Assembly: GCA_017470935.1 (NCBI GenBank)
Contig: JAFUXG010000046.1
Location: 112,297 to 176,296, forward strand
From: Lachnospiraceae bacterium
GTDB lineage: Bacteria; Bacillota; Clostridia; Lachnospirales; Lachnospiraceae
Direction of reading: 5' to 3'
Length of the DNA: 64,000 bases
Numbering within the stretch: position 1 is the stretch's first letter; each line of letters begins with the position of its first letter. A program made the position numbers and the translations under genes. The notes beneath the pieces are model-generated. The model saw nothing but the letters and a program-made list of their open reading frames with translations. It had not been told where the DNA came from and made no database searches. This document shows positions 1 through 64,000 of this stretch, one piece after another.

Positions 1-19
1 CCATATCATTTATGCTTGC

Positions 20-418
20 TTAAATGCTTTCATCTAATTTCCGAACAGATTGAAGCTTTTCTGTATTATCGCATATATCCTCTATCCATTTTATGATATT
101 CTTGTATTCTTCTCTCCATACATATCCGTAAGAATATTGTAATGCTCTGGTTTCTGACATAGATTTGTCTATGTTGTTAATCTGTGGAAGATAATACTCA
201 TCAATGGGATTATCGTATTGAACTGTCTTGCTAGTTGTTTTAAGTTCATTATCTCTATTTGCAGAAGCTTCATCTTCAGTTTGCTTGGTAGCATCGATAG
301 AATAATTCTCTTTCGGTATATTATTCTCTGTTTTATTCTTTGAAATAAAATACATTAGAGATACACCAGCACCAATGCCAATAAAAAATGCTATTAAAAT
401 AAAAATATTTTTTTTCAT
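20..418 (-). CDS. Membrane-anchored protein of unknown function
   Basis: About 132 residues from the ATG at 418. A positively charged start (MKKN) is followed by one hydrophobic segment of about 20 residues, then a polar Lys/Asn/Glu-rich stretch, then a C-terminal part with aromatic residues (YSYGYVWREEY). This predicts an N-terminal anchor with the bulk of the protein outside. No family was recognised. An in-frame TTG at 439 is an alternative start. Neither start has a good Shine-Dalgarno; the nearest GGAGG (about 471-476) lies inside the preceding micro-ORF and is too far away. The gene sits downstream of the MATE exporter and a 29-codon micro-ORF and may be co-transcribed with them. Confidence 0.6.
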   Translation of the reverse strand: MKKNIFILIAFFIGIGAGVSLMYFISKNKTENNIPKENYSIDATKQTEDEASANRDNELKTTSKTVQYDNPIDEYYLPQINNIDKSMSETRALQYSYGYVWREEYKNIIKWIEDICDNTEKLQSVRKLDESI

Positions 419-462
419 GCTTATACTCGTATAATCCAATTATACATTTAGAGTAATTGGAT

Positions 463-552
463 TTACTTTTCCTCCTTTTCAAATTTTTCAAGATTGCCTT
501 CGGCTCCCGTAAGGCGTTCGTAAAATAACTCCAATCGCATGGTCTTGCTCAA
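463..552 (-). CDS. Micro-ORF with KTMRLE motif
   Basis: A 29-codon frame beginning at a TTG just after the MATE stop and ending TAA. It reads SKTMRLELFYERL and then a Glu/Lys-rich tail. There is no clear ribosome site, so translation is uncertain. It is listed because an unrelated short ORF at 10055-10153 contains the same KTMRLE core followed by an aromatic residue and Phe. That argues for a shared, perhaps decayed, coding origin. It is either a micro-protein or the remnant of a larger gene tail. Confidence 0.3.
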   Translation of the reverse strand: MSKTMRLELFYERLTGAEGNLEKFEKEEK

Positions 553-572
553 TTAACATTGTCGTCTTCAGC

Positions 573-1961
573 TCATTTAACTATGTTGTTCATCCAGACG
601 CCTTTCTTGACAAGTATATATCCGATAATACATTTGATAATATCAAATGCATGGACAACCGCAAAAACAAGTGCCGCATCAAGGGCTGTAAACTTACTGA
701 ATATATAAGCAACAGGTACGCTTACCACCATCATAAAGACACTGTCGAACAGGAAGGTTATCCATGTATTGCCCCCTGCCCTTATTGTGAAATAAGAGGT
801 GTGCAGGAACGCATCCTTAGGCAGGACAATAGCTTCAACCATTATAAAATGTGTTGCTATAAGCTTTGCCTGGGCATTGGTATTATAAAGCATCGGGAAA
901 AGAGGTGAGGTTGCAAACATAATTACGCCTATTGCTATTGAACTAAGCACCGAGAAAGCAATGATCTTGTTATCCGTATCCCTTGCCTTATCCATGTCTC
1001 CTGAGCCTAAGTACTGGCCCACGATTATCGCCACAGCATCACCCTGAGCGATGAATACAATATTGAATATGTTATTGATGGTGCTGGCAATGTTCTGACC
1101 TGCCACAACATTCAATCCTCTTATGGAATATGCCTGGGTAAGCATGGCAATTCCCACGGACCACAGACCTTCATTGATAAGTAACGGCATTCCGGTAACG
1201 AAAAATCTTCCAGCTAATTTAAGCGGCACCTTAAGAGTTCTGAATATACCTTTGAAATATGTATGGGAATCCCTGTGTTTATAAGCCCATACAATAACGA
1301 TGGTCATTTCTACATATCTTGAAAGTACGGTTGCCACAGCAGCTCCCACGACCCCAAGCCTTGGAAATCCGAATTTCCCGTATATCAGAAGGTAATTAAA
1401 CAACAAATTCACAAACACCGCCACTACTCCTGATATCATAGGGATAAATGTTTCCCCGCACTCGCGAAGTGTACTTGTGTATAACTGGCCTATCCACACG
1501 GCAGGCAGCATTATAAGTATCACAAGAAGATAATTCTTACCGTAAAGCAGTGTGGCTGCAAGATCTCCGCCGTCACTTGAACCGTTAAGGTATAACTGTA
1601 TCAGATTTTCACCAAAGTTAAGGAATATGGTAATTGTAATTATTGAAATAACAAGACCAAGCCAAAACTTATATCTAAATGTGTGTCTTATACCCTCGTC
1701 ATCTTTATTGCCAAAATACTGAGCCGTGAATATACCGGCACCTGACAATCCTCCAAATATACACAGATAATAGATGAATATAAGCTGGTTGACTATTGCC
1801 ACACCTGACATCTGTTCAGTTCCAAGTCTTCCTACCATTATGTTGTCAAGAAGACTAACAAAGTTGGTTATTCCATTCTGTATCATGATCGGCAACGCTA
1901 CTGAGAAAAGCATCTTGTAAAATGCCTTGTCGCCGATGAATTTCTCTTTTATTTTTTTCAT
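573..1961 (-). CDS. MATE family efflux transporter
   Basis: 462 residues, the usual MATE length, with about 12 hydrophobic segments in two halves. The N-terminal helix carries the typical PIMIQNGITNFVSLLDNIMVGRLG block, including the Asp of the D-N-x-M-V-G-R/x-L-G motif. The mid-protein segment GAAVATVLSRYVEM is the other family hallmark. The family exports cationic drugs and metabolites in exchange for Na+ or H+ across the cytoplasmic membrane; the substrate here is unknown. The start has an AAGGAT ribosome site. It is followed by a micro-ORF and an anchored protein, and preceded closely (about 16 nt) by a small membrane protein, so the group may be one transcript. Confidence 0.93.
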   Translation of the reverse strand: MKKIKEKFIGDKAFYKMLFSVALPIMIQNGITNFVSLLDNIMVGRLGTEQMSGVAIVNQLIFIYYLCIFGGLSGAGIFTAQYFGNKDDEGIRHTFRYKFWLGLVISIITITIFLNFGENLIQLYLNGSSDGGDLAATLLYGKNYLLVILIMLPAVWIGQLYTSTLRECGETFIPMISGVVAVFVNLLFNYLLIYGKFGFPRLGVVGAAVATVLSRYVEMTIVIVWAYKHRDSHTYFKGIFRTLKVPLKLAGRFFVTGMPLLINEGLWSVGIAMLTQAYSIRGLNVVAGQNIASTINNIFNIVFIAQGDAVAIIVGQYLGSGDMDKARDTDNKIIAFSVLSSIAIGVIMFATSPLFPMLYNTNAQAKLIATHFIMVEAIVLPKDAFLHTSYFTIRAGGNTWITFLFDSVFMMVVSVPVAYIFSKFTALDAALVFAVVHAFDIIKCIIGYILVKKGVWMNNIVK

Positions 1962-1977
1962 AACTACTATATCCTTT

Positions 1978-2580
1978 TTAATTTTTACTTATATTTTGAA
2001 ACAAATCATCAATTCTATAAATAATAACAAACATAAATGCTGAAATAAGAAGAGAGAATCCTCCCCATTCCATAGTATTATTCCCATCTATACATTCATT
2101 ACAATTTTTAATTAGAGTATTACCGTATAATATTGAATAAGAAATATACATATCATCATCTTCTACAAAATAAACCCCTACTATATCATGCAGATTATGA
2201 TAAGCCTCTGAGTATGCATGAATTTTTAATTGATTATTGTTATATGTTATACTGATATCATAATAATGTCCCAAAACCTTAGTTTTAAAAAAACTAAAAT
2301 TGTTTGGTTTTGATGCATCAGAAGATATTTCAACAACTTCCCCCTCTGCATATATTCCGTTATTAATACAATATAACGAATACTTATGATTAATATTTAG
2401 TCCTATTATTATCAATGATATTGCAAGGAATAAAAACAAAAAATTCAATAATGATAATTTCTTCTCATATAGATTCATATCTGAGAAGCTTTTTAGTCCA
2501 ATACCTGATTTTTTCAAAACAATGATACCATATATATATAATATAAATGATACAAAACAACATACAAAAAGAACTCTCAT
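1978..2580 (-). CDS. Small three-helix membrane protein (DUF3592-like)
   Basis: 200 residues. Hydrophobic segments lie near residues 3-22, 43-63 and 172-190. Between the second and third is a beta-rich soluble part (AEGEVVEISSDASKPNNF ... YDISITYNNNQLKIHAYSEAY ... VGVYFVEDD). That layout, two helices, a small beta domain and a last helix, resembles DUF3592 proteins, whose role is unknown. It lies about 16 nt upstream of the MATE gene in the same direction. The family call is from layout and the GEVVEI-type strand only. Confidence 0.65.
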   Translation of the reverse strand: MRVLFVCCFVSFILYIYGIIVLKKSGIGLKSFSDMNLYEKKLSLLNFLFLFLAISLIIIGLNINHKYSLYCINNGIYAEGEVVEISSDASKPNNFSFFKTKVLGHYYDISITYNNNQLKIHAYSEAYHNLHDIVGVYFVEDDDMYISYSILYGNTLIKNCNECIDGNNTMEWGGFSLLISAFMFVIIYRIDDLFQNISKN

Positions 2581-2701
2581 GATTACTCAGCCCCTGCTAT
2601 CTTTATATCCGTAGAATATTTATTAATTTTCTTATTTTGAATAATCATATAATAACAATTTTAATCATTATACAAAGATTAACATTTTTATTCAATATAA
2701 A

Positions 2702-2731
2702 ATCGAGTAGGAGAAATTGCTCCTACTCGAT
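2702..2731 (-). terminator. Strong hairpin, probable terminator
   Basis: A perfect 12-bp inverted repeat (ATCGAGTAGGAG / CTCCTACTCGAT) with a 6-nt loop. On the minus strand it is followed by TTTATATT. It lies just after the 36-codon ORF that ends at 2755, as expected for the end of the DUF2225 transcript. On the plus strand the tail is TTAAATAT, so it could act weakly in both directions. Confidence 0.75.
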
Positions 2732-2754
2732 TAAATATGAATAACATATCTGTT

Positions 2755-2865
2755 CTAAAAACTTATATCAATCGGTTTATACAAACTGCTTAATCTGATA
2801 GCCTCAAACATGCTGTAAAACTTATCTGTATCCCTTCCGATTAGGCTATCCAGATTGCGTTCCAT
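2755..2865 (-). CDS. Small 36-residue protein, translationally coupled
   Basis: ATG at 2865, only 8 nt after the stop of the 242-residue protein. GAGAGG lies just before it, so re-initiation or coupling is likely. The product begins MERNLDSLIGRDTDKFYSMF and ends PIDISF; it is amphipathic and without a membrane segment. The terminator at 2702-2731 follows 24 nt after its stop, which places the ORF inside the transcript. No family was recognised. Confidence 0.55.
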   Translation of the reverse strand: MERNLDSLIGRDTDKFYSMFEAIRLSSLYKPIDISF

Positions 2866-2873
2866 TTCCTCTC

Positions 2874-3602
2874 TTATATATAATTAATCGCAAAAGCTCT
2901 TGCCAAATCAATCATCTTTTGCCTGAAATCATCAGGTACAGGATCGTTTTTATATTTTTCTAAGGCTGAAAGCCTTTCATCAGTTTCATCTATTTTACCT
3001 GATTTTATTTTTGCTATTTTTTCCTGAGCAGCTGCTATAATCTCCATACCATGAATTGAATTTTTCTTCTGCTCTATATAATTATCTACATATTTTTGAT
3101 ATGCCTTATCAAGCTCATTAAGTTCTTCCTCCATGGTAAGCTTTCGGTATCCCTTTTCAGATGAAGAATCTTCTATATATATATCCCTTGTACCTGCCTC
3201 ATGACCTTTTACTATCTCATCATAAAGTCCTTCGTAGGTATTAAGCATATTGTCTGCAGTTTCTTTAACAGAATAGTATCGGGGAATATATTCACCATTT
3301 TCATCCGGTTCACCATACCTTGAGGGCATTCTGCTTCCAAACAGATAATTATAATCAGTCATTATTATGCCTGATTTTCCGTCATTATGCTGTAATCCGG
3401 CGGCAGAAGTCTTAAGAATACCTTCCTTATAACTTTTAAGTCCGGCATCTGATATATTCACAGTATACGCCTTATCATTTTGCTTAGAATGAGGTGCAGA
3501 TTGACTATTAGCTGTAACAATACGATTCTTTGTCTGCTCAGTTATCTTATTATTTGCAGCATTATAAGCTGCATTGTAACGTGTATAAATCGTTGTACTC
3601 AT
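2874..3602 (-). CDS. Hypothetical protein with VNISDAG motif
   Basis: 242 residues from the ATG at 3602, chosen because AAAGGAGG lies 7 nt upstream; longer in-frame starts lack a site and overlap the upstream gene. The N-terminus is polar and repetitive (YTRYNAAYNAANNK). A short YTVNISDAGLKSY block is followed by GLQHNDGKSGIIMTDYN and a Lys/Glu-rich helical C-terminal half. There is no signal peptide or membrane helix. The 'x-V-x-(I/V)-S-D-x-G' block also occurs in the protein at 6542-7300 (TVQVSDDGADKL). I have seen this style in unannotated Lachnospiraceae proteins but cannot assign a role. Confidence 0.75.
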   Translation of the reverse strand: MSTTIYTRYNAAYNAANNKITEQTKNRIVTANSQSAPHSKQNDKAYTVNISDAGLKSYKEGILKTSAAGLQHNDGKSGIIMTDYNYLFGSRMPSRYGEPDENGEYIPRYYSVKETADNMLNTYEGLYDEIVKGHEAGTRDIYIEDSSSEKGYRKLTMEEELNELDKAYQKYVDNYIEQKKNSIHGMEIIAAAQEKIAKIKSGKIDETDERLSALEKYKNDPVPDDFRQKMIDLARAFAINYI

Positions 3603-3624
3603 TGTCATGCCCTCCTTTATATTG

Positions 3625-4464
3625 TTAATCCTCTCCTTTGACATATACCTTTGCTTTGTCCCGAAGACCTAACAGCTTATCCTTGACCTTCTGTGGGGCG
3701 GTTTTATTCCCAAGAACAATATATATATACCGTATTGTTTCCTTATAATCCTTCATCTTATATGATAATACTGATAATAAATAACAAATAGTTGTTTCAT
3801 CCATTCCACATATAGGAAGCTTTTCTTCGGAATAAGCCTTTGCAAAGTCTTTATATGCCAGCTGCATGCAATCATATTCGTCAGCTTCTAATTCCTTACG
3901 ACGCCTTAATGTAATCTTATCACTTTCTGATTCAAGATATCCTCTAATCACCCATGAAAGCTTAAGACATGTAAATGCCCTGCGGCTTATCATATCAGAA
4001 CCTACAGCATCACAAAGAATAGCCATTTTATACCGCATTATAGCTTCATCATAGCTATAATTAAAGCCCTCCTCAACAATTCCAGTAAAATGTGGTGAAA
4101 CATGTTCACGGATCTTGTCCTTAAATATGCTTGTGGCGGATTCAAAATTCTTGACAAGAGATGCATATCCACATATAGGACACATCAACACATCATATTT
4201 CAATGGATCGATTTCATTGAAGCGCGGTCTTAGATCATCATCCTGTCCTGCAGGAGTTATCTTACCCGCTCTTACGGCATATGTATCAAAATCAATACCG
4301 CAGCACGGACATTCAATTGTTTTTACCAAAAGATATTGTGTATCATTAGGACTTCTCCTTCTTTTCGAGGAGCCATAAAGCATTTCGTTTTCCTGCTCGG
4401 TAAAAACTATTGTATCAATATCATTATCAAATCCTAATGAGCTAAGCTCTGATAGTAATTTCAT
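3625..4464 (-). CDS. DUF2225 family zinc-ribbon protein
   Basis: 279 residues. Two CxxC pairs, CPCCGIDF near residue 53 and CPICGYASL near residue 96, should bind zinc, as is typical of DUF2225. The long C-terminal part is helical and TPR-like (YDEAIMRYKMAILCDAVG ... AKAYSEEKLPICGMDETTICYLLSVLSYKMKDYKETIRYI). The family is common in Clostridia and its function is unknown. The start has a clean AGGAGG 6 nt upstream. It precedes the 242-residue protein by 22 nt, indicating an operon with it and the 36-residue ORF. Confidence 0.88.
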   Translation of the reverse strand: MKLLSELSSLGFDNDIDTIVFTEQENEMLYGSSKRRRSPNDTQYLLVKTIECPCCGIDFDTYAVRAGKITPAGQDDDLRPRFNEIDPLKYDVLMCPICGYASLVKNFESATSIFKDKIREHVSPHFTGIVEEGFNYSYDEAIMRYKMAILCDAVGSDMISRRAFTCLKLSWVIRGYLESESDKITLRRRKELEADEYDCMQLAYKDFAKAYSEEKLPICGMDETTICYLLSVLSYKMKDYKETIRYIYIVLGNKTAPQKVKDKLLGLRDKAKVYVKGED

Positions 4465-4548
4465 ATATACCTCCTATATAATATCCGACTATAGACAATT
4501 AAGAAGCTCCTTTTCATTTGCTATACCTTGGGCAAATAATAGAAAAGG

Positions 4549-5259
4549 CTACGTTATTTTCCCAACGTATGCTATATAATCCTGCTTAACCTGCTGAAAT
4601 CTCGCTTTTGGAATTGAAAGCTGTGTTCCATCCTGTAATGTAAGTACATAATTATTAATACTGCGAATATACTGCATATTAACTAAATAGCTCTGATGTA
4701 TACGCAAGAAACCATAACGCTTAAGCATAGTCTCTAACGTATCCAGCTTTTCATATATATGGTAGTATCTGTCTGTTAAATGAATTATGCACTTGTGTCT
4801 GTTATTTTCTAACATCATGATTTCGGAAATATTGAAACGAATCTCTCCTTCAACGCACGAAAGAAGAATAGTTTTTGAACATTGGCGTATCTCTTCGCAG
4901 ATATCATCCATACACTCTGTAAATGCACTATCCAGATTTTCCTTAAAAAGAAATCTGTTAGCTCTGACCTTATATCCATCCAAAGCATGATCCATTAATG
5001 CGGATATCAATATAATGGGAACATCCTTGAATATATCTCTGATTTTTTTTGCAAGCATCAATCCGTTCATATCTTCAAGATTGAAATCTACAAAAATCAT
5101 ATCATAGATTGCTCCGGATTCCATTTTTTCAATAAAATCTGATCCGTTCATATATTCCGTAATTATGAAACCGATATGATTAGAGACATCATATTCCTCT
5201 ATCATATTTCTTAATTTGTTGCGGTCATCCTCTAGGGTATCACAGATTGCAATTCTCAT
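4549..5259 (-). CDS. LytTR-family response regulator
   Basis: 236 residues from the ATG at 5259 (GGAGGGG just upstream; the longer frame to 5280 is less likely). Residues 1-120 are a receiver domain with the acidic pair after AICDTLEDD and the phosphoacceptor Asp in IYDMIFVDFNLEDMNG. Residues about 135-235 are a LytTR DNA-binding domain (SEIMMLENNRHKCIIHLTDR ... FLRIHQSYLVNMQYI). Such regulators control peptide signalling, bacteriocin or surface genes. No histidine kinase lies beside it, so it is an orphan here and its partner must be elsewhere. Confidence 0.93.
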   Translation of the reverse strand: MRIAICDTLEDDRNKLRNMIEEYDVSNHIGFIITEYMNGSDFIEKMESGAIYDMIFVDFNLEDMNGLMLAKKIRDIFKDVPIILISALMDHALDGYKVRANRFLFKENLDSAFTECMDDICEEIRQCSKTILLSCVEGEIRFNISEIMMLENNRHKCIIHLTDRYYHIYEKLDTLETMLKRYGFLRIHQSYLVNMQYIRSINNYVLTLQDGTQLSIPKARFQQVKQDYIAYVGKIT

Positions 5260-5631
5260 AAGATCCCCTCCTTTTGACATTTAATCGAAATCCATTTCTT
5301 ATAATGCAAAAACCGTCTGCTATGAATAATTATCTTAGGATTATCTTACAAATAAATCCATAAGAAAATCATATTTCGCTATAGATTCATACAGGAAAAT
5401 CAAAAGAAGGTACAACAAATAGAAATATCAAAATATAAAAGAATAATTAAAGATATTCTTTGAGTAGATTAGAAATATAAAATTAGCATAAACCTTCCTT
5501 GGTTCCATAATATAAATCCATTTATATTTTTATAATAACATGTGATTAAAAAATGTCAATCAGATAAACAAAAACCGACTGTAAAATAGCATAAAAAGAC
5601 TTTTATTGTAGTCAATTACACATGCAAATGG
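5260..5631. other. AT-rich gap without a gene
   Basis: About 370 nt between the LytTR regulator and the C39-like gene. No ORF with a ribosome site was found on either strand. Two similar short boxes, AAAAACCGTCTGCTA near 5309 and AAAAACCGACTGTAA near 5572, could be regulator sites, but they match only loosely. The gap should hold the promoter of the LytTR gene and the end of the preceding transcript. Confidence 0.5.
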
Positions 5632-6372
5632 CTATATTTTCTTTATTCCAATAATAAGAATCATCCTGCTGCGTCCATCCTTATATCCATCCACTGCAGC
5701 TTTAAGCGTAGGATAACATTTTGCACCCTCATAATCATTATGAGTACGATAGTACTTTCCTTCTTTTGTAACACACATAGTATGTATCATATCACGTATC
5801 GTATGTGCATTGTTATAAGACATAAAGATATATGAATTACATTTATTAATAAAATCATTATATTGATTATAGTCCTTTGAATTTACGTACTCTTTAGTGA
5901 AATCTGTAATTTCAATGCTATCATTATATGATGAACAAATACGCATCCAATTCTTATATGTGTAGCATATGATGTTATATCCAATTGATTTCATATATTT
6001 TATCAAAGCAAATGGTGAAGTTCCAAATGCCCCTAAGCATGTAATACCTTTATGTTCAAACCTTTCCAATAATGTTGGAAAATCGGGTTTATTACCCATG
6101 GCAACAAGAGCGTTATATAAAGCTACAACTTCACAGCTGTTGTAGTCTGCACCATATCTGCTGCCATAAGAAAATTCTGATAATGCCGGCTGGTGTTCTA
6201 TGTATATATCCTTTGAAAATCTGGTTTTATATGACTCCCATGCTATATTGTTACGTTTTAAATGCTCCTCTCTTATTCTTCTTGAAACAGGAATTAAAGA
6301 AAACACTCTGTAAAATAATAAAACAAGAGCGTTCTTTATATAATATGTAATTGTAAATGCATGTTTATCCAT
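5632..6372 (-). CDS. Probable papain-like (C39-like) cysteine peptidase
   Basis: 246 residues with a hydrophobic stretch near residues 10-28 (IKNALVLLFYRVFSLIPV). The segment YGADYNSCEVVALYNAL resembles the catalytic-Cys helix of the peptidase C39/papain fold. It is followed by a GTSPFALIKYMKSIGYN helix and, near the C-terminus, MIHTMCVTKEGKYYRTHNDYEG, which could supply the His and Asn/Asp. The active-site assignment is an inference from this C...H...N order. It could be an unusual transpeptidase or an inactive relative. There is no adjacent ABC exporter or precursor peptide, so a bacteriocin-processing role is not supported. Confidence 0.6.
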   Translation of the reverse strand: MDKHAFTITYYIKNALVLLFYRVFSLIPVSRRIREEHLKRNNIAWESYKTRFSKDIYIEHQPALSEFSYGSRYGADYNSCEVVALYNALVAMGNKPDFPTLLERFEHKGITCLGAFGTSPFALIKYMKSIGYNIICYTYKNWMRICSSYNDSIEITDFTKEYVNSKDYNQYNDFINKCNSYIFMSYNNAHTIRDMIHTMCVTKEGKYYRTHNDYEGAKCYPTLKAAVDGYKDGRSRMILIIGIKKI

Positions 6373-6473
6373 ATAAAATCATCTGCCTTTATCTGTATTT
6401 AGTTATGCATGTAACTATTAATATCTATTATTAATAATTAATAACTATAAACAGTTATAAAATACTATAGAAA

Positions 6474-6506
6474 ACTCCGGCAGTTTAATTAGAAAGCTGC
6501 CGGAGT
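6474..6506 (-). terminator. Rho-independent terminator
   Basis: 10-bp inverted repeat ACTCCGGCAG / CTGCCGGAGT with a 13-nt loop, followed on the minus strand by TTTTCTATAG. It lies 36 nt after the stop of the gene at 6542-7300, which it should terminate. Confidence 0.85.
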
Positions 6507-6541
6507 GTAATCACAAAAAATTATTATAAATTTATTATCTG

Positions 6542-7300
6542 CTAGAATTTCGTAAAATCCTGTAAGGTGGACATGATCTCAACTCTTTGCGCTGCGTCAG
6601 GAGCAGTTACTGAATCCTCAGCAAAGGCTTGTTTTATCTGGGCAGCATCCTGTGAAACTCTTTCCATTCCATTAACTGTTGCCATAACCTGCTTAGAAGC
6701 ATTTTCGTTATTATCCTGCAGCTCTTCTCTTTCTGTTTCTCTAGCGTTCATTTCCTGATCATAATTATACTTTGAGATTTCACCCTTTAAGTACATCTGC
6801 TCTAACTGGGTATCAGTATAGCCATTAAAAGAAGTAATATTTGTTACCTTATCATCTGAATCAACAGTATTCAATGTTGAATTCACATCATCAGAATCTT
6901 CAACGATAATATTTTTTTCATTATCTAAAATATCAATCTTTTTATCTTCCTGAGCTGCCTTTGTCATTTCAACATAATATGAATCCGGCTTAAGCTCATT
7001 AATCGGAGTCTCCTCATCATAAATATCTGCCTGATTAACCACATCCTCAAGCTTATCTGCACCGTCATCACTAACCTGAACAGTATCACCATCCTCTGAA
7101 ACAGAAACCACATTCTCCAGTAATTCCTCGCGGATTCTTTCCCTGCGTTCTTCAGAAGACTTACTATCCTCTATCCTATCCTCTTTCTGTATCTCCGGTG
7201 TATCAACAGCCTTGATATTTGAAGAGTTATTGACTTTAGCCGGCGTTACCGGATTATTAACAGGATTGATCTGTGTCTTTGTAACACTAATATCTGCCAT
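6542..7300 (-). CDS. Acidic coiled-coil hypothetical protein
   Basis: 252 residues from the ATG at 7300 (GGAGG 10 nt upstream). It is highly acidic, without signal peptide or membrane helix. The first 40 residues are Asn/Pro/Val-rich (NPVNNPVTPA). A charged helix follows (SSEERRERIREELLENVV), then TVQVSDDGADKL, and a long predicted coiled coil with Glu/Gln/Asn. It shares the V-S-D-x-G block with the protein at 2874-3602. It stands alone between its own promoter and a strong terminator. No function can be assigned. Confidence 0.75.
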   Translation of the reverse strand: MADISVTKTQINPVNNPVTPAKVNNSSNIKAVDTPEIQKEDRIEDSKSSEERRERIREELLENVVSVSEDGDTVQVSDDGADKLEDVVNQADIYDEETPINELKPDSYYVEMTKAAQEDKKIDILDNEKNIIVEDSDDVNSTLNTVDSDDKVTNITSFNGYTDTQLEQMYLKGEISKYNYDQEMNARETEREELQDNNENASKQVMATVNGMERVSQDAAQIKQAFAEDSVTAPDAAQRVEIMSTLQDFTKF

Positions 7301-7368
7301 ACTAATACACCTCCTACAATACAATATGTGTGACAGTTAACATAATTTACATAGTTATATTTTAGTTT

Positions 7369-7397
7369 AAATGTACGAAAATGTCTAGTGTTTTTTG
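7369..7397 (-). promoter_or_regulatory. Candidate sigma-A promoter
   Basis: On the minus strand TAGACA, a 17-nt spacer, then TAAAAT, about 70 nt upstream of the start at 7300. A second TTGACA lies about 20 nt further upstream. It would drive the acidic coiled-coil gene. The match is good but not perfect. Confidence 0.5.
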
Positions 7398-7542
7398 GAA
7401 AAATGTCAAAAAACATTTAAAAAATCTATAACTAGAAATCTAGCACAACAGGATTTTTTGAAAAGAACATCGCAATCCACCATACAATAAAGATAAATCC
7501 GAAAAGACTGCTTATCCCTCTTATATATATTTTCTTTGCATT

Positions 7543-8787
7543 TCAGAAATATGCCTTAATATAGATACCGTCATCCCTGTATTCTTCTTCAATAACCTCT
7601 CCGTTTTGCTTTATTTCCGATATCTTTGACATCTCGTTATAATCAAATATCCTTTCAATCAGTTGACGGTCTTCCCGAAGAACACTGTCGATTACTTCCG
7701 GAAGCTTGTCAAGTCCTATTCCATCCTTTGCAGAAATGGAAAGATACTTAACGGCACGGATATCGAACAGCCCCATACGCATATCTTCATCAATAATTTT
7801 ATCGATCTTATTGAAAATGGTAATGACCTTCTTGCCTGTAATCCCAAGCTGGTCAAGGGTGTTATAGGCAACCTTCATCTCTGCAGCTCTATTTTCAGAG
7901 GACGCATCAACAACATGAATAATGTAATCTGCGTACTTTGCTTCTTCCAATGTACTTCTGAAAGCGTCGATCAGATTATGGGGGAGCTTTCTGATAAATC
8001 CAACCGTATCAGTAAGTAAAATCTTCTGTTTCCCTGCAGGTTTCTTATATTCATATACTCTTGTTGTTGTATCAAGGGTTGCAAACAATTTATCCTCAGC
8101 TAAAATTCCTGCACCGGTAAGGGCATTAAGAAGTGTTGACTTTCCAACATTGGTATAACCCACAATGGCAAATACAGGATATCTTCCCTGTTCCCTGCTG
8201 TGTCTTGTGATTTCTCTGTGGGAGGTCATATCATTTATCTCCCGTTTAAGCTGTGCCACTCTTTTTCTAATAACACGCCGATCCTGCTCTAACTTCTTTT
8301 CACCGGGACCTCTTGTGCCGATACCGCCCCCAAGTCTTGACATGGATGTACCCTTTCCTGTAAGTCTTGATAATCTGTACTCTAACTGTGCCAGCTCCAC
8401 TTGCATTTTACCCTCGGAAGTAACAGCATGTGCAGCAAATATATCAAGGATAACCATTGTTCTGTCCATGACCTTGACATCCAGTTCTTTAGACAGTTTT
8501 GCCATCTGAGACGGCGAAAGCTCGTCATCAGTAATTATCCCTGTTGCGTTAGCAGCATAAATTAATGTCTTTAATTCATCAATTTTTCCGCTTCCGATAT
8601 ATGTTGCAGGGTTAAAATGTGGAAGCTTCTGAACAAGTCTTCCCACGACCACGGCACCAGCAGTATTCGCAAGCTCAGAAAGTTCATCTAATGAAGCGTC
8701 TGCATCATAGGAAGATAAACCGCCTGCTTCCGTATCAACCGCAACTAAGATTACATATTCGATTTCTTCTTTGTTTTCGTATAACAT
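7543..8787 (-). CDS. hflX: GTPase HflX
   Basis: 414 residues. The N-terminal HflX domain contains VVGRLVQKLPHFNPATYIGSGKIDEL. A glycine-rich linker follows (GGGIGTRGPGEKKLEQDRR). The GTPase domain has G1 GYTNVGKSTLLNAL, G3 DTVGFIRKLPHNL and G4 NKID. HflX binds the large ribosomal subunit and rescues or splits stalled ribosomes. The stop is TGA, and the same frame stays open for another 36 codons (see findings). The glycosyltransferase gene ends 18 nt upstream, so they may share a transcript. Confidence 0.96.
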   Translation of the reverse strand: MLYENKEEIEYVILVAVDTEAGGLSSYDADASLDELSELANTAGAVVVGRLVQKLPHFNPATYIGSGKIDELKTLIYAANATGIITDDELSPSQMAKLSKELDVKVMDRTMVILDIFAAHAVTSEGKMQVELAQLEYRLSRLTGKGTSMSRLGGGIGTRGPGEKKLEQDRRVIRKRVAQLKREINDMTSHREITRHSREQGRYPVFAIVGYTNVGKSTLLNALTGAGILAEDKLFATLDTTTRVYEYKKPAGKQKILLTDTVGFIRKLPHNLIDAFRSTLEEAKYADYIIHVVDASSENRAAEMKVAYNTLDQLGITGKKVITIFNKIDKIIDEDMRMGLFDIRAVKYLSISAKDGIGLDKLPEVIDSVLREDRQLIERIFDYNEMSKISEIKQNGEVIEEEYRDDGIYIKAYF

Positions 8788-8805
8788 TTATATATGTATT
8801 CTCCT

Positions 8806-10047
8806 TCAGTCACCCGTCACATATTGCTCAATAGCATCAGCCGCAGCCTTCACGCCTTCCTCCCTGCGAATCCTTTCTCCCGCATCTGTCGCACCCTTAT
8901 CGTATATCCCACTTACCAGATCCTTAAGGGCATTCTCAATCTCCTCCACACTGCACAACCCGTTTCTGATATATAGCGGTGCCGGTCCTGCTCCGATACG
9001 GTTATCCATTCTTCCGTAGAAATACTGATCAAGTGCCAGCGGTATCACAAGCGTTGGCAGCCCTGCACGAAGCCCTAATCCGTTCGTGGTGTTGCCTCCA
9101 TGATGGACTACCGCCCTGACCTTCTTAAATATATACGAATACGGCACAGCTCCGATGAAATACAGCCTGTCCGTATTGACACGATCTGCATCCGATATCT
9201 GCTCTGCCTGAATAACTGCACGGATTCCTGTGTTCTTAACTGCCTTTAATGTTCTCACCTGAAGCTCGGCAAGCTCCTCTGACTCCGCCTTTCCAAAGGC
9301 GACAAAAATCGGCTTGTCCCCGGCTTCGAGAAATGCCTTCAGCTCCTCCGGTTCATTGTAATCAGCCTCCGCTTCTTCCGGATGATACCAGTATCCGGTC
9401 ACATGGATATGCTCTCCCCATGCAGGATCCGGCTTCATCATTACCCTGCTTGTAGGATAAAATGTAAGCAGCTTCCGACCATTCATCTCAGTGTAGGTGC
9501 TGCCTATCCTCCACTTGGGAAGTCCCACGGATTTTCTCCATTTATTAAGCGCTATCATAGTCATAAGGTTCATTCCTGTGGGAAGACCATTATAGCTTTT
9601 CAACACCTTGTCAGAATCATATTCATCCGAATACAGTGAATATTGTCTCGTAGGATCCATCGGGCTGTAAAAATGTCTCACGCATGGAATGCCCAGATAC
9701 TCTGCCGCGTGGTACGCAAAGGCAGAACATGTTCCGTACATCACAAGATCGGAGCCCTTTATTGCGGAAAGTGTCTGTTCCATAAATGCAGGATTCTCCT
9801 TCTTCAATTTGAACATTCCCTTCATAAAATCCATACTGGTCTTGTACTCTGCAACAAGATACTGCATTACATGATCGGCATCCGTATCCAGCTTAAAAAA
9901 CGTAACACCCTTCTTCTCTATAAGCGGTTTGAATGCCTCATGTGTGAGAATGCGAAAATCATGTCCCCTCTCTATCATCTCCTCTCCAAGCTCCGCAAGG
10001 GGATTCACATCCCCACGTGTTCCTACCGCAACTGCTGTAATAATCAT
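8806..10047 (-). CDS. UDP-glycosyltransferase (GT1-like)
   Basis: 413 residues, two Rossmann halves (GT-B). The N-terminus MIITAVAVGTRGDVNPLAELG is the acceptor-side signature of this group. The C-terminal donor-binding block VVHHGGNTTNGLGLRAG followed by PLALDQYFYG matches the H-GG-x-x-T nucleotide-sugar motif. Members glycosylate lipids, sterol-like compounds, antibiotics or other small molecules; the acceptor here is unknown. GC content is slightly higher than in the neighbours. Two overlapping micro-ORFs and a strong promoter lie directly upstream. Confidence 0.9.
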   Translation of the reverse strand: MIITAVAVGTRGDVNPLAELGEEMIERGHDFRILTHEAFKPLIEKKGVTFFKLDTDADHVMQYLVAEYKTSMDFMKGMFKLKKENPAFMEQTLSAIKGSDLVMYGTCSAFAYHAAEYLGIPCVRHFYSPMDPTRQYSLYSDEYDSDKVLKSYNGLPTGMNLMTMIALNKWRKSVGLPKWRIGSTYTEMNGRKLLTFYPTSRVMMKPDPAWGEHIHVTGYWYHPEEAEADYNEPEELKAFLEAGDKPIFVAFGKAESEELAELQVRTLKAVKNTGIRAVIQAEQISDADRVNTDRLYFIGAVPYSYIFKKVRAVVHHGGNTTNGLGLRAGLPTLVIPLALDQYFYGRMDNRIGAGPAPLYIRNGLCSVEEIENALKDLVSGIYDKGATDAGERIRREEGVKAAADAIEQYVTGD

Positions 10048-10054
10048 TTCACCC

Positions 10055-10153
10055 TTAATCCTCCATTTCCGACATTTTACTCAATGAATCAAAGTATTCC
10101 AACCGCATCGTCTTTGCGTCCGAAATAATGTCAAGCTTTATTTTGTTATCCAT
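10055..10153 (-). CDS. Micro-ORF of 32 residues with KTMRLE motif
   Basis: ATG at 10153 with AGGTG 7 nt before it, ending 7 nt before the glycosyltransferase start. The product is MDNKIKLDII, then SDAKTMRLEYFDSL, then a Met/Glu-rich tail. It overlaps the end of the preceding 23-codon hydrophobic ORF. The KTMRLE core recurs at 463-552. It may couple translation into the glycosyltransferase or be a remnant of a larger gene. Confidence 0.45.
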   Translation of the reverse strand: MDNKIKLDIISDAKTMRLEYFDSLSKMSEMED

Positions 10154-10209
10154 GCAATCACCTGTACCAAGATACCCACCAGAACACACACCGGCAGTCC
10201 GATTACCAT
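10138..10209 (-). CDS. Hydrophobic 23-residue micro-ORF
   Basis: ATG at 10209, with AGGAAG about 10 nt upstream. The product is essentially one membrane helix (MVIGLPVCVLVGILVQVIAW) ending in Thr-Lys. Its stop overlaps the start of the 32-codon ORF in another frame. It is the first ORF after a near-consensus promoter at 10244-10271. It could be a small membrane peptide, a leader peptide, or the tail of a decayed membrane-protein gene whose frame is also open upstream of the ATG. Confidence 0.35.
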   Translation of the reverse strand: MVIGLPVCVLVGILVQVIAWITK

Positions 10210-10243
10210 TCCCTTAAGGCTTCCTATTGCATGAAACTCATCT

Positions 10244-10271
10244 ATTATACCAAGCTATAAACAGCGGTCAA
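10244..10271 (-). promoter_or_regulatory. Near-consensus sigma-A promoter
   Basis: Minus strand TTGACC, 16-nt spacer, TATAAT. Transcription would start near 10237 and read through the two micro-ORFs into the glycosyltransferase. Confidence 0.75.
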
Positions 10272-10284
10272 TGCAAAACATACA

Positions 10285-10322
10285 AAAGTGATATAGTTAG
10301 ATTTTTCTAACTATATCACTTT
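10285..10322. terminator. Long perfect hairpin, probable terminator
   Basis: 16-bp inverted repeat (AAAGTGATATAGTTAG / CTAACTATATCACTTT) around a 6-nt T-rich loop. It lies between the end of the ABC permease (10377) and the promoter at 10244-10271, so it should separate the two minus-strand transcripts. Confidence 0.7.
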
Positions 10323-10376
10323 ACCAAAACAAATTCAATATATCAATTTTGTGATCACATAGGTTTAAACATAAGT

Positions 10377-12449
10377 CTACCCCTTTATCATCCTTCTGCT
10401 TGTAAAATAAGTCACCAGAAAATACCCTCCATAAATGAGCACTATAACTAAAGAAGTCATGACGATGGAACTTCCAAGCTCTGAGCCTGTATCGAAGGTT
10501 TCCAGAACGAGATTCGCCATCTTGAGACCGAATACGGAGTGAATCACTGCCAATAACATAGGAAACAGGAAGAAAATGCCAATCTGCTTGAACAACGCAC
10601 CGTTGATCATCCGCTCGTCAGTTCCCAATTTTCTTAATATCATGAACCGCTCCACATTGTCAGCACTTTCGGAAAGCTCCTTTAATGCTAGCACCGCAGC
10701 ACTTGCCATCAGAAACACAATGCCCACATACAGACCGATAAAGGTAATCATAGCCCCAAGTCCCACTGTACTTTCAGTGACATATCTTCTGCTCTCCATA
10801 CTTATCAGGGTATCAACAGTCCACATCCGTTTTAACATACTTTGAAGTTCCTTCTCGATTGCGTCCCCATCTTCCTCATTATCTGCTCTGTAATTTGCTA
10901 TCAGCATATTAGTAGATACTGCACCTTCATCCACAACAGCATCCGGAACAACAAAAATACCAATGTTAATATGATTTGAGGAAATAGAGATAAAACCATC
11001 CTGACACTCGCCGTATTTGCTTTGCAGTTCATGTCCGAATATGGAAGCATTTCTGCCATTCTTCAATACCTGATTCCGCACCTCTACCATACTGGCAAAA
11101 TCTGCCACCAGCACATATTCATCATCCTTTAATGTGAAGGTCTCTTTTCCATACGCCTTAGCCACCTTGTTATAATCAGAGAGCTTCATGATCATTTCCT
11201 TTTGTTCAGCAAATATAAATGTGTAATAATTTTCCATATCATTTATAATGTCTCCCATAGAATCTCCCATGGTGAAATTATCATCCTCATAGGTATTCAC
11301 CTCAACAATATCTGTAAGCTTATCATCCACATCAAAACCATTTTGTTGAAGCGTTTCCCTGATGCTCACCTTAGAATCGGCAAGTAATGCCTCCCGATTC
11401 TCATAATCCTCAAGCTCATCCTCCGTCATATTACATTTTTTCTCAAGATTAACATCACAGGGTGTCATCTCCCTTATATTCTTGTTCATGGACTGACTTA
11501 AAGAAAATGCAGTACCAAGCATACATATCGTAAGGAACAGCATCAGACAGATTATGGTCATGGCAAAAACCATGGTATTTGCCTTGCTTGAAAACTGACG
11601 AAGAACAAAGCTGTTCAGCTTTCGGTAATATACACTCTTAATCCTTGTGAAAATGGTCAGCAGCATTCCCGACACCGACCAGAAGATGAAGAAGGTAGAT
11701 ACCGAACCCATCACAATTACCTTAATCATATCCGAGCTTGCATCCATGTCATACAGATTAACTGTAACCTGATAATAGGCATAGCCCAACACCACTGCGG
11801 ATATAATGAATATGATGGAACATAGGATTGGATTTTTCAGCTTCAGCTTCTCACTTTTCTTTGACGCATATAGCAGATCGATAAGCTTGCATTTACCGAT
11901 AGAAATGGTATTAAATAATATCACAACCACATACATGATACCAAAGTATATACAGGTCTTTACAAAGGATTCCTTAGAAAATGTAAATGTATATCTGCTC
12001 ATATCTGCCTCGAAAATATCAGCCACAAGAACGCTCATAAACTGGGATATCACAACTCCGATAATAAGTCCCACCAGCAGAGAAAGGATTCCCACCACAA
12101 CAGTCTCTATCAGTAGTATACCCGACATTTTCCGTTTGCTCATGCCAAGGGTTAAGTATATGCCAAACTCCTTGTTCCTCCGCTTAATAAGAAAGCGGCT
12201 TGCATAGACAATAAGCGCACCCAGTACGACTGCCACAAACACACTGACACCGCTCAATGTTGTGTTCATCAATTCGATGATTTCGTGGGTGGTATCGTTG
12301 ACATTCAGCATTACGGTCTGGGATTCCAACGCATTGAAGATATAGAATATAGTAACGCCTATCACTAGGGTGAAAAAATATATGGCATAATCCCTTATGC
12401 TTTTTCCGAGGTTTTTAATCGCTATCTTAAAGAGCATCGCTGACGTCAC
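10377..12449 (-). CDS. Bce-type ABC transporter permease
   Basis: 690 residues with the FtsX/BceB layout: one N-terminal helix (YAIYFFTLVIGVTIFYIF), clusters of helices, a large extracellular loop (about residues 325-545), and a terminal helix set. These permeases remove or sense peptide antibiotics that bind cell-wall lipid intermediates. It overlaps the ATPase gene by 23 nt, so translation is coupled. A matching sensor kinase and regulator lie 2.5-4 kb upstream, separated by an unrelated ATPase unit. Confidence 0.92.
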   Translation of the reverse strand: MTSAMLFKIAIKNLGKSIRDYAIYFFTLVIGVTIFYIFNALESQTVMLNVNDTTHEIIELMNTTLSGVSVFVAVVLGALIVYASRFLIKRRNKEFGIYLTLGMSKRKMSGILLIETVVVGILSLLVGLIIGVVISQFMSVLVADIFEADMSRYTFTFSKESFVKTCIYFGIMYVVVILFNTISIGKCKLIDLLYASKKSEKLKLKNPILCSIIFIISAVVLGYAYYQVTVNLYDMDASSDMIKVIVMGSVSTFFIFWSVSGMLLTIFTRIKSVYYRKLNSFVLRQFSSKANTMVFAMTIICLMLFLTICMLGTAFSLSQSMNKNIREMTPCDVNLEKKCNMTEDELEDYENREALLADSKVSIRETLQQNGFDVDDKLTDIVEVNTYEDDNFTMGDSMGDIINDMENYYTFIFAEQKEMIMKLSDYNKVAKAYGKETFTLKDDEYVLVADFASMVEVRNQVLKNGRNASIFGHELQSKYGECQDGFISISSNHINIGIFVVPDAVVDEGAVSTNMLIANYRADNEEDGDAIEKELQSMLKRMWTVDTLISMESRRYVTESTVGLGAMITFIGLYVGIVFLMASAAVLALKELSESADNVERFMILRKLGTDERMINGALFKQIGIFFLFPMLLAVIHSVFGLKMANLVLETFDTGSELGSSIVMTSLVIVLIYGGYFLVTYFTSRRMIKG

Positions 12450-13194
12450 CTCCCAACAGTGAGATTACATCAATGATCTCGCCGAAGAATTCCTTTCTGG
12501 CTCTGCCTCCCCGCATGATCTCATTGAACATTTTTCCATCCTTGATGAAGATGACACGGCTGGCGTATGAAGCGGTAAATGCATCATGTGTAACCATCAA
12601 AATGGTGGCGTCCAGGCCTTCATTTAAGTAGCGGAAGCTTTCCAACAGCATTTTTGAGGACTTGGAATCCAAGGCTCCTGTCGGCTCGTCGGCAAGCACC
12701 AGCTTCGGGTCTGTGACAATCGCCCTCGCCGCTGCAATGCGCTGCTTCTGCCCGCCGCTCATCTGATAGGGGTATTTGTTAAGAACATCTTCTATCCCCA
12801 GCTCCTTTGCGGTCTGATTCACCCTGTTAGCAATTTCATTCTTGGAAATATTCTGAATGGAAAGTGCCAGAGCTATATTCTCATATGCCGTTAAGGTATC
12901 TAACAGATTGAAGTCCTGAAAGATGAAACCAAGCTCCTCCCTTCGGAACTGATTAAGTGAATTGCCCTTTAGCTTTGTGATGTCCTGCCCTGCCACATAG
13001 ATGTGGCCTGATGTCACCTTGTCAATGGTGGAAATGCAGTTAAGAAGTGTAGTCTTACCTGAGCCTGATGCTCCCATGATCGCCACATACTCCCCCTTCT
13101 CCACCACAAAGGACACATTATCAAGTGCCTTTGTCAGGGATGATTTGCTGCCGTAGTATTTCTCTACATGCTCGATTGATAATATTGTTTCCAT
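12427..13194 (-). CDS. Bce-type ABC transporter ATP-binding protein
   Basis: 255 residues from the ATG at 13194 (AAGGAG 8 nt upstream). It has Walker A GASGSGKTTLLN, Q-loop FIFQDFNLL, signature MSGGQKQRIAAARAI, Walker B LVLADEPTGALD and switch His VTHD. It pairs with the downstream permease, whose start lies inside this gene. The leader contains an inverted repeat (13206-13240) that ends right at the ribosome site. Confidence 0.95.
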   Translation of the reverse strand: METILSIEHVEKYYGSKSSLTKALDNVSFVVEKGEYVAIMGASGSGKTTLLNCISTIDKVTSGHIYVAGQDITKLKGNSLNQFRREELGFIFQDFNLLDTLTAYENIALALSIQNISKNEIANRVNQTAKELGIEDVLNKYPYQMSGGQKQRIAAARAIVTDPKLVLADEPTGALDSKSSKMLLESFRYLNEGLDATILMVTHDAFTASYASRVIFIKDGKMFNEIMRGGRARKEFFGEIIDVISLLGGDVSDAL

Positions 13195-13205
13195 AGTGTA
13201 CTCCT

Positions 13206-13255
13206 TTTCTGTAGACATTTTATGTTTCTTTCTACAGAAATTATAGTTATATTAT
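13206..13255 (-). promoter_or_regulatory. Shared -10 block with inverted repeat, ABC operon
   Basis: The minus strand reads ATAATATAACTATAAT (13240-13255), then the 10-bp arms TTTCTGTAGA / TCTACAGAAA (13206-13215 and 13231-13240) with a 15-nt spacer, then AAGGAG. The block ATTATAGTTAT on the plus strand recurs upstream of trpS and of the small gene at 42674, again next to an inverted repeat. It is a likely promoter with an operator or leader hairpin near +1. Confidence 0.55.
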
Positions 13256-13322
13256 GTTCTGCTGTCGCTCGTTCAATATTACCGAACCTTACAATTTTGT
13301 AACATATAAAAAAATTAAAAGA

Positions 13323-13346
13323 AAAGTCCTGCTTTTGCAGAACTTT
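13323..13346 (-). terminator. Terminator of the AAA-DUF4143 gene
   Basis: 10-bp stem (AAAGTTCTGC / GCAGGACTTT on the minus strand, with G-U pairing) and AAAA loop, followed by TCTTTTAATTTTTTT. It lies 22 nt after the gene stop at 13368. Confidence 0.85.
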
Positions 13347-13367
13347 CCGGCATATTCTCCAGTCTCA

Positions 13368-14663
13368 CTATTTTAAAAGATCTTCATCTAATAAGAACTG
13401 TTCAATACCCATGTAAGTGATTCCTCTTTCATCCTGCCACGGTTTAAGATAATCACGTACAACAACAATCTTACTGAAGGAATCAGGTATTCGCACCAGA
13501 GATGCTGTCTCCTGTTCTTTCTTATCCGGGTCTGCTATCGATAACGCCGACTGAATATAGAATCTCCTGCCACCCTTGTTAACAACAAAGTCAACCTCCA
13601 ACTGCTTGCGTATTTTCTTACCGGAGGAATCCTTTGTATTATATTCCACAACTCCTACATCCACATTCATACCCCTGCGAACGAGATCATTGTATATTAC
13701 ATTTTCCATGATATGTGTTTCCTCTAACTGTCTAAAACCCAGTCTGGCATTGCGAAGTCCCAGATCAGTATAGTAGTATTTTGCAGGAGTACCAATATAC
13801 TTCCTACCCTTAACATCATATCGAGCTGCTTTTTTTATCAAGAACGATTCCTCAAAATAACTGATATATTTTTCTATAGTTTCCGAGCCGATGGAAATCT
13901 GGCGTTCGCTTTTGAATGTATTTGCCAACTTGCTCGGATTAGTAAATGATCCTATTCCGGATGCAAGAATATCAAGCAGTATATCCAGTACCTCAGTGTC
14001 ATTCTTTATTTCATGGCGTTCAAGCACATCTTTTATATATGTCCGATCAAAGAGATCATTTAAGTACTGACTCTTATCCTCATGTGTTTCCATTGACAGT
14101 GCAAGCGGCATGCCTCCATAGGTATAATAGTCCTGCCATGCTCCACGCTTATCCCCTTCGTATGATTCATAAAATTCTGCAAAAGAAAGAGGATACATGC
14201 GTATCTCGTCTCCTCTGTCTCTAAAATTTGTCAATATATCAGATGATAACATTTTGGAATTGCTCCCGGTAATATATACATCAGCATTTTGCATCTGCAT
14301 AAAACCAAGGACAACATCAATAAATGTTATTTTTGCATCTGCATTATCTACATACGGATTCTGGATTTCAGAAACAAACTGTATCTCATCGATGAAAATA
14401 TAGTATTTTTTCCGGACATCGACCATATGCTCTCGTATAAATTTATCCAGTTCCATCGGATTACGGTACTTGGCATTCTCTAAAATATCCAATGCTAATG
14501 CAATGATCTGATCCTCATGGATGCCTTCACCCAAAAGCCAATCACGATATAACTGAAAAAGTAAAACAGATTTTCCACTTCTACGAAGACCTGTTATTAT
14601 CTTAATTCGCCCATTATCCTTTTTTGAAATCAATTTATTTAAATATTGTTTTCTGGGATACAT
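13368..14663 (-). CDS. AAA ATPase with DUF4143 domain
   Basis: 431 residues from the ATG at 14663 (GAGGT 7 nt upstream). It has Walker A GLRRSGKSVLLFQL, Walker B YYIFIDEIQFV and sensor VYITGSNSKML. A winged-helix-like segment (SIGSETIEKYISYFEESFLI) is followed by DUF4143, with a PD-(D/E)XK-like core (RKQLEVDFVVNKGGRRFYIQSAL). The family is widespread, often in multiple copies, with unclear function; roles in defence or regulation have been suggested. It forms an independent unit with its own promoter, flanking palindromes and terminator, sitting inside the Bce-type module. Confidence 0.92.
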   Translation of the reverse strand: MYPRKQYLNKLISKKDNGRIKIITGLRRSGKSVLLFQLYRDWLLGEGIHEDQIIALALDILENAKYRNPMELDKFIREHMVDVRKKYYIFIDEIQFVSEIQNPYVDNADAKITFIDVVLGFMQMQNADVYITGSNSKMLSSDILTNFRDRGDEIRMYPLSFAEFYESYEGDKRGAWQDYYTYGGMPLALSMETHEDKSQYLNDLFDRTYIKDVLERHEIKNDTEVLDILLDILASGIGSFTNPSKLANTFKSERQISIGSETIEKYISYFEESFLIKKAARYDVKGRKYIGTPAKYYYTDLGLRNARLGFRQLEETHIMENVIYNDLVRRGMNVDVGVVEYNTKDSSGKKIRKQLEVDFVVNKGGRRFYIQSALSIADPDKKEQETASLVRIPDSFSKIVVVRDYLKPWQDERGITYMGIEQFLLDEDLLK

Positions 14664-14684
14664 ATTTTGACCTCGTGATTTTTT

Positions 14685-14698
14685 TGCGGTTATCCGCA
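14685..14698. repeat. Palindrome copy 1 (TGCGGTTATCCGCA)
   Basis: TGCGGTTATCCGCA: 5-bp arms around TTAT, flanked by T-runs on the plus strand. It lies between the -10 at 14713 and the ribosome site, so it would be near +15 of the transcript. It is the same element as at 14758-14775. Confidence 0.75.
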
Positions 14699-14712
14699 TT
14701 TTTTTTATATAT

Positions 14713-14741
14713 AATATATCATTTACCATTTGTCACGTCAA
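14713..14741 (-). promoter_or_regulatory. Promoter of the AAA-DUF4143 gene
   Basis: Minus strand TTGACG, 17-nt spacer, TATATT. It is bracketed by the two palindromes, which looks like an operator arrangement for self-regulation or for an unknown repressor. Confidence 0.7.
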
Positions 14742-14757
14742 TATATTTAATGAAAAA

Positions 14758-14775
14758 ATTGCGGTTATCCGCAAT
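14758..14775. repeat. Palindrome copy 2 (ATTGCGGTTATCCGCAAT)
   Basis: 7-bp arms around TTAT, centred about 75 bp from copy 1 and just upstream of the -35. On the minus strand it is followed by a T-run, so it might also terminate the sensor-kinase transcript. Confidence 0.75.
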
Positions 14776-14902
14776 TTTTTTCATACATAAACATTTATTA
14801 ATATTTAAAACTTTTACTTTGGCTTCTTTAACATTATAAGAAGTATCTCCAATATATACCTATCCAATTCTCCGTTTCCATAAGTATTATTTTGAGTCTC
14901 AA

Positions 14903-15925
14903 TTAATTATTATGAAAAGTAATACAGACTCTCGTATACTCTCCCTGCTCGGATTCAATGTTAATGCTATGACCTAATTTCCGGCACAGTTCCTTTGTAA
15001 TATGTAATCCCATACCCGTTGATTTTGAACGGATCCTCCCATTATATCCGGTAAATGATTTTTCAAATACCCTGCCTATATCCTCAGATGGAATTCCAAT
15101 TCCGTTGTCCTCGATATACAGACAGACAGCCATTCTATCTTCCATTTTATTTTCTGCCCATATATGGATATATGAATCAACATTATCACGCTTGTATTTG
15201 ATGCTGTTGTTCATAATCTGTCCGAGTATAAATGTTATCCATTTCATATCAGTAATGACATGTGTTACATATTCTTCTGATGTATTATAATCAACAACAA
15301 GTTCAATCCCGCTCTCCAACAGATCATCCTTATACTTAAGTGCCACATCACGAACAATCTCGGACAGTGCAGTTTTTGCTATTCTGTAATCCTTCTCGGC
15401 ATTCTCAGACCTGGCATAGTAAAGCACCTGCTCCACATAGTTTTCTATTCTGCGAATATCCTTCAGATTCTTCTTATCCTCATCCCTTCCGCTATTATGA
15501 ATTCTTAAGGACAGTGCCGCAAGTGGAAGCTTGACCTCATGAATCCACATTTCAATATATTCCTTGAACTGTTCGTTATGAAGTTCTAATTCCTTAACAT
15601 TTTCTGTCATGGATTTATCAATGTCATATAGTGCATTGCATAATATTTTTCCATCGAGAAATTCGGGCTCAGAGAGTGTTTCCAGCACCAGATACGCCTT
15701 GTCAAGCCGTTCTACATTGGATAATAGTTCATTATAGAAATGTTTTCTTCTGTAATACCCGTATAAAGTAAAAATGATAAGACAGATAATCATTATGGAT
15801 AATACCATGAACATAAGAGAAGCATTTACACGAAATACCGCAAGCAGATATCCGATAAATGCAATCGCCGCAACAGACACAGACAGATAGAACACCTTGT
15901 CCTTAATATACTCCGAAAATCTCAT
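14903..15925 (-). CDS. BceS-like intramembrane-sensing histidine kinase
   Basis: 340 residues. Two helices near residues 12-30 and 35-56 are separated by only a few residues, the hallmark of kinases that sense through their transporter. The phosphoacceptor is in WIHEVKLPLAAL. The N box is FILGQIMNNSIKY, G1 is DNGIGIPSEDIGRVFEKSF and G2 is TGMGLHI. It overlaps the regulator gene by 4 nt. It is expected to respond to peptide antibiotics together with the ABC pair downstream. Confidence 0.94.
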   Translation of the reverse strand: MRFSEYIKDKVFYLSVSVAAIAFIGYLLAVFRVNASLMFMVLSIMIICLIIFTLYGYYRRKHFYNELLSNVERLDKAYLVLETLSEPEFLDGKILCNALYDIDKSMTENVKELELHNEQFKEYIEMWIHEVKLPLAALSLRIHNSGRDEDKKNLKDIRRIENYVEQVLYYARSENAEKDYRIAKTALSEIVRDVALKYKDDLLESGIELVVDYNTSEEYVTHVITDMKWITFILGQIMNNSIKYKRDNVDSYIHIWAENKMEDRMAVCLYIEDNGIGIPSEDIGRVFEKSFTGYNGRIRSKSTGMGLHITKELCRKLGHSINIESEQGEYTRVCITFHNN

Positions 15926-16821
15926 TGTAATATATACCCCTGTCCCTTTCTTGTATCGATTGCATTCTCCACTCCGGCTTCACGCAGCTTGCTTCTTAGA
16001 CGGCTGATGTTGACCGTCAGTGTATTGTCATTGACGAATTCATTGTTGTTCCAAAGATCCGTTATTAGCTCATCCCTGGTAACAATACGGTTTTGATTAT
16101 TAAGAAGATATGAGAAAATGAGCATCTCGTTCTTGGTAAGAAGTATCTCCTGTGTAGCATCTGTGCTACCGATGTAAGTTGAACTGTCAATATCTTTGCT
16201 CTCATATTTCTTTTTTGTTGATACTTTTGTATCAGTCATTACTTCATTACATAAAGACATGTCATCATTTATCAAGTCATTATGTCCTATAGCATCTGCC
16301 ATGCCATCATCTACCCTGACCTCTCCTGCCTTATCATATATAGTGTTTCCAATCACATTATTTCCCTTGACCTCAACCGGCAATTCCCTGCGCAGAACAC
16401 CTTTGCGCATATCCACCGTAAGTCCACGGTACCTTAACTCATCAGACACACTCCCCATACGTTTGAAAATATTGTTGATTCTAAGAAGTAAAAGTGTCGG
16501 ATTGTAAGGCTTTGTGATATAATCATCCGCCCCATAGCTCATGGAAAGCACTTCGTCCATCTCGGTATTACGGCTTGTCACCATGATTACCGGAACATCA
16601 GACTCCCTGCGAAGCTCCTTCAATAACACTTCACCATTTATATAAGGTATATTGATGTCTAACAATATCAGATCGGCATTTGCTGTTAGCATAAGCTCCT
16701 TGGCACTTTTGAAATCATAAAGTACCTCAGTCTCATATCCTGCATTTTTCAAAAGCACCTCTAATTCCTCACTGATATCCTTATCGTCCTCCACTATTAG
16801 TATCTTTTTTGAACTAGTCAT
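15922..16821 (-). CDS. OmpR-family response regulator with inserted linker
   Basis: 299 residues, about 70 more than usual. The receiver has acidic ED at 11-12, phosphoacceptor Asp55 (LILLDINIP) and Lys104 (ITKPYNP). The winged helix starts normally (LRYRGLTVDMRKGVLRRELP, about 129-148), is interrupted by a polar Asp/Asn/Thr-rich segment (about 151-225), and resumes at LLTKNEMLIFSYLL through VNISRLRSKLREAG. The insertion falls in the N-terminal beta hairpin of the DNA-binding domain. The start has AGGAGC upstream. It is the partner of the overlapping kinase. Confidence 0.93.
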   Translation of the reverse strand: MTSSKKILIVEDDKDISEELEVLLKNAGYETEVLYDFKSAKELMLTANADLILLDINIPYINGEVLLKELRRESDVPVIMVTSRNTEMDEVLSMSYGADDYITKPYNPTLLLLRINNIFKRMGSVSDELRYRGLTVDMRKGVLRRELPVEVKGNNVIGNTIYDKAGEVRVDDGMADAIGHNDLINDDMSLCNEVMTDTKVSTKKKYESKDIDSSTYIGSTDATQEILLTKNEMLIFSYLLNNQNRIVTRDELITDLWNNNEFVNDNTLTVNISRLRSKLREAGVENAIDTRKGQGYILQ

Positions 16822-16859
16822 TTCATCTGCTCCTATCTATTTGTCGGAATAACAACATC

Positions 16860-17426
16860 TTATTCAGTATTGTTATTCTCCACGTCAATACTTTCAAACT
16901 CATATTTAATCCTTTTATTTGCATTAACGTGGATATGATATATGTTATAGCATTTTATTTTTCCAAATTCAGGAATCCTTACAGTAAATGTGCAGTCACC
17001 CTCATTTACTCCTTTGATTCTCCATTCTATTCTTCTGCTTGTTAAGCCGAGAGGAATAATCGGACCATTGCTTACACTAATTACATCAGGATTATCGACC
17101 TCATATAGTATTTCTTCTGCGTATTCCCATTTTCTGATAATAAGTGTATTGCCTCTGTAAAAAGCACCTGTCGAAATCGTAAGGCTTATATAGTAAATGA
17201 AAAGTAATGACAATATTATAAAAACAATTATCGAAGCAACGACTTTCTTAAATTGCTTTTTACAAAGGCTATGTATTGCATATGCAAGCGGAACAATAGG
17301 AATGAGCCATGTGAAATAAGTCCAAACAAACCAGACGAATGAAACAACTCCACCACATAGATAAATCAGCCATATAAGCACAATAATTCCCAATATTATA
17401 AGTAATTGTTGTATTTTTTTTTTCAT
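16860..17426 (-). CDS. Membrane protein of unknown function
   Basis: 188 residues with hydrophobic helices near 7-27, 28-48 and 63-87. A beta-rich C-terminal part follows (NTLIIRKWEYAEEILYEVDNPDVISVSNGPIIPLG ... GVNEGDCTFTVRIPEFGKIKC), probably outside the membrane, with a protease-inhibitor or Ig-like feel. GAGGAATCT precedes the start. It lies downstream of a small membrane protein gene in the same direction. No family was recognised. Confidence 0.7.
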   Translation of the reverse strand: MKKKIQQLLIILGIIVLIWLIYLCGGVVSFVWFVWTYFTWLIPIVPLAYAIHSLCKKQFKKVVASIIVFIILSLLFIYYISLTISTGAFYRGNTLIIRKWEYAEEILYEVDNPDVISVSNGPIIPLGLTSRRIEWRIKGVNEGDCTFTVRIPEFGKIKCYNIYHIHVNANKRIKYEFESIDVENNNTE

Positions 17427-17512
17427 AGATTCCTCAAAAAAGCATTATCAAAAAACCAGATATAAATTATTATTCTTCATCTTTTCTTCTATCTTCTTTG
17501 TATTTTTTTATC

Positions 17513-17758
17513 TTAAAAAAAAAATAACGTATAAATTGTTATATACGCTCCATATAATAAAATAATTTGCAATTTCCAATTATTTGATTCCATTACAAAC
17601 CAGAACAGTCCAACTAATGTATAAAGCATTCCCGAATTAGCTTGAATATACTGATTAGTAGCACCATTATATAAACGTACAAAATCCTTAACATTAGCTA
17701 AAATTAAAAGTAGAACAACAATTATAGAACCTATTATTTGCCCTGTTTCTCCTGTCAT
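17513..17758 (-). CDS. Small membrane protein ending in a poly-T tract
   Basis: 81 residues with about three hydrophobic stretches (IIGSIIVVLLLILANV, GMLYTLVGLFWFVM, WKLQIILLYGAYITIYTLFFF). Ribosome site GGAGAG. The 3' end is a run of 10 T, encoding Phe-Phe-Phe-stop. With one T fewer, the frame would continue into a basic tail (KIKKYKEDRRKDEE), which looks like a normal cytosolic end for such a protein. This suggests a slippage site, recent frameshift or sequencing slip. Confidence 0.6.
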   Translation of the reverse strand: MTGETGQIIGSIIVVLLLILANVKDFVRLYNGATNQYIQANSGMLYTLVGLFWFVMESNNWKLQIILLYGAYITIYTLFFF

Positions 17759-17835
17759 TTTTCATACTCTCCTGAAAATATTAAGTAAAGGCAAAACCAT
17801 CATCATAAAATGAAATTATATAATAACAAATTCAT

Positions 17836-17867
17836 TTCGCCTTCATCAGATACGTTATTTCCTCTTT
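17836..17867 (-). repeat. Duplicated 3' end of the VWA gene (copy A)
   Basis: On the minus strand it encodes EEITYLMKAK-stop, nearly the exact end of the VWA protein (EAITYLMKAK-stop). A core of 20 identical bases, TTCGCCTTCATCAGATACGT, extends to about 32 bp with two mismatches. It is 670 bp from copy B (18506-18537), and the toxin-antitoxin pair lies between. It has no start codon or gene context, so it is a scar. Confidence 0.85.
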
Positions 17868-17878
17868 TTTGTTTCTAA

Positions 17879-18154
17879 TTAAAACAGATCACTATGTGTT
17901 CCCGTTCTCGTTAAATACAATACTAATTCTCGCTCCACAATTTCATATATAAGTAACCAATCCGGAGTGATATGACATTCTCTACATCCTTCAAAAACGC
18001 CACTTAACGAATGATCTCTATACTTTTCAGGTAACGCATTACCATCTGCAAGTATTTTAATAACATTAGTTAGTAAACTAATGTCATAGCCCCTTTTCTT
18101 AGCGCGTTTTAAATCTTTTTGAAATTTAGAGGTAGGTTTAATAACATATTTCAT
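17879..18154 (-). CDS. yafQ: YafQ-family toxin (type II, RelE-like)
   Basis: 91 residues. The N-terminus YVIKPTSKFQKDLKRAKKRGYDISLL, the middle PEKYRDHSLSGVFEGCRECHITPDWLLIYEI and the C-terminal VLYLTRTGTHSDLF match YafQ, a ribosome-dependent mRNA endonuclease. Family catalytic positions are visible: His in DHSL, the HITPDW segment and the terminal THSDLF. It overlaps the antitoxin gene by 4 nt. The stop lies 11 nt from the duplicated VWA end. Confidence 0.92.
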   Translation of the reverse strand: MKYVIKPTSKFQKDLKRAKKRGYDISLLTNVIKILADGNALPEKYRDHSLSGVFEGCRECHITPDWLLIYEIVERELVLYLTRTGTHSDLF

Positions 18155-18426
18155 ATCAGTAAATCCTTCATCATTGTATCTACATCAGAATAGGTCTTAC
18201 CCAAAGTGGGATCTGCTTTCATTTTCTTAACCTCATCTAATGCTTCAAGAGTATCATCATTTGGTCTTTCGGCGCCTATTTCAAAAGGTATTCTATATTC
18301 TCTTACTGCTTTTTTTGCAAATATATTGAATGCTGTTGTCATTGTCATTCCCATGTCTGAGCAAAAACTATTGAATTGATTTTTCAATTCACTATCCATA
18401 CGGATACTCACATTAGTCTGTGCCAT
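18151..18426 (-). CDS. dinJ: DinJ/RelB-family antitoxin
   Basis: 91 residues. The N-terminal ribbon-helix-helix TNVSIRMDSELKNQFNSFCSDMGMTMTTAFNIFAKKAVRE is the DNA-binding part, and the acidic C-terminal tail should bind the toxin. AAGGAG precedes the start. The pair is expected to repress its own promoter at 18450-18478, whose spacer holds an imperfect palindrome. Confidence 0.93.
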   Translation of the reverse strand: MAQTNVSIRMDSELKNQFNSFCSDMGMTMTTAFNIFAKKAVREYRIPFEIGAERPNDDTLEALDEVKKMKADPTLGKTYSDVDTMMKDLLI

Positions 18427-18449
18427 AAAATCAACTCCTTTCTACATAT

Positions 18450-18478
18450 ATTGTATTGCATATTATGTGCATTGTCAA
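18450..18478 (-). promoter_or_regulatory. dinJ-yafQ promoter with operator
   Basis: Minus strand TTGACA, 17 nt, TACAAT. Within the spacer, TGCACATAATATGCA is an imperfect palindrome, a plausible DinJ operator. Confidence 0.75.
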
Positions 18479-18501
18479 TAAAACTCATGTATATTTTACA
18501 A

Positions 18502-19701
18502 CTACTTCGCCTTCATCAGATACGTAATTGCCTCTTTAAGCCCGTCCACCGACAGCGTATACATATGATAAAGCTTCGACAACGCATCCTCCGACTCCAT
18601 CCACTGCATTCTTGTAAGTTCCTTGTGATACCGGGGATTTAGCCATACGCATTTCTTGTACTTAGAAAGTAATAGCTGGTTCCACTCATACCCCGACATC
18701 CCGTCATTGGGTCCCCTGTAATTACCGTTCTTGTCAAACAGCTCCTCCGGTGCCATCTGAGCATCTCCCACGATTATCACCTTGTAATCCTTGTCGTAGT
18801 GCTTGAACAGATAATCAAGATCAACCCAGTCCCCATACTCACATTCTGCCGTTTTATACGCCTTAGAATAAATGCAGTTATGGAAATAATAGGTCTGCAC
18901 ATCCTTGAAATGGTTTGCCTTGTTCACCGCCTGAAACAGCTCGTTGCAAAGCTCCATAAATGGTATCATTGTGCCTCCGCAGTCGAAAAAGAGCAGCAGC
19001 TTTACGGTGTTCTTCCTCGGACGGTCAAATTCCAACTGGAGATACCCGCCATTGTCGCAGGTTTTCTGAATGGTAGTGTCAATATCCAATTCCGTCCTTG
19101 GCACATCAAGCCTTGAGGAATACTGGCGAAGCCTTCTGAATGCCACCTGATACTGTCTTGTATTCAATACCTTGTCATTCCTGAAATCCTCAAATCTCCG
19201 CTCTCCCATGACCTGAAATGCACTCTGCATTCCACCCTGTGCACCAACTCTGATACCGCCCACATTTCTTCCATGGTGGCCAAATGCAGAGCCGCCCGCA
19301 GTACCGATCCAGTGGTTTCCGCCGTTGTGCTCCGACTTCTGCTCTGCAAGACGCTCACGAAACAGTCTCTTTACCTCATCCGAGGTCCTCGTCTGGTCGT
19401 AGGAATACATCTCCCGGTTCTGCTTGTCGAATTCCATCTCGTCTCCCTTGTCAAGCCACTCCATAAGCTCCATAGGAAGCACATTTTCCGACGCAATATC
19501 GTGAAAATACTCCGCAAATGCCATATCAAATTTGTCATAGTCGGATTCAGATTTCACAAGGATCATACGGCTCACATAATAAAACCTTGTAAAATCAGAA
19601 TCCACAAGTCCCTTGTCCAAGGCATCCATAAGCGTCAGCCATTCCGTCATGGAAACCTCTAATCCCTTCGCCTTTAATGTGTAGAAAAATTCCTGAAACA
19701 T
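18502..19701 (-). CDS. VWA-domain protein (CoxE/MoxR-associated)
   Basis: 399 residues. The helical N-terminal part is typical of MoxR-partner VWA proteins (FFYTLKAKGLEVSMTEWLTLMDAL). The VWA domain starts at VKLLLFFDCGGTMIPF (a DxGGT form of the metal site), with VGDAQMAP downstream. Such proteins work with MoxR-type AAA ATPases to insert cofactors or remodel complexes. A MoxR gene is at 24319-25134, not adjacent. The last codons are duplicated at 17836-17867. The ribosome site AAGGAG is good and GC content is above the local average. Confidence 0.88.
   Translation of the reverse strand: MFQEFFYTLKAKGLEVSMTEWLTLMDALDKGLVDSDFTRFYYVSRMILVKSESDYDKFDMAFAEYFHDIASENVLPMELMEWLDKGDEMEFDKQNREMYSYDQTRTSDEVKRLFRERLAEQKSEHNGGNHWIGTAGGSAFGHHGRNVGGIRVGAQGGMQSAFQVMGERRFEDFRNDKVLNTRQYQVAFRRLRQYSSRLDVPRTELDIDTTIQKTCDNGGYLQLEFDRPRKNTVKLLLFFDCGGTMIPFMELCNELFQAVNKANHFKDVQTYYFHNCIYSKAYKTAECEYGDWVDLDYLFKHYDKDYKVIIVGDAQMAPEELFDKNGNYRGPNDGMSGYEWNQLLLSKYKKCVWLNPRYHKELTRMQWMESEDALSKLYHMYTLSVDGLKEAITYLMKAK
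18506..18537 (-). repeat. 3' end of the VWA gene (copy B)
   Basis: The in-place copy of the 32-bp repeat, coding for the last residues of the VWA protein. It pairs with 17836-17867 and together they bracket dinJ-yafQ and its promoter. Confidence 0.85.
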
Positions 19702-19825
19702 TGTAATTCTCCTTTTCTATTCATATAATCTGGTATACATTACTGAAAAAAATATATATTTAAATTAAGTATTCTATCTATTGTTACGTTATTGATTCTA
19801 ATTCCAATAAATACTTATCATACTA

Positions 19826-20746
19826 TCATTGTGATTTACAATTAAGCGAAAATATCTCAAATATTTGTGTAAGTTTATCATCTAATTTTTTTCTTTTGTT
19901 TGGTTGATGCACCTCAATACCACACTCTAACAACAAATCATCTTCTACTTGTTTATAATAAGATATTTTATGCAACCCACTATTTTTCATTTCAGCCCGC
20001 ATATTAAAAATCCCATTTTCAACCACTTGAACATCAAAATAATCTGCAACACCATGAATACCTTTCCATGCATTATAAATATTAATTTTTTCTAGATTAC
20101 AATCAAGTTCTGGTGCAATTCCCAGAAAAATCTCTGCCGATGATTCAGCACCATCCCGAGAAACATAACAATAACACTTATAAAGCTCTGCGGCACCATA
20201 ATCATCAAAATTCAAAAAATGTTTATCCTGTGGTTCTACTATTTTTAAAATAGATTTGTTTAATAACTCTACAGATAATTCTTTGAACTTTTTAGAATTA
20301 GTTTTATTATCTGCATAATACTCATCAACAGCATCCATCACGTTGATAACAGCAGCACCTATTTCTTCCACATCGCTATGTATTGAAAGTTTTATTTCTT
20401 TACATATATCACCATATTGTCCGGCAAATTCTTCCGATTTTAATACGGAGCAAACTTTGATCTCATCATCGGAATACAAAACATATCCATTATTATTCCT
20501 CTTAACAAATGATACCCGAGACCTATACTTACTATTTAATTTCCACACTGGTGTTTTTAAATTATTTTGTTGGAATGCAAATTTATCGTTTACGTCTTTT
20601 ATATATTCTGTTGCATCTAAAATAGCCTTACCGACATCATTACTTTTTTCAGGGGATTGAAGATTGACAAACCATTCCGATTCACAACAATGTGTTATCG
20701 GTATAATAAGCATTCTTCCCTCGCCTCTATATATATGCACTAACAT
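19826..20746 (-). CDS. Hypothetical protein next to the type III TA locus
   Basis: 306 residues, soluble, without signal peptide or membrane helix. Visible features are an N-terminal strand LIIPITHCCESEWFVNL, a helical middle (EEIGAAVINVMDAVDEYYAD), a Cys/Tyr-rich strand (AAELYKCYCYVSRDGAESSAEIFLGI) and a basic C-terminal QPNKRKKLDDKL. GGAGAAAGAGG precedes the ATG. It lies 71 nt after the CptN-like toxin. Base composition is more AT-rich than the VWA and MoxR genes, which suggests it came with the TA locus. No family was recognised. Confidence 0.7.
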   Translation of the reverse strand: MLVHIYRGEGRMLIIPITHCCESEWFVNLQSPEKSNDVGKAILDATEYIKDVNDKFAFQQNNLKTPVWKLNSKYRSRVSFVKRNNNGYVLYSDDEIKVCSVLKSEEFAGQYGDICKEIKLSIHSDVEEIGAAVINVMDAVDEYYADNKTNSKKFKELSVELLNKSILKIVEPQDKHFLNFDDYGAAELYKCYCYVSRDGAESSAEIFLGIAPELDCNLEKINIYNAWKGIHGVADYFDVQVVENGIFNMRAEMKNSGLHKISYYKQVEDDLLLECGIEVHQPNKRKKLDDKLTQIFEIFSLNCKSQ

Positions 20747-20817
20747 ATCCTCTTTCTCCTATCTGGCTATCTTATATATGACCTCAATATGATCATTTGA
20801 AGATTGTAACAATCTAT

Positions 20818-21324
20818 TTAGATAAAATGTGCAAAGTCGCGACCATGCTCGCATGAGTCACAATTTTGCGAAAAAGCATTGATTATTGCATTTATATCCG
20901 GTTGTGTCGGTGTAAACTTAATTCCTCTTTTCAACATAGCAATTACTTTCTTTGCTTTTCTTTCAATTTCATTTATACTATGTTCACTTGTAAGAATTAA
21001 ATGTTTCCCTGAAATAGTATATTCACGCTCAATATATCTTTCAGTTATCGGAAAAATATCCTGAATTAAAAATGCACTTTTCTTCCCATTATCAAGTTTT
21101 ACAATATGTATGATATCACATGGCTTACCATTCTTTATTTTATCATTCATAATCTTTTGATATTTGGAAACCTTACTGGATAGAGGAATCATCCAATATA
21201 GTCCATCAGAATCCTGAAAACAATAATAGTGTGGTCGATTTCCTTTTTTATTTCCTTTGAGGTATGGATCATTCATATCCTCAAAAAATTGATCCTTTAT
21301 AATATAAAATCCTGCTTTAACCAT
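20818..21324 (-). CDS. cptN: Type III toxin, CptN/ToxN-like endoribonuclease
   Basis: 168 residues. The N-terminus GFYIIKDQFFEDMNDPYLKG, then RPHYYCFQDSDGLYWMIPLSSKVSKY, then CDIIHIVKLDNGKKSAFLIQDIFPIT, and a C-terminal helix EIERKAKKVIAMLKRG follow the ToxN/AbiQ/CptN fold order. In this family the toxin is an RNase that cuts its own repeat RNA and is neutralised by it. The decisive evidence is upstream: a promoter, two identical 45-nt repeats and a terminator, exactly the type III layout. The CptN branch is preferred because its known antitoxins have repeats of about 45 nt; ToxN repeats are shorter. Confidence 0.88.
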   Translation of the reverse strand: MVKAGFYIIKDQFFEDMNDPYLKGNKKGNRPHYYCFQDSDGLYWMIPLSSKVSKYQKIMNDKIKNGKPCDIIHIVKLDNGKKSAFLIQDIFPITERYIEREYTISGKHLILTSEHSINEIERKAKKVIAMLKRGIKFTPTQPDINAIINAFSQNCDSCEHGRDFAHFI

Positions 21325-21371
21325 AATTTAATTTCACAAAAACTCCTTTGTAAAATCTATTGTAGAAAAAT

Positions 21372-21395
21372 ACCCTTCGCCTTTCAGCGAAGGGT
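21372..21395 (-). terminator. Terminator between antitoxin RNA and toxin
   Basis: 9-bp stem ACCCTTCGC / GCGAAGGGT, 6-nt loop, then ATTTTTCT on the minus strand. In type III systems this leaky terminator sets the ratio of antitoxin RNA to toxin mRNA. Confidence 0.9.
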
Positions 21396-21397
21396 AT

Positions 21398-21487
21398 AAA
21401 CTTTCAACCCAACCATTTGTACCCCGCATATTGGTCAGCGGCAAACTTTCAACCCAACCATTTGTACCCCGCATATTGGTCAGCGGC
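21398..21487 (-). repeat. Two perfect 45-bp tandem repeats
   Basis: Copies at 21398-21442 and 21443-21487 are identical base for base; a third begins (6 bases) and then diverges. They form the body of the type III antitoxin RNA. Confidence 0.97.
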
Positions 21488-21505
21488 AAACTTGCGCTCA
21501 AGAAA

Positions 21506-21534
21506 ATTATAACTTAATATTGATTAAAAAACAA
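21506..21534 (-). promoter_or_regulatory. Promoter of the type III TA locus
   Basis: Minus strand TTGTTT, 17-nt spacer, TATAAT, with the predicted start near 21500, just before the repeats. Confidence 0.8.
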
Positions 21535-21623
21535 CTGTTTTTTGCTTTTATCTAATATTTCTAATAGTAAATTACATAATATGTTATTTTACTTTTGAAA
21601 CTTTATTATTATATCTCTGAAAT

Positions 21624-22370
21624 TCATTTTTCTTCTCCATTTATATAATAATGAAATTTTATCGGATCATCATTTGTAATATCAAATTCAGCATAGCTGT
21701 CCACAAATTTTTGTTCTTCCTTTGCAGACGGATCGTCATATATTGATATGTTCACACTATCAACATTATAAAGTCCCTCAAACAATTTATTACAGAATTC
21801 CTCTCTCTTGTCGATCAATCTGTCAGCCGATGCTCTGTCATCAAAATATAGATCCATTATAATATCTTTCCCTTTAAGATATTCTACAGAGAATGTCGAT
21901 TTATAATATGATACAACACGGGCATCCAGATTCTCCATATCTATGCCAAAATCCTTTATATACTGATAAATATATGTAACGAGGTCATCATGCACTAACA
22001 CCGGATAGTAATCGGAATCGGATATCATTAATTCCCCATCATCATTAAGATTAAACCAAAATCGTTTATTCGGTTCACCTACAGGATGTGCATAGAAATT
22101 AACTATCAAAGAAAATTCATCATAATATGACTCATAGTATGCAACAAAATCACCACCATACTTCTCTTTCAGGAGTTCTTCAGCCTTATCCGTAATTGGC
22201 GTGTCTGTCTGAGGACCTTCGTTTGCCGTATCACCGGATATCTTATATCTGCCATATTTTCGATATCTGTCCGGTGTATTGCTCATATGTATATTAATTG
22301 CAATATAAATGAATGCGAGAATTAAAAGCGCGAAAATTGATAAAACTAATATTTTTAATCCTTTTTTCAT
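21624..22370 (-). CDS. Membrane-anchored extracytoplasmic protein, unknown
   Basis: 248 residues. One N-terminal helix (ILVLSIFALLILAFIYIAINI) is followed by an acidic, Tyr-rich extracellular part (YGGDFVAYYESYYDEFSLIVNFYAH). It starts 4 nt after the nuclease-helicase stop with AGAGGTGA as ribosome site, so it belongs to the MoxR-helicase operon. No family was recognised; the pattern fits Lachnospiraceae envelope proteins of unknown function. Confidence 0.72.
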   Translation of the reverse strand: MKKGLKILVLSIFALLILAFIYIAINIHMSNTPDRYRKYGRYKISGDTANEGPQTDTPITDKAEELLKEKYGGDFVAYYESYYDEFSLIVNFYAHPVGEPNKRFWFNLNDDGELMISDSDYYPVLVHDDLVTYIYQYIKDFGIDMENLDARVVSYYKSTFSVEYLKGKDIIMDLYFDDRASADRLIDKREEFCNKLFEGLYNVDSVNISIYDDPSAKEEQKFVDSYAEFDITNDDPIKFHYYINGEEK

Positions 22371-22374
22371 AGAA

Positions 22375-24303
22375 TCACCTCTGCAAAATGTAAAGCAACG
22401 CCTCGAACACTCCCTGATTCCCCTTTACAACAATTCCGATATTCTTCTTCGCTCTGCTAAGTCCATGATAAAGATTTCTTACCCTTGAATTACGATCAAT
22501 TTCTTGATATTCTTCGTCGCATTCTATTACCGTATTCATATCATTATCTGACCTTGAAATAATATCGCTTGTTTCTTTCTTAATTACCCTATGTCGAAGA
22601 AACCCATTCTCATCATAATAGAATATATCATCAATCATCATTACAACCTTATCAAATTCCTTGCAGGTCGCTGCCGATGTCTCTATTGATGTTATTGCAT
22701 TTTTGATATCCGGCTTTTTACTTGCTGTATCTGCAAATTCTATATTATCTATCCTTTGATTCGTTTTACTTCCATACTTTGCGTTATCCACCTTTTGATC
22801 ATTTATATTGCTGTCATAATCACAATCATTATTAGTCTCCACCCCTTCATCCCAGATATAAATGTAGCCGTCCCGCTCGAAATTATGTAAAAGGATCTCT
22901 GCCTCCTTGTCATCATTTGCATAAACAAGTGAAACAGATGGATAATCATGTCTGTAATTCCTTCCCTGAACACACATGACACATGCAATAAATGATGAAA
23001 GCTCACTGTTCATACGAATGCGGTTTGTAAGCTTATATCTTACATAACCTTGAATTTCCTCAATCAGATCTGCTCCGCTAAGAGCCCGTTCTTCCGGTGC
23101 AATGGCATCCTCTTTGTCATAAGAAAATATAACCGGTACCTTCCACTGATTTGCAAGGTCAAGAATTACAGAAAGAGAGTGCTCATTTATTCTATGTCCT
23201 TCATCAACAAGAATCGCAGAGTATGTATTATTCAATCTTAATATATTTCTTTTGGATTGTTTTTTTATTTGTTTATCTTTGAATAAACTATCATTAGAAT
23301 TATTGTCTTTTCTAAAATTCTCATAATTATTTCTATCATAATTATGTATAACCAAATTGCTTTTGCTAAGACAATTTCTATCTAAGTTATTTCTTATCAG
23401 ACTTTCCCTATCAATATGTATTCTTTCGTTACATTCAAAATTGTCACCATTTGATATATCATCGCATGTTATTATATCCTCCACATCATCACAATAATAG
23501 AAATCCACTCTTTTAAGCCTTTCATCAAGCTGCTCTAACTCCTTCTCATGGGAGCCAAAATGAAGCACACAGACCCTCTGCCCTTTGGATAACTGCATGG
23601 CTATATCATAAAGCAGAATCGTCTTTCCCGTTCCCGGAAGTCCCGTAAATCCCTGTACAGAGAACTCACGTTTAATATGTCCGTCCTTATGCCTGATGCT
23701 TTTGAAAATCGCCTTTCTTATGTCCTTCTGCTGTAAGGTCAGGAAGTATTCCTGTCTTAGAAACCGCCCCGGATCAGTTAGCGGAGATATAAGATATCTG
23801 TCCTCCTTGAAAAGCTCCTCAATATGTCCGTCAAAGCAGTTTTCCTGACGCTCTAAAACCTTGGCAAGCTCCTCCCACTCCGTATCCACTATCCGTCCAC
23901 TGTTAGAAAGCCTGACAAGCCTGTCAGCCCCGCTTATATATGTATAGGAGTACATATTCCTGCCAAGTGTAGCAAGATAATACTTGTTCTGTTGAAGCTG
24001 TTTTCTGATAACTTCATCAGTGACATTACCGCTCTTTAACTCGACATTTACCACAAATTCATCATTAACCCGCAAAAGATCAAATTCCTTGCCAAGCTTA
24101 GGCATGGTAAAGGAATAATAGAAATCAAGCTCAGCTGCATCCTTCATATGCTCATTCAAATGTACAGAAAATTCCCGTAAGCCCTCAATCTCCCACTTCT
24201 TGATCTTCATATAACGATTGCGCCCTGACATCTGACGCTCCAAACGCTCAAGATATATAGGTTCATGTATTCTTGTAAGTGCGTAAATGTTGACCGGTTT
24301 CAT
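22375..24303 (-). CDS. DUF2075-like helicase with N-terminal nuclease-like domain
   Basis: 642 residues. Residues about 55-95 (ELDFYYSFTMPKLGKEFDLLRVNDEFVVNVELKSG) carry the E...D...ExK pattern of PD-(D/E)XK/NERD-type nucleases. Residues 218-230 are Walker A (GFTGLPGTGKTIL), 361-371 Walker B (YSAILVDEGHR), and 609-625 the SF1 motif VI region (NLYHGLSRAKKNIGI). Asn/Asp-rich inserts lie at about 278-352 and 490-548, with a shorter one near 578-600. It should act on nucleic acid in an ATP-dependent way. It is 15 nt from the MoxR gene, one operon. Confidence 0.83.
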   Translation of the reverse strand: MKPVNIYALTRIHEPIYLERLERQMSGRNRYMKIKKWEIEGLREFSVHLNEHMKDAAELDFYYSFTMPKLGKEFDLLRVNDEFVVNVELKSGNVTDEVIRKQLQQNKYYLATLGRNMYSYTYISGADRLVRLSNSGRIVDTEWEELAKVLERQENCFDGHIEELFKEDRYLISPLTDPGRFLRQEYFLTLQQKDIRKAIFKSIRHKDGHIKREFSVQGFTGLPGTGKTILLYDIAMQLSKGQRVCVLHFGSHEKELEQLDERLKRVDFYYCDDVEDIITCDDISNGDNFECNERIHIDRESLIRNNLDRNCLSKSNLVIHNYDRNNYENFRKDNNSNDSLFKDKQIKKQSKRNILRLNNTYSAILVDEGHRINEHSLSVILDLANQWKVPVIFSYDKEDAIAPEERALSGADLIEEIQGYVRYKLTNRIRMNSELSSFIACVMCVQGRNYRHDYPSVSLVYANDDKEAEILLHNFERDGYIYIWDEGVETNNDCDYDSNINDQKVDNAKYGSKTNQRIDNIEFADTASKKPDIKNAITSIETSAATCKEFDKVVMMIDDIFYYDENGFLRHRVIKKETSDIISRSDNDMNTVIECDEEYQEIDRNSRVRNLYHGLSRAKKNIGIVVKGNQGVFEALLYILQR

Positions 24304-24318
24304 ATCATTTCTCCGTAT

Positions 24319-25134
24319 TTAATATAGCTTCGCCTTATTAAGTGCCTCAAGATCCTCATCCTTTTTAAGCAGCACTCCGATAAATGGAAGCGTCTCGCGA
24401 AGCTTCTCCGTATCTGTTCCTGAAAGCATCAATGCACGAATCCAGTCAATAAGTTCAGAGGTACTTGGCTTCTTGCGGATATCCTTAATGGAACGGATCC
24501 AGTAAAATGTATCAAGCACATTTTTCAGCACATTTTCCTCCAGATTTTCAAAATGTGCGTTGACAATCTCGGTCATCTGCTCTCTGTCCGGAAAGCTGAT
24601 ATAGTGAAAGATACATCTTCTAAGAAACGCATCCGGCAGCTCCTTCTCCGCATTGGATGTAATGATAACGATGGGGCGCACCTTTGCTTTGACCGTCTCC
24701 TTGGTCTCGTGGATATAGAATTCCATTTTATCAAGCTCCCATAACAGGTCATTGGGGAATTCCAGATCTGCCTTGTCAATCTCATCAATCAGAAGAATTA
24801 CCTGCTCCTCAGAGCTGAATGCTTCTCCAAGCTTTCCGAGCTTTATATAGTGAGCAATGTCATCAACGCCCTCCTCGCCAAACTGGGAGTCATACAGACG
24901 CTGGATTGTGTCATATACATACAGACCATCCTGCGCCTTGGTGGTTGATTTGATGTTCCACACGATCAGCTTCTTGTCCATGGATTGGCTTATGGCATCT
25001 GCTAGCATCGTCTTTCCCGTTCCCGGCTCTCCTTTTATAAGCAGCGGTTTCTGCAATGCAACCGCCACATCAACTGCCGCCATAAGCTCCTCACTTGCCA
25101 CATAATCCTTGCTTCCTGTGAATTTTGTTTCCAT
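24319..25134 (-). CDS. MoxR-family AAA ATPase
   Basis: 271 residues. Walker A LLIKGEPGTGKTMLADAI, Walker B VILLIDEIDKADLEFPNDLLWELD, sensor 1 VIITSNAEKELPDAFLRRC (with arginine finger) and a sensor 2 region with helical lid are all present. MoxR ATPases act as chaperones with VWA partners. The likely partner is the VWA gene at 18502-19701, which is now 4.6 kb away behind accessory genes. It heads an operon with the nuclease-helicase and the anchored protein. Confidence 0.93.
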   Translation of the reverse strand: METKFTGSKDYVASEELMAAVDVAVALQKPLLIKGEPGTGKTMLADAISQSMDKKLIVWNIKSTTKAQDGLYVYDTIQRLYDSQFGEEGVDDIAHYIKLGKLGEAFSSEEQVILLIDEIDKADLEFPNDLLWELDKMEFYIHETKETVKAKVRPIVIITSNAEKELPDAFLRRCIFHYISFPDREQMTEIVNAHFENLEENVLKNVLDTFYWIRSIKDIRKKPSTSELIDWIRALMLSGTDTEKLRETLPFIGVLLKKDEDLEALNKAKLY

Positions 25135-25239
25135 ATTCGATTCCTCTCTTTTACATTCCTATTTTTTAATAAAGTACAGTTCCCCGCAGTAAGCTATGGG
25201 GAATCTATACCTCCGCGATTATCCGTAACCTGTAAACAT

Positions 25240-26835
25240 TTATACGCAAGCCTCAACCAGCACCTTATCTCCAACCGCAATCGTCTTAACCCCAACCTCT
25301 TTGCTCTGATTGAAGTTATAGCTTAGCATATACCCCTTCTGTAAATGAAAATAATCAAGATAATCTGACAGCTGTTCCTCGCCACGCTCATTATATGCAT
25401 TTCCACGCCATATCTTTAATTCCACAACAAAGCGTTCACCGAGATAATCGATCACCACATCCATACGCTTATTGTTTCTGGTGCGTGCTTCAACATAGTA
25501 ATTGCCTGTACCATTGATGATCGGTCTGATATAGAGCAGGAATCTTCTTCTGCCTTCCTCTTCGTTAAATGATTCATCCACATCACCATACAGGTCATCA
25601 AAGCTTACCACAAACCGTTCAAGAACCTTGTCCATGTCTAAATGACCGTTCCGAATGAATAACTCTCTGTCATTCGAGCCGGCACGATAGATGGAAGAAT
25701 TTTTCATTTCACTCTCTGAAAGATAATAGTTATATAATAACATTTCAAATATTCTGTTTGCGACCTTAATCATATTGCCATCAACACGGATAAATCCGTA
25801 TAAAATCGCATCGCCTATCGCAAGATTATATCGGTTATAGGCAATATTTTCACCGGAAAATAATAAATTCTCAAGAGCATCACTCATCTCAGCATTATTA
25901 ATCACTTTTCCCATCAACGAATCGAATAAGGTATTACCTTCTGATACGAGAATCCTTACCGCCTCATTGATCCCCTCCGATGTCCATGTATCAGCCACAT
26001 CAGTAAACCTCTCTGTGCCTGCTAATTCGCTGTCAAGAATCTGACAGATCCGGCACACAAGGAACGGATACCCTCCGGTATAATCACGAATCTCCTGTGC
26101 AACATTATTTACATCCATCCCTGTGTGATGGTCTTCCTCATAGTCAGAGAGCATCCCTGCTATTCCATCAGCAGACAGGCTCATATCAAGTGTAAAATCT
26201 ACTGCGATGTTCCACGGACTATTCACCTTTGCCGCCTCATCCGGACGCAGCTTACGTTTCAAGTTTTTAACATCAGTAACCCCGGCAAGAATAACAGACT
26301 GAAATGTTTTGTAGTTTTTATTCCTCTTGCGTTCAAGATACTGGAGTCTAAGCTGAGCAAGAAAATCAAGAAATACCTGATTATTCGTTGCACTATCCAC
26401 CTCATCAATGAACATAACAATCGGTTTATCCGAATCCATACACCAATCGGATAATGCAAACATCAATTCATCTAATACAGCCTTATTCTCCTTGCGGTCT
26501 ACAAAATCCCTTAATTGCTCAATAATATTTTCAGGAAAGCTTATCTCGCCACGCTTGCGGAGTAGAATTCTGGAGAATGCCTGAACATAACTTTCCTCTG
26601 ATTGAAAGCTTGCGTTACTTATAGCCTGAAAGTCCAGACTCAATACGCAATATTCATCCTGTAAATATTTCTGAAACATATAAAGGGTTGTTGTCTTGCC
26701 ATACTGCCTGCCTCGATTGATGGTAAAATACTGTCCTTCATCCACCATTTTTTTCATGGTGTCGAGACGTTCAGTAATATCAACCATGTAATCATCCTCA
26801 GGCACACAAAGACCTGTAGTGTTGAATTTCCTCAT
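25240..26835 (-). CDS. AAA-ATPase-like protein with C-terminal PD-(D/E)XK nuclease domain
   Basis: 531 residues. Walker A FTINRGRQYGKTTTLYMF near residues 37-54, Walker B IVMFIDEVDSATN, a winged-helix-like middle, and a C-terminal domain with NKRMDVVIDYLGERFVVELKIWRG, the D...ExK core of PDDEXK_9. Family length is typical. These proteins occur in many paralogues in gut anaerobes, with unknown function. It is the third P-loop plus PD-(D/E)XK protein in 13 kb (with 13368 and 22375). Confidence 0.88.
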   Translation of the reverse strand: MRKFNTTGLCVPEDDYMVDITERLDTMKKMVDEGQYFTINRGRQYGKTTTLYMFQKYLQDEYCVLSLDFQAISNASFQSEESYVQAFSRILLRKRGEISFPENIIEQLRDFVDRKENKAVLDELMFALSDWCMDSDKPIVMFIDEVDSATNNQVFLDFLAQLRLQYLERKRNKNYKTFQSVILAGVTDVKNLKRKLRPDEAAKVNSPWNIAVDFTLDMSLSADGIAGMLSDYEEDHHTGMDVNNVAQEIRDYTGGYPFLVCRICQILDSELAGTERFTDVADTWTSEGINEAVRILVSEGNTLFDSLMGKVINNAEMSDALENLLFSGENIAYNRYNLAIGDAILYGFIRVDGNMIKVANRIFEMLLYNYYLSESEMKNSSIYRAGSNDRELFIRNGHLDMDKVLERFVVSFDDLYGDVDESFNEEEGRRRFLLYIRPIINGTGNYYVEARTRNNKRMDVVIDYLGERFVVELKIWRGNAYNERGEEQLSDYLDYFHLQKGYMLSYNFNQSKEVGVKTIAVGDKVLVEACV

Positions 26836-27071
26836 AAATACTGTACCTGCTTTCTGATTTAACTACATTTATTCTGTCAAACGACATCTTCATGCCTTAT
26901 TCAAAAATAGCCACTATTCATTTTGAAATATCTTTTTTCAGCAGTTTTAAAATAATAACATTCTCTTGAATGACATTATCAAGACTGTCAAATTGAATCC
27001 AATTTTTCATCTAATCTCATGAATACTCTGTCGCCTTGTAATTTGAAGCTTCCCAATATATATCCTCTGTA

Positions 27072-28319
27072 TTACGGTCTTACCTGTCCGTTACCATATA
27101 TAATATACTTCGTAGTCGTCAAAGCTTCTAACCCCATAGGTCCCCTTGCGTGCAGCTTCTGGGTACTGATTCCGATCTCTGCTCCGAATCCGAACTCAAA
27201 ACCGTCCGTAAATCTTGTGGACGCATTGACATACACTGCTGCGGAATCAATTTCATTTAGAAACTTCTGCGCATTGTCGTAGTCCTTAGTGATGATCGAC
27301 TCGGAATGTCCTGTTGAATTACGGTTTATATGCTCTATTGCTTCATCAATATTGTCAACCACCTTGGCTGAAATGATCTTTGCAAGATATTCTGTACTGT
27401 AATCCTCATCAGTGGCGGCAACGACAGAAGAATCAAAGCTCTGTATTGTGATGTCACCACGGATTTCACAATCATTTTCCTTAAGCATTGCAATAATCTT
27501 TGGTGCTGCCTCCCCTACAATATCCTTATGTATTACAAGGGATTCGCAGGCATTACATACACCAAGACGCTGAAGCTTTGCATTTCTGATAATATCTACC
27601 GCCATATCCACATCTGCCGTTGCATCCACATATACATGGCAGTTGCCCGTTCCGGTCTCTATTACAGGAACTGTCGCATTCTCCACAACAGAACGGATAA
27701 GTCCTGCTCCTCCTCTTGGAATCAGCACATCAATATATTTGTTAAGCTTCATAAGCTTTGTTGCGGTATCTCTTCTCGTATCCTCTAACAAAAATATAGC
27801 GTCAGATGTAACACTGTTTTCCTCTAATGAATCCTTGATAATCTTAACAAATGCTATATTGGAATTGATTGCATCAGAGCCGCCTCGAAGAATGCATGCA
27901 TTACCTGACTTAAAACAAAGAGAAAATGCATCCACTGTCACATTAGGTCTTGATTCATATATAATTCCAATAACACCAAGAGGAACACGCTTACGTCCGA
28001 TCATAAGACCATTAGGGCGTTCCTTCATTGAAAGCACCTCTCCAATAGGATCATCAAGGGCTGCCACCTGACGAACTCCCTCGGCAATTCCATCAATTCT
28101 ATCTGCAGTTAATTTTAACCGATCGAGAAGTGATTCCGGCATGTTGTTTGCCTTACCGTTTTCAATATCCTTGTCATTTGCTTCTAATATCTCATCTGTA
28201 TGCTCTACAAGATTTCTTGCGATAGTTACAAGACATGCATTTTTAACAGGCTGAGTAAGCTTTATCAATTCCCTTGACGCGTTCTTTGCAAGGCGTCCCA
28301 TTTCTTCCAATTCCATCAT
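27072..28319 (-). CDS. proA: Gamma-glutamyl phosphate reductase
   Basis: 415 residues, full length. The aldehyde dehydrogenase fold has [47 protein letters not shown], the catalytic Cys in [16 protein letters not shown], and the C-terminal [36 protein letters not shown]. It reduces gamma-glutamyl phosphate to the semialdehyde in proline synthesis with NADPH. proB is not in the window. AAAGGAAAT precedes the start. Confidence 0.97.
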
Positions 28320-28648
28320 GGTTTTATTTCCTTTCTTTTATATGAATATGAAAACACGATTTTTTCTAAGTTGAACAATTATTAGTATATCTTAATTATT
28401 CTTTATTTACAAGAAATAAAGAAAGCTATACATTAAAAATATATAAATAATATAATTTTTTTCATAAAGTTATGATTTTTTTTCATAAAATAGAGCTAAA
28501 TATGTAAAATCATATTTTATTATGAAACTTTATACATAATCGTAGACATATAATCTTGGCTGTGATACTATCTCATTCACAAATAAATGAGCTCATTTAC
28601 AACAAAGGAGATGATCTAAAATTATAGTTTTATAAAATATTTTATCAC
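28320..28648. other. AT-rich intergenic region between divergent genes
   Basis: Gap between proA (minus) and the small plus-strand gene. It contains long A/T runs and a near-repeat (TTTTTTTCATAAA twice at about 28456-28488) but no ORF with a ribosome site. It must hold the proA promoter. I see no riboswitch. Confidence 0.5.
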
Positions 28649-28678
28649 TTGATTAACACTAATATATAATGCTATAAT
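28649..28678 (+). promoter_or_regulatory. Promoter of the small plus-strand gene
   Basis: TTGATT, 18-nt spacer, TATAAT. The predicted start is near 28685, giving a leader of about 95 nt. Confidence 0.7.
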
Positions 28679-28690
28679 GTCCATATCAAT

Positions 28691-28779
28691 GGACTTCCAA
28701 TAAGCATCCGGGGAAGTTCTAACGGACTTTCTCAATAATTCAGGGAAAGGACGACAACACAACTGAAAGGGGTGTGTCG
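28691..28779 (+). promoter_or_regulatory. Structured leader with ribosome-site hairpin
   Basis: Two hairpins are visible: GGACTTCC (28691-28698) with GGAAGTTC (28712-28719), and CGACAACAC (28752-28760) with GTGTGTCG (28772-28779). The second abuts the ATG and holds the ribosome site GAAAGGGG in its loop or 3' arm. This could tune translation. Confidence 0.5.
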
Positions 28780-28956
28780 ATGGTGGAGGAAGTGACTAAT
28801 AAACAATTACAATTCATTACTTGGCTGATAACTACTGCAACAGATAAATGTCAGACTATCGAAGAAGTAAGAGAATTAAACAAAGATATTCGCCTTCATT
28901 CAGATGGATTAATCGACGAAGATATTACAGATTTATCTGACAGCAATAATAACTGA
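28780..28956 (+). CDS. Small acidic protein, own transcription unit
   Basis: 58 residues from the ATG at 28780 (AAAGGGG 7 nt upstream). It reads TNKQLQFITWLITTATDKCQ, then TIEEVRELNKDIRLHSDGL and an Asp/Ser/Asn tail: two helices and a disordered end. It is the only convincing plus-strand gene, with a promoter at 28649-28678, structured leader and terminator at 28985-29017. No function is known; similar small 'TNKQL' proteins occur in Lachnospiraceae. Confidence 0.75.
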   Translation: MVEEVTNKQLQFITWLITTATDKCQTIEEVRELNKDIRLHSDGLIDEDITDLSDSNNN

Positions 28957-28984
28957 ATATATGGTTTGAATAATAACTATTATT

Positions 28985-29017
28985 AACGGGGAATCATTTT
29001 AGACTCCCCGTTTTTAT
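28985..29017 (+). terminator. Rho-independent terminator
   Basis: Stem AACGGGGA / TCCCCGTT, 12-nt loop, then TTTTT. It lies 28 nt after the small plus-strand gene. Confidence 0.92.
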
Positions 29018-29051
29018 AATATTATCTCACAGGCTACATATAGAATTTTAA

Positions 29052-29921
29052 TTATATAACCCCATCCTCTGTCACAATATGATCAGGCAAAACATCCTGC
29101 TCATCATAAGGCAGTTCATAATCCACAATTTGAAATGAATAACACAGAGCCATCTTGGTATAATTCATATGTTCATTGAGAAATTTGTCATAATAGCCGC
29201 CGCCATACCCGATACGGTGTTTATTCTTATCAAAGACAAGCCCGGGCATAATAACAAGGACATTATCTGCTTCAGTAAGCTTCCTCATTTCATTTGTTAT
29301 AACCGGCTCTTTAATACCGTATGATCCCTCCGTCCATTCAGTATCCGTTGTGATCTCATAAAAATCCATAGTCTTTTTATCATCATCAACCACAGGTACA
29401 AAGACCTGTTTTCCATCCTCATAGGCCTTATCTATAATATCATCACAGCTTACTTCATTACGAAATGCCTGATATACACAAACTGACGAAGCATTTTTAT
29501 ATTCTTCACTCTGCAATACATGATAACAGATAATTCCTGAACGCTGCTTTACCTCTCTTTCTGATAATGCATTGCGCTTTTCCGTCAGCTCTTTTCTTAT
29601 ACGCTTTTTATGTTCAGTGATCTTCTTCTGCCTTATTTCTTCAATGCTCTCAACATTATAATTATTTGATTTAATAAAATCAGAATCCGTATCCACATTC
29701 TTCTTCGCCAGATTATTCTGTCTCACAATCCTAAGGGGGGTAAGTGTCCCATCTTCATTCTGAATACTTGTATGATCCAAGGTAGCTCTCATATTACCAC
29801 GTATTGCTTCAATATATTCCTTCCTCAACTTTTTCTGCTCTTCTTTTTCTTTCGGCGTCAATCCTTCTGCTTTTGATTTGTGATATAATTCGTTGATTCT
29901 TGCTATTTTTCCCTCATTCAT
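29052..29921 (-). CDS. DUF896 (YnzC-like) fused to 5-formyl-THF cyclo-ligase
   Basis: 289 residues. Residues 1-69 match DUF896/YnzC: KIARINELYHKSKAEGLTPK, then KLRKEYIEAIRGNMRATLD and a TPLRIVRQ tail. After a polar Asn/Asp linker, residues about 105-289 are 5-formyltetrahydrofolate cyclo-ligase, with KKRIRKELTEKRNAL, YGIKEP and GYGGGYYDKFL. The enzyme makes 5,10-methenyl-THF from 5-formyl-THF with ATP. DUF896 is normally a separate protein of about 77 residues linked to the SOS region in Bacillus. GAAGGA precedes the start. Confidence 0.93.
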   Translation of the reverse strand: MNEGKIARINELYHKSKAEGLTPKEKEEQKKLRKEYIEAIRGNMRATLDHTSIQNEDGTLTPLRIVRQNNLAKKNVDTDSDFIKSNNYNVESIEEIRQKKITEHKKRIRKELTEKRNALSEREVKQRSGIICYHVLQSEEYKNASSVCVYQAFRNEVSCDDIIDKAYEDGKQVFVPVVDDDKKTMDFYEITTDTEWTEGSYGIKEPVITNEMRKLTEADNVLVIMPGLVFDKNKHRIGYGGGYYDKFLNEHMNYTKMALCYSFQIVDYELPYDEQDVLPDHIVTEDGVI

Positions 29922-29948
29922 ATTTTTTCCTTCTTTAATTGATACATA

Positions 29949-31724
29949 TTACTGTTTGGGCATATACCCCTTTACGATTGCCTCAGCCACCTTCATTCCA
30001 TCCATGGCTGCAGACATTATTCCTCCCGCATACCCGGCTCCTTCGCCACAAGGGTATAATCCCATTATATTCTCTGATTGATAATCCTTACCACGAAGAA
30101 TTCTTACAGGTGATGAGGTACGGCTTTCAACACCAGACATTATCACATCATAACCAGCAAAGCCTTCTATATCCTTGTCAAATGAGGGCATCGCCTCAAC
30201 AATGGAATCTCTTATATAATCCGGAAGACATGCCGCTACATTACCACATATATACTCTCCCTTTGTTTGAGGCATTATACTTCCAATTGCCTCTGTGGGC
30301 CTTCCCTCTTTAAAATCCTCATATCTTTGAACAACAACCTTTCCATTTCCCTGTTCATAAACCGCTCTCTCAAGCTTTCTTTGAAGCTCTATTCCCGCTA
30401 AGGGCAATTCAGAACCATAATCCTCGCGACGAACCGTTACTATCAGTGCAGAATTTGAATTCTCACCATTCCGGCCACTATAGCTCATGCCGTTAACTGC
30501 AGTACATCCTTCCTCTGAAGATGCGTTAACAACATAACCACCGGGACACATACAGAAGGAATATACGCCCCTTCCAGCCTTAGTCTGATATGTAAGCTTA
30601 TAAGGGGGTGTAGGCAATTTCTTTGCACCAGGTCCATCACCATACATAGCTTTACGAATTAAACTCTCAGGATGTTCAATTCTGACACCCATGGCAAAAT
30701 CCTTGGAAACCATAGATACATCTTTATCATATAATTTCGCAAATGTATCCCTTGCGCTATGTCCAATTGCCAAAACAACATGATTAGTTTCAACCCATGT
30801 ATCTTCACCACCCCTGGTGAGACATATTCGTGTAATCTTTTTATATCTATTGCTTATTAGATTACCTGTCAGACATTCATCATCATTGGCTCTATTAGAT
30901 AAATAGGAATTGTCTGAATCCATTGAATTACCAGGCTTTATATTCTCAAACTCAAAATCCGTAACCCTTGTATCAAATAAAAAGGTACCGCCAAGCTCCT
31001 CAATCTCTTTTCGCATTCCTGAAACTACATTGATTAATACATCACTTCCAATATGGGGCTTATTATCATAGAGAATCTCCCGATCGGCACCATGCTTTAC
31101 AAATTCCTCCAATACAAATCTGATTCTCCCAAGCTTATCCTTAACCTGAGTATTGAGCTTTCCATCGGAAAATGTTCCTGCGCCGCCCTCACCAAACTGA
31201 ACATTGCATTCTGTATCAAGCTTTCCACCCTTCCAGAAATCATCAACCTTCTTAACCCGTTCTTCAACCCTTGAGCCACGTTCAACGATTATAGGGGCAT
31301 AACCACATTTAGCAAGAATAAATGCACAAAATAGTCCGGCAGGACCGGCACCAACAACAACCGGATGATGAAGCATTGAATTATTATGATGGTCATCCGG
31401 GTATGATTCAGATTCCTTGCCATAATTATTATGGTCAACATTTATGACATTTGAAAAGCATGGAAGTTCATAAGCAGCCCTGTCTGTTAACATAATATCA
31501 TTATTTTTAATCTTCTTGACAATTCTTGATTCCAATGTATCATTATCCAGATAGACACCCACCTGAAATATGTAAAAAATGTCAGGCTTTTTCCTGGCAT
31601 CAATGGATCTTTTCAGTATTTCATATCTTGGCACAGCTTTAAGCCTAAGCCTTTTGGTTATTTGTTTTTCAAGCTCATTAATACCTGCCTCAACAGGAAG
31701 CTTAATGTTTCTAATTTCAATCAT
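29949..31724 (-). CDS. FAD-dependent oxidoreductase (COG2509 type)
   Basis: 591 residues from the ATG at 31724 (AAGGATT upstream); the longer frame to 31835 overlaps the neighbour and is unlikely. A ferredoxin-like N-terminal domain is followed by HPVVVGAGPAGLFCAFILAKCGY (FAD site, about 120-142). Next come FGEGGAGTFSDGKLNT, FCMCPGGYVVNAS, and the C-terminal GLYPCGEGAGYAGGIMSAAMDG. Substrate unknown. Asn/Asp/His-rich inserts lie at about 91-120 and 262-297. It is followed by the folate ligase fusion 27 nt on. Confidence 0.92.
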   Translation of the reverse strand: MIEIRNIKLPVEAGINELEKQITKRLRLKAVPRYEILKRSIDARKKPDIFYIFQVGVYLDNDTLESRIVKKIKNNDIMLTDRAAYELPCFSNVINVDHNNYGKESESYPDDHHNNSMLHHPVVVGAGPAGLFCAFILAKCGYAPIIVERGSRVEERVKKVDDFWKGGKLDTECNVQFGEGGAGTFSDGKLNTQVKDKLGRIRFVLEEFVKHGADREILYDNKPHIGSDVLINVVSGMRKEIEELGGTFLFDTRVTDFEFENIKPGNSMDSDNSYLSNRANDDECLTGNLISNRYKKITRICLTRGGEDTWVETNHVVLAIGHSARDTFAKLYDKDVSMVSKDFAMGVRIEHPESLIRKAMYGDGPGAKKLPTPPYKLTYQTKAGRGVYSFCMCPGGYVVNASSEEGCTAVNGMSYSGRNGENSNSALIVTVRREDYGSELPLAGIELQRKLERAVYEQGNGKVVVQRYEDFKEGRPTEAIGSIMPQTKGEYICGNVAACLPDYIRDSIVEAMPSFDKDIEGFAGYDVIMSGVESRTSSPVRILRGKDYQSENIMGLYPCGEGAGYAGGIMSAAMDGMKVAEAIVKGYMPKQ

Positions 31725-31785
31725 AATATAATCCTTATAAAAATGCTTTAATACAATAGCTAATCTATTAAAAAATACGGAGTTA

Positions 31786-32997
31786 TCATTTAAATGCAAT
31801 ATCCTTAGCTGCAGCCATCCCTGACAGCACAGCAAAGCTTATATTATATCCTCCACATTTACCGGTCATATCAAGCAGCTCTCCCACCACATATAAGCCT
31901 GGATGTTTTATACATTCAAAGGTTTTTGTATTGATCTCACTGACAGCAACACCACCAAGCGAAACCTGGGCCCGGCTATAATCAGATTGCAATACGGGAG
32001 TAAATGTCAGCTTTTTGATATTGGATGTTATTTTGTTGAGCTGCTTCTCACTAAGCTTTTCAAGCAGAATATCTCCGTTAATAGAGATTCTTGAGAGCAG
32101 ATAATCCACAAATGCTGACGGCAGAAAGCCTTCTAACATTGTTCTGACCTTTTCGTTATTATTGTTAGTAATCTCCTTAGTGATATACTCCTTTAATTCA
32201 TCCCATGTAAATGCAGGCATAACATCCAGCCACAAAGAAGACTCTAATGACTCCTTATCATACCCCGCAATATAGCATGACAGATTAATCATTGCAATTC
32301 CTGAAAGGTTATCCTCATTGATCTGTATCTGCCCGCTTTCTCTGATGACCGAATCATTAATATGTAATGTGGCAGTCCCATTAATACGGACGCCTTTAGC
32401 ATGTTTGAGCTTATCATCCGTAACGTATATAGGCGTAAGTCCGGGGGCAATATTAGTCATGGAAATCCCAAGCTTATTAATAAGGTCATAACCGCTGCTG
32501 CTTCCGCCAAGCTTATCCCATGCATTACTTCCACAGGCAATTATTACATTCCTCGACATGTATTCGCGGTCCTTGGTGACCACAGTTTTATCCTTTATCC
32601 CTGTAACCTCGTTGTCAGTTATTATCTCAACACCAAGGCGGCTGCACAGATCCAAAAGCTTATATGTCACCTGCTTCGCCTGATTAGATATGGGATAATA
32701 ATATCCCTTGTCATCATATAAGGGAATACCACATTTATTGAAGAAATCAATAACCTCTGAATTAGAATGCTCCTTCACAAAGTCAGCAATAAATCCTTTA
32801 GCTGAGGAATGGTAACAGTCTTCATCAAACACTTCGTTAGTTACATTACATTTGCCGTTACCTGAGGCAGAAAGCTTGCGGCCGCATTTACTCTGCTTTT
32901 CAAGAATAAGTATATTAAGTTGTGGATTCTCCCATTTTGCGCTTATGGCTGCAGCAAGACCTGATACGCCCGCGCCTATTATTACCAGATCATACAT
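31786..32997 (-). CDS. HI0933/BaiN-family flavoprotein
   Basis: 403 residues. DLVIIGAGVSGLAAAISAK is the FAD-binding start, KCGRKLSASGNGKCNVTN the family signature, then NVIIACGSNAWDKLGGSSSGYD, and the C-terminal GLYVVGELLDMTGKCGGYNISFAVLSGMAAA. The family is broadly conserved; some members act as reductases of unsaturated ring compounds, but the role here is unknown. It lies 61 nt upstream of the other flavoprotein in the same direction. Confidence 0.94.
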   Translation of the reverse strand: MYDLVIIGAGVSGLAAAISAKWENPQLNILILEKQSKCGRKLSASGNGKCNVTNEVFDEDCYHSSAKGFIADFVKEHSNSEVIDFFNKCGIPLYDDKGYYYPISNQAKQVTYKLLDLCSRLGVEIITDNEVTGIKDKTVVTKDREYMSRNVIIACGSNAWDKLGGSSSGYDLINKLGISMTNIAPGLTPIYVTDDKLKHAKGVRINGTATLHINDSVIRESGQIQINEDNLSGIAMINLSCYIAGYDKESLESSLWLDVMPAFTWDELKEYITKEITNNNNEKVRTMLEGFLPSAFVDYLLSRISINGDILLEKLSEKQLNKITSNIKKLTFTPVLQSDYSRAQVSLGGVAVSEINTKTFECIKHPGLYVVGELLDMTGKCGGYNISFAVLSGMAAAKDIAFK

Positions 32998-33051
32998 TAT
33001 AATCTCTCGCTTATTTTTATATTTATTACATATTATATCATCTACGATTAA

Positions 33052-33648
33052 TCAGCTTGTAAAATTTTCAAGAAAGCTGTAAAGCTCCTCTTCTGTTTCA
33101 ATATAATATCCCTTGAGGATATCCTCCCGCATATCCTCAGGCAGTGACGCAAGGGATATCTGGGTATATTCATATACGGTCTTGCCGTCACCATTTAATA
33201 TAACAATAAGACCGTTGAATGACTTTGCATAATAGCCCTCAGTCTTAGGGGTTCTAAAGGTCTTTCTAAGTGTGATCTCATTATCCTTGTAGGCTATCAA
33301 TTCGTAGGATACAAGGCCGGCCTCCTGCTCTTTCTTGCTTAGATTATCCATGTAATCTGCAAGGTATTTCTCAACACCTGCCTTATCACAGCCAAGGAGT
33401 GCCGGAATGTAATTGAGCTGTTCCTTTAGACTGCGGTCCTCCTCAGGATAATAATATTCCACATTGAAAACAGTTGATTTATTAACAGGAAATGTTGACT
33501 TCTGTTCGGACACAGTTATATTCACATATTCCCCTGTTGAATCCTTTGCATAATTCTTAGGATAGAAGTATTTGTTAAAGTAAACCCCGCAAAGGGATAA
33601 CGCACCGGTCATTACAGCAAATAATGCAAACAATATATTTCTTTTCAT
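33052..33648 (-). CDS. Secreted or anchored protein of unknown function
   Basis: 198 residues from the ATG at 33648 (GGAGG 6 nt upstream). It has an N-terminal hydrophobic segment (ILFALFAVMTGALSLCGVYF). The Cys at its end does not fit a good lipobox, so it is probably an anchor. The rest is mixed alpha/beta with a YEYTQISLASLPEDMREDILKGYYIETEEELYSFLENF end. No family was recognised. Confidence 0.7.
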   Translation of the reverse strand: MKRNILFALFAVMTGALSLCGVYFNKYFYPKNYAKDSTGEYVNITVSEQKSTFPVNKSTVFNVEYYYPEEDRSLKEQLNYIPALLGCDKAGVEKYLADYMDNLSKKEQEAGLVSYELIAYKDNEITLRKTFRTPKTEGYYAKSFNGLIVILNGDGKTVYEYTQISLASLPEDMREDILKGYYIETEEELYSFLENFTS

Positions 33649-33793
33649 AGACACCTCCAAATATAAGGATTTCTATGAAAAGTATGACCTGAATAAATAA
33701 TATTTATTCTGATTTATAAGATTTTGTAACTATTCATAGCCGACCTGGAAAACATAGCCAGACTGAAAAATTCTTTGCAATCCATCTGAACAG

Positions 33794-34174
33794 TTATAGA
33801 TTAAAGCCATGGGGAAGAAGCTCACTGACCCTGTAATCCACAAGCTTTCCATTCTCCTCTAATATCACTGTGCCATCAGCCATGAATTCATTCATTACCT
33901 GCAGACATATACCACAGGGATAGGCACAGGTTCCGTCATAAGCTGCTACAGCGATCCTGTTAAAATGTGCATGTCCCTCAGATACAGCCTTGAACATTGC
34001 TGTCCTTTCTGCACAATTGGTGGCCCCATAGGAAGCATTTTCAATATTGCAGCCTGTATATACACTTCCATCATCAGTTATCAATGCGGCCCCTACATAA
34101 AAATGTGAATAGGGCGCATATGCCTTATCACACATAGACATTGCAATGTCAAACAATTCTCTGTCTGTCATCAT
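33794..34174 (-). CDS. cdd: Cytidine deaminase
   Basis: 126 residues, the size of the tetrameric form. Zinc ligands are in NCAERTAMF (the Cys-Ala-Glu variant) and PCGICLQVMNEF. The substrate loop is VYTGCNIENASYGATN. It deaminates cytidine and deoxycytidine for salvage. The usual PCGxCRQ has Leu in place of Arg. It sits near ybeY and phoH, as in many Firmicutes, but with a DUF3048 gene in between. Confidence 0.96.
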   Translation of the reverse strand: MMTDRELFDIAMSMCDKAYAPYSHFYVGAALITDDGSVYTGCNIENASYGATNCAERTAMFKAVSEGHAHFNRIAVAAYDGTCAYPCGICLQVMNEFMADGTVILEENGKLVDYRVSELLPHGFNL

Positions 34175-34266
34175 TATCCTCCGTTAATATATTAATTTAT
34201 CAGCTATTAACCCAGATGCGGCGAAAATAATTCAATATATGTTAAAATAGTATATATTATATAAAT

Positions 34267-34299
34267 TATAAGAGGACTACAGCACATAGCCCTCTTATA
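34267..34299 (-). terminator. Possible terminator hairpin
   Basis: 9-bp arms TATAAGAGG / CCTCTTATA, 15-nt loop. It lies after the DUF3048 gene. The better T-run is on the plus strand (ATTTTTAAA), so direction is uncertain. Confidence 0.45.
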
Positions 34300-34333
34300 T
34301 TTTTAAAAATATATATTATTTAATTCATCTTTA

Positions 34334-35551
34334 TTACTGGGCAGCCTCACTGGTCTGCTCCTCTGATGCAGCTTCTGTAGAAGCATCATCTGTTGCAGTT
34401 GATACAGGTGTGAATACACCATTGGTTATCTCTCCGGTTGTGCTCTCAAAGCTGAGACCTGCCTGATCACTGTTGCCAATGATAGAAAACCATGTCTTAC
34501 CAGGATTGAGCAGAAGCTCCTGTCCATCCTCAGTAGTATATTTGGTTTTTGACTTCTTAGATGACTTAGACCAGTTGATCTTAATAGCCTTACCATTAGT
34601 TATATAATAGCCGCTGCCCTTGCCGACCTGCGTAAGCTCCTGAAGATCATTCTTTGGATTGATACACTCATAAGAAGACTGCATTACGATAATATTCTTA
34701 AATGTAAGAATATTATCATTCTCATCTGCCATGTTATCTATCTGTGGTGCACCATATTCATATCTCTCATAAACCTTCTTCTCTGGATTGTATATGAAAT
34801 ACGGCTGTGAGTAGCTGCTGAAGCTTACATGAATAGTACCATCAGCTGCCTCACCATTTTCAAGATCCGTATCCTCTTCGTTAAATGATAAAACCTTCTC
34901 ATGATTCTCTGCATACTTATCATTATATCCCAAATCACTTATTCCTTGAATAATTCTTTCTCCGGTTGTATAAGCATTATGTGGAGCAACTCTTGAATCA
35001 TCGCGATAGAATCCGGGATCATATGTCATACCATTAATATTATCAATCTTGCCCTTGTCAAGCATTTTCTTGGCAGGCTTTGACTGTCCATAATGAACAT
35101 ATATAGCATTATACTCGTTTGCAATATTAATATAATAATGTCTTGCACTTCTTACAGAGCCAACCTTCTCAAGCTCTGAATACTCAGAATATATAGGCAT
35201 GATACGGGTAATTCCACCCTCCACCATACATTCATAAATGATATCAGCCTGCTTAGTGCTTGATGAAGGAAGTGCTTCCTTCAAGTTATTGATCATTACT
35301 GCAATTGGACGATGTGGCTCATAATCCTTAGACCACTCACCAGTTAACTCATTATAATTCTCACCAATATGAGGATCCTCTGTTGTGGCTTCGGTTGTTG
35401 CCTCTGTTGTGGTAGGCTCCTCTGTAACAGGCTCCTCCTTCTTACCACATGCAGTAAATGAAAGCATTGCTGCACTTAACAGTGATACTGCAAGAAGCTT
35501 TTTTGCAATATTTTTCTCTGAAATTATTCTCTTTGAAATAATAGTTTTCAT
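34334..35551 (-). CDS. DUF3048 (YerB-like) lipoprotein
   Basis: 405 residues from the ATG at 35551 (GGAGACG upstream). The lipobox is SFTAC (AAMLSFTACGKKEEP), followed by a Thr/Glu-rich spacer (TTTEATTEATTED). DUF3048 then shows RPIAVMINNLKEALPSS, QADIIYECMVEGGITRIMPIYSE, VGSVRSARHYYINIANEYNAIYVHYG, and the C-terminal KTWFSIIGNS. The Ala/Thr/Glu-rich tail is low complexity. It is a surface lipoprotein of unknown role. Confidence 0.93.
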   Translation of the reverse strand: MKTIISKRIISEKNIAKKLLAVSLLSAAMLSFTACGKKEEPVTEEPTTTEATTEATTEDPHIGENYNELTGEWSKDYEPHRPIAVMINNLKEALPSSSTKQADIIYECMVEGGITRIMPIYSEYSELEKVGSVRSARHYYINIANEYNAIYVHYGQSKPAKKMLDKGKIDNINGMTYDPGFYRDDSRVAPHNAYTTGERIIQGISDLGYNDKYAENHEKVLSFNEEDTDLENGEAADGTIHVSFSSYSQPYFIYNPEKKVYERYEYGAPQIDNMADENDNILTFKNIIVMQSSYECINPKNDLQELTQVGKGSGYYITNGKAIKINWSKSSKKSKTKYTTEDGQELLLNPGKTWFSIIGNSDQAGLSFESTTGEITNGVFTPVSTATDDASTEAASEEQTSEAAQ

Positions 35552-35695
35552 TAAATCGTCTCCTTTGTTATTATACATTACGTATATATTACAAATTCAA
35601 ATCATTACAATCTGAATTGTTATCAATTATCAGGCAATCTCTATTATATCCAATATTACACAGAATCTATGCAAGCATATGTTTTTATACAAGTA

Positions 35696-36199
35696 TCAGC
35701 AATCCCTGGTATATCCAATATCTTTAAGTATCTCATCCTGCATCCTCTCCATCTGAACTCTCTCATACTCATCAATATGATCATATCCGGAAAGATGCAG
35801 AACGCTGTGTGCTATCAAAAATGCATATTCTCTTGTTGTACTATGCCCAAAGCTTTCCGCCTGTTCCTTGACCTTATCAAGTGATATCATAATATCACCG
35901 AGGATAAGTTCTCCTGTATCAGAGTTAAAATAGGATGAAACATCATTTTCAACAACAGCAAAATCCCCCGGGGTATCAAATTCCACGGCAGGAAACGACA
36001 GCACATCTGTTGGTGAATCTATTCCCCTCATCTGAAGGTTTGTGTCATGTATTCCCTTATTATCTGTAAGCAGGATATTGACCTCACATTCATAGGGACA
36101 ATGAACATAATCGAGTGCTGCATCCACCACCTTACAGGCAATCCTCTCATATTCAATTCCAAGTGAAATATCTGTTTCATTTTCCAGTAATACCGTCAT
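35696..36199 (-). CDS. ybeY: Endoribonuclease YbeY
   Basis: 167 residues from the ATG at 36199 (GGTGG upstream; an in-frame ATG at 36211 is possible). The zinc site H-x3-H-x5-H appears as HSVLHLSGYDH near the C-terminus. The substrate segment is NLQMRGIDSPTDVLSFP. YbeY processes 16S rRNA 3' ends and takes part in ribosome quality control. It follows phoH in the same direction. Confidence 0.95.
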   Translation of the reverse strand: MTVLLENETDISLGIEYERIACKVVDAALDYVHCPYECEVNILLTDNKGIHDTNLQMRGIDSPTDVLSFPAVEFDTPGDFAVVENDVSSYFNSDTGELILGDIMISLDKVKEQAESFGHSTTREYAFLIAHSVLHLSGYDHIDEYERVQMERMQDEILKDIGYTRDC

Positions 36200-36404
36200 T
36201 ATGCCCACCATATTAATGCTATAACATGAAATCTATGTGTTACAAAATAACATGTTAAATTGTAAAAATTAATACACAAAACACATATTATCAAAAATAA
36301 TGACATTCATCGCAAACACAGGTCAATTATACATTATATAGTTTGATAAATCAACCCTCATACAACATTTATGGCATTACCTGTTTTTTCTAACTATTAT
36401 TCAC

Positions 36405-37412
36405 TTATTTTTGCTTTGTATTCCTGGTACGCTTGTCCGTCTTCTTAGAAGACTTCTGGCTTTCCTCATATCTGTCATAGGCTTCAACTATCTTTTGGAT
36501 CAGTGGATGTCTTACAACATCATCACTGGTCATCTGGCAGACGCCTATGTCATCCACATTTTTGAGGACCTTTAACGCAACATCAAGTCCGCTTATGGCA
36601 TCCTTTGGAATATCCTTCTGTGACAGGTCTCCGGTTATTATTGCTTTGGAGCCAAAACCGATCCTTGTAAGGAACATCTTCATCTGTGCTGGTGTTGTGT
36701 TCTGCGCCTCATCAAGCACAATAAATGCATTATCAAGAGTTCTTCCTCTCATATATGCAAGGGGCGCCACTTCTATCAGCCCCTTGTCCATATTCTTGAT
36801 AAAGCTGTCGGCACCCATGATCTCATAGAGTGCATCATATAATGGCCGCAGGTAGGGATCGACCTTACTCTGAAGGTCTCCAGGCAGAAAGCCGAGCTTC
36901 TCCCCTGCCTCTATAGCCGGTCTTGTGAGGATTATCCTGTTCACCTCATTATTCTTAAATGCAGTTATAGCCTTAGCCATTGCAAGATATGTTTTTCCAG
37001 TTCCAGCAGGCCCAATCCCAAATATGATCATGTTCTTATCAATGGAATTAAGATATTTCTTCTGACCCACAGTTTTCGCCCTGACAGGCTTACCATTGAT
37101 CGTATGACAGATTATATCCTTATCAAGCTCCTCCATCTCTTTGGTCTGTTCCGTTAATGAAAGAGAAATGGTATAGTTAACATTCTGTTCAGTAATGGGA
37201 TTACCTCGTTTCGCAAGGCTTACAAGTGCATCCATAATATCAATTGTCCTGTTAACAGCACCTTCCTCTCCAATAAGCTTTAATTCATCTCCACGAACGA
37301 TCATGGTAACATTCATTGCCTTCTCTATCTTCTTGACATTGCAGTCAAATTGTCCAAATACATTTGCTATGCAGTCTGCAGGTATTGTTATATTTTTCTC
37401 TGTCTTGCTCAT
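36405..37412 (-). CDS. phoH: PhoH-family ATPase
   Basis: 335 residues. An N-terminal KH-like part (VNRTIDIMDALVSLAKRG) is followed by Walker A FGIGPAGTGKTYLAMAKAI, Walker B AFIVLDEAQNTTPAQMKMFLTRIGFGSKAIITGD, and the C-terminal VRHPLIQKIVEAY. It is an RNA-related ATPase conserved next to YbeY. The C-tail is Lys-rich. Confidence 0.96.
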   Translation of the reverse strand: MSKTEKNITIPADCIANVFGQFDCNVKKIEKAMNVTMIVRGDELKLIGEEGAVNRTIDIMDALVSLAKRGNPITEQNVNYTISLSLTEQTKEMEELDKDIICHTINGKPVRAKTVGQKKYLNSIDKNMIIFGIGPAGTGKTYLAMAKAITAFKNNEVNRIILTRPAIEAGEKLGFLPGDLQSKVDPYLRPLYDALYEIMGADSFIKNMDKGLIEVAPLAYMRGRTLDNAFIVLDEAQNTTPAQMKMFLTRIGFGSKAIITGDLSQKDIPKDAISGLDVALKVLKNVDDIGVCQMTSDDVVRHPLIQKIVEAYDRYEESQKSSKKTDKRTRNTKQK

Positions 37413-37503
37413 GCTTATCTCCTATTCCGATTATGTACCTTTATTAAAACTCTTTTCTGTCAAAAATATTATTTCTCTTATAACCTTTTCATAGATACTA
37501 TAC

Positions 37504-38694
37504 TCAATTGTGTTTCACAAGCTTTCCGATAGGCTCCACAACAACAATTTTCCCCTTTGCTTCTACCCTGTCTCCAGCCTTCTCTATTGTAACACCATTT
37601 TTCACGATTTCCAGCCCATTTTCCTGAAACTCAGAAATTTTTTTGTCTAGCCTGTCATTTAGTATATCTGCCGCTGTCTGTTCGTCACGTGTCATATTGG
37701 TTAATTTGTATGGTTTTCGCGTTATAACCTTATACCCAACAGGAAGATAAAAGTTTTCAAATATTCTTAATTTGTGCAATTGGGTATATGTATCATATTT
37801 TTCTGAAGAAATCCCCGGCATATAAGGTGTAAGACAATAATCCATGAAAAATAATGTTATGTGTTTAACCGGTTCATCTATATATTCCTTTTCATAATAA
37901 TTAAGATCAACATAATCATTATATTTATAGGAGGTTTTTCCATATACATCTCCGTCAGCTGCAATATAATTTGTTTCCATAACCTCATTATTGTCATCAT
38001 ATATGTAAATGGTCCCGGATATGAGTATATCCCCCTTTTTGACCTTATCATTTACCTTAGCAACAGGTGTCCCCTGCCTTGTTATCATTTTGGTAATGCT
38101 AGCATTTTTCACCGCAATAACATCCCCAACAATATTATTATCTTCTATAGTCTTGGGCTGCATTCCCTCCTCTAAATGTATTGTAAGTCCCGTTCCCTTA
38201 AGCTCACAGCTTATCCATGATATGTCTTCGAAATCCTTTCTAAGATCAGCTTCAAGCTTTGAGCAGTCAATATCAGACTTAAGCGTCCCGAGAGGAATGT
38301 AATTCTTTTCTATGTGCTTGATCATTTCCTCTGCAACAATATGATCCTCTCCTGTAACCTTGACCTCCCATACAAAAAGAGAAAGGGTATAGATTAGTGC
38401 CACAAATATCAGGCAGCCTATACCAAAGGTTGCGCGTCTTCTGTTCCGCTTGAAAAAATAAGGCAGTCCAATGCGTGAGACAACCTTAAGCTTCATATTT
38501 GTTTTTTGAAGATAAGGCTTTATATTCAACAGATTTTTACGGCCAATATAAAAACTGTAGCCATGTTCAGTTTCCGCAATGTCCCAGATTACGATCTCAT
38601 CCTTTATAAGAAGATTCATTAAGCGTTCCGGAGCAAAGCCACATACCTCAACTCTTACAAAACCAAATAAATAACGTAATAATTTTAACAGCAT
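37504..38694 (-). CDS. yqfD: Sporulation protein YqfD
   Basis: 396 residues. The N-terminal segment GFVRVEVCGFAPERLMNLL is the YqfD signature. One helix (ATFGIGCLIFVALIYTLSLFVW) anchors a large extracytoplasmic region with HIEKNYIPLGT, SWISCELKGTGLTIHLEEG and DVIAVKNASITKMITRQGTPVAKVNDKVKKGDILISG. In Bacillus it is made in the mother cell under SigE. It overlaps yqfC by a few bases, indicating an operon. Confidence 0.95.
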   Translation of the reverse strand: MLLKLLRYLFGFVRVEVCGFAPERLMNLLIKDEIVIWDIAETEHGYSFYIGRKNLLNIKPYLQKTNMKLKVVSRIGLPYFFKRNRRRATFGIGCLIFVALIYTLSLFVWEVKVTGEDHIVAEEMIKHIEKNYIPLGTLKSDIDCSKLEADLRKDFEDISWISCELKGTGLTIHLEEGMQPKTIEDNNIVGDVIAVKNASITKMITRQGTPVAKVNDKVKKGDILISGTIYIYDDNNEVMETNYIAADGDVYGKTSYKYNDYVDLNYYEKEYIDEPVKHITLFFMDYCLTPYMPGISSEKYDTYTQLHKLRIFENFYLPVGYKVITRKPYKLTNMTRDEQTAADILNDRLDKKISEFQENGLEIVKNGVTIEKAGDRVEAKGKIVVVEPIGKLVKHN

Positions 38695-38936
38695 ACTTCT
38701 CCATTCATACTATAAGTTATTGTATGTATGTTACCTGTCACCTTCATGTCACAGCCAGAAAAATATTGAACATGCAGTTTTTCACCGCATATTCGTAATG
38801 TCATTTTTTTGCAGGCAATAACAACCTCCTCTGATGTATATAAATGAAGCCCCTTATAATTTTCTATGATTGCCTCATGATTTCCAACAAGTCTTAAAAG
38901 CACATCCCCATATAGCACATCCTTAGGTATTTCCAC
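38685..38936 (-). CDS. yqfC: Sporulation protein YqfC (YabP/YqfC family)
   Basis: 83 residues from the GTG at 38936. AAAGGTGG is 7 nt upstream of this codon; the GTG at 38942 is too close to it. The protein has the all-beta YabP/YqfC pattern (LVGNHEAIIENYKGLHLYTSEEVVIACKKMTLRICGEKLHVQYFSGCDMKVTGNIHTITY). It forms a pair with YqfD. This pair implies the organism carries the endospore programme, whether or not it sporulates. Confidence 0.92.
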   Translation of the reverse strand: MEIPKDVLYGDVLLRLVGNHEAIIENYKGLHLYTSEEVVIACKKMTLRICGEKLHVQYFSGCDMKVTGNIHTITYSMNGEVCC

Positions 38937-38995
38937 AAACACGCCACCTTTAGTTACTTATCTTTAATATATGTATTTTAATAATTAAATATGCT

Positions 38996-39031
38996 CAAAA
39001 AAAGAGCCATTGCATAAATACAATGACTCTT
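38996..39031 (-). terminator. Terminator of rpsU
   Basis: 11-bp stem AAGAGTCATTG / CAATGGCTCTT on the minus strand with one G-U pair, 8-nt loop, followed by a run of T. It lies 23 nt after rpsU. Confidence 0.92.
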
Positions 39032-39053
39032 AAATAAACTCGTTATGATCTAA

Positions 39054-39233
39054 TTATTTATTAAACTTTCTCTTACGAGCTGCCTCTGACTTCTTCTTAC
39101 GTCTAACGCTTGGCTTCTCGTAATGCTCTCTCTTACGAATCTCCTGCTGAATACCAGCCTTCGCACAGTTTCTCTTGAAACGGCGAAGAGCGCTGTCCAA
39201 AGTCTCGTTCTCTTTAACTACAACATTTGACAT
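39054..39233 (-). CDS. rpsU: 30S ribosomal protein S21
   Basis: 59 residues from the ATG at 39233 (GAGG upstream; the longer frame is not needed). It contains [45 protein letters not shown], the full S21 pattern with a basic tail. It has its own promoter (39309-39336) and terminator. Confidence 0.98.
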
Positions 39234-39308
39234 ATCTCTCACCCGACCTCCCTTCAGCTGTATATTGTGTCCCGCATACAACCTTGGGTTATTTCAAACA
39301 CATGTAAA

Positions 39309-39336
39309 ATTATAACATAAAATTCCAATACGTCAA
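39309..39336 (-). promoter_or_regulatory. rpsU promoter
   Basis: Minus strand TTGACG, 16-nt spacer, TATAAT, giving a leader of about 70 nt. Confidence 0.75.
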
Positions 39337-39427
39337 CATTTTTTTGATAAAACGTCACTCAAACATTACTTAAAGTATCTATCCGGCAGTCGGATAACAT
39401 ATTGTTATGCCGGAAAGCCTTCCTTCT

Positions 39428-39787
39428 TTAATCAGAAAACAATGACGAATATTTTTGAATCCAGCCGTCTTCCGTATATAATTCACCTGATAATCCGTCA
39501 CTTGCTTCATTAAGATTTACATCATTATACAACAATGCAATTTCATCGTGCTGCTCGATCATGAACAGGAAATTATCAATAACGGTATCCACTGTTTTTG
39601 ATACTATATTTTTTATTACATTCTTTTGCTCATCAGTAAAACCGTCAAATTTATTATGAAGTTCTTTCCCTTCCTCATTTTTTATTTGACCGTATAACTT
39701 CTTGTTCATATTATTTATAGATAGATCTCTTGTTTCTTCAATAAATACTTTGCCAAATTTATCTATTTCACTCATATAATAACTCAA
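39428..39787 (-). CDS. Small helical hypothetical protein
   Basis: 119 residues, acidic, mostly helical: EIDKFGKVFIEETRDLSINNMNKKLYGQIKNEEG, then FTDEQKNVIKNIVSKTVDTVIDNFLFMIEQHDEIALLYND, and an acidic end with Trp. The size and acidity are like immunity proteins, but no family was recognised and no toxin is adjacent. The ribosome site is weak. Confidence 0.6.
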   Translation of the reverse strand: MSYYMSEIDKFGKVFIEETRDLSINNMNKKLYGQIKNEEGKELHNKFDGFTDEQKNVIKNIVSKTVDTVIDNFLFMIEQHDEIALLYNDVNLNEASDGLSGELYTEDGWIQKYSSLFSD

Positions 39788-39915
39788 TATCCCTTCTATA
39801 AATATATATTCAATAAAGTCATTAATATATATCTTCCTTTATTAAATTCATTTAGATTTCCATATCAAAGCATCTTGAACACAATTATAAAAATATTAAA
39901 ATAATTATATAATCT

Positions 39916-42555
39916 TTATGAAAGCTGTGTCTTAGCCACATCTTTGGCTTTAGCAACTGCGTCAGAAATTCCAGCCGGATTCTTACCACCAGCCTGTGCC
40001 ATGTTAGGACGTCCGCCGCCGCCACCGCCTACAAGGGGAGCAACCTCCTTGATAAGATTACCTGCATGGGCACCTGCCTTCACAGCACCGTCTGTTGCCA
40101 TCGCTATTAGATTGACTTTATCGCCGTTTGCTGACGCAATAACAACGATACCCTCTGATACCTTCTGCTTTAACTGGTCTCCAAGATCGCGAAGTCCGTT
40201 CATATCAACACCGTCAACCGCTGTTGCAATGATGTTGAAATCTCCTACAGAAACCATATCAGAAGTAACATCTCCGAGTGATTCATTAGCAAGCTTTGCC
40301 TTCAATGATTCATTTTCTGATGAAAGCTCCTTTTCACGTGCCAAAGTATGGCTTATCTTATCAACTAACTGCTCCGGATTGGTCTTCAAAAGCTCAGAAG
40401 CCTTATTGACCTTGTCCTCCAACGCTTTATAGTAATCAAATACAGCCTTGCCGGTAAGAGCTTCGATACGTCTTACACCTGAAGCGATACCCGATTCTGA
40501 TACGATCTTAAATGTAGTAATGGCACTTGTATTCTTAACATGAGTACCACCACAGAACTCTATTGAATAGTCATCCATATTGACAACTCTTACAACATCC
40601 CCATACTTCTCGCCAAACAGAGCCATGGCTCCTGTCTTCTTAGCTTCCTCAATAGGCATTTCCTTGATATTAACATTTAATCCTTCTGCAATCTTCTCAT
40701 TGACGATTGCTTCAACCTCAGTAATCTCCTCCGGTGTCATAGGTGAGAAATGCGAGAAGTCAAAACGCAGTCTGTCAGGTGTTACAAGTGAACCCTTCTG
40801 CTCCACGTGATTTCCAAGTACAGTCTTAAGTGCCTTCTGCAAAAGGTGTGTAGCACTGTGGTTCTTACATGTATCAGCTCGTCCTGCTGTATCGATCTTG
40901 AGGGTTACTGTATCTCCCACCTTGAACATACCCTTGGTAACAGTTCCAATGTGGCCGTATTTGCCGCCTTTAAGCTTAATTGTATCCTTTACAACAAATT
41001 CACCGTCTGCCGTGGTAATAACGCCTGTATCGCCCTGCTGACCGCCCATGGTAGCATAGAACGGTGTCTTTTCCACAAAGAGTGTGGCATCATCCCCTGC
41101 AACAATTGCATCAACTATAGATTCGGTGGTTGTAAGAACTGTGATCTTAGAATCAAATGTATCATTATCATAACCAACAAACTCTGTTGTGATTGTTGGG
41201 TCAATATCATCATATACAGTGGCATCAGCACCCATATAGTTGGTGGTCTTTCTTGCATTTCTCGCCTTGGTACGCTGCTCCTCCATGCAAGCCTTGAAGC
41301 CTTCCTCGTCAATGGAATATCCTTTTTCTTCAAGAATCTCCTTAGTGAGATCCACAGGGAATCCATAAGTGTCATAGAGCTTGAATACCTCTGCACCATC
41401 AAGCACCTTGCTTCCCTTGTCAGCCATGTTCTTTTCAAGATCGGTAAGAATTGCAAGTCCCTGGTCAATAGTCTTATTGAATGCTTCCTCCTCGATAGAA
41501 AGATTACGGAAGATAAATTCCTTCTTTTCCTCAAGCTCCGGATATCCGTCCTTAGAGCCTTCGATTACAGTTTCAGAAAGCTTTGCAAGGAATGCTCCAT
41601 CAATGCCTAATAATCTTCCGTGTCTTGCGGCACGTCTGATCAGACGGCGAAGAACATATCCTCTGCCCTCATTGGACGGCATGATACCATCGGATATCAT
41701 AAATGTAGCAGAACGTATATGGTCTGTTATAAGTCTGATTGAAACATCCTTCTTCTCGTCAGTGTGGTATGTGGCATTTGCAAACTCACATACCTTGTTG
41801 CGAAGTGCGCAGATTGTATCCACATCAAATATGGAATCCACATCCTGAACAACGGATGCAAGACGTTCAAGTCCCATACCTGTATCAATATTCTTATTCT
41901 CTAACTCTGTATAGTTGCCGTGTCCGTCATTGTCAAACTGGGTAAATACATTGTTCCATATCTCCATGTAGCGGTCACAGTCACAGCCTACGGTGCAGGT
42001 CGGCTTGCCGCAGCCGTACTTCTCACCGCGGTCATAATATATCTCAGAACATGGACCACATGGACCACTGCCATGCTCCCAGAAGTTGTCCTCCTTGCCG
42101 AAGCGATAGATTCTGTCCTCAGGTATTCCTATCATCTCATGCCAAAGGTCGAATGCCTCATCATCATCCTGATAAACTGATGGATAAAGTCTGTCAGGAT
42201 CCATCTCAAGAACCTTTGTGAGGAATTCCCACGACCACTCGATTGCCTCCTTCTTGAAATAATCTCCAAAGGAAAAATTACCCAGCATCTCAAAGAATGT
42301 ACCATGTCTTGCTGTCTTACCCACATTTTCTATATCTCCGGTACGGATACACTTCTGACAGGTGGTAACCCGTCTTCTTGGCGGAATCTCCTGTCCGGTA
42401 AAATAAGGCTTCAACGGAGCCATACCGGCATTAATTAACAAAAGAGAGTTATCATTCTGCGGAACCAGTGAAAAACTATTCATCTTCAGATGTCCCTTAC
42501 TCTCAAAAAATTCAAGATACATTTTTCTTAATTCATTTAAGCCATACTTCTTCAC
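39916..42555 (-). CDS. alaS: Alanyl-tRNA synthetase
   Basis: 879 residues, full length. The class II catalytic core has TTCQKCIRTGDIENVGKTARHGTFFEMLGNFSFGDYFK. The editing domain zinc site is HSATH with FCGGTH, and the C-terminal C-Ala domain ends VGGGGGGRPNMAQAGGKNP. No T-box leader is visible upstream. A large antisense frame covers 40807-41610 and is a shadow. Confidence 0.98.
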   Translation of the reverse strand: MKKYGLNELRKMYLEFFESKGHLKMNSFSLVPQNDNSLLLINAGMAPLKPYFTGQEIPPRRRVTTCQKCIRTGDIENVGKTARHGTFFEMLGNFSFGDYFKKEAIEWSWEFLTKVLEMDPDRLYPSVYQDDDEAFDLWHEMIGIPEDRIYRFGKEDNFWEHGSGPCGPCSEIYYDRGEKYGCGKPTCTVGCDCDRYMEIWNNVFTQFDNDGHGNYTELENKNIDTGMGLERLASVVQDVDSIFDVDTICALRNKVCEFANATYHTDEKKDVSIRLITDHIRSATFMISDGIMPSNEGRGYVLRRLIRRAARHGRLLGIDGAFLAKLSETVIEGSKDGYPELEEKKEFIFRNLSIEEEAFNKTIDQGLAILTDLEKNMADKGSKVLDGAEVFKLYDTYGFPVDLTKEILEEKGYSIDEEGFKACMEEQRTKARNARKTTNYMGADATVYDDIDPTITTEFVGYDNDTFDSKITVLTTTESIVDAIVAGDDATLFVEKTPFYATMGGQQGDTGVITTADGEFVVKDTIKLKGGKYGHIGTVTKGMFKVGDTVTLKIDTAGRADTCKNHSATHLLQKALKTVLGNHVEQKGSLVTPDRLRFDFSHFSPMTPEEITEVEAIVNEKIAEGLNVNIKEMPIEEAKKTGAMALFGEKYGDVVRVVNMDDYSIEFCGGTHVKNTSAITTFKIVSESGIASGVRRIEALTGKAVFDYYKALEDKVNKASELLKTNPEQLVDKISHTLAREKELSSENESLKAKLANESLGDVTSDMVSVGDFNIIATAVDGVDMNGLRDLGDQLKQKVSEGIVVIASANGDKVNLIAMATDGAVKAGAHAGNLIKEVAPLVGGGGGGRPNMAQAGGKNPAGISDAVAKAKDVAKTQLS

Positions 42556-42673
42556 AACTTATCCCTCGCTTATTCTTAATTATCCTTCACAAAAAAACAT
42601 TATAATCTGAATTATTATAATTCAAATTATAATGTTTTGCAATCGCTATTTCTATTCAGTCAAAAGACAAATA

Positions 42674-42826
42674 TTATTCAGCCGCTTCTGTCGTTTCTGC
42701 AGCAGATGCCTCAGCTTCTTTTTTCTTCTTTGCAGAACTGATTCCGCACATGATTCCTGCAAATGCAATCAATCCGAGTGCGATGTACTTGATGAGATAA
42801 CTTACAAATTCACTTAAAAATACCAT
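42674..42826 (-). CDS. Small single-helix membrane protein
   Basis: 50 residues. ATG at 42826 with GGAG 6 nt upstream. The helix LIKYIALGLIAFAGIMCGIS is followed by a Lys-rich anchor (AKKKKEAEASAAETTEAAE). It lies upstream of alaS in the same direction. The leader carries the shared -10 block and inverted repeat. No function is known. Confidence 0.75.
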   Translation of the reverse strand: MVFLSEFVSYLIKYIALGLIAFAGIMCGISSAKKKKEAEASAAETTEAAE

Positions 42827-42854
42827 TTTCTTTCTCCTTTTTTTATATTAGAAA

Positions 42855-42930
42855 TTTGCGAAACGCTTTGTTTTACTCAAATGCCGTCGAAGTATATTGA
42901 TTTTCGCAAACGTCCATTGTATTATAGTTA
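42855..42930 (-). promoter_or_regulatory. Shared -10 block with inverted repeat, small membrane gene
   Basis: Minus strand TAACTATAAT (complement of 42921-42930), then arms TTTGCGAAA / TTTCGCAAA (42902-42910 and 42855-42863) 38 nt apart, then the ribosome site. The same elements occur upstream of trpS, where TTTCGCAAACG also precedes ATTATAGTTAT. Confidence 0.55.
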
Positions 42931-42953
42931 TGTTTCGTCAGAAAAACATATCA

Positions 42954-43046
42954 TTATTGCTTAGCTTTATTCAGATAATACTTATCTATCCTGCTGTCAA
43001 CAGATATTTTAAATGGTGTAATAATACGTGTATTCTTATCAACCAT
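42954..43046 (-). CDS. 30-residue basic micro-protein
   Basis: ATG at 43046 with AGAGGTGA 6 nt upstream, a strong site. The product contains KNTRIITPFKISVDSRIDKY and a basic end (NKAKQ). It fills the gap between hisIE and the small membrane gene. No family was recognised. Confidence 0.5.
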   Translation of the reverse strand: MVDKNTRIITPFKISVDSRIDKYYLNKAKQ

Positions 43047-43160
43047 TGCGATCACCTCTATTCAACAGAATAATCATATACTTAATATATTTTACAGCAA
43101 TTTCAACATTTGTCAAATACATATCAAAGTTTGTAATATTTCTTAATAATATCTATTATT

Positions 43161-44450
43161 CTAGTGCCGGTTATCCAGCTCCTTCATGATATCCTCCCAG
43201 GTCACACCGCGTTCTACCATGAGCACCATACAGTGATAGAGGAAATCTGAAATCTCATACTTGATCTCCTCCGGATCGGGATTCTTCGCTGCAATGACAA
43301 TCTCGGTGCACTCCTCACCCACCTTTTTCAGAATCTTGTCAATTCCCTTGTCAAAGAGATAGTTGGTGTATGAACCCTCCTTCGGATTCTTCTTGCGGTC
43401 CACGATCGTATTATACACCTCGTTGAATACCGTAAGCGGATTGGTACTGTTATATTCCTTGCTTGCAAGCGGTGTAAAGAAACAGGTCGGATTGCCTGTA
43501 TGACAGGCAACACCAATCTGTGAAACCTTTGCAAGAATCGTATCCTTGTCACAGTCGATGATAAGCTCTTTGACAAACTGAAAATGACCGCTCTCCTCGC
43601 CCTTTACCCAAAGCTTCTGACGGCTCCTTGAAAAGTAAGTCATGCGTCCCGTTTCCAATGTCTTGTTGTAGGATTCCTCATTCATGTACGCCATCATCAG
43701 CACTTCACTGGTCTTGTAGTCCTGCACGATACATGGTATCAGACCATCCGCATTTAATTTGAATTCGCTAAATGGTACAGCACTTTCAAAGGTATTGACA
43801 CTGACACCCGCATTTTTTAATGCCCTTTTCACAGCCATGCAGTCAATAGCTTCCGCACCTGTATAGAGGACGGCATCTGCATCCGTCGCCTTCACAAGCT
43901 CTGTGATTACATTCTCGTCACTTGAATCTGTACTGATCATGACAGGGATTCCCACGGTCTGCCTGATATCCTTGATTATGCGCTCATTTCCGACAGGATT
44001 TCCCATTATCCAAAGATGACCTGCTCCCATCTGCTTACAGGAGATAGCAAATTCCTTGATATTGGAATCATTTAAGTCAATAACAACACCAATCTTATCA
44101 CTGCCGAAACGGTCAGACATCTCCTTCACAAAATTGATGTCATCCTTCGCAGCACGTCCCATATAGACAAGCTCTGCTCCGGCATATAACATCTTCTTGA
44201 CATCCTCTAGACGCTTTACACCGCCGTATGCAATCAAGGAAACCTCTGCCTTCTTCGCAATTGCCTTCATGAAATCCACATTCGGCTCCCTGTCCTCTTT
44301 TCTTGCTGTCATATCCATAAATGCGATCTCATCCGCACCCTCATTGGAATATGAAAACGCTCTGGATATGACATCTGCCCTTTCTGTATCCTTTGACAGA
44401 TCAAGTCCTTTTCCTGCGTTGACCTGTGTGATTATTTTGACGTAACTCAT
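43161..44450 (-). CDS. hisIE: HisF-like domain fused to HisI and HisE
   Basis: 429 residues. Residues 1-215 are a HisF/HisA-like barrel, shortened and altered: the first catalytic Asp position reads ITQVNAGKG instead of a CLDV-type strand, while VVIDLND keeps a later Asp. Residues about 230-330 are HisI (phosphoribosyl-AMP cyclohydrolase): [47 protein letters not shown]. Residues 340-429 are HisE (phosphoribosyl-ATP pyrophosphatase): [32 protein letters not shown]. The barrel is probably inactive or structural. The start has AGGAGG. Confidence 0.93.
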
Positions 44451-44516
44451 GTCTTTCCTCCTAAAAATTGTTGTAATGAATTAAATATATAACATCACGA
44501 TTAATTTATATTATCT

Positions 44517-44711
44517 CTACACGTATCTTTTTATCTTATTTACAGCTATTTTACCGGCTTTCGAAACATCAGACGATATTTTCCACGAACCAAATTCACG
44601 TACAATTTCGTCCATATTTATTCTCTGCATTTCTAGAAAGTCATCATTTGTTTGATAGAGTGTGGTTTTTCCTGCTCCATTTACTCCTGCAAAAACAATA
44701 TATCGTTTCAA
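44517..44711 (-). pseudogene. Truncated zeta-like toxin
   Basis: 64 residues starting at a TTG that nearly overlaps the antitoxin stop. It has the P-loop AGVNGAGKTTLYQ and the segment RINMDEIVREFGSW of zeta-type kinases, then stops at about a third of the normal length (roughly 190-200). No remainder is visible before hisIE. It is either a decayed toxin or a free P-loop fragment. Confidence 0.75.
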
Positions 44712-44712
44712 A

Positions 44713-44892
44713 TCAAAACCTCTTTTCTGCTACAACCCTCTGTTGTCTTTGCTGTAAAACAAAATCAGTTACTGTACGAATAAAATCCTTTTCATCAGCA
44801 CTTTCAGCACTAGCTATTAAATCATGTGTTTCATCAAAATTTAGATCTTTACAAGCTTTATATAATTCATGTAATATTTCTGATTTTGACAT
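44713..44892 (-). CDS. Antitoxin partner of the zeta-like toxin
   Basis: 59 residues. ATG at 44892 with GGAGG 6 nt upstream. It begins MSKSEILHELYKACKDLNFD, then has an acidic middle and a basic end (QQRQQRVVAEKRF). It ends directly before the toxin start, the usual order for this type of pair. It is intact although the toxin is broken. Confidence 0.7.
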   Translation of the reverse strand: MSKSEILHELYKACKDLNFDETHDLIASAESADEKDFIRTVTDFVLQQRQQRVVAEKRF

Positions 44893-44934
44893 ATACGACC
44901 TCCGATTTATAATAAAAAATATTATTTTATCATT

Positions 44935-45157
44935 CTAAAACTCCCGCTTCAGCATTGCAAACACATCTTTTCTGTTCTCATCGTTTCGTCTATCCGTTTT
45001 CATATCCTCCAATATATGTTTCACAAAAATCCTTGTGTATCCTCCGTCGCGTTCGCATTTTATATCAAATTCCTGTTCAACTGCATGCAATATATTACAC
45101 AAATCTTCTATGGATGCGAAAAATATGGGGGGATGTCGGGTTCTGATGCTTATCTGT
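44935..45157 (-). pseudogene. C-terminal remnant of an unknown gene
   Basis: An open frame of about 74 codons without a start codon. It reads SIEDLCNILHAVEQEFDIK, then CERDGGYTRIFVKHILEDM and ends FAMLKREF. It looks like coding sequence in composition and ends neatly with TAG. It is probably the tail of a gene cut off by the BrnTA insertion or by decay. Its product is not recognised. Confidence 0.45.
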
Positions 45158-45163
45158 TAGATT

Positions 45164-45343
45164 TCATGCATTTTTCCTACGATTACGTTGTATAACTGCA
45201 CTTTTGAATGCTTTCATCATTGCCGGAGACAGTTCCTCACAATCCTCGTCAAAAACAATCGGACTTTTTTTTGCCTCCTCAACCTCTTTCAACTGCTCTT
45301 CCGTAGGTTTTTGACCATTTTCAATAATTAATGTCTTGATCAT
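45164..45343 (-). CDS. brnA: BrnA-like antitoxin
   Basis: 59 residues. ATG at 45343, overlapping the toxin end by 23 nt. It has an acidic, helical N-terminal part, then SPIVFDEDCEELSPAMMKAF and a basic end (IQRNRRKNA). The 'D-x-D-x-P/S-x-L' block and the position right after BrnT identify it. It should neutralise BrnT and repress the pair. Confidence 0.78.
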   Translation of the reverse strand: MIKTLIIENGQKPTEEQLKEVEEAKKSPIVFDEDCEELSPAMMKAFKSAVIQRNRRKNA

Positions 45344-45599
45344 AATAAAGCCTCCTTTCAGCCTTTGTGGCTAATCTTGCAGAGATCAGTCGTATTGCAT
45401 CCTTTCTTTCTGTAAATACTACAAACAAAATATCTCCCACCATACCGATTGCTATATATCGATCCTCATCTACACTATGTTCAAAATCATACATCTCTAT
45501 ATAATTAGGATCGTCAAATACATGTGCTGCTGTTTCAAATGATATTTTATGGTATATTTTATTCAAATAATTTTTATCTTCATCCCATTCAAAGGTCAT
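45321..45599 (-). CDS. brnT: BrnT-family toxin
   Basis: 92 residues from the ATG at 45599 (AAGGAG upstream). It shows FEWDEDKNYLNKIYHKISFETAAHVFDDP, then YIAIGMVGDILFVVFTERKDAIRLISARLATKAERR, the complete BrnT pattern with the catalytic basic end. It is a RelE-like RNase. It precedes its antitoxin, as usual for this family. Confidence 0.94.
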   Translation of the reverse strand: MTFEWDEDKNYLNKIYHKISFETAAHVFDDPNYIEMYDFEHSVDEDRYIAIGMVGDILFVVFTERKDAIRLISARLATKAERRLYYDQDINY

Positions 45600-45696
45600 T
45601 AAAGAATTCTCCTTTTCTTTAAATAATAAGTGTAACACAAAACAAATTTATTGAACAGAATATTTTTTGATGTGAAAAAATAAATGTTGTATAACT

Positions 45697-46536
45697 TTAA
45701 CTCTTAATCATACTCATTGCCATGAAAGCAACGATTATATATCCCATCAATGATATAACTGATGATTCAATTCCAAATTCACCACCTGTAATTACAAATG
45801 CTTTCGTATCAAGAACATAGGTCATTACAGAATACTCATCGACATTTTCTCCAACAGATAATCCGCCACCGATAATTACAATATTCCAGATTGCATGTAC
45901 AATTCCGCTATTCCAAACAGAACCACCTTCTATTGCAATCGCAGAAAACATGATTCCCACCATAGTTCCGGCAATAATAACCAATAAGCCGCTTTCTATC
46001 GAAAAACCCATTCCTAAAACATGAACTACTCCAAATAGCACAGAAGGTACAAGCACAGCAATCTTTATATTCCATCTGTTCTTTAGTAAATTCAGAATAA
46101 CACCTCTAAAAACCATTTCTTCAACAAAACCTGCTGCTAATCCATAAAATACAATACCGGCACTTAATGTGCTGAAAATTTGATTTGCATTCATATTTGA
46201 AGGAACATACTCTCCATTAAACATTAAAAGATATACTGCTTTAACCGCCAACGGTAATAATATAGCTGTTAAAATCCATTTACCCTTAATATTAAATTGT
46301 GATATTCCCAAATCAGAGGCACGTACTTTTATTAATTTCTTTGTAAATAAGAGCAAAAAAGCATAGGCAATGCTTACATACAGAACACCTGCAATAATAT
46401 TACATATCCCGTCCTGAATCCGAAGTAGTAAAAACATACTTGCAATTAATTGTGCAAGTGTCTGTGATATTACCAGTATGATTATGGCAGTAAATGAACC
46501 ACTTATTGCCTTTTTAGTACTTATCGAGGTCTCCAT
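45697..46536 (-). CDS. CPBP intramembrane metalloprotease
   Basis: 279 residues, about 7-8 helices. The active-site motifs are EEMVFRGVILNLL (EExxxR) and SVLFGVVHV (His). In bacteria such proteins are often linked to bacteriocin immunity or maturation; no bacteriocin gene is nearby. It stands alone between BrnTA and the diguanylate cyclase. Confidence 0.93.
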   Translation of the reverse strand: METSISTKKAISGSFTAIIILVISQTLAQLIASMFLLLRIQDGICNIIAGVLYVSIAYAFLLLFTKKLIKVRASDLGISQFNIKGKWILTAILLPLAVKAVYLLMFNGEYVPSNMNANQIFSTLSAGIVFYGLAAGFVEEMVFRGVILNLLKNRWNIKIAVLVPSVLFGVVHVLGMGFSIESGLLVIIAGTMVGIMFSAIAIEGGSVWNSGIVHAIWNIVIIGGGLSVGENVDEYSVMTYVLDTKAFVITGGEFGIESSVISLMGYIIVAFMAMSMIKS

Positions 46537-46622
46537 GTCGTCTCCTTCTCATATAAGATACATTGGCACAATTCTTTTATCAAAACCATAATGCGATTTA
46601 GCATAAATATCTTTCCGAAATT

Positions 46623-48122
46623 TTACTCCCTCAAAGCCTTCATCGCCTTCTTGCACTCATACATAGCCTTGTCTGCTCTGTGGAACACAGTTTCATAGCT
46701 GTTATCAAGCTTCTCGTCATACAGTGCATATCCGATTGCAGCAGATGTACGCTCCCATGGTTCAAGCGATGTATCATTGGATAAATGCTCAACCTCTTTA
46801 TTGAATTTTTCTACAAGACTTTCTATATTTTCATAATCATAGCCCTTCAATATCGCAATAAATTCATCTCCGCCAACGCGGAACAATGGCGAATGCTTAA
46901 ATGTATCACATGCCAAATGACAGGCTCTCTGGATTGCAATATTCCCTTTCTTATGACCGTAGGTGTCATTTATACGTTTCAGGAAATTAAGGTCTATCAT
47001 CGCAACACCGAACTTGATATCCCCCTGTTGTATTGCTTCGGAAATCTCAAGAACCTCTATGTCGTATGCAGTTTTATTGCGGATACCCGTAAGCGAATCA
47101 AGAGTTGCAAGCTCGCCAAGCTCCTTTGCACGTTTCTTACTCTCATCAAGGTCACGTTCCAATATATCCATCTTAATCGAAGATGTGAGCAGATCAACAA
47201 CATACTGTTTCATGTTAAGGGACATGGAATACAGTGTATTGGAAAGTGATTCCAACTCGTCACCGCTGTTGATCTCCGGCAGGTCAAGCACCAGCACATC
47301 AGGATTCTTCTGGGCGCGGCTCTTTTCCTCGAATTCTCTTGCCGTCTGTTCAATCTGATGAATAGGGTTAAGAATATGCTTTCTGAACCACAGCATCATA
47401 ACTGCCAAGACAATTCCGCAAAGTATAATTGTGACAACGGCAACGATAACAGCATACCATTTCATGGTGCTCTCAATATAATTAAGTGACAGACCTGATG
47501 TTACCAGGGCAACCGGCTCCCCATTTTTATCAAATACAGACACCGCCCCCGTATAAGTTCTTCCGAATTCATTCTCTGATTCAGAAAAATTAATTTCATG
47601 GTAATTCTGTAATCTGTTATATATCTCCGGAAGGAATTCAGGCGGATAATAATCTCCCATCCTGTCACCGAGCAGTGGAACAGCAATATCTTTAAGATTC
47701 TGACCGTTTCTCTCCTCTGGAAGAAGACCCGATGCAACCTGAATCACATCGTAGGAGTCACCCTCCTTTATTGGTGTTACGATAACGATATGATCAACAG
47801 AGGTATTCTGTCTTAACTGATCCATATATGTGATAAGCTCAATATACTTATCAGTCTCCTCACCTGTTTCAATACAAGTCTTCAGATCATCAACATCAAT
47901 TCTGGTCACGGTCAGATTAATGATTTCCGTAAGCTGCATTTCATATTGGTGCATCATGCTGTTTTCAAATATATAAAAGCCAATGAATCCCATGATGACA
48001 CATATTATCAATACAAAGAAAAGACATCCGATAAATATACGTCTGCCGAGAGGATTGCGGTATTTCTTTTGTTGTGTGTTTTCCTGTTGTGTTTTTTCCT
48101 GTTGAATATTCTTTCCACTCAT
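46623..48122 (-). CDS. Membrane-bound diguanylate cyclase
   Basis: 499 residues. Gln/Lys-rich N-tail, helix 1 (about 29-52), an extracytoplasmic sensor region (about 53-228), helix 2 (AVIVAVVTIILCGIVLAVMMLWF), a HAMP-like stretch (HILNPIHQIEQTAREFEEKSR), a coiled coil, and a GGDEF domain (LATLDSLTGIRNKTAYD ... FRVGGDEFIAIL). It makes c-di-GMP from GTP. No I-site was identified. Confidence 0.95.
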   Translation of the reverse strand: MSGKNIQQEKTQQENTQQKKYRNPLGRRIFIGCLFFVLIICVIMGFIGFYIFENSMMHQYEMQLTEIINLTVTRIDVDDLKTCIETGEETDKYIELITYMDQLRQNTSVDHIVIVTPIKEGDSYDVIQVASGLLPEERNGQNLKDIAVPLLGDRMGDYYPPEFLPEIYNRLQNYHEINFSESENEFGRTYTGAVSVFDKNGEPVALVTSGLSLNYIESTMKWYAVIVAVVTIILCGIVLAVMMLWFRKHILNPIHQIEQTAREFEEKSRAQKNPDVLVLDLPEINSGDELESLSNTLYSMSLNMKQYVVDLLTSSIKMDILERDLDESKKRAKELGELATLDSLTGIRNKTAYDIEVLEISEAIQQGDIKFGVAMIDLNFLKRINDTYGHKKGNIAIQRACHLACDTFKHSPLFRVGGDEFIAILKGYDYENIESLVEKFNKEVEHLSNDTSLEPWERTSAAIGYALYDEKLDNSYETVFHRADKAMYECKKAMKALRE

Positions 48123-48154
48123 CTCGATGTAACCTCAACAAAACTAATGACTAA

Positions 48155-48988
48155 TTACTGCAGCCTGCAGCCGCAATTCCCACAGAACTTTCCCGCACCG
48201 ACTGGACTGCCGCAGTTAGGACAGAACTTCACTTTTCCGACCCCTTGACCTCCTTCGGCGTTAATACCACCAACTAAGGTATCGGCATTCCTTGTATTTC
48301 CGCCATTTTCATAACCTATACCTATATCTGCTCTGATCGGTTCATGACTGCCACTATTCTTTGCAGCCTCTGCCTGCTTTAGAACTCTTTCAGCCTCTGC
48401 AAGGGCAGGATTTTCGGCAAGCATATTTTCTTTTTTAATTTTATCCACCATTTTCTTTGATTCTTCAGAGAGATTAAGCATATCAAAATTAGCAACACCT
48501 GTAATTCCGGCATCAAAAAGACGCATCTTGCATGCAATCGAAAACTCTTCCCTTAATCTTGATGTATTATCATAAGATATATTTCCTGAAAACAATTTTA
48601 TCTGGTTTTTAATCTCATCATTGCATATTTCCCTTGCTTTTTCAATCATATCCTCTTCGTCTTTATATGCATTAACATCTTTAACTGCAATAATTGCACT
48701 TCCAGCCCCCACAAGTCCAAGCTGCAGCCCGGTTTTCATATCAATATATGGTACAGGATCTATTGTTCCAAACCTGACGTGAACTTGTTTCGTTGGATCT
48801 AACGGCGTGGATTTTGTGGGGGCTTGCTTTGCAGCTCCATGGTCAGTACTTTTCGCTGAATTTCCCGCAGCATTCTTCGCCGCCTCCTGCTTTATATTAT
48901 CTGCGGTCTGCTTCGCATTTTCAGAAGCCTTCCTGACCGCCTCTCCTGCCTGCTCTGCTTTCTTCATAATATTATCAAATAACCCCAT
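48155..48988 (-). CDS. SPFH-like protein with C-terminal zinc ribbon
   Basis: 277 residues. The N-terminus is Ala/Lys/Glu-rich and helical (GLFDNIMKKAEQAGEAVRKASENAKQTADN). Its middle (VRFGTIDPVPYIDMKTGLQLGLVGAGSAIIAVKDVNAY ... IACKMRLFDAGI) resembles the SPFH/virion-core-like domain. The end is a zinc ribbon (KFCPNCGSPVGAGKFCGNCGCRL). Function unknown, perhaps membrane-microdomain related. It overlaps the frame at 48975. Confidence 0.8.
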   Translation of the reverse strand: MGLFDNIMKKAEQAGEAVRKASENAKQTADNIKQEAAKNAAGNSAKSTDHGAAKQAPTKSTPLDPTKQVHVRFGTIDPVPYIDMKTGLQLGLVGAGSAIIAVKDVNAYKDEEDMIEKAREICNDEIKNQIKLFSGNISYDNTSRLREEFSIACKMRLFDAGITGVANFDMLNLSEESKKMVDKIKKENMLAENPALAEAERVLKQAEAAKNSGSHEPIRADIGIGYENGGNTRNADTLVGGINAEGGQGVGKVKFCPNCGSPVGAGKFCGNCGCRLQ

Positions 48989-49166
48989 CCCTTAATTCCT
49001 CCTGACCTTCATATTCCCTATTGCTTTTTCCAAGTCTGCAATATACCTCGCCTGCTGCTTTTTGAGATACATCTTCACAAATGGTTTTATCAACAGCTAT
49101 TTCGCTATGCTGAAAGCCTATTAGTTCACACAATATTATCGCTCTCTTATAAACAGACAGACTCAC
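48975..49166 (-). CDS. Uncertain small ORF overlapping the SPFH-like gene
   Basis: 63 codons from a GTG without ribosome site. It reads YKRAIILCELIGFQHSEIAV, then a Cys/Glu-rich end. It could be a real small protein, since the next start lies in it, or a remnant. Confidence 0.35.
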   Translation of the reverse strand: MSLSVYKRAIILCELIGFQHSEIAVDKTICEDVSQKAAGEVYCRLGKSNREYEGQEELRDGVI

Positions 49167-49201
49167 TTTGCAAAATAATTTTCACCAATTCGATTTAATG
49201 A

Positions 49202-49795
49202 TTACAGTGTTCCTTTCGTGGAGAGCACCGCATCCTTCATTCTGGGATCGATCTGTGCCGCCTCATCAAGTGCCTTTGCAAATGCCTTAAATGCTGCCTC
49301 GATCAGATGATGATTGTTGCTGCCGTTGATCTGCTTGATGTGAAGATTCATGCCTGATGAATAAGATACAGCATAGAAAAACTCCTTCACCATCTCCGTA
49401 TCAAAATACCCCACCTGGTCAACCGTGAAATCCATATCAAAGGAAAGATAAGGTCTGCCTGAAAGGTCGATTGCACACATCACAAGTGTTTCATCCATGG
49501 GAAGAAGCCTTTGTCCGTAACGCTTGATTCCCTTCTTATCTCCTACGGCTTTCTTGATAGCTTCTCCAAGTGCAATACCGGTATCCTCAATTGTGTGGTG
49601 TGAATCCACAAACAAATCACCCTTTACTATGGCTTTCAAGTCAAAGAAACCATGTTTTGCAAAGGAATTGAGCATGTGGTCAAAGAATCCGATTCCCGTG
49701 TCTATCTTAGTCTGACCGGCTCCGTCAATATGTAATTCCAGTTTTATATCTGTTTCATTAGTTTTGCGTTCAATATACGCGATTCGTCCTGCCAT
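49202..49795 (-). CDS. hisB: Imidazoleglycerol-phosphate dehydratase
   Basis: 197 residues, monofunctional form. The metal-binding motifs are FFDHML, DSHHTIEDTGI and SNNHHLIEAAFKAFA. It is the sixth step of histidine synthesis. GAGAGGTAC precedes the start. hisD is upstream, with one small gene between. Confidence 0.97.
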   Translation of the reverse strand: MAGRIAYIERKTNETDIKLELHIDGAGQTKIDTGIGFFDHMLNSFAKHGFFDLKAIVKGDLFVDSHHTIEDTGIALGEAIKKAVGDKKGIKRYGQRLLPMDETLVMCAIDLSGRPYLSFDMDFTVDQVGYFDTEMVKEFFYAVSYSSGMNLHIKQINGSNNHHLIEAAFKAFAKALDEAAQIDPRMKDAVLSTKGTL

Positions 49796-49963
49796 GTCTG
49801 TACCTCTCTTATTTAACTACAATTTTTTCTTTTCTATGCTTTTCAAAAAGGTTTTCTTTAACTCCTGCGGTTTATAAAAAATGCGAAAATTCAATTATTG
49901 GATTTCTTATTGTTTACAATATAGCCTACTTTATTTATACATTCACCATACATCTCATCATAA

Positions 49964-50179
49964 TTATGTGTTATCATTTTTAATATTTGATAAATAATTT
50001 GTGGCATCCTCTATATTTTCAAAAAATACACATTTTTTATCTCCTAAACTTGTATATCGCAATCCATGAGTTTCTGTTGAAAGTACTTCAAGTGATTTGC
50101 AATATAAACCTTTAAGACATTTTACATTATCGTCACAATCTGATACTCGTGGAATACAACACCCAATATAATAACTCAT
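49964..50179 (-). CDS. Small Cys-rich protein after hisD
   Basis: 71 residues from the ATG at 50179 (GAGG upstream; the longer frame overlaps hisD more). Its N-terminus YYIGCCIPRVSDCDDNVKC and later YCKSLEV give six Cys, suggesting metal binding or redox. It starts as hisD ends, so translation is coupled. No family was recognised. Confidence 0.6.
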   Translation of the reverse strand: MSYYIGCCIPRVSDCDDNVKCLKGLYCKSLEVLSTETHGLRYTSLGDKKCVFFENIEDATNYLSNIKNDNT

Positions 50180-50180
50180 A

Positions 50181-51470
50181 TTACTCAAACCTCACCTTGA
50201 TAGAATTAGCATGAGCCGTCAACTGCTCGCTGGTGGCAAAGTCTATGATATCCTGATGTATCGGCTCTAACGCCTCCTTAGAGTAATAAATGATACTGCT
50301 CTTTTTTATGAAGTCATCCACAGAAAGCGGCGAGAAGAACTTTGCCGTTCCGTTGGTCGGAAGAACATGATTAGGCCCTGCAAAATAATCTCCAAGGGGT
50401 TCAGAGCTGTATTCTCCTATAAAGATCGCTCCCGCATTTCTGACTTTCATCATAAGTTCAAACGGATTCCTTGTCACAATCTCAAGGTGCTCGGAAGCAA
50501 TATCATTTACCGCCTCTACAGCCTCATTCATGTTGTCACACACAAGAATATACCCATAGTTATCGAGAGATTTCTGAATAATATCTTTCCTTGATAACTC
50601 CTTGACAAATCCGTCTATCTCGACAGATACCTTGTTTGCAAACTCCTTTGAATCTGTCACAAGAATTGCAGATGCTAACTCGTCATGCTCTGCCTGGGAA
50701 AGCAGGTCGGCAGCGATGTATCTCGGATTGGCACTGTCATCCGCAAGCACCATGATCTCAGAAGGTCCTGCAATAGAATCTATGCTTACATAGCCATATA
50801 CGGCACGCTTTGCAAGTGCTACGAAAATGTTGCCGGGGCCCACAATCTTGTCCACCTTAGGAACTGATTCTGTACCAAATGCTAACGCTGCTATCGCCTG
50901 TGCACCCCCTGCCTTGTATATCTCATCCACTCCTGCCTCCTTCGCTGCAACCAATGTGGTGGCATACACCTTTCCCTCTGCATTACATGGGGTTGTCATC
51001 ACAATATGATTAACGCCTGCAACCTTGGCAGGCACGATATTCATAAGAACAGATGACGGATAGACCGCCTTGCCGCCAGGCACATAGACACCGACATAGT
51101 TAAGCGGTGTAACCTTCTGACCAAGCATTGTACCATTTTCTTTGGTGGTGAACCATGAGTTCTGCTTCTGTAACTCGTGAAAATCACGGATATTTACAAG
51201 AGCCTTTCGAATCACCTCCACAAGATGCGGATCAACCGACCTGTAGGCTTCTTCAATCTCTGCATCAGTCACCTTGACATTTGCTGCAGAAATGTCTGCC
51301 TTGTCAAACTTCATGGTATATTCAAATAACGCCTTATCGCCATTCTCTCTCACATTGTCAACAATCTCCTGCACCGTATCCTGATATTCGGTGTAATTGT
51401 TGGGACTGCGCTTTAATAAATCGTTTAATAAGTTCTTTTTTGATTCTGCAGTTAATTTTACAATTCTCAT
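50181..51470 (-). CDS. hisD: Histidinol dehydrogenase
   Basis: 429 residues, full length. The motifs are YVPGGKAVYPSSVLMN, YKAGGAQAIAALAFGTESVPKVDKIVGPGN, LSQAEHDELASAILVTDS and GAIFIGEYSSEPLGDYFAGPNHVLPTNGTAKF. It oxidises histidinol to histidine with two NAD+ and zinc. AAGGAAAC precedes the start. Confidence 0.98.
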   Translation of the reverse strand: MRIVKLTAESKKNLLNDLLKRSPNNYTEYQDTVQEIVDNVRENGDKALFEYTMKFDKADISAANVKVTDAEIEEAYRSVDPHLVEVIRKALVNIRDFHELQKQNSWFTTKENGTMLGQKVTPLNYVGVYVPGGKAVYPSSVLMNIVPAKVAGVNHIVMTTPCNAEGKVYATTLVAAKEAGVDEIYKAGGAQAIAALAFGTESVPKVDKIVGPGNIFVALAKRAVYGYVSIDSIAGPSEIMVLADDSANPRYIAADLLSQAEHDELASAILVTDSKEFANKVSVEIDGFVKELSRKDIIQKSLDNYGYILVCDNMNEAVEAVNDIASEHLEIVTRNPFELMMKVRNAGAIFIGEYSSEPLGDYFAGPNHVLPTNGTAKFFSPLSVDDFIKKSSIIYYSKEALEPIHQDIIDFATSEQLTAHANSIKVRFE

Positions 51471-51570
51471 TATCGTAGTTTCCTTTCTTAAAACTATTCG
51501 GTCTTACATAGATAATCTTTCAATAATTATCCCTTATCAATCACGGATTACAATAAAAAACTATTACGCA

Positions 51571-52257
51571 CTACTGTCTGTCATAATAATCCTTCCCATT
51601 ACATATAAAATAAGTCCTTATATAACCGTCCTGAGAAAGAAATACAATCTCGTTGGTTGCCTCAATATAATACACATGGTCGTTATCCTCTGCCTCAAGC
51701 TTATGTAATGCATTGGGATTATTGATCACTGCATTGGCACCTGCCAGATATTCCTCCTCAGTCTTATATCCCATCTCTGCCCCATGCTTTTCAAAATGCT
51801 GCGTCAGGTATGATGGCTTTCTAAATGTATAAGTTTTTTCTTTTGTTGAAGCATCTGCTTCCTTAACAGTAACCTTAATTACCTTCTTAAGCTTGCTCCC
51901 CTTATCATTTCTTGCTTTTGTTGTAATCGTAACCTTTGTACTGCCTTTCTTTACGCCGGTTATGATAAGCTTTGAGGTTTTACTGCTGTATGAAGCCTTT
52001 GCAATCTTTTTATTAGCTGCCTTATAGCTTATCTTCTTACTTGCATCACCCACAACATTTACTTTAATGGGAACTGACACCTTATCTCCTGCGTCAACAG
52101 ACACCTTGCTTTTAACTATAAGAGACTTGACATATTTTGATGGTGCAGCATATATATCAGTTGAAAAACTAACACATATAAATAATGCAAAAATCAGAAC
52201 ATACACACTCTTTAATAACTGCTTACAATTAAAAAATTTTTTACTCATAATACTCAT
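51571..52257 (-). CDS. Secreted Ig-like protein with a polymorphic-toxin-like C-terminus
   Basis: 228 residues. Signal peptide 1-38 (LLKSVYVLIFALFICVSFSTDIYA). A BIG2-like Lys/Ser/Val-rich domain covers about 42-132 (KKISYKAANKKIAKASYSSKTSKLIITGVKKGSTKVTI). The C-terminal 85 residues (YLTQHFEKHGAEMGYKTEEEYLAGANAV ... YYIEATNEIVFLSQDGYIRTYF ... YYDRQ) resemble the H...HG...F RNase-like domains at the ends of polymorphic toxins. This last assignment is from memory of the family pattern. No immunity gene is obvious. Confidence 0.72.
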   Translation of the reverse strand: MSIMSKKFFNCKQLLKSVYVLIFALFICVSFSTDIYAAPSKYVKSLIVKSKVSVDAGDKVSVPIKVNVVGDASKKISYKAANKKIAKASYSSKTSKLIITGVKKGSTKVTITTKARNDKGSKLKKVIKVTVKEADASTKEKTYTFRKPSYLTQHFEKHGAEMGYKTEEEYLAGANAVINNPNALHKLEAEDNDHVYYIEATNEIVFLSQDGYIRTYFICNGKDYYDRQ

Positions 52258-52383
52258 GTATGATGATTACAAATATAAATCATCATATTTCCTTTCTATA
52301 ATATCAGCAGGCAGATAATTGCAAAACTAATATATTTGCTATCACCTAATATCACCATACTTATAAAAACTCACAACCTTCAC

Positions 52384-52749
52384 TTATTTAATAATTAAGC
52401 CTGCAGTAAATACCATTAATATACCAATTATAACACTCAATATAACATACATAAAAGCAGTAATTACATTTCCATTAGAAATTAGATCAGAGGTTTCCAA
52501 TGCAAAAGTAGAAAATGTGGTAAAGCCTCCGCATAAGCCTACCTTGAGAAACAATATAAGTCTTGGGTTAATATCACTGTTCTTTGCAGTAAATGCTGCA
52601 ATTAAACCGATAACAAATGCACCAACAATATTGATAATAAATGTCTTGATGGGAAATGTTGTGGTCTCCTTTACAGGAATCACACCGATTAAATATCTTA
52701 AAACCGTTCCTATAAATCCACCAAGACCAACTATAACACAATTCAACAT
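52384..52749 (-). CDS. crcB: Fluoride channel CrcB/FluC
   Basis: 121 residues with four helices. Motifs: GLGGFIGTVLRYLIG, PIKTFIINIVGAFVIGL and the key GLCGGFTTFSTFALE. It expels fluoride as a dimer. The usual fluoride riboswitch is not seen in the 47 nt upstream. Confidence 0.96.
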   Translation of the reverse strand: MLNCVIVGLGGFIGTVLRYLIGVIPVKETTTFPIKTFIINIVGAFVIGLIAAFTAKNSDINPRLILFLKVGLCGGFTTFSTFALETSDLISNGNVITAFMYVILSVIIGILMVFTAGLIIK

Positions 52750-52796
52750 AATAATTACTTAACTCCTGACAATATCACAGTTCAACACCTGTTTAC

Positions 52797-53444
52797 TTAA
52801 TTTTCATAAAGTAAATGCTTAAGCTCTCTCACAATTTTCAGAATCCTTTCCTGCTCCATCTTGAAGCTTACCTTATTAACTACCATACGGCAGGACAAAG
52901 GACAGATTTCCTCTAATACTTCAAGCCCGTTCTCCTTAAGCGTTGTTCCTGTCTCCACAATATCCACGATCACATCAGACAGATTAACGATAGGTGCAAG
53001 CTCCACAGAGCCGTTAAGCTTAACTATCTCAACTGTCTGATTCTTCTTGTTCCTGAAATAGTTGGTGGCAATATTGGGATATTTGCTTGCAACACGGATA
53101 ATCTCGTTCTTTGAAAGAATCTCTTTTGCCGAAGCCGGTCCGCAGACACACATGCGGCATTTTCCGAAACCAAGGTCTAATACCTCATACAGATTGTCCC
53201 GTTCCTCTTCCAAAATAGTATCAAGTCCCACAACACCTATATCTGCAGCACCATATTCCACATATGTCGGCACATCACCTGCTTTTGCCAGGAAGAAACG
53301 AAGCTTTAATTCCTCATTGGTAAATATCAGCTTTCTGGTGTCCGGATCCTTCATCTCCTCACAGGTAATTCCAATCTGTTCAAGGTATGAAAGTGTTTTC
53401 TTAGCAAGTCTGCCCTTTGCAAGGGCAAATGTTATGTATCGCAT
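52797..53444 (-). CDS. hisG: ATP phosphoribosyltransferase, short form
   Basis: 215 residues, lacking the C-terminal regulatory domain, so it needs HisZ (54245-55501). Motifs: FALAKGRLAKKTLSYLEQIG, DVPTYVEYGAADIGVVGLD and SVELAPIVNLSDVIVDIVETGTTLKENGL. First step of histidine synthesis. Confidence 0.97.
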   Translation of the reverse strand: MRYITFALAKGRLAKKTLSYLEQIGITCEEMKDPDTRKLIFTNEELKLRFFLAKAGDVPTYVEYGAADIGVVGLDTILEEERDNLYEVLDLGFGKCRMCVCGPASAKEILSKNEIIRVASKYPNIATNYFRNKKNQTVEIVKLNGSVELAPIVNLSDVIVDIVETGTTLKENGLEVLEEICPLSCRMVVNKVSFKMEQERILKIVRELKHLLYEN

Positions 53445-53537
53445 GTTAATATCCTCGTCTTCTATTATCTTAAAATTATTATCTGCCTTCTATTTTTGAC
53501 AAATTTATGTTAAATCATATAATGACTTCATATTACT

Positions 53538-54227
53538 TCAATTCCATGGACGAGCACTTCCCGTCCATCCCTTATTATTCCAATACTCAACATCCCTCGG
53601 ATTAAATCCATTCTTCTGCATCAAATGCATCATAAAGAAAAATGCTTTTGTCTTAAAGCCCGGTTTTACATTATTACTCCGGCTTTTTATCTTGTTAGCA
53701 ATTGCCGTTGTCTTCTTGTCGATAGCATTTTTCTTTTTGTCACTGACGCCATCCCAGTTAACAGCAGCTACACCGTTACCATATCGGTATATCTTAGCAA
53801 CGCCCCAAAAGAACAAACTGTCAGCCATATCCTTGATGGTTGATTTCAGTCCTGCACCGGCTGCGGTACATATACATACTCCCTGTTTTTTGAACATTGA
53901 TCCTTCAGGGCTGTGCACCATCCACCTGTATCCGTAATGGTCAAGAAATGCTTTCATTGCACCTGTGGCATGATATACATATACAGGACTGGCAAGGATT
54001 ATAACATCAGCTGTATCCATAGCATCAGTCAGTGGTTTGAGTTTATCGTAATGGGGACATTTTATTTCACTCACATTGAAGCATGTATTACACCCAACAC
54101 AAAACTCTCCAAAATCCCTTGGAAGAAAGAATTCTGCTATCTCTCCACCAATCTTCTCTGCAACCTGATGTGCAATATGATATGTAGAACCTTTATGACT
54201 TTGCCCGTGTATAATGACTGTTTTCAT
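53538..54227 (-). CDS. Flavodoxin/NADPH-dependent FMN reductase-like protein
   Basis: 229 residues from the ATG at 54227. KTVIIHGQSHKGSTYHIAHQVAEKI is the FMN phosphate loop, FCVGCNTCFN is the CxxC site typical of iron-sulfur flavoprotein relatives, and VIILASPVYVYHATGAMKAFLDHYGYRW is the second FMN site. Probably a redox enzyme. It sits between hisZ and hisG with 17 nt to hisZ; role in that context unknown. Confidence 0.9.
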   Translation of the reverse strand: MKTVIIHGQSHKGSTYHIAHQVAEKIGGEIAEFFLPRDFGEFCVGCNTCFNVSEIKCPHYDKLKPLTDAMDTADVIILASPVYVYHATGAMKAFLDHYGYRWMVHSPEGSMFKKQGVCICTAAGAGLKSTIKDMADSLFFWGVAKIYRYGNGVAAVNWDGVSDKKKNAIDKKTTAIANKIKSRSNNVKPGFKTKAFFFMMHLMQKNGFNPRDVEYWNNKGWTGSARPWN

Positions 54228-54244
54228 GAGCATTCACCCTATTT

Positions 54245-55501
54245 TTATAAATTAATATCAGAAATAATCGTTTTGTTAACATTTTCATTAATAAGGTCAT
54301 ACACATCCACATCTGTATCAGATGTCAGATAGAACATTCCCGAAAAATGATTCTTCTTACCATACTCTGCATAATCAGAAACCTCTTTCTTCTTAGACTT
54401 TCTGATAAGCTCCACCTTGCGTTCCGATCTTCTCATGTAATTTGCCAGTTCAATTGCAGCCTTTTGCTGTTCAATATTATATAAAATGATACTTCCGGCA
54501 TTATCGATATCAATATCTATCTTCTGTCTGGTAATTGCCATCATGAGATCATCGATATAAAATGCAAAACCGATTGCAGGGGCATCCTTTCCGTACTTGA
54601 TAAGCAGATTATTATATCGACCGCCCTTAACCACCGCATCACCTGTACCAAAGGTATATCCACGGAAAATGATTCCTGTGTAATACTCATAACGGCTAAG
54701 GAGTGAAAAATCAAAACAGACATACTGTTCATATCCCGAATAAGAAAGTGCTTTGTATACCTTTTCAAGTCGCTCTATGGCATTTCTCGAAGTCTCATTG
54801 GTAGCAAGCTCCTTTGCCTTAGTAAGCATATCATATCCGCCAAATAGCTGATCAAAGGATAGAAGAACCTTCTTAACATTCTCAGGCATATCCATGTCCT
54901 TAATAAGCATTTCGAGGGCAAAGAAATTACGGTTATGTATGTATTTGCGTATTTCATCCTCGGTAGCCTGATCGAGATGAGCATCCTCAATAACACCCTT
55001 GAAAAACTCCACCTCACCTATCTCAATCTGAAACTCAGTAAGACCTGAAGCCTTAAAGCAGTCTATTGCCGTTGCAATAACCTCTGCGTCTGCTGCGGAT
55101 GAATCGTCATTGATAAGCTCGCAGCCTATCTGTGTTATCTCATTTAACTTACCCTGATGACCTCTTGTGTTGAAGAAGGTCTTTCCCTGATAACATAGAC
55201 GTATGGGGAAATTCTCATCTGTATAATACTTTGAAACACACCTGGCAATTCCCGGAGTGATGTCCGGTCGTAAAACCAGTGTATTGTTCTCCCTGTCAAA
55301 AAACTTATACATATCATTGGAGCCAGCAGAACCCTTGTCCTGATTGAATATATCAAAGAATTCAAAGGTGGGTGTCTCTATATCGTTGTAGCTATGCAGG
55401 GATAATACATGATGCAACTTATGAAGCACCTTTAATTTCTTCTTGATCTCATCATCATATATGTCCCTCACTCCCTCGGGAGTATGCAGCAGTTTTTCCA
55501 T
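54245..55501 (-). CDS. hisZ: ATP phosphoribosyltransferase regulatory subunit
   Basis: 418 residues, a class II aminoacyl-tRNA synthetase-like fold. PEGVRDIYDDEIKKKLKVL, TLVLRPDITPGIARCVSKYY and RYEYYTGIIFRGYTFGTGDAVVKGGRYNNLL are the family motifs. It pairs with the short HisG to form the active, histidine-sensitive enzyme. It is the first gene of the histidine set. Confidence 0.95.
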   Translation of the reverse strand: MEKLLHTPEGVRDIYDDEIKKKLKVLHKLHHVLSLHSYNDIETPTFEFFDIFNQDKGSAGSNDMYKFFDRENNTLVLRPDITPGIARCVSKYYTDENFPIRLCYQGKTFFNTRGHQGKLNEITQIGCELINDDSSAADAEVIATAIDCFKASGLTEFQIEIGEVEFFKGVIEDAHLDQATEDEIRKYIHNRNFFALEMLIKDMDMPENVKKVLLSFDQLFGGYDMLTKAKELATNETSRNAIERLEKVYKALSYSGYEQYVCFDFSLLSRYEYYTGIIFRGYTFGTGDAVVKGGRYNNLLIKYGKDAPAIGFAFYIDDLMMAITRQKIDIDIDNAGSIILYNIEQQKAAIELANYMRRSERKVELIRKSKKKEVSDYAEYGKKNHFSGMFYLTSDTDVDVYDLINENVNKTIISDINL

Positions 55502-55596
55502 TTTGTTAATTCTCCTGTTTGTTATTTCACAAGCACCTTAGTTTAATATACTGTGCCACACAAAATTATGCACATGTATGGCAAAGTATCGCTCCT

Positions 55597-56691
55597 TTAC
55601 TCCGCACTCTTATACTTTTCAATGTGTTTATTGATAAGCTCCTGATCCTCAAAATAATTGATTCTCATGGCATCCTTTACATCAGATAAGGTCTTGGCAG
55701 CAACCTCTCTTGCCTCCTCGCTTCCCTTCTTTAGCACATCATATACATAAGCGATATCCTTCTCGTACTCATGGCGTCTTTTCCTTATAGGTTCAAGCTC
55801 CTCGTCAAGCACATTTATCAGGAATTTCTTGACCTTCACATCGCCAAGTCCGCCGCGCTGATAATGTGCCTTAAGTTCATCAAGATTCTTGTATTCAGGC
55901 AAGTATCTTTCAAACTGCTCATCCTTGCAGAAAGCATCAAGATAAGTAAATACCATATTGCCCTCAATCTGTCCGGGGTCTGACACCTGAATGTGATTAG
56001 GGTCCGTGTACATCTTCCGCATAATGGCATTCTTAACGGTCTCGCCGTCATCAGAAAGATATATGCAGTTGCCAAGAGACTTGCTCATCTTAGCCTTACC
56101 GTCAATACCCGGCAGTCTCATACATGCCTTATTATCAGGAAGAAGAATCTCAGGATCTGTAAGTGCCTCACCATATACAGTGTTGAACTTGTGAACTATC
56201 TCCTTTGTCTGCTCGATCATAGGCATCTGGTCCTCACCTACAGGAACAGTTGTTGCCTGAAATGCAGTAATATCCGCAGCCTGGCTTATGGGATATGTGA
56301 AAAAGCCCACCGGAATACTGGCCTCAAAGTTACGCATTTGTATCTCCGCCTTTACAGTTGGATTTCTCTGAAGTCTTGAAACTGTAACAAGATTCATATA
56401 ATAAAACGAAAGCTCTGTAAGCTCAGGAATCTGGGACTGAATAAGTATTGTAGACTTTGACGGATCAATACCGCATGCAAGATAGTCAAGTGCCACCTCA
56501 ATTATGTTCTCTCTGATCTTATCAGGATTGTCCGCATTATCCGTAAGTGCCTGTGCGTCAGCGATCATAATGAATATCTTGTCATACTCTCCTGAATTCT
56601 GTAATTCCACACGTCGCTTCAAGGAACCTACATAATGTCCTATATGAAGCTTTCCTGTTGGTCTGTCACCTGTAAGTATTACTTTTGCCAT
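55597..56691 (-). CDS. trpS: Tryptophanyl-tRNA synthetase
   Basis: 364 residues, somewhat longer than the common 330-340. The class I motifs are GKLHIGHYVGS (HIGH) and KAKMSKSLGN (KMSKS). Also VGEDQMPMIEQTKEI. It charges tRNA-Trp. No T-box is visible. The leader carries two copies of the AACTATAAT block and an inverted repeat (56712-56775). Confidence 0.97.
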   Translation of the reverse strand: MAKVILTGDRPTGKLHIGHYVGSLKRRVELQNSGEYDKIFIMIADAQALTDNADNPDKIRENIIEVALDYLACGIDPSKSTILIQSQIPELTELSFYYMNLVTVSRLQRNPTVKAEIQMRNFEASIPVGFFTYPISQAADITAFQATTVPVGEDQMPMIEQTKEIVHKFNTVYGEALTDPEILLPDNKACMRLPGIDGKAKMSKSLGNCIYLSDDGETVKNAIMRKMYTDPNHIQVSDPGQIEGNMVFTYLDAFCKDEQFERYLPEYKNLDELKAHYQRGGLGDVKVKKFLINVLDEELEPIRKRRHEYEKDIAYVYDVLKKGSEEAREVAAKTLSDVKDAMRINYFEDQELINKHIEKYKSAE

Positions 56692-56711
56692 TTTCTTATT
56701 CTCCTCTTTGC

Positions 56712-56775
56712 AAATATTATAGTTAGATAATTGCGAAACGCAATATCTTTCGCAAACGCCTAAATATTATAGTTA
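56712..56775 (-). promoter_or_regulatory. Double -10 block with inverted repeat, trpS leader
   Basis: AAATATTATAGTTA is present twice (56712-56725 and 56762-56775), each giving TAACTATAAT on the minus strand. Between them TTGCGAAA (56731-56738) pairs with TTTCGCAA (56748-56755). Elements are shared with the leaders at 42855-42930 and 13206-13255. Confidence 0.6.
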
Positions 56776-56870
56776 TATTATCGTATGTAATATGATTATT
56801 ATATAAAATCAAAATACTTATAATATACTACAGCGTATAAGGTAAATAATTATACATGTACGAATAGTTA

Positions 56871-57464
56871 TCAGTCCTTATATACCGGATACCTCTCTTT
56901 GTCTTTTTCCGTAATCTTCCTTATTACTCTGCATGGATTACCGGCAGCTACAACACCGTCCGGGATATCACGATTCACAACACTGCCTGCACCTATTATA
57001 ACATCACTTCCGATGGTAACGCCCGGAAGAACGGAAACATTAGTGCCAAACCATACGCTATTACCTACAGTAATTGGAAGCGCTATCTCCAGCCCCTTAT
57101 TTCTCTGCTGACTATCAAGGGCATGTCCGGCAGTGGAAAACACACAGTTCGGTGCAATGAATACATTATCGCCAAACGTAACCTTGCCTCCATCCAAAAT
57201 AGTGACATTATGATTAGTATAGAAATTCTTACCAACGCTTATGTTAAAACCATAATCGCAGTAAAATGGTGCAGTTATAACAAGCTCCCCTTTAATTTCT
57301 CCAATTATCTTATGCAACAGTTCATTTTGTTTTACCATATCAGATGGCTTACACATATTATATTCATAACAAAGATCAGCACATATATTTCTTTTAGCTG
57401 CAAGCTCCTCATCATAGTTTGCGTCATACAGATATCCCGCCTGCATCTTTTCATACTCAGTCAT
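56871..57464 (-). CDS. Maltose/galactoside O-acetyltransferase-like enzyme
   Basis: 197 residues from the ATG at 57464 (GTGAGG upstream). The N-terminal helical part (TEYEKMQAGYLYDANYDEELAAKR) and left-handed beta-helix repeats (FNISVGKNFYTNHNVTILDGGKVTFGDNVFIAPNCVFSTAGHAL, VWFGTNVSVLPGVTIGSDVIIGAGSVV) are typical. The catalytic His is in STAGHAL. It transfers acetyl from CoA to sugars. A 50-codon gene ends 1 nt before its start. Confidence 0.95.
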   Translation of the reverse strand: MTEYEKMQAGYLYDANYDEELAAKRNICADLCYEYNMCKPSDMVKQNELLHKIIGEIKGELVITAPFYCDYGFNISVGKNFYTNHNVTILDGGKVTFGDNVFIAPNCVFSTAGHALDSQQRNKGLEIALPITVGNSVWFGTNVSVLPGVTIGSDVIIGAGSVVNRDIPDGVVAAGNPCRVIRKITEKDKERYPVYKD

Positions 57465-57465
57465 A

Positions 57466-57618
57466 TTAAACCTCACTTATTCTGGTTTCCTCTATAATCT
57501 CTACCTCATAAATATTCTCGATTCTCAAAAGCTTTGTTACGACATTGTTCTTCTTATCTGTGAAATTAAGCTTTATCCACTCATTATCAACATCAGTAAC
57601 CTTACATTTAATAATCAC
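57466..57618 (-). CDS. Small beta-rich protein upstream of the acetyltransferase
   Basis: 50 residues from the GTG at 57618. It reads KCKVTDVDNEWIKLNFTDKK, then NNVVTKLLRIENIYEVEIIEE. This strand pattern recurs in short unannotated Firmicutes proteins. No ribosome site precedes the GTG, so the 5' end may be lost or start elsewhere. It ends 1 nt before the acetyltransferase start, indicating coupling. Confidence 0.5.
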   Translation of the reverse strand: MIIKCKVTDVDNEWIKLNFTDKKNNVVTKLLRIENIYEVEIIEETRISEV

Positions 57619-57760
57619 AAAGAATCACAAGAATACTACAAAGATTTTTATAGAAAATCTCAACCTATATATTATACACAAAATAATAATTTGTGTATAC
57701 ATAAAATTTATAATGTTTCAATATTTCAACATCTGCATTATCTATATCTGTTGAATGCAC

Positions 57761-58306
57761 TTAATTATCATTCTTTCTCTCCACAAGGTCAGTGTTAAGC
57801 TGTTCAAGGTAATGGACTAACGCTCCCCCCTGGGACTTGATAAAATACTTCGGGTCTAATTCCTCATACTTGAAGTTCTTGGCATGTCCGTCTCTTTCAA
57901 TTCGGTCATAATATTCCTTCAATACTCTAAATGGCAGATAATAGCTCTCATTTCTTGCCGAGAAGAACACAATAAGAAAGCTGACACCGCCCTGGGCCTC
58001 GAACTGCTCCATGAAATTCATCTGGTGCTCATGAATATTTTGCATCTGAAATGTATCCGTATGGCACTCCTTAGCGTCAAAGCAGATAGGAATTCCCTGA
58101 ACAACACCGATGTAATCAACTGTGGAATCCTTCTCAAAATAAGCCAGGGTAATATGATGGCTTTCCTTGTCAATCTCAATGGGTGTTATGGGTGTTGGAA
58201 TCTTCTGAACCAATGCCAGCCCCTTTTCAGCATATATATCATTAGTCATATTGATGAGATCCTCTAAGGTTGAGCCCCTAAGGCCTCTCGAATTCCATGT
58301 TGCCAT
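57761..58306 (-). CDS. recU: Holliday junction resolvase RecU
   Basis: 181 residues. NSRGLRGSTLEDLINMTNDIYAEKGLALVQKIPTPI is the family start. The catalytic core is STVDYIGVVQGIPICFDAKECHTDTF. C-terminal YYDRIERDGHAKNFKYEEL. It resolves recombination junctions. The usual neighbour ponA (pbp1a) is not seen. Confidence 0.94.
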   Translation of the reverse strand: MATWNSRGLRGSTLEDLINMTNDIYAEKGLALVQKIPTPITPIEIDKESHHITLAYFEKDSTVDYIGVVQGIPICFDAKECHTDTFQMQNIHEHQMNFMEQFEAQGGVSFLIVFFSARNESYYLPFRVLKEYYDRIERDGHAKNFKYEELDPKYFIKSQGGALVHYLEQLNTDLVERKNDN

Positions 58307-58365
58307 ATATCCCTCCCATTTAAATTAATACATATATTGAACCGCCTTTTTATTCATAAAACAAA

Positions 58366-59508
58366 TTAAAATAGATCATCACATATACTTTCAAACACAT
58401 TATTAAGCTTTGCTTGAAATACTTTACCAGAAAGTATTTCAGCTAATTGATCAACATTATCCGGAAAATGTATCTCATAAGCATGGAGAAGCTGGTGCTT
58501 TAGCCCAAGCTCCTTTCGCATGTAGGCATTAATATCCTTATGTCCGTACTTGCCATCCCCAAGAATCGGATGTCCTATGGACTTAAGATGAGCCCTTATC
58601 TGATGTGTCTTTCCCGTTATAAGCTCAACCTTCAAAAGAGTAATATCATAAGTACGCCTCCCGTCATCAATACTACCATGCCTAATGGGTTCATATCGGG
58701 TTTCAATGTAAGCAGGATTATCAATACCCGCCCTTACGGCTTCTTCCTTATCAGCATAAATGACAACCTGATTATGAGCTTCCTTCTTTGTGAGAAAGCC
58801 TTTTATAGTACTTGCCTTCTCTATTCTGCCCTTAACTGCTGTAAGATAGTACTTTTGAAGAGTCCTATCCTTTAACATCTTAGACAGGATTCTTGTTCCC
58901 TGATATGACATTCCTGCAAGTATTATTCCGCTAGTGTTACGGTCAAGTCTGTTACATACAGATGGAGTAAACAATGGATCGATACTTTCCCTGTTATGAT
59001 AATACTCAACGATCCGTTCATTAAGGGAATAATCCTCCGGTCTTGCCTTCTGGGAAAGCATCCCGGCCGGCTTATTAAGAATAAGGATGTCCTCATCCTC
59101 ATATATTATTTCTATATTGTTTAATGGATCTTTGCCAGCATTTTCATCATTTGAAACACTTATATTAACATTAAGAATATTATCTGTGCCCAAATTCTTA
59201 TTATAATCAACATTATCCACGGTCAAATTCTTATTATGATCAACATTATCCACGGTCAAATTTCTGTCAACATTATCTTTATCCGGATTCTTGCGAAACT
59301 TTGCGATCGTATCATCCGCCAGATATATCTCAATAACATCCCCTTCAGAGATGATCTCGCTTCCCTCTACCTTTCTGCCATTATACTTTATATTTTTCTT
59401 ACGGAGCATTTTATATATAAAGCTTTGGGGTGCCGCATCAAGATATCTGCCAAGAAACTTGTTGAGCCTCTGTCCTGAATTGTTTTTGCCAATTACAACC
59501 ATCTTCAT
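58366..59508 (-). CDS. RluD-family 23S rRNA pseudouridine synthase
   Basis: 380 residues. The N-terminal S4 domain (about 1-67, SGQRLNKFLGRYL ... KVEGSEIISEGDVIEIYL) is followed by an Asn/Asp/Val-rich insert (about 74-128) with an 11-residue tandem repeat (NLTVDNVDHNK). The catalytic domain has NKPAGMLSQ, CNRLDRNTSGI (catalytic Asp189) and GKTHQIRAHLKSIGHPILGD. The target uridine is not known. Confidence 0.94.
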   Translation of the reverse strand: MKMVVIGKNNSGQRLNKFLGRYLDAAPQSFIYKMLRKKNIKYNGRKVEGSEIISEGDVIEIYLADDTIAKFRKNPDKDNVDRNLTVDNVDHNKNLTVDNVDYNKNLGTDNILNVNISVSNDENAGKDPLNNIEIIYEDEDILILNKPAGMLSQKARPEDYSLNERIVEYYHNRESIDPLFTPSVCNRLDRNTSGIILAGMSYQGTRILSKMLKDRTLQKYYLTAVKGRIEKASTIKGFLTKKEAHNQVVIYADKEEAVRAGIDNPAYIETRYEPIRHGSIDDGRRTYDITLLKVELITGKTHQIRAHLKSIGHPILGDGKYGHKDINAYMRKELGLKHQLLHAYEIHFPDNVDQLAEILSGKVFQAKLNNVFESICDDLF

Positions 59509-59607
59509 AATAACTGCTCCTGTACGAAATATAATACATACTATAATGATCCGAATTTTGTAAAAAACATTTTAAAATATAAAAAAATAGGAACATGATC
59601 AATAATA

Positions 59608-60360
59608 CTACATTAACTTTAACAGCAATCTTCCGGGCACAAGCTTTGACGCCACATGCACAAGTTTCATTGGAACACCATACACTGATATATCCTTGCC
59701 GGTCTTCGCATCAATAAGCGCCTTCCTTACAACCGGAGCAGGAAGAACCTTGACTTTTTTCTTTAACGGCTTTTCTTCCTTATCGCCATTGCATTTTTTA
59801 AGAAATTCTGTTTCCACAGGTCCCGGGCATACCGCAGTAACAGTGATTCCATCATCCTTTAATTCGGCATTTAGCGCTCTCGAAAAGGAAAGCACAAATG
59901 CCTTTGAAGCAGCATACACCGCAAATTCCTTCTGGGAAGTAAATGCAGAAGCTGAAGCCAACAATATCATATTAGATGGTGTTGTCATATACGGAATGAC
60001 CACATGAGCTACCGAAACCAATGCAAGATCATTAACCATTATCATTTCCTCTGCCTCGGCTCTGGTTCTTTCCTTAAAGCTCCCGGAATAACCTACACCT
60101 GCAGCCTGTACCAAAAGCCTTACCTCAGGCTTTTCAGAGTCGAGCAGATGTGAAAGTATATCTATATCCATCCTTTTATTAAAATCCAGGGTAAGCATGC
60201 GAAGATGTATATTATTGACCTTTTCCTTTAATTCCTTGAGCCTTTTCTCCCGTCTTCCAATGACCCATATCTCATCAATAGTTTTCATGCATGTATCAAG
60301 CTGTCTTACAAACTCTCTTCCAATTCCGGATGAAGCCCCGGTAACAATAGCAATTCTCAT
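59608..60360 (-). CDS. Short-chain dehydrogenase/reductase
   Basis: 250 residues. The NAD(P) loop is VTGASSGIGREFV and the catalytic site ASASAFTSQKEFAVYAASKAFVLSFSRALN (Tyr-x3-Lys). VCPGPVETEFL follows. Substrate unknown. It lies 12 nt after the methyltransferase gene, in the same direction. Confidence 0.95.
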   Translation of the reverse strand: MRIAIVTGASSGIGREFVRQLDTCMKTIDEIWVIGRREKRLKELKEKVNNIHLRMLTLDFNKRMDIDILSHLLDSEKPEVRLLVQAAGVGYSGSFKERTRAEAEEMIMVNDLALVSVAHVVIPYMTTPSNMILLASASAFTSQKEFAVYAASKAFVLSFSRALNAELKDDGITVTAVCPGPVETEFLKKCNGDKEEKPLKKKVKVLPAPVVRKALIDAKTGKDISVYGVPMKLVHVASKLVPGRLLLKLM

Positions 60361-60372
60361 ATTTTCGCCTCC

Positions 60373-61887
60373 CTAAATCATTCTCCAGCCCGGCAGATAC
60401 TTGTTCTTGATCATCCCCTTTGAATTCTTTCCAAAGCCTAATGGATGATCATCAACACATATAAGTACATATCCGTCCATGACCGACTGGTTCTCATTAT
60501 CCTGCAGCTTAATTGTCTCTCCCTTAAGATACCGTATAACTCTGTCATCCTCAAGCTTTAGGGATAGGGAATTATCAAAGCTCTCCTTCTTAAGAAACAT
60601 GGCAAGTGCCTGGCTCGGCTCAAAACGATTTTTCTTGATCTCCCCAATCAAAAGCCCACATCTTAAAATTCTAAGTCCCTTTACATCCGGCATAGCTTTT
60701 GGAATATAATATACCTTGTCCTTTAGCACGTCCATACGCTTCATATCAAAGGGATAATTGATAGAATTAATAAAATCAACAGCCTCTTTGCTCAGCTTCT
60801 CACCGGAAAACCGGTACATTGATTCTTCCATATTGTCTATAATTTTTACCGACCTTATATTCGCATAACCAGAATAAGTAAAATCCTTATCTTTTTCATT
60901 TTCATAATCAATCTTCTCAGCCATTGCCACAAAATGACCTTCCCCCTTAACCCTGTGAGGCCATATTCTTCTGCATTTAGTAAGCTCTGCATTACCTGTA
61001 TTGCCCCATTCAGGATGCCCCATATCCCAGCCTGTATATAAGGGAAGCTCGGAAAGCCGAAGCCCGTCATCCAAAGAAAGAAGATATTCTATGGACTGCT
61101 CATTTTCCTCAGGAGAAAATGTGCATGTGGAATAAATAATCCTGCCCCCCGGTTTAAGCATTGTAACAGCTTCCTTGAGAATAGATTTCTGAAGCCCTAC
61201 AAAAAGCTCAACCCCATTATTCTCCCATGCTGTTGTCATGTTGGACTGTTTGCGGAACATACCCTCCCCTGAGCAGGGAGCATCTATTAATATCTTGTCA
61301 AAAAATGAAGGGAAATGCTTAGATAATTCATTAGGTGCAACACTTGTGATCAGTGTGTTACCTGCGCCGAAAAGCTCAAGGTTCTTAAGCAAGGCCTTAG
61401 CTCTTGAATTAGATATATCATTTGATACCAAAAGACCTGTACCATTAAGCTTTGCTGCAAGCTCTGTGGATTTGCCCCCCGGAGCCGCACACATATCAAG
61501 AACCTTATCTCCAGGTTCAACAGGCAGTAAACTAGCAGTTGTCATTGCAGATGGCTCTTGAAGGTAATAAAGTCCTGCAAAGTAATACGGGTGCTTGGAG
61601 GGCTTGATAACCCCGGGAGTACAGTCAGTTATATCATTCAAATTGTTATTATTACTCATTGCATCATCATTGACAGATTCATTTTGGCAATAATAGAATC
61701 CATTGGGACACCACTCCACATTTTCAAGCTTAAAAGGGGAGAGATTCAGAAAATCCTCAGTTGATATCTTCATGGTATTAACCCTTAATCCTTGAAAACT
61801 GGGCAATTCAAAAGAAGCCAGATAATTTTCATAATCTGGCCCCAACATATCTTTCATTCGATTTTCAAATTCTTCAGGTAATCTCAT
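60373..61887 (-). CDS. RsmB/NOP-family RNA (cytosine-5)-methyltransferase
   Basis: 504 residues. PGDKVLDMCAAPGGKSTELAAKL is the AdoMet site. The catalytic Cys pair is in DAPCSGEGMFRK and STCTFSPEENE. The C-terminal domain fits RsmF-like proteins (RILRCGLLIGEIKKNRFEPSQALAMFL). An Asn/Asp-rich insert lies at about 68-97. It probably methylates 16S rRNA. Confidence 0.95.
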   Translation of the reverse strand: MRLPEEFENRMKDMLGPDYENYLASFELPSFQGLRVNTMKISTEDFLNLSPFKLENVEWCPNGFYYCQNESVNDDAMSNNNNLNDITDCTPGVIKPSKHPYYFAGLYYLQEPSAMTTASLLPVEPGDKVLDMCAAPGGKSTELAAKLNGTGLLVSNDISNSRAKALLKNLELFGAGNTLITSVAPNELSKHFPSFFDKILIDAPCSGEGMFRKQSNMTTAWENNGVELFVGLQKSILKEAVTMLKPGGRIIYSTCTFSPEENEQSIEYLLSLDDGLRLSELPLYTGWDMGHPEWGNTGNAELTKCRRIWPHRVKGEGHFVAMAEKIDYENEKDKDFTYSGYANIRSVKIIDNMEESMYRFSGEKLSKEAVDFINSINYPFDMKRMDVLKDKVYYIPKAMPDVKGLRILRCGLLIGEIKKNRFEPSQALAMFLKKESFDNSLSLKLEDDRVIRYLKGETIKLQDNENQSVMDGYVLICVDDHPLGFGKNSKGMIKNKYLPGWRMI

Positions 61888-61891
61888 AGCT

Positions 61892-61981
61892 TTATCCTAA
61901 TCTATCTTGTGCCCTTCCTCTTTCCTTCATCAGCATTTCGTACTCTTCCTGTATTCTCTCAGGTTGAAGCCGGGTTCTCAT
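61892..61981 (-). CDS. 29-residue charged micro-protein
   Basis: ATG at 61981 with AAAGGAG about 10 nt upstream, a strong site. It starts MRTRLQPERIQEEYEMLMKE, is helical and charged, and ends GRAQDRLG. Its stop overlaps the leader of the methyltransferase gene, so it may couple translation. Confidence 0.5.
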   Translation of the reverse strand: MRTRLQPERIQEEYEMLMKERGRAQDRLG

Positions 61982-62048
61982 ATTAACAATTCTCCTTTGT
62001 GAGTACAGACAAAATATGAGATATCAGCTGATTACACAAACTATTCCA

Positions 62049-62852
62049 TCAGTATAAGCTCTGTGCCTTATAGCCTTCAGAAATGATATCAAGCTGCTTA
62101 GAAAACCTCTCAAGCTGTTCAAGATTCTCAGTCTGATATACCTTATAAAATTCATCCTGAATCTTAAGCACCTCACGCTTGCTGGCAACCTTGAAAAGAT
62201 TCTGGATATTGATAAGAATATCTGAAACAAGCATAGCCTTGACCTGAAATATATTCTGTGCATCCATGATCTCATCACGGACTGTACTCATCTCTTCATC
62301 AAGGGTTATTATTGCATCTGAAGCCTTAAGAAGCTTTTCCTGAATATGCTCAGGCATATTGCCCTTGTATTTATATTGTAGGGAATGCTCGATGGTTGCC
62401 CAGAAATTCATGGCAAGAGTACGGATCTGTATCTCCGCCTGAATTCGCTTTGTGCCATCCAAAGTATATACGTCATAATATATGATCATATGATAGCTTC
62501 TGTATCCGCTATCCTTCATGTTATGGATATAATCCTTCTCCCTTACAACCTCCATGTCAGTACGGTTATGTATTATCTCAACAACCTTCTCAATATCCTC
62601 AACAAACTGACACATTATACGAATACCCGCCATATCAGATATACGGTCATCAATCTCCTCAATGGCTATATTCTTCTTCTGCATTTTATCTAAAATACTC
62701 GAAATCTTCTTAACACGACCTGTAACCTGCTCAATCGGAGAATAAAGACCGGCATTTCGGTATTCCTCGATAATGTGATTGAACTTTACAATAAGCTCAT
62801 CCACTGCCAGCCGATAGGGATCAAGAATTTCCCTCCAAAGCTGTATCTCCAT
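62049..62852 (-). CDS. Small alarmone synthetase (RelQ/YjbM-like)
   Basis: 267 residues from the ATG at 62852. Synthetase motifs: RVKKISSILDKMQKKNIAIEEIDDRISDMAGIRIMCQFVEDI, DYIHNMKDSGYRSYHMIIYYDV and AEIQIRTLAMNFWATIEHSLQYKYKG. No hydrolase or TGS/ACT domains. It makes (p)ppGpp-type alarmones. The C-terminal helices should form the tetramer contacts. Confidence 0.95.
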   Translation of the reverse strand: MEIQLWREILDPYRLAVDELIVKFNHIIEEYRNAGLYSPIEQVTGRVKKISSILDKMQKKNIAIEEIDDRISDMAGIRIMCQFVEDIEKVVEIIHNRTDMEVVREKDYIHNMKDSGYRSYHMIIYYDVYTLDGTKRIQAEIQIRTLAMNFWATIEHSLQYKYKGNMPEHIQEKLLKASDAIITLDEEMSTVRDEIMDAQNIFQVKAMLVSDILINIQNLFKVASKREVLKIQDEFYKVYQTENLEQLERFSKQLDIISEGYKAQSLY

Positions 62853-63161
62853 ATTAACGTTCACCCCAATCTTTCATATGTCTGCGTTAATTATATTAAT
62901 CTGTCAGTAACATATAAATACTGAATCAGATATTCATCAATATTATATCATGTCGCCTGTCGGCTCCATGTGGACATTCGCAAAATATCCGATTTTGCAC
63001 ACAAGTGTGCAAATCGGCTGCTTTGCTCATTTTATCATACATTCAAAAAATATAATTCACGCACAGACATAGTTATTATAGCACATTAATATCAATTTGC
63101 AAATGCTTGTTTACAACATTATTCAGCATTTTTGTATATATTTTTTAACTGTTGAGAAGCA
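62853..63161. other. Gap with a long hairpin element
   Basis: No ORF with a ribosome site. It holds a stem of 13-14 bp at 62989-63017 (see separate entry) within a stretch that is GC-richer than the AT-rich surroundings. Confidence 0.5.
62989..63017. repeat. Extragenic hairpin, possible repeat element
   Basis: CCGATTTTGCACAC pairs with GTGTGCAAATCGG around a 2-nt centre, with one bulged T. There is no T-run on either side, so it is not a standard terminator. It may be a REP-like element; no other copy was seen in this window. Confidence 0.5.
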
Positions 63162-63803
63162 TTATTGAGGCTTGCTCCGGATAGTAACTATATTATTTAA
63201 ATAAGAATACGGATTAACCGCCTGCTCATTTCCATCTGCCATACCTACATATATTCCAAGGTGTAAATGAACAGGAAACCTTCCAGATGTTCCCTCCTGT
63301 CCCTCTCCGGTATCACCCATAAAGCCTATAAGCTGCCCAGCCTTAATCTCATCTCCTGCATCAATACCTGCTGCATAGGAATCTAAATGTGCATAGTAAT
63401 AGTATATACCATTATCCGATGTGATCCCTATTCTATAGCCACCAAGATAAAGCCATCCTAAGTTAGTCACAATTCCGTCTGTTGTACTGATCACCGGGAT
63501 TCTGCCGGGCTCGTTTTGCACATCCATGATATCACATCCCTCATGACCACCATTATCCCTATAGGCACCAAAGGAATCCTCGTAGGTCACCTCACCCTGA
63601 AACTCAATTGGTATGGGAAAATATTTCATATCTTCGTATATCTTGCTTTGTATTTTTATGTTATTATTAATTGATTCGGAATGCTTATGGGATATGTCAC
63701 TGACTATAATCTGCAAGACATACAAAATGACAGCTTCAATAATGAGTATTATGCAGATCAATGCTAATTTCTTAAAATACTCTTTTATACCAAAAGCTGT
63801 CAT
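63162..63803 (-). CDS. Membrane-anchored M23 peptidase
   Basis: 213 residues. One N-terminal helix (LALICIILIIEAVILYVLQIIV) and an M23/LytM domain: GGHEGCDIM (His, Asp zinc ligands), YYYYAHLDSYAAGIDAGDEIKAGQLIGFMGDTG and PVHLHLGIYV (second His motif). It probably cuts or binds cell-wall peptides; similar proteins serve in sporulation. The ribosome site is weak. Confidence 0.93.
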   Translation of the reverse strand: MTAFGIKEYFKKLALICIILIIEAVILYVLQIIVSDISHKHSESINNNIKIQSKIYEDMKYFPIPIEFQGEVTYEDSFGAYRDNGGHEGCDIMDVQNEPGRIPVISTTDGIVTNLGWLYLGGYRIGITSDNGIYYYYAHLDSYAAGIDAGDEIKAGQLIGFMGDTGEGQEGTSGRFPVHLHLGIYVGMADGNEQAVNPYSYLNNIVTIRSKPQ

Positions 63804-63888
63804 GTGTTATCCGCTCAATCTATTATACTTATTTAATATATTATCACAAATAAAATTATATTACTGTTTAGTTAACTTTTGTTTTTGT

Positions 63889-64000
63889 ATGGCGGACGCA
63901 GGTAAGCTGGCAGCATGGTGCGTTTTGTATGACTTTCTGTACGGTGATAAGAGTTTCTAAGTATCCCGTTAAAGCTTTGATGACGTACGCGGCAAGGTGC
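63889..64000 (+). other. GC-rich edge segment of unknown nature
   Basis: The last about 110 nt are clearly GC-richer than the neighbours. A short plus frame (ADAGKLAAWCVLYDFLYGDKSF, stop at 63960) has no ribosome site. It may be the start of a repeat, structural RNA or gene running off the window. Confidence 0.3.

Follow-up and report, generated by a model that had tools for sequence, protein, structure and literature searches.

How does a toxin-antitoxin (TA) operon come to lie between two copies of the 3' end of the gene beside it? The question is raised by a stretch of 64,000 nt of Lachnospiraceae DNA, here called the window (contig JAFUXG010000046.1 of assembly GCA_017470935.1, which comprises 75 contigs and is 78% complete). 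In the window, a dinJ-yafQ pair is present immediately downstream of a VWA-like gene, and the tail of that gene is found on either side of the pair (Table 1). The answer that we consider probable is that dinJ-yafQ was inserted with a long, variable duplication of its target, a pattern that TA modules of several kinds show in this bacterial family.

Table 1. Features of the VWA/dinJ-yafQ locus, with the putative insertion, in window positions
Feature	Positions	Strand	Basis
Original downstream flank of the VWA gene	17806..17831	minus	directly after the single tail in G004 (23/26)
Outer repeat copy plus stop codon, a vestigial gene tail	17832..17867 (32-bp repeat 17836-17867)	minus	sequence
Putative inserted unit, 638 bp, between the two repeat copies	17868..18505	minus	ORFs, end comparison
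yafQ toxin, 91 aa	17879..18154	minus	PF15738, E 1.6e-35
dinJ, RelB-family antitoxin, 91 aa	18151..18426	minus	PF04221, E 5.9e-16
Promoter-like stretch before dinJ, inside the unit	18435..18478	minus	read from sequence
Inner repeat copy, now the working end of the VWA gene	18506..18537	minus	sequence
VWA-like host gene, 399 aa, 3' end duplicated	18502..19701	minus	ORF, weak PF05762, homologues

The repeat and the unit that it encloses

The two tails form a direct repeat in which 30 of 32 bases are identical, 20 of them in a row, at a spacing of 670 bp. By chance, the best 32-base match to the VWA tail is 22/32, a value reached in 4 of 2000 first-order Markov resamples of positions 16801-18505. 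No third copy of the tail is present within the 64-kb window, where the next best match is 20/32. When 381 kb of genus DNA (the window plus 22 loci) is scanned for repeat pairs 250-3000 bp apart, the VWA-tail pair is the strongest, and three pairs score at least 20. Thus, the duplicated gene end around dinJ-yafQ that was remarked on in the first-pass annotation is real and far beyond chance. The label of the gene is weak, since its match to PF05762 (VWA_CoxE) reaches 19.7 bits versus a cut-off of 26.4.

The outer copy reads on for four bases to a stop codon of its own, giving KEEITYLMKAK and stop (17867-17832); the working end of the VWA gene reads KEAITYLMKAK and stop, the inner copy closing with AAG TAG. 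Since the two copies have the tail in common and not the stop codon, the present stop of the VWA gene lies at the edge of the inserted unit. Over the whole of the two tails 5 of 36 bases differ, so either the insertion is not fresh or the tails come from separate sources.

Among the ORFs of the 638-bp unit there is no recombinase or transposase gene, and only dinJ and yafQ have a family match; the earlier remark that no integrase lies inside is borne out by these ORFs and matches. Both Pfam matches (PF04221 for dinJ and PF15738 for yafQ) are above the cut-off, and the start of yafQ overlaps the stop of dinJ by 4 bases. With these matches and this overlapping operon, the pair is predicted to be a type II TA module of the dinJ-yafQ type. 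The promoter-like stretch before dinJ contains a candidate TTGACA (18478-18473) and, after 17 bp, TACAAT (18455-18450), followed by AAGGAG (18440-18435). Terminal inverted repeats are absent from the unit, the longest exact inverted match of its 45-base ends being 5 bp.

An empty site in a related species

Homologues of the VWA gene are present in 22 of 25 congeners, and the related loci compared come nearly all from MAGs. In one congener, G004, a single VWA tail is followed directly by DNA like the outer flank of the window, with which it agrees at 23 of 26 bases (versus 6 of 26 for the inner flank). This place, in one genome of another species, is the apparent empty site, with a single copy of the tail at the orthologous position. 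Because the G004 tail is joined to the outer flank, the outer copy and its flank would be older, and dinJ-yafQ would have been added later together with a second tail. The pair thus appears to have been inserted, and the VWA gene end restored. This is what the first-pass annotation had proposed, and the empty site that it had suggested seeking in the VWA 3' flanks of relatives is the one found in G004.

Neither of the two arrangements named in advance as speaking against an insertion, namely both tails without the TA genes in relatives or an old tandem tail belonging to the VWA family, was seen in the related loci examined. In 22 such loci no second tail was detected downstream of the VWA gene (best match 22/33, versus 19-22 in shuffles) in a search that covered up to 8 kb per locus, with less than 6 kb in four loci and less than 300 bp in two of these. 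Using tblastn with the proteins of the window, no dinJ or yafQ was found downstream of the VWA gene in the 22 loci.

Behind its single tail, G004 holds pieces of orf188 (16860-17426), corresponding to window positions 16873-16943 and 17147-17166. One orf188 piece shared by the window and G004 spans 71 bases at 97% identity. As the VWA genes of the window and G004 are 82-83% identical, this suggests that the flank here has been exchanged between species. The window and G004 tails are themselves close (33/36), which could mean that both arrived with an element; this reading was dropped, since 11% of other stretches of the VWA gene are equally similar.

The flank on the 3' side of the VWA gene varies. 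From the VWA gene to the gene for an hflX-like GTPase (7543-8787), the distance is about 10 kb in the window (8806-18505), against about 1.7 and about 0.1 kb in G004 and G014, respectively, and in the window the flank also contains a two-component system and an ABC transporter.

Brackets around other TA modules

A search of 299 genomes from the bacterial family found YafQ in 93. A locus was scored as bracketed when an ungapped direct repeat (+1/-2, score at least 17, spacing 200-2000) had copies at most 800 bp from the toxin gene. The count took in 96 of the 101 YafQ loci recognised (102 of 127 places listed) and 37 of 38 YoeB loci (among 50 places listed). For comparison, 70 loci of GNAT acetyltransferase genes were taken from a longer list, and 1440 overlapping intervals were taken in 40 arbitrarily chosen 20-kb stretches, which come from 38 genomes of this family.

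Brackets were found at 9 of 96 YafQ and 2 of 37 YoeB loci (together 11/133), compared with 1 of 70 GNAT loci, at score 17, and 17 of 1440 intervals, 7 of these 17 being in one repeat array. The Fisher value is 0.04 versus the GNAT genes, which are unmatched to the TA loci for accessory-island position, and 6e-6 versus the intervals, which overlap and make that value indicative only. When the score is raised to at least 24, the numbers are 9/133 for TA, 0/70 for GNAT and 10/1440 for the intervals (5 of the 10 in the array just mentioned), with Fisher values of 0.02 and, again indicative only given the overlap, 8e-6. Under this uniform test 122 of the 133 TA loci are without a bracket, as is expected if repeats decay, decay being a supposition. 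The movement of a TA cassette in this way had been called unusual in the first-pass annotation; the word is apt insofar as a minority of TA loci is involved (11/133) and misses the recurrence of the arrangement within the family.

Other ways of counting were also used. In a first pass of 31 loci with 500-bp flanks, two brackets were present (L096, score 16, and L093, score 15) that were lost at 400-bp flanks. With 400-bp flanks, 8 of 88 YafQ loci have a bracket at a score of at least 16 (90 loci, 2 of them without a usable flank); for swapped flanks the number is 1/801 and for fixed intervals 2/789, one of the two being the VWA-tail pair itself. Counted by unit, brackets occur at 6 of 88 YafQ units versus 5 of 1480 pseudo-units (a single repeat array accounts for 3 of these), and a smaller count gave 2/30 for YoeB and 0/30 for GNAT. 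Outside the main count are L176 of the smaller count (26 bp, spacing 1549), which exceeds the 800-bp limit, L137 (score 16), L084 (46 bp, spacing 2113) and two loci with repeat arrays, L109 and L133. L423 (28 bp, score 19) is inside it, yet looks weak. None of seven E. coli TA loci of six systems (K-12 dinJ-yafQ, yefM-yoeB, yafNO, mqsRA and mazEF, and the ccd locus of two strains) has a bracket, the sole straddling repeat with a score of at least 13 being one of 13 at yafNO.

The repeats themselves are 32 bp in the window and 28 to about 220 bp at the other bracketed YafQ/YoeB loci, and their sequences are mutually unrelated. Several are gene 3' ends: the tail of queA in G259 (25/28, with the stop codon as its last bases), that of an ABC transporter gene plus about 50 bp past it in G065 (about 150 bp in total), and the tail of a small HTH gene around a YefM-YoeB pair in G160 (123 bp, 2 differences). 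In G136, the repeat is a terminator-like hairpin, and in G069 it is the 5' end of a sugar-nucleotide dehydratase-like gene (about 220 bp), the remnant differing from the complete gene in its encoded amino acids. Repeats in G182, G335 and G105 consist of DNA without a recognised gene, the G182 bracket being diverged over about 190 bp, and G071 has a short 28-bp repeat. Ten units that were measured are 577-982 bp long, about one TA operon each. Like the unit in the window, they have no terminal inverted repeats (longest exact inverted match of the 45-base ends, 6 bp).

Empty sites were not obtained for three of these loci. The relatives of G259 (queA) have 58-76% protein identity and downstream DNA that is not comparable; for G065 (ABC tail) there are weaker matches only; and for the yefM-yoeB locus of G105 the upstream gene is present in three congeners with no downstream match.

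TA islands and the footprint outside TA modules

An island of TA genes in G244, which lies between a gene read from its sequence as flagellin and a glycosyltransferase gene, contains nested repeats. Between the copies of an 89-bp repeat are a small ORF and a PIN-domain gene; these two and a ParE/RelE-like gene are spanned by a 26-bp repeat, and 31 bases of the end of that RelE-like gene recur beyond yafQ (score 16, outside the main count). In G360 and G371, the genes that flank the island are direct neighbors, about 100-130 bp apart, and in G356 and G376 one different gene is present between them; the TA genes of the island are found at that place in none of these four congeners. The one terminator between the flanking genes in G360 matches both G244 copies, and G360 is thus, by its sequence, the likely single-copy empty site for the island. 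The G244 repeats (L324 3945-4069, 4736-4824 and 5354-5379) carry a terminator-like hairpin and a promoter-like stretch, so that at least two TA operons begin downstream of copies of one upstream sequence.

In G184, repeats are found around a pair of HEPN and nucleotidyltransferase genes and around dinJ-yafQ, and in G308 a repeat of about 170 bp around a RelB-type antitoxin adjoins dinJ-yafQ. The nested repeats of G244 and G184 suggest that islands may grow stepwise, a new module entering the one inserted before it or the DNA beside that one.

TA modules are not alone in having the footprint, since other segments are bracketed as well and the control intervals contain some pairs. A 40-bp repeat in G184 (L318 4640-4679 and 5967-6006), of which the end of a tyrosine integrase gene is part, brackets a 367-aa ORF without a Pfam match (4767-5870) and no recognised TA gene. 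We take the EGREEG-rich C-terminus of this ORF to be reminiscent of Rpn/PDDEXK proteins. At L113, a duplicated non-TA segment adjoins yafQ. In a control stretch of G184 (L243 12903-13011 and 13700-13808), a 109-bp gene fragment is present upstream of the complete gene, presumably uvrB-like, with a small ORF and no TA gene between.

Alternative explanations

Some integrative elements use the 3' end of a gene as their attachment site, and the dinJ-yafQ unit is like them in that a duplicated gene end restores the target gene. The VWA tail might accordingly be an attachment core for a tyrosine or serine recombinase acting in trans, with the unit bringing the core and restoring the gene. In favor of this, the element-side copy rebuilds an exact gene end, the outcome of classical integration at the 3' ends of genes, and a core of 20 identical bases is available. 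However, unlike those elements, the unit is of sub-kilobase size, contains no recombinase gene and has no core in common with the other insertions. The exact 20-base core has 0 matches in viral contigs, and the 32-base pattern (up to 3 mismatches, 26 genus genomes) occurs twice in the genome of the window, once in G004 and nowhere else. The other bracketed TA loci carry unrelated sequences of varied lengths, among them a terminator and the 5' end of a gene, and these fit variable target duplication rather than one recombinase core. A fixed attachment core is not supported by these results. The comparison with an attachment-site duplication made in the first-pass annotation likewise finds no support, and in place of the 20-base core that it suggested seeking near other TA pairs, unrelated repeats are found there. 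Site-specific integration is very unlikely for the locus in the window, and as a general rule for TA modules it is largely refuted.

Two further explanations concern the origin of the second tail. By one-sided homologous recombination, a donor with dinJ-yafQ behind its own VWA gene would have crossed over with the recipient within VWA and been joined illegitimately 36 bases before the recipient's stop, so that the two tails would be of different origin; this is a sub-mechanism that gives the same product. The 5/36 differences between the tails, the lack of a common stop codon and the divergence of other brackets (G182) are consistent with it. However, no donor is found among the 22 related loci, where dinJ and yafQ are absent downstream of VWA, and the G160 bracket is nearly identical, as a plain duplication predicts; this route is therefore unlikely, if less so than site-specific integration. 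Least probable is that a second VWA gene once stood in tandem, on the far side of the TA pair, and decayed until the outer tail was all that was left of it. Gene decay does occur at the site, where G004 retains pieces of orf188 only. However, the 22 related loci contain no second copy or longer remnant near VWA, and like brackets are present around TA modules at genes unrelated to VWA.

Mechanism and retention

In an insertion with target duplication, the reading that we prefer, a dinJ-yafQ module with a promoter of its own, about 0.64 kb in size, would have entered near the 3' end of the VWA gene, of which roughly the last 33 bases were duplicated. The inner copy would then complete the VWA gene, and the outer copy would be displaced to the far side along with the original downstream DNA. 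At the joining step, a staggered break may have captured a fragment that bore the TA genes, or one-sided recombination may have been completed by an illegitimate second join; neither would involve a dedicated integrase. Break capture and one-sided recombination from a donor strain have the same end product; nearly identical copies (G160) favor break capture, and diverged copies (G182 and the window) allow one-sided recombination. Direct backing for the insertion reading comes from just one or two empty sites, those of G004 and G360. Together, the loci suggest that TA pairs may enter chromosomes by a target-duplicating route without an integrase of their own.

Once inserted, the TA pair would be retained, because precise excision between the repeats would remove the antitoxin. 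Addiction could thus explain why the footprint survives: direct repeats as long as these invite precise excision, by which the gene is restored and neutral cargo lost, whereas the loss of a TA pair would leave toxin without antitoxin. Against such retention for some modules stands a result given in a passage of a TA review (PMC2654758), in which dinJ-yafQ and ccdO157 of E. coli did not prevent deletion where tested. A broader proposal, which we put forward only tentatively and regard as doubtful, is that type II TA modules are recombinase-free, self-locking mobile units, which would be captured with duplication of the target, keep the host gene whole and poison excisants, and whose islands would grow by successive insertions.

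Relation to known systems

The original description of long target duplication for restriction-modification (RM) systems is reportedly that of Nobusato, Uchiyama, Ohashi and Kobayashi (2000, Gene 259:99-108). "Insertion with long target duplication" was found by Nobusato and colleagues in Helicobacter pylori, often with RM genes, according to the passage on it in PMC1643837. RM systems of all types are said, in the passages concerned, to produce long target duplications of variable length when they insert (PMC3031569; similarly PMC3874152), which are of the order of 100 bp (PMC3874152). As far as these passages go, the present case is alike in being a small addictive unit with no transposase, variable direct target repeats and a single-copy empty site; terminal inverted repeats are also absent. 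It differs in its cargo, which is dinJ-yafQ and not an RM system, in its hosts (Lachnospiraceae-like rumen and gut bacteria versus Helicobacter) and in that some repeats are shorter (28-33 bp). It would thus work alike with a different cargo class. Addiction is common to RM and TA genes and is for this reason proposed to underlie the survival of the footprint.

No report of long target duplication of TA modules was found in the open-licence literature searched, and TA modules appear to be an unreported class of cargo for it. The finding would set them beside RM genes, another addictive cargo with the same footprint on record. This footprint, a variable target duplication plus an empty site with one copy, lends itself to counts over many genomes and to laboratory test. 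In Arabidopsis, gene transposition has placed non-transposon genes between direct repeats of host sequence, and the orthologous site also carried the repeat in 13 of the 18 cases in which it exceeded 30 bp (PMC2869330). Unlike the TA modules, the genes in that account are those of a plant and are without addictive cargo.

Other repeats

At L133 (635-1139), an array of repeats of about 35 bases adjoins the yafQ locus and looks CRISPR-like by eye. In the window, positions 21398-21487 consist of a 45-base unit in two exact tandem copies.
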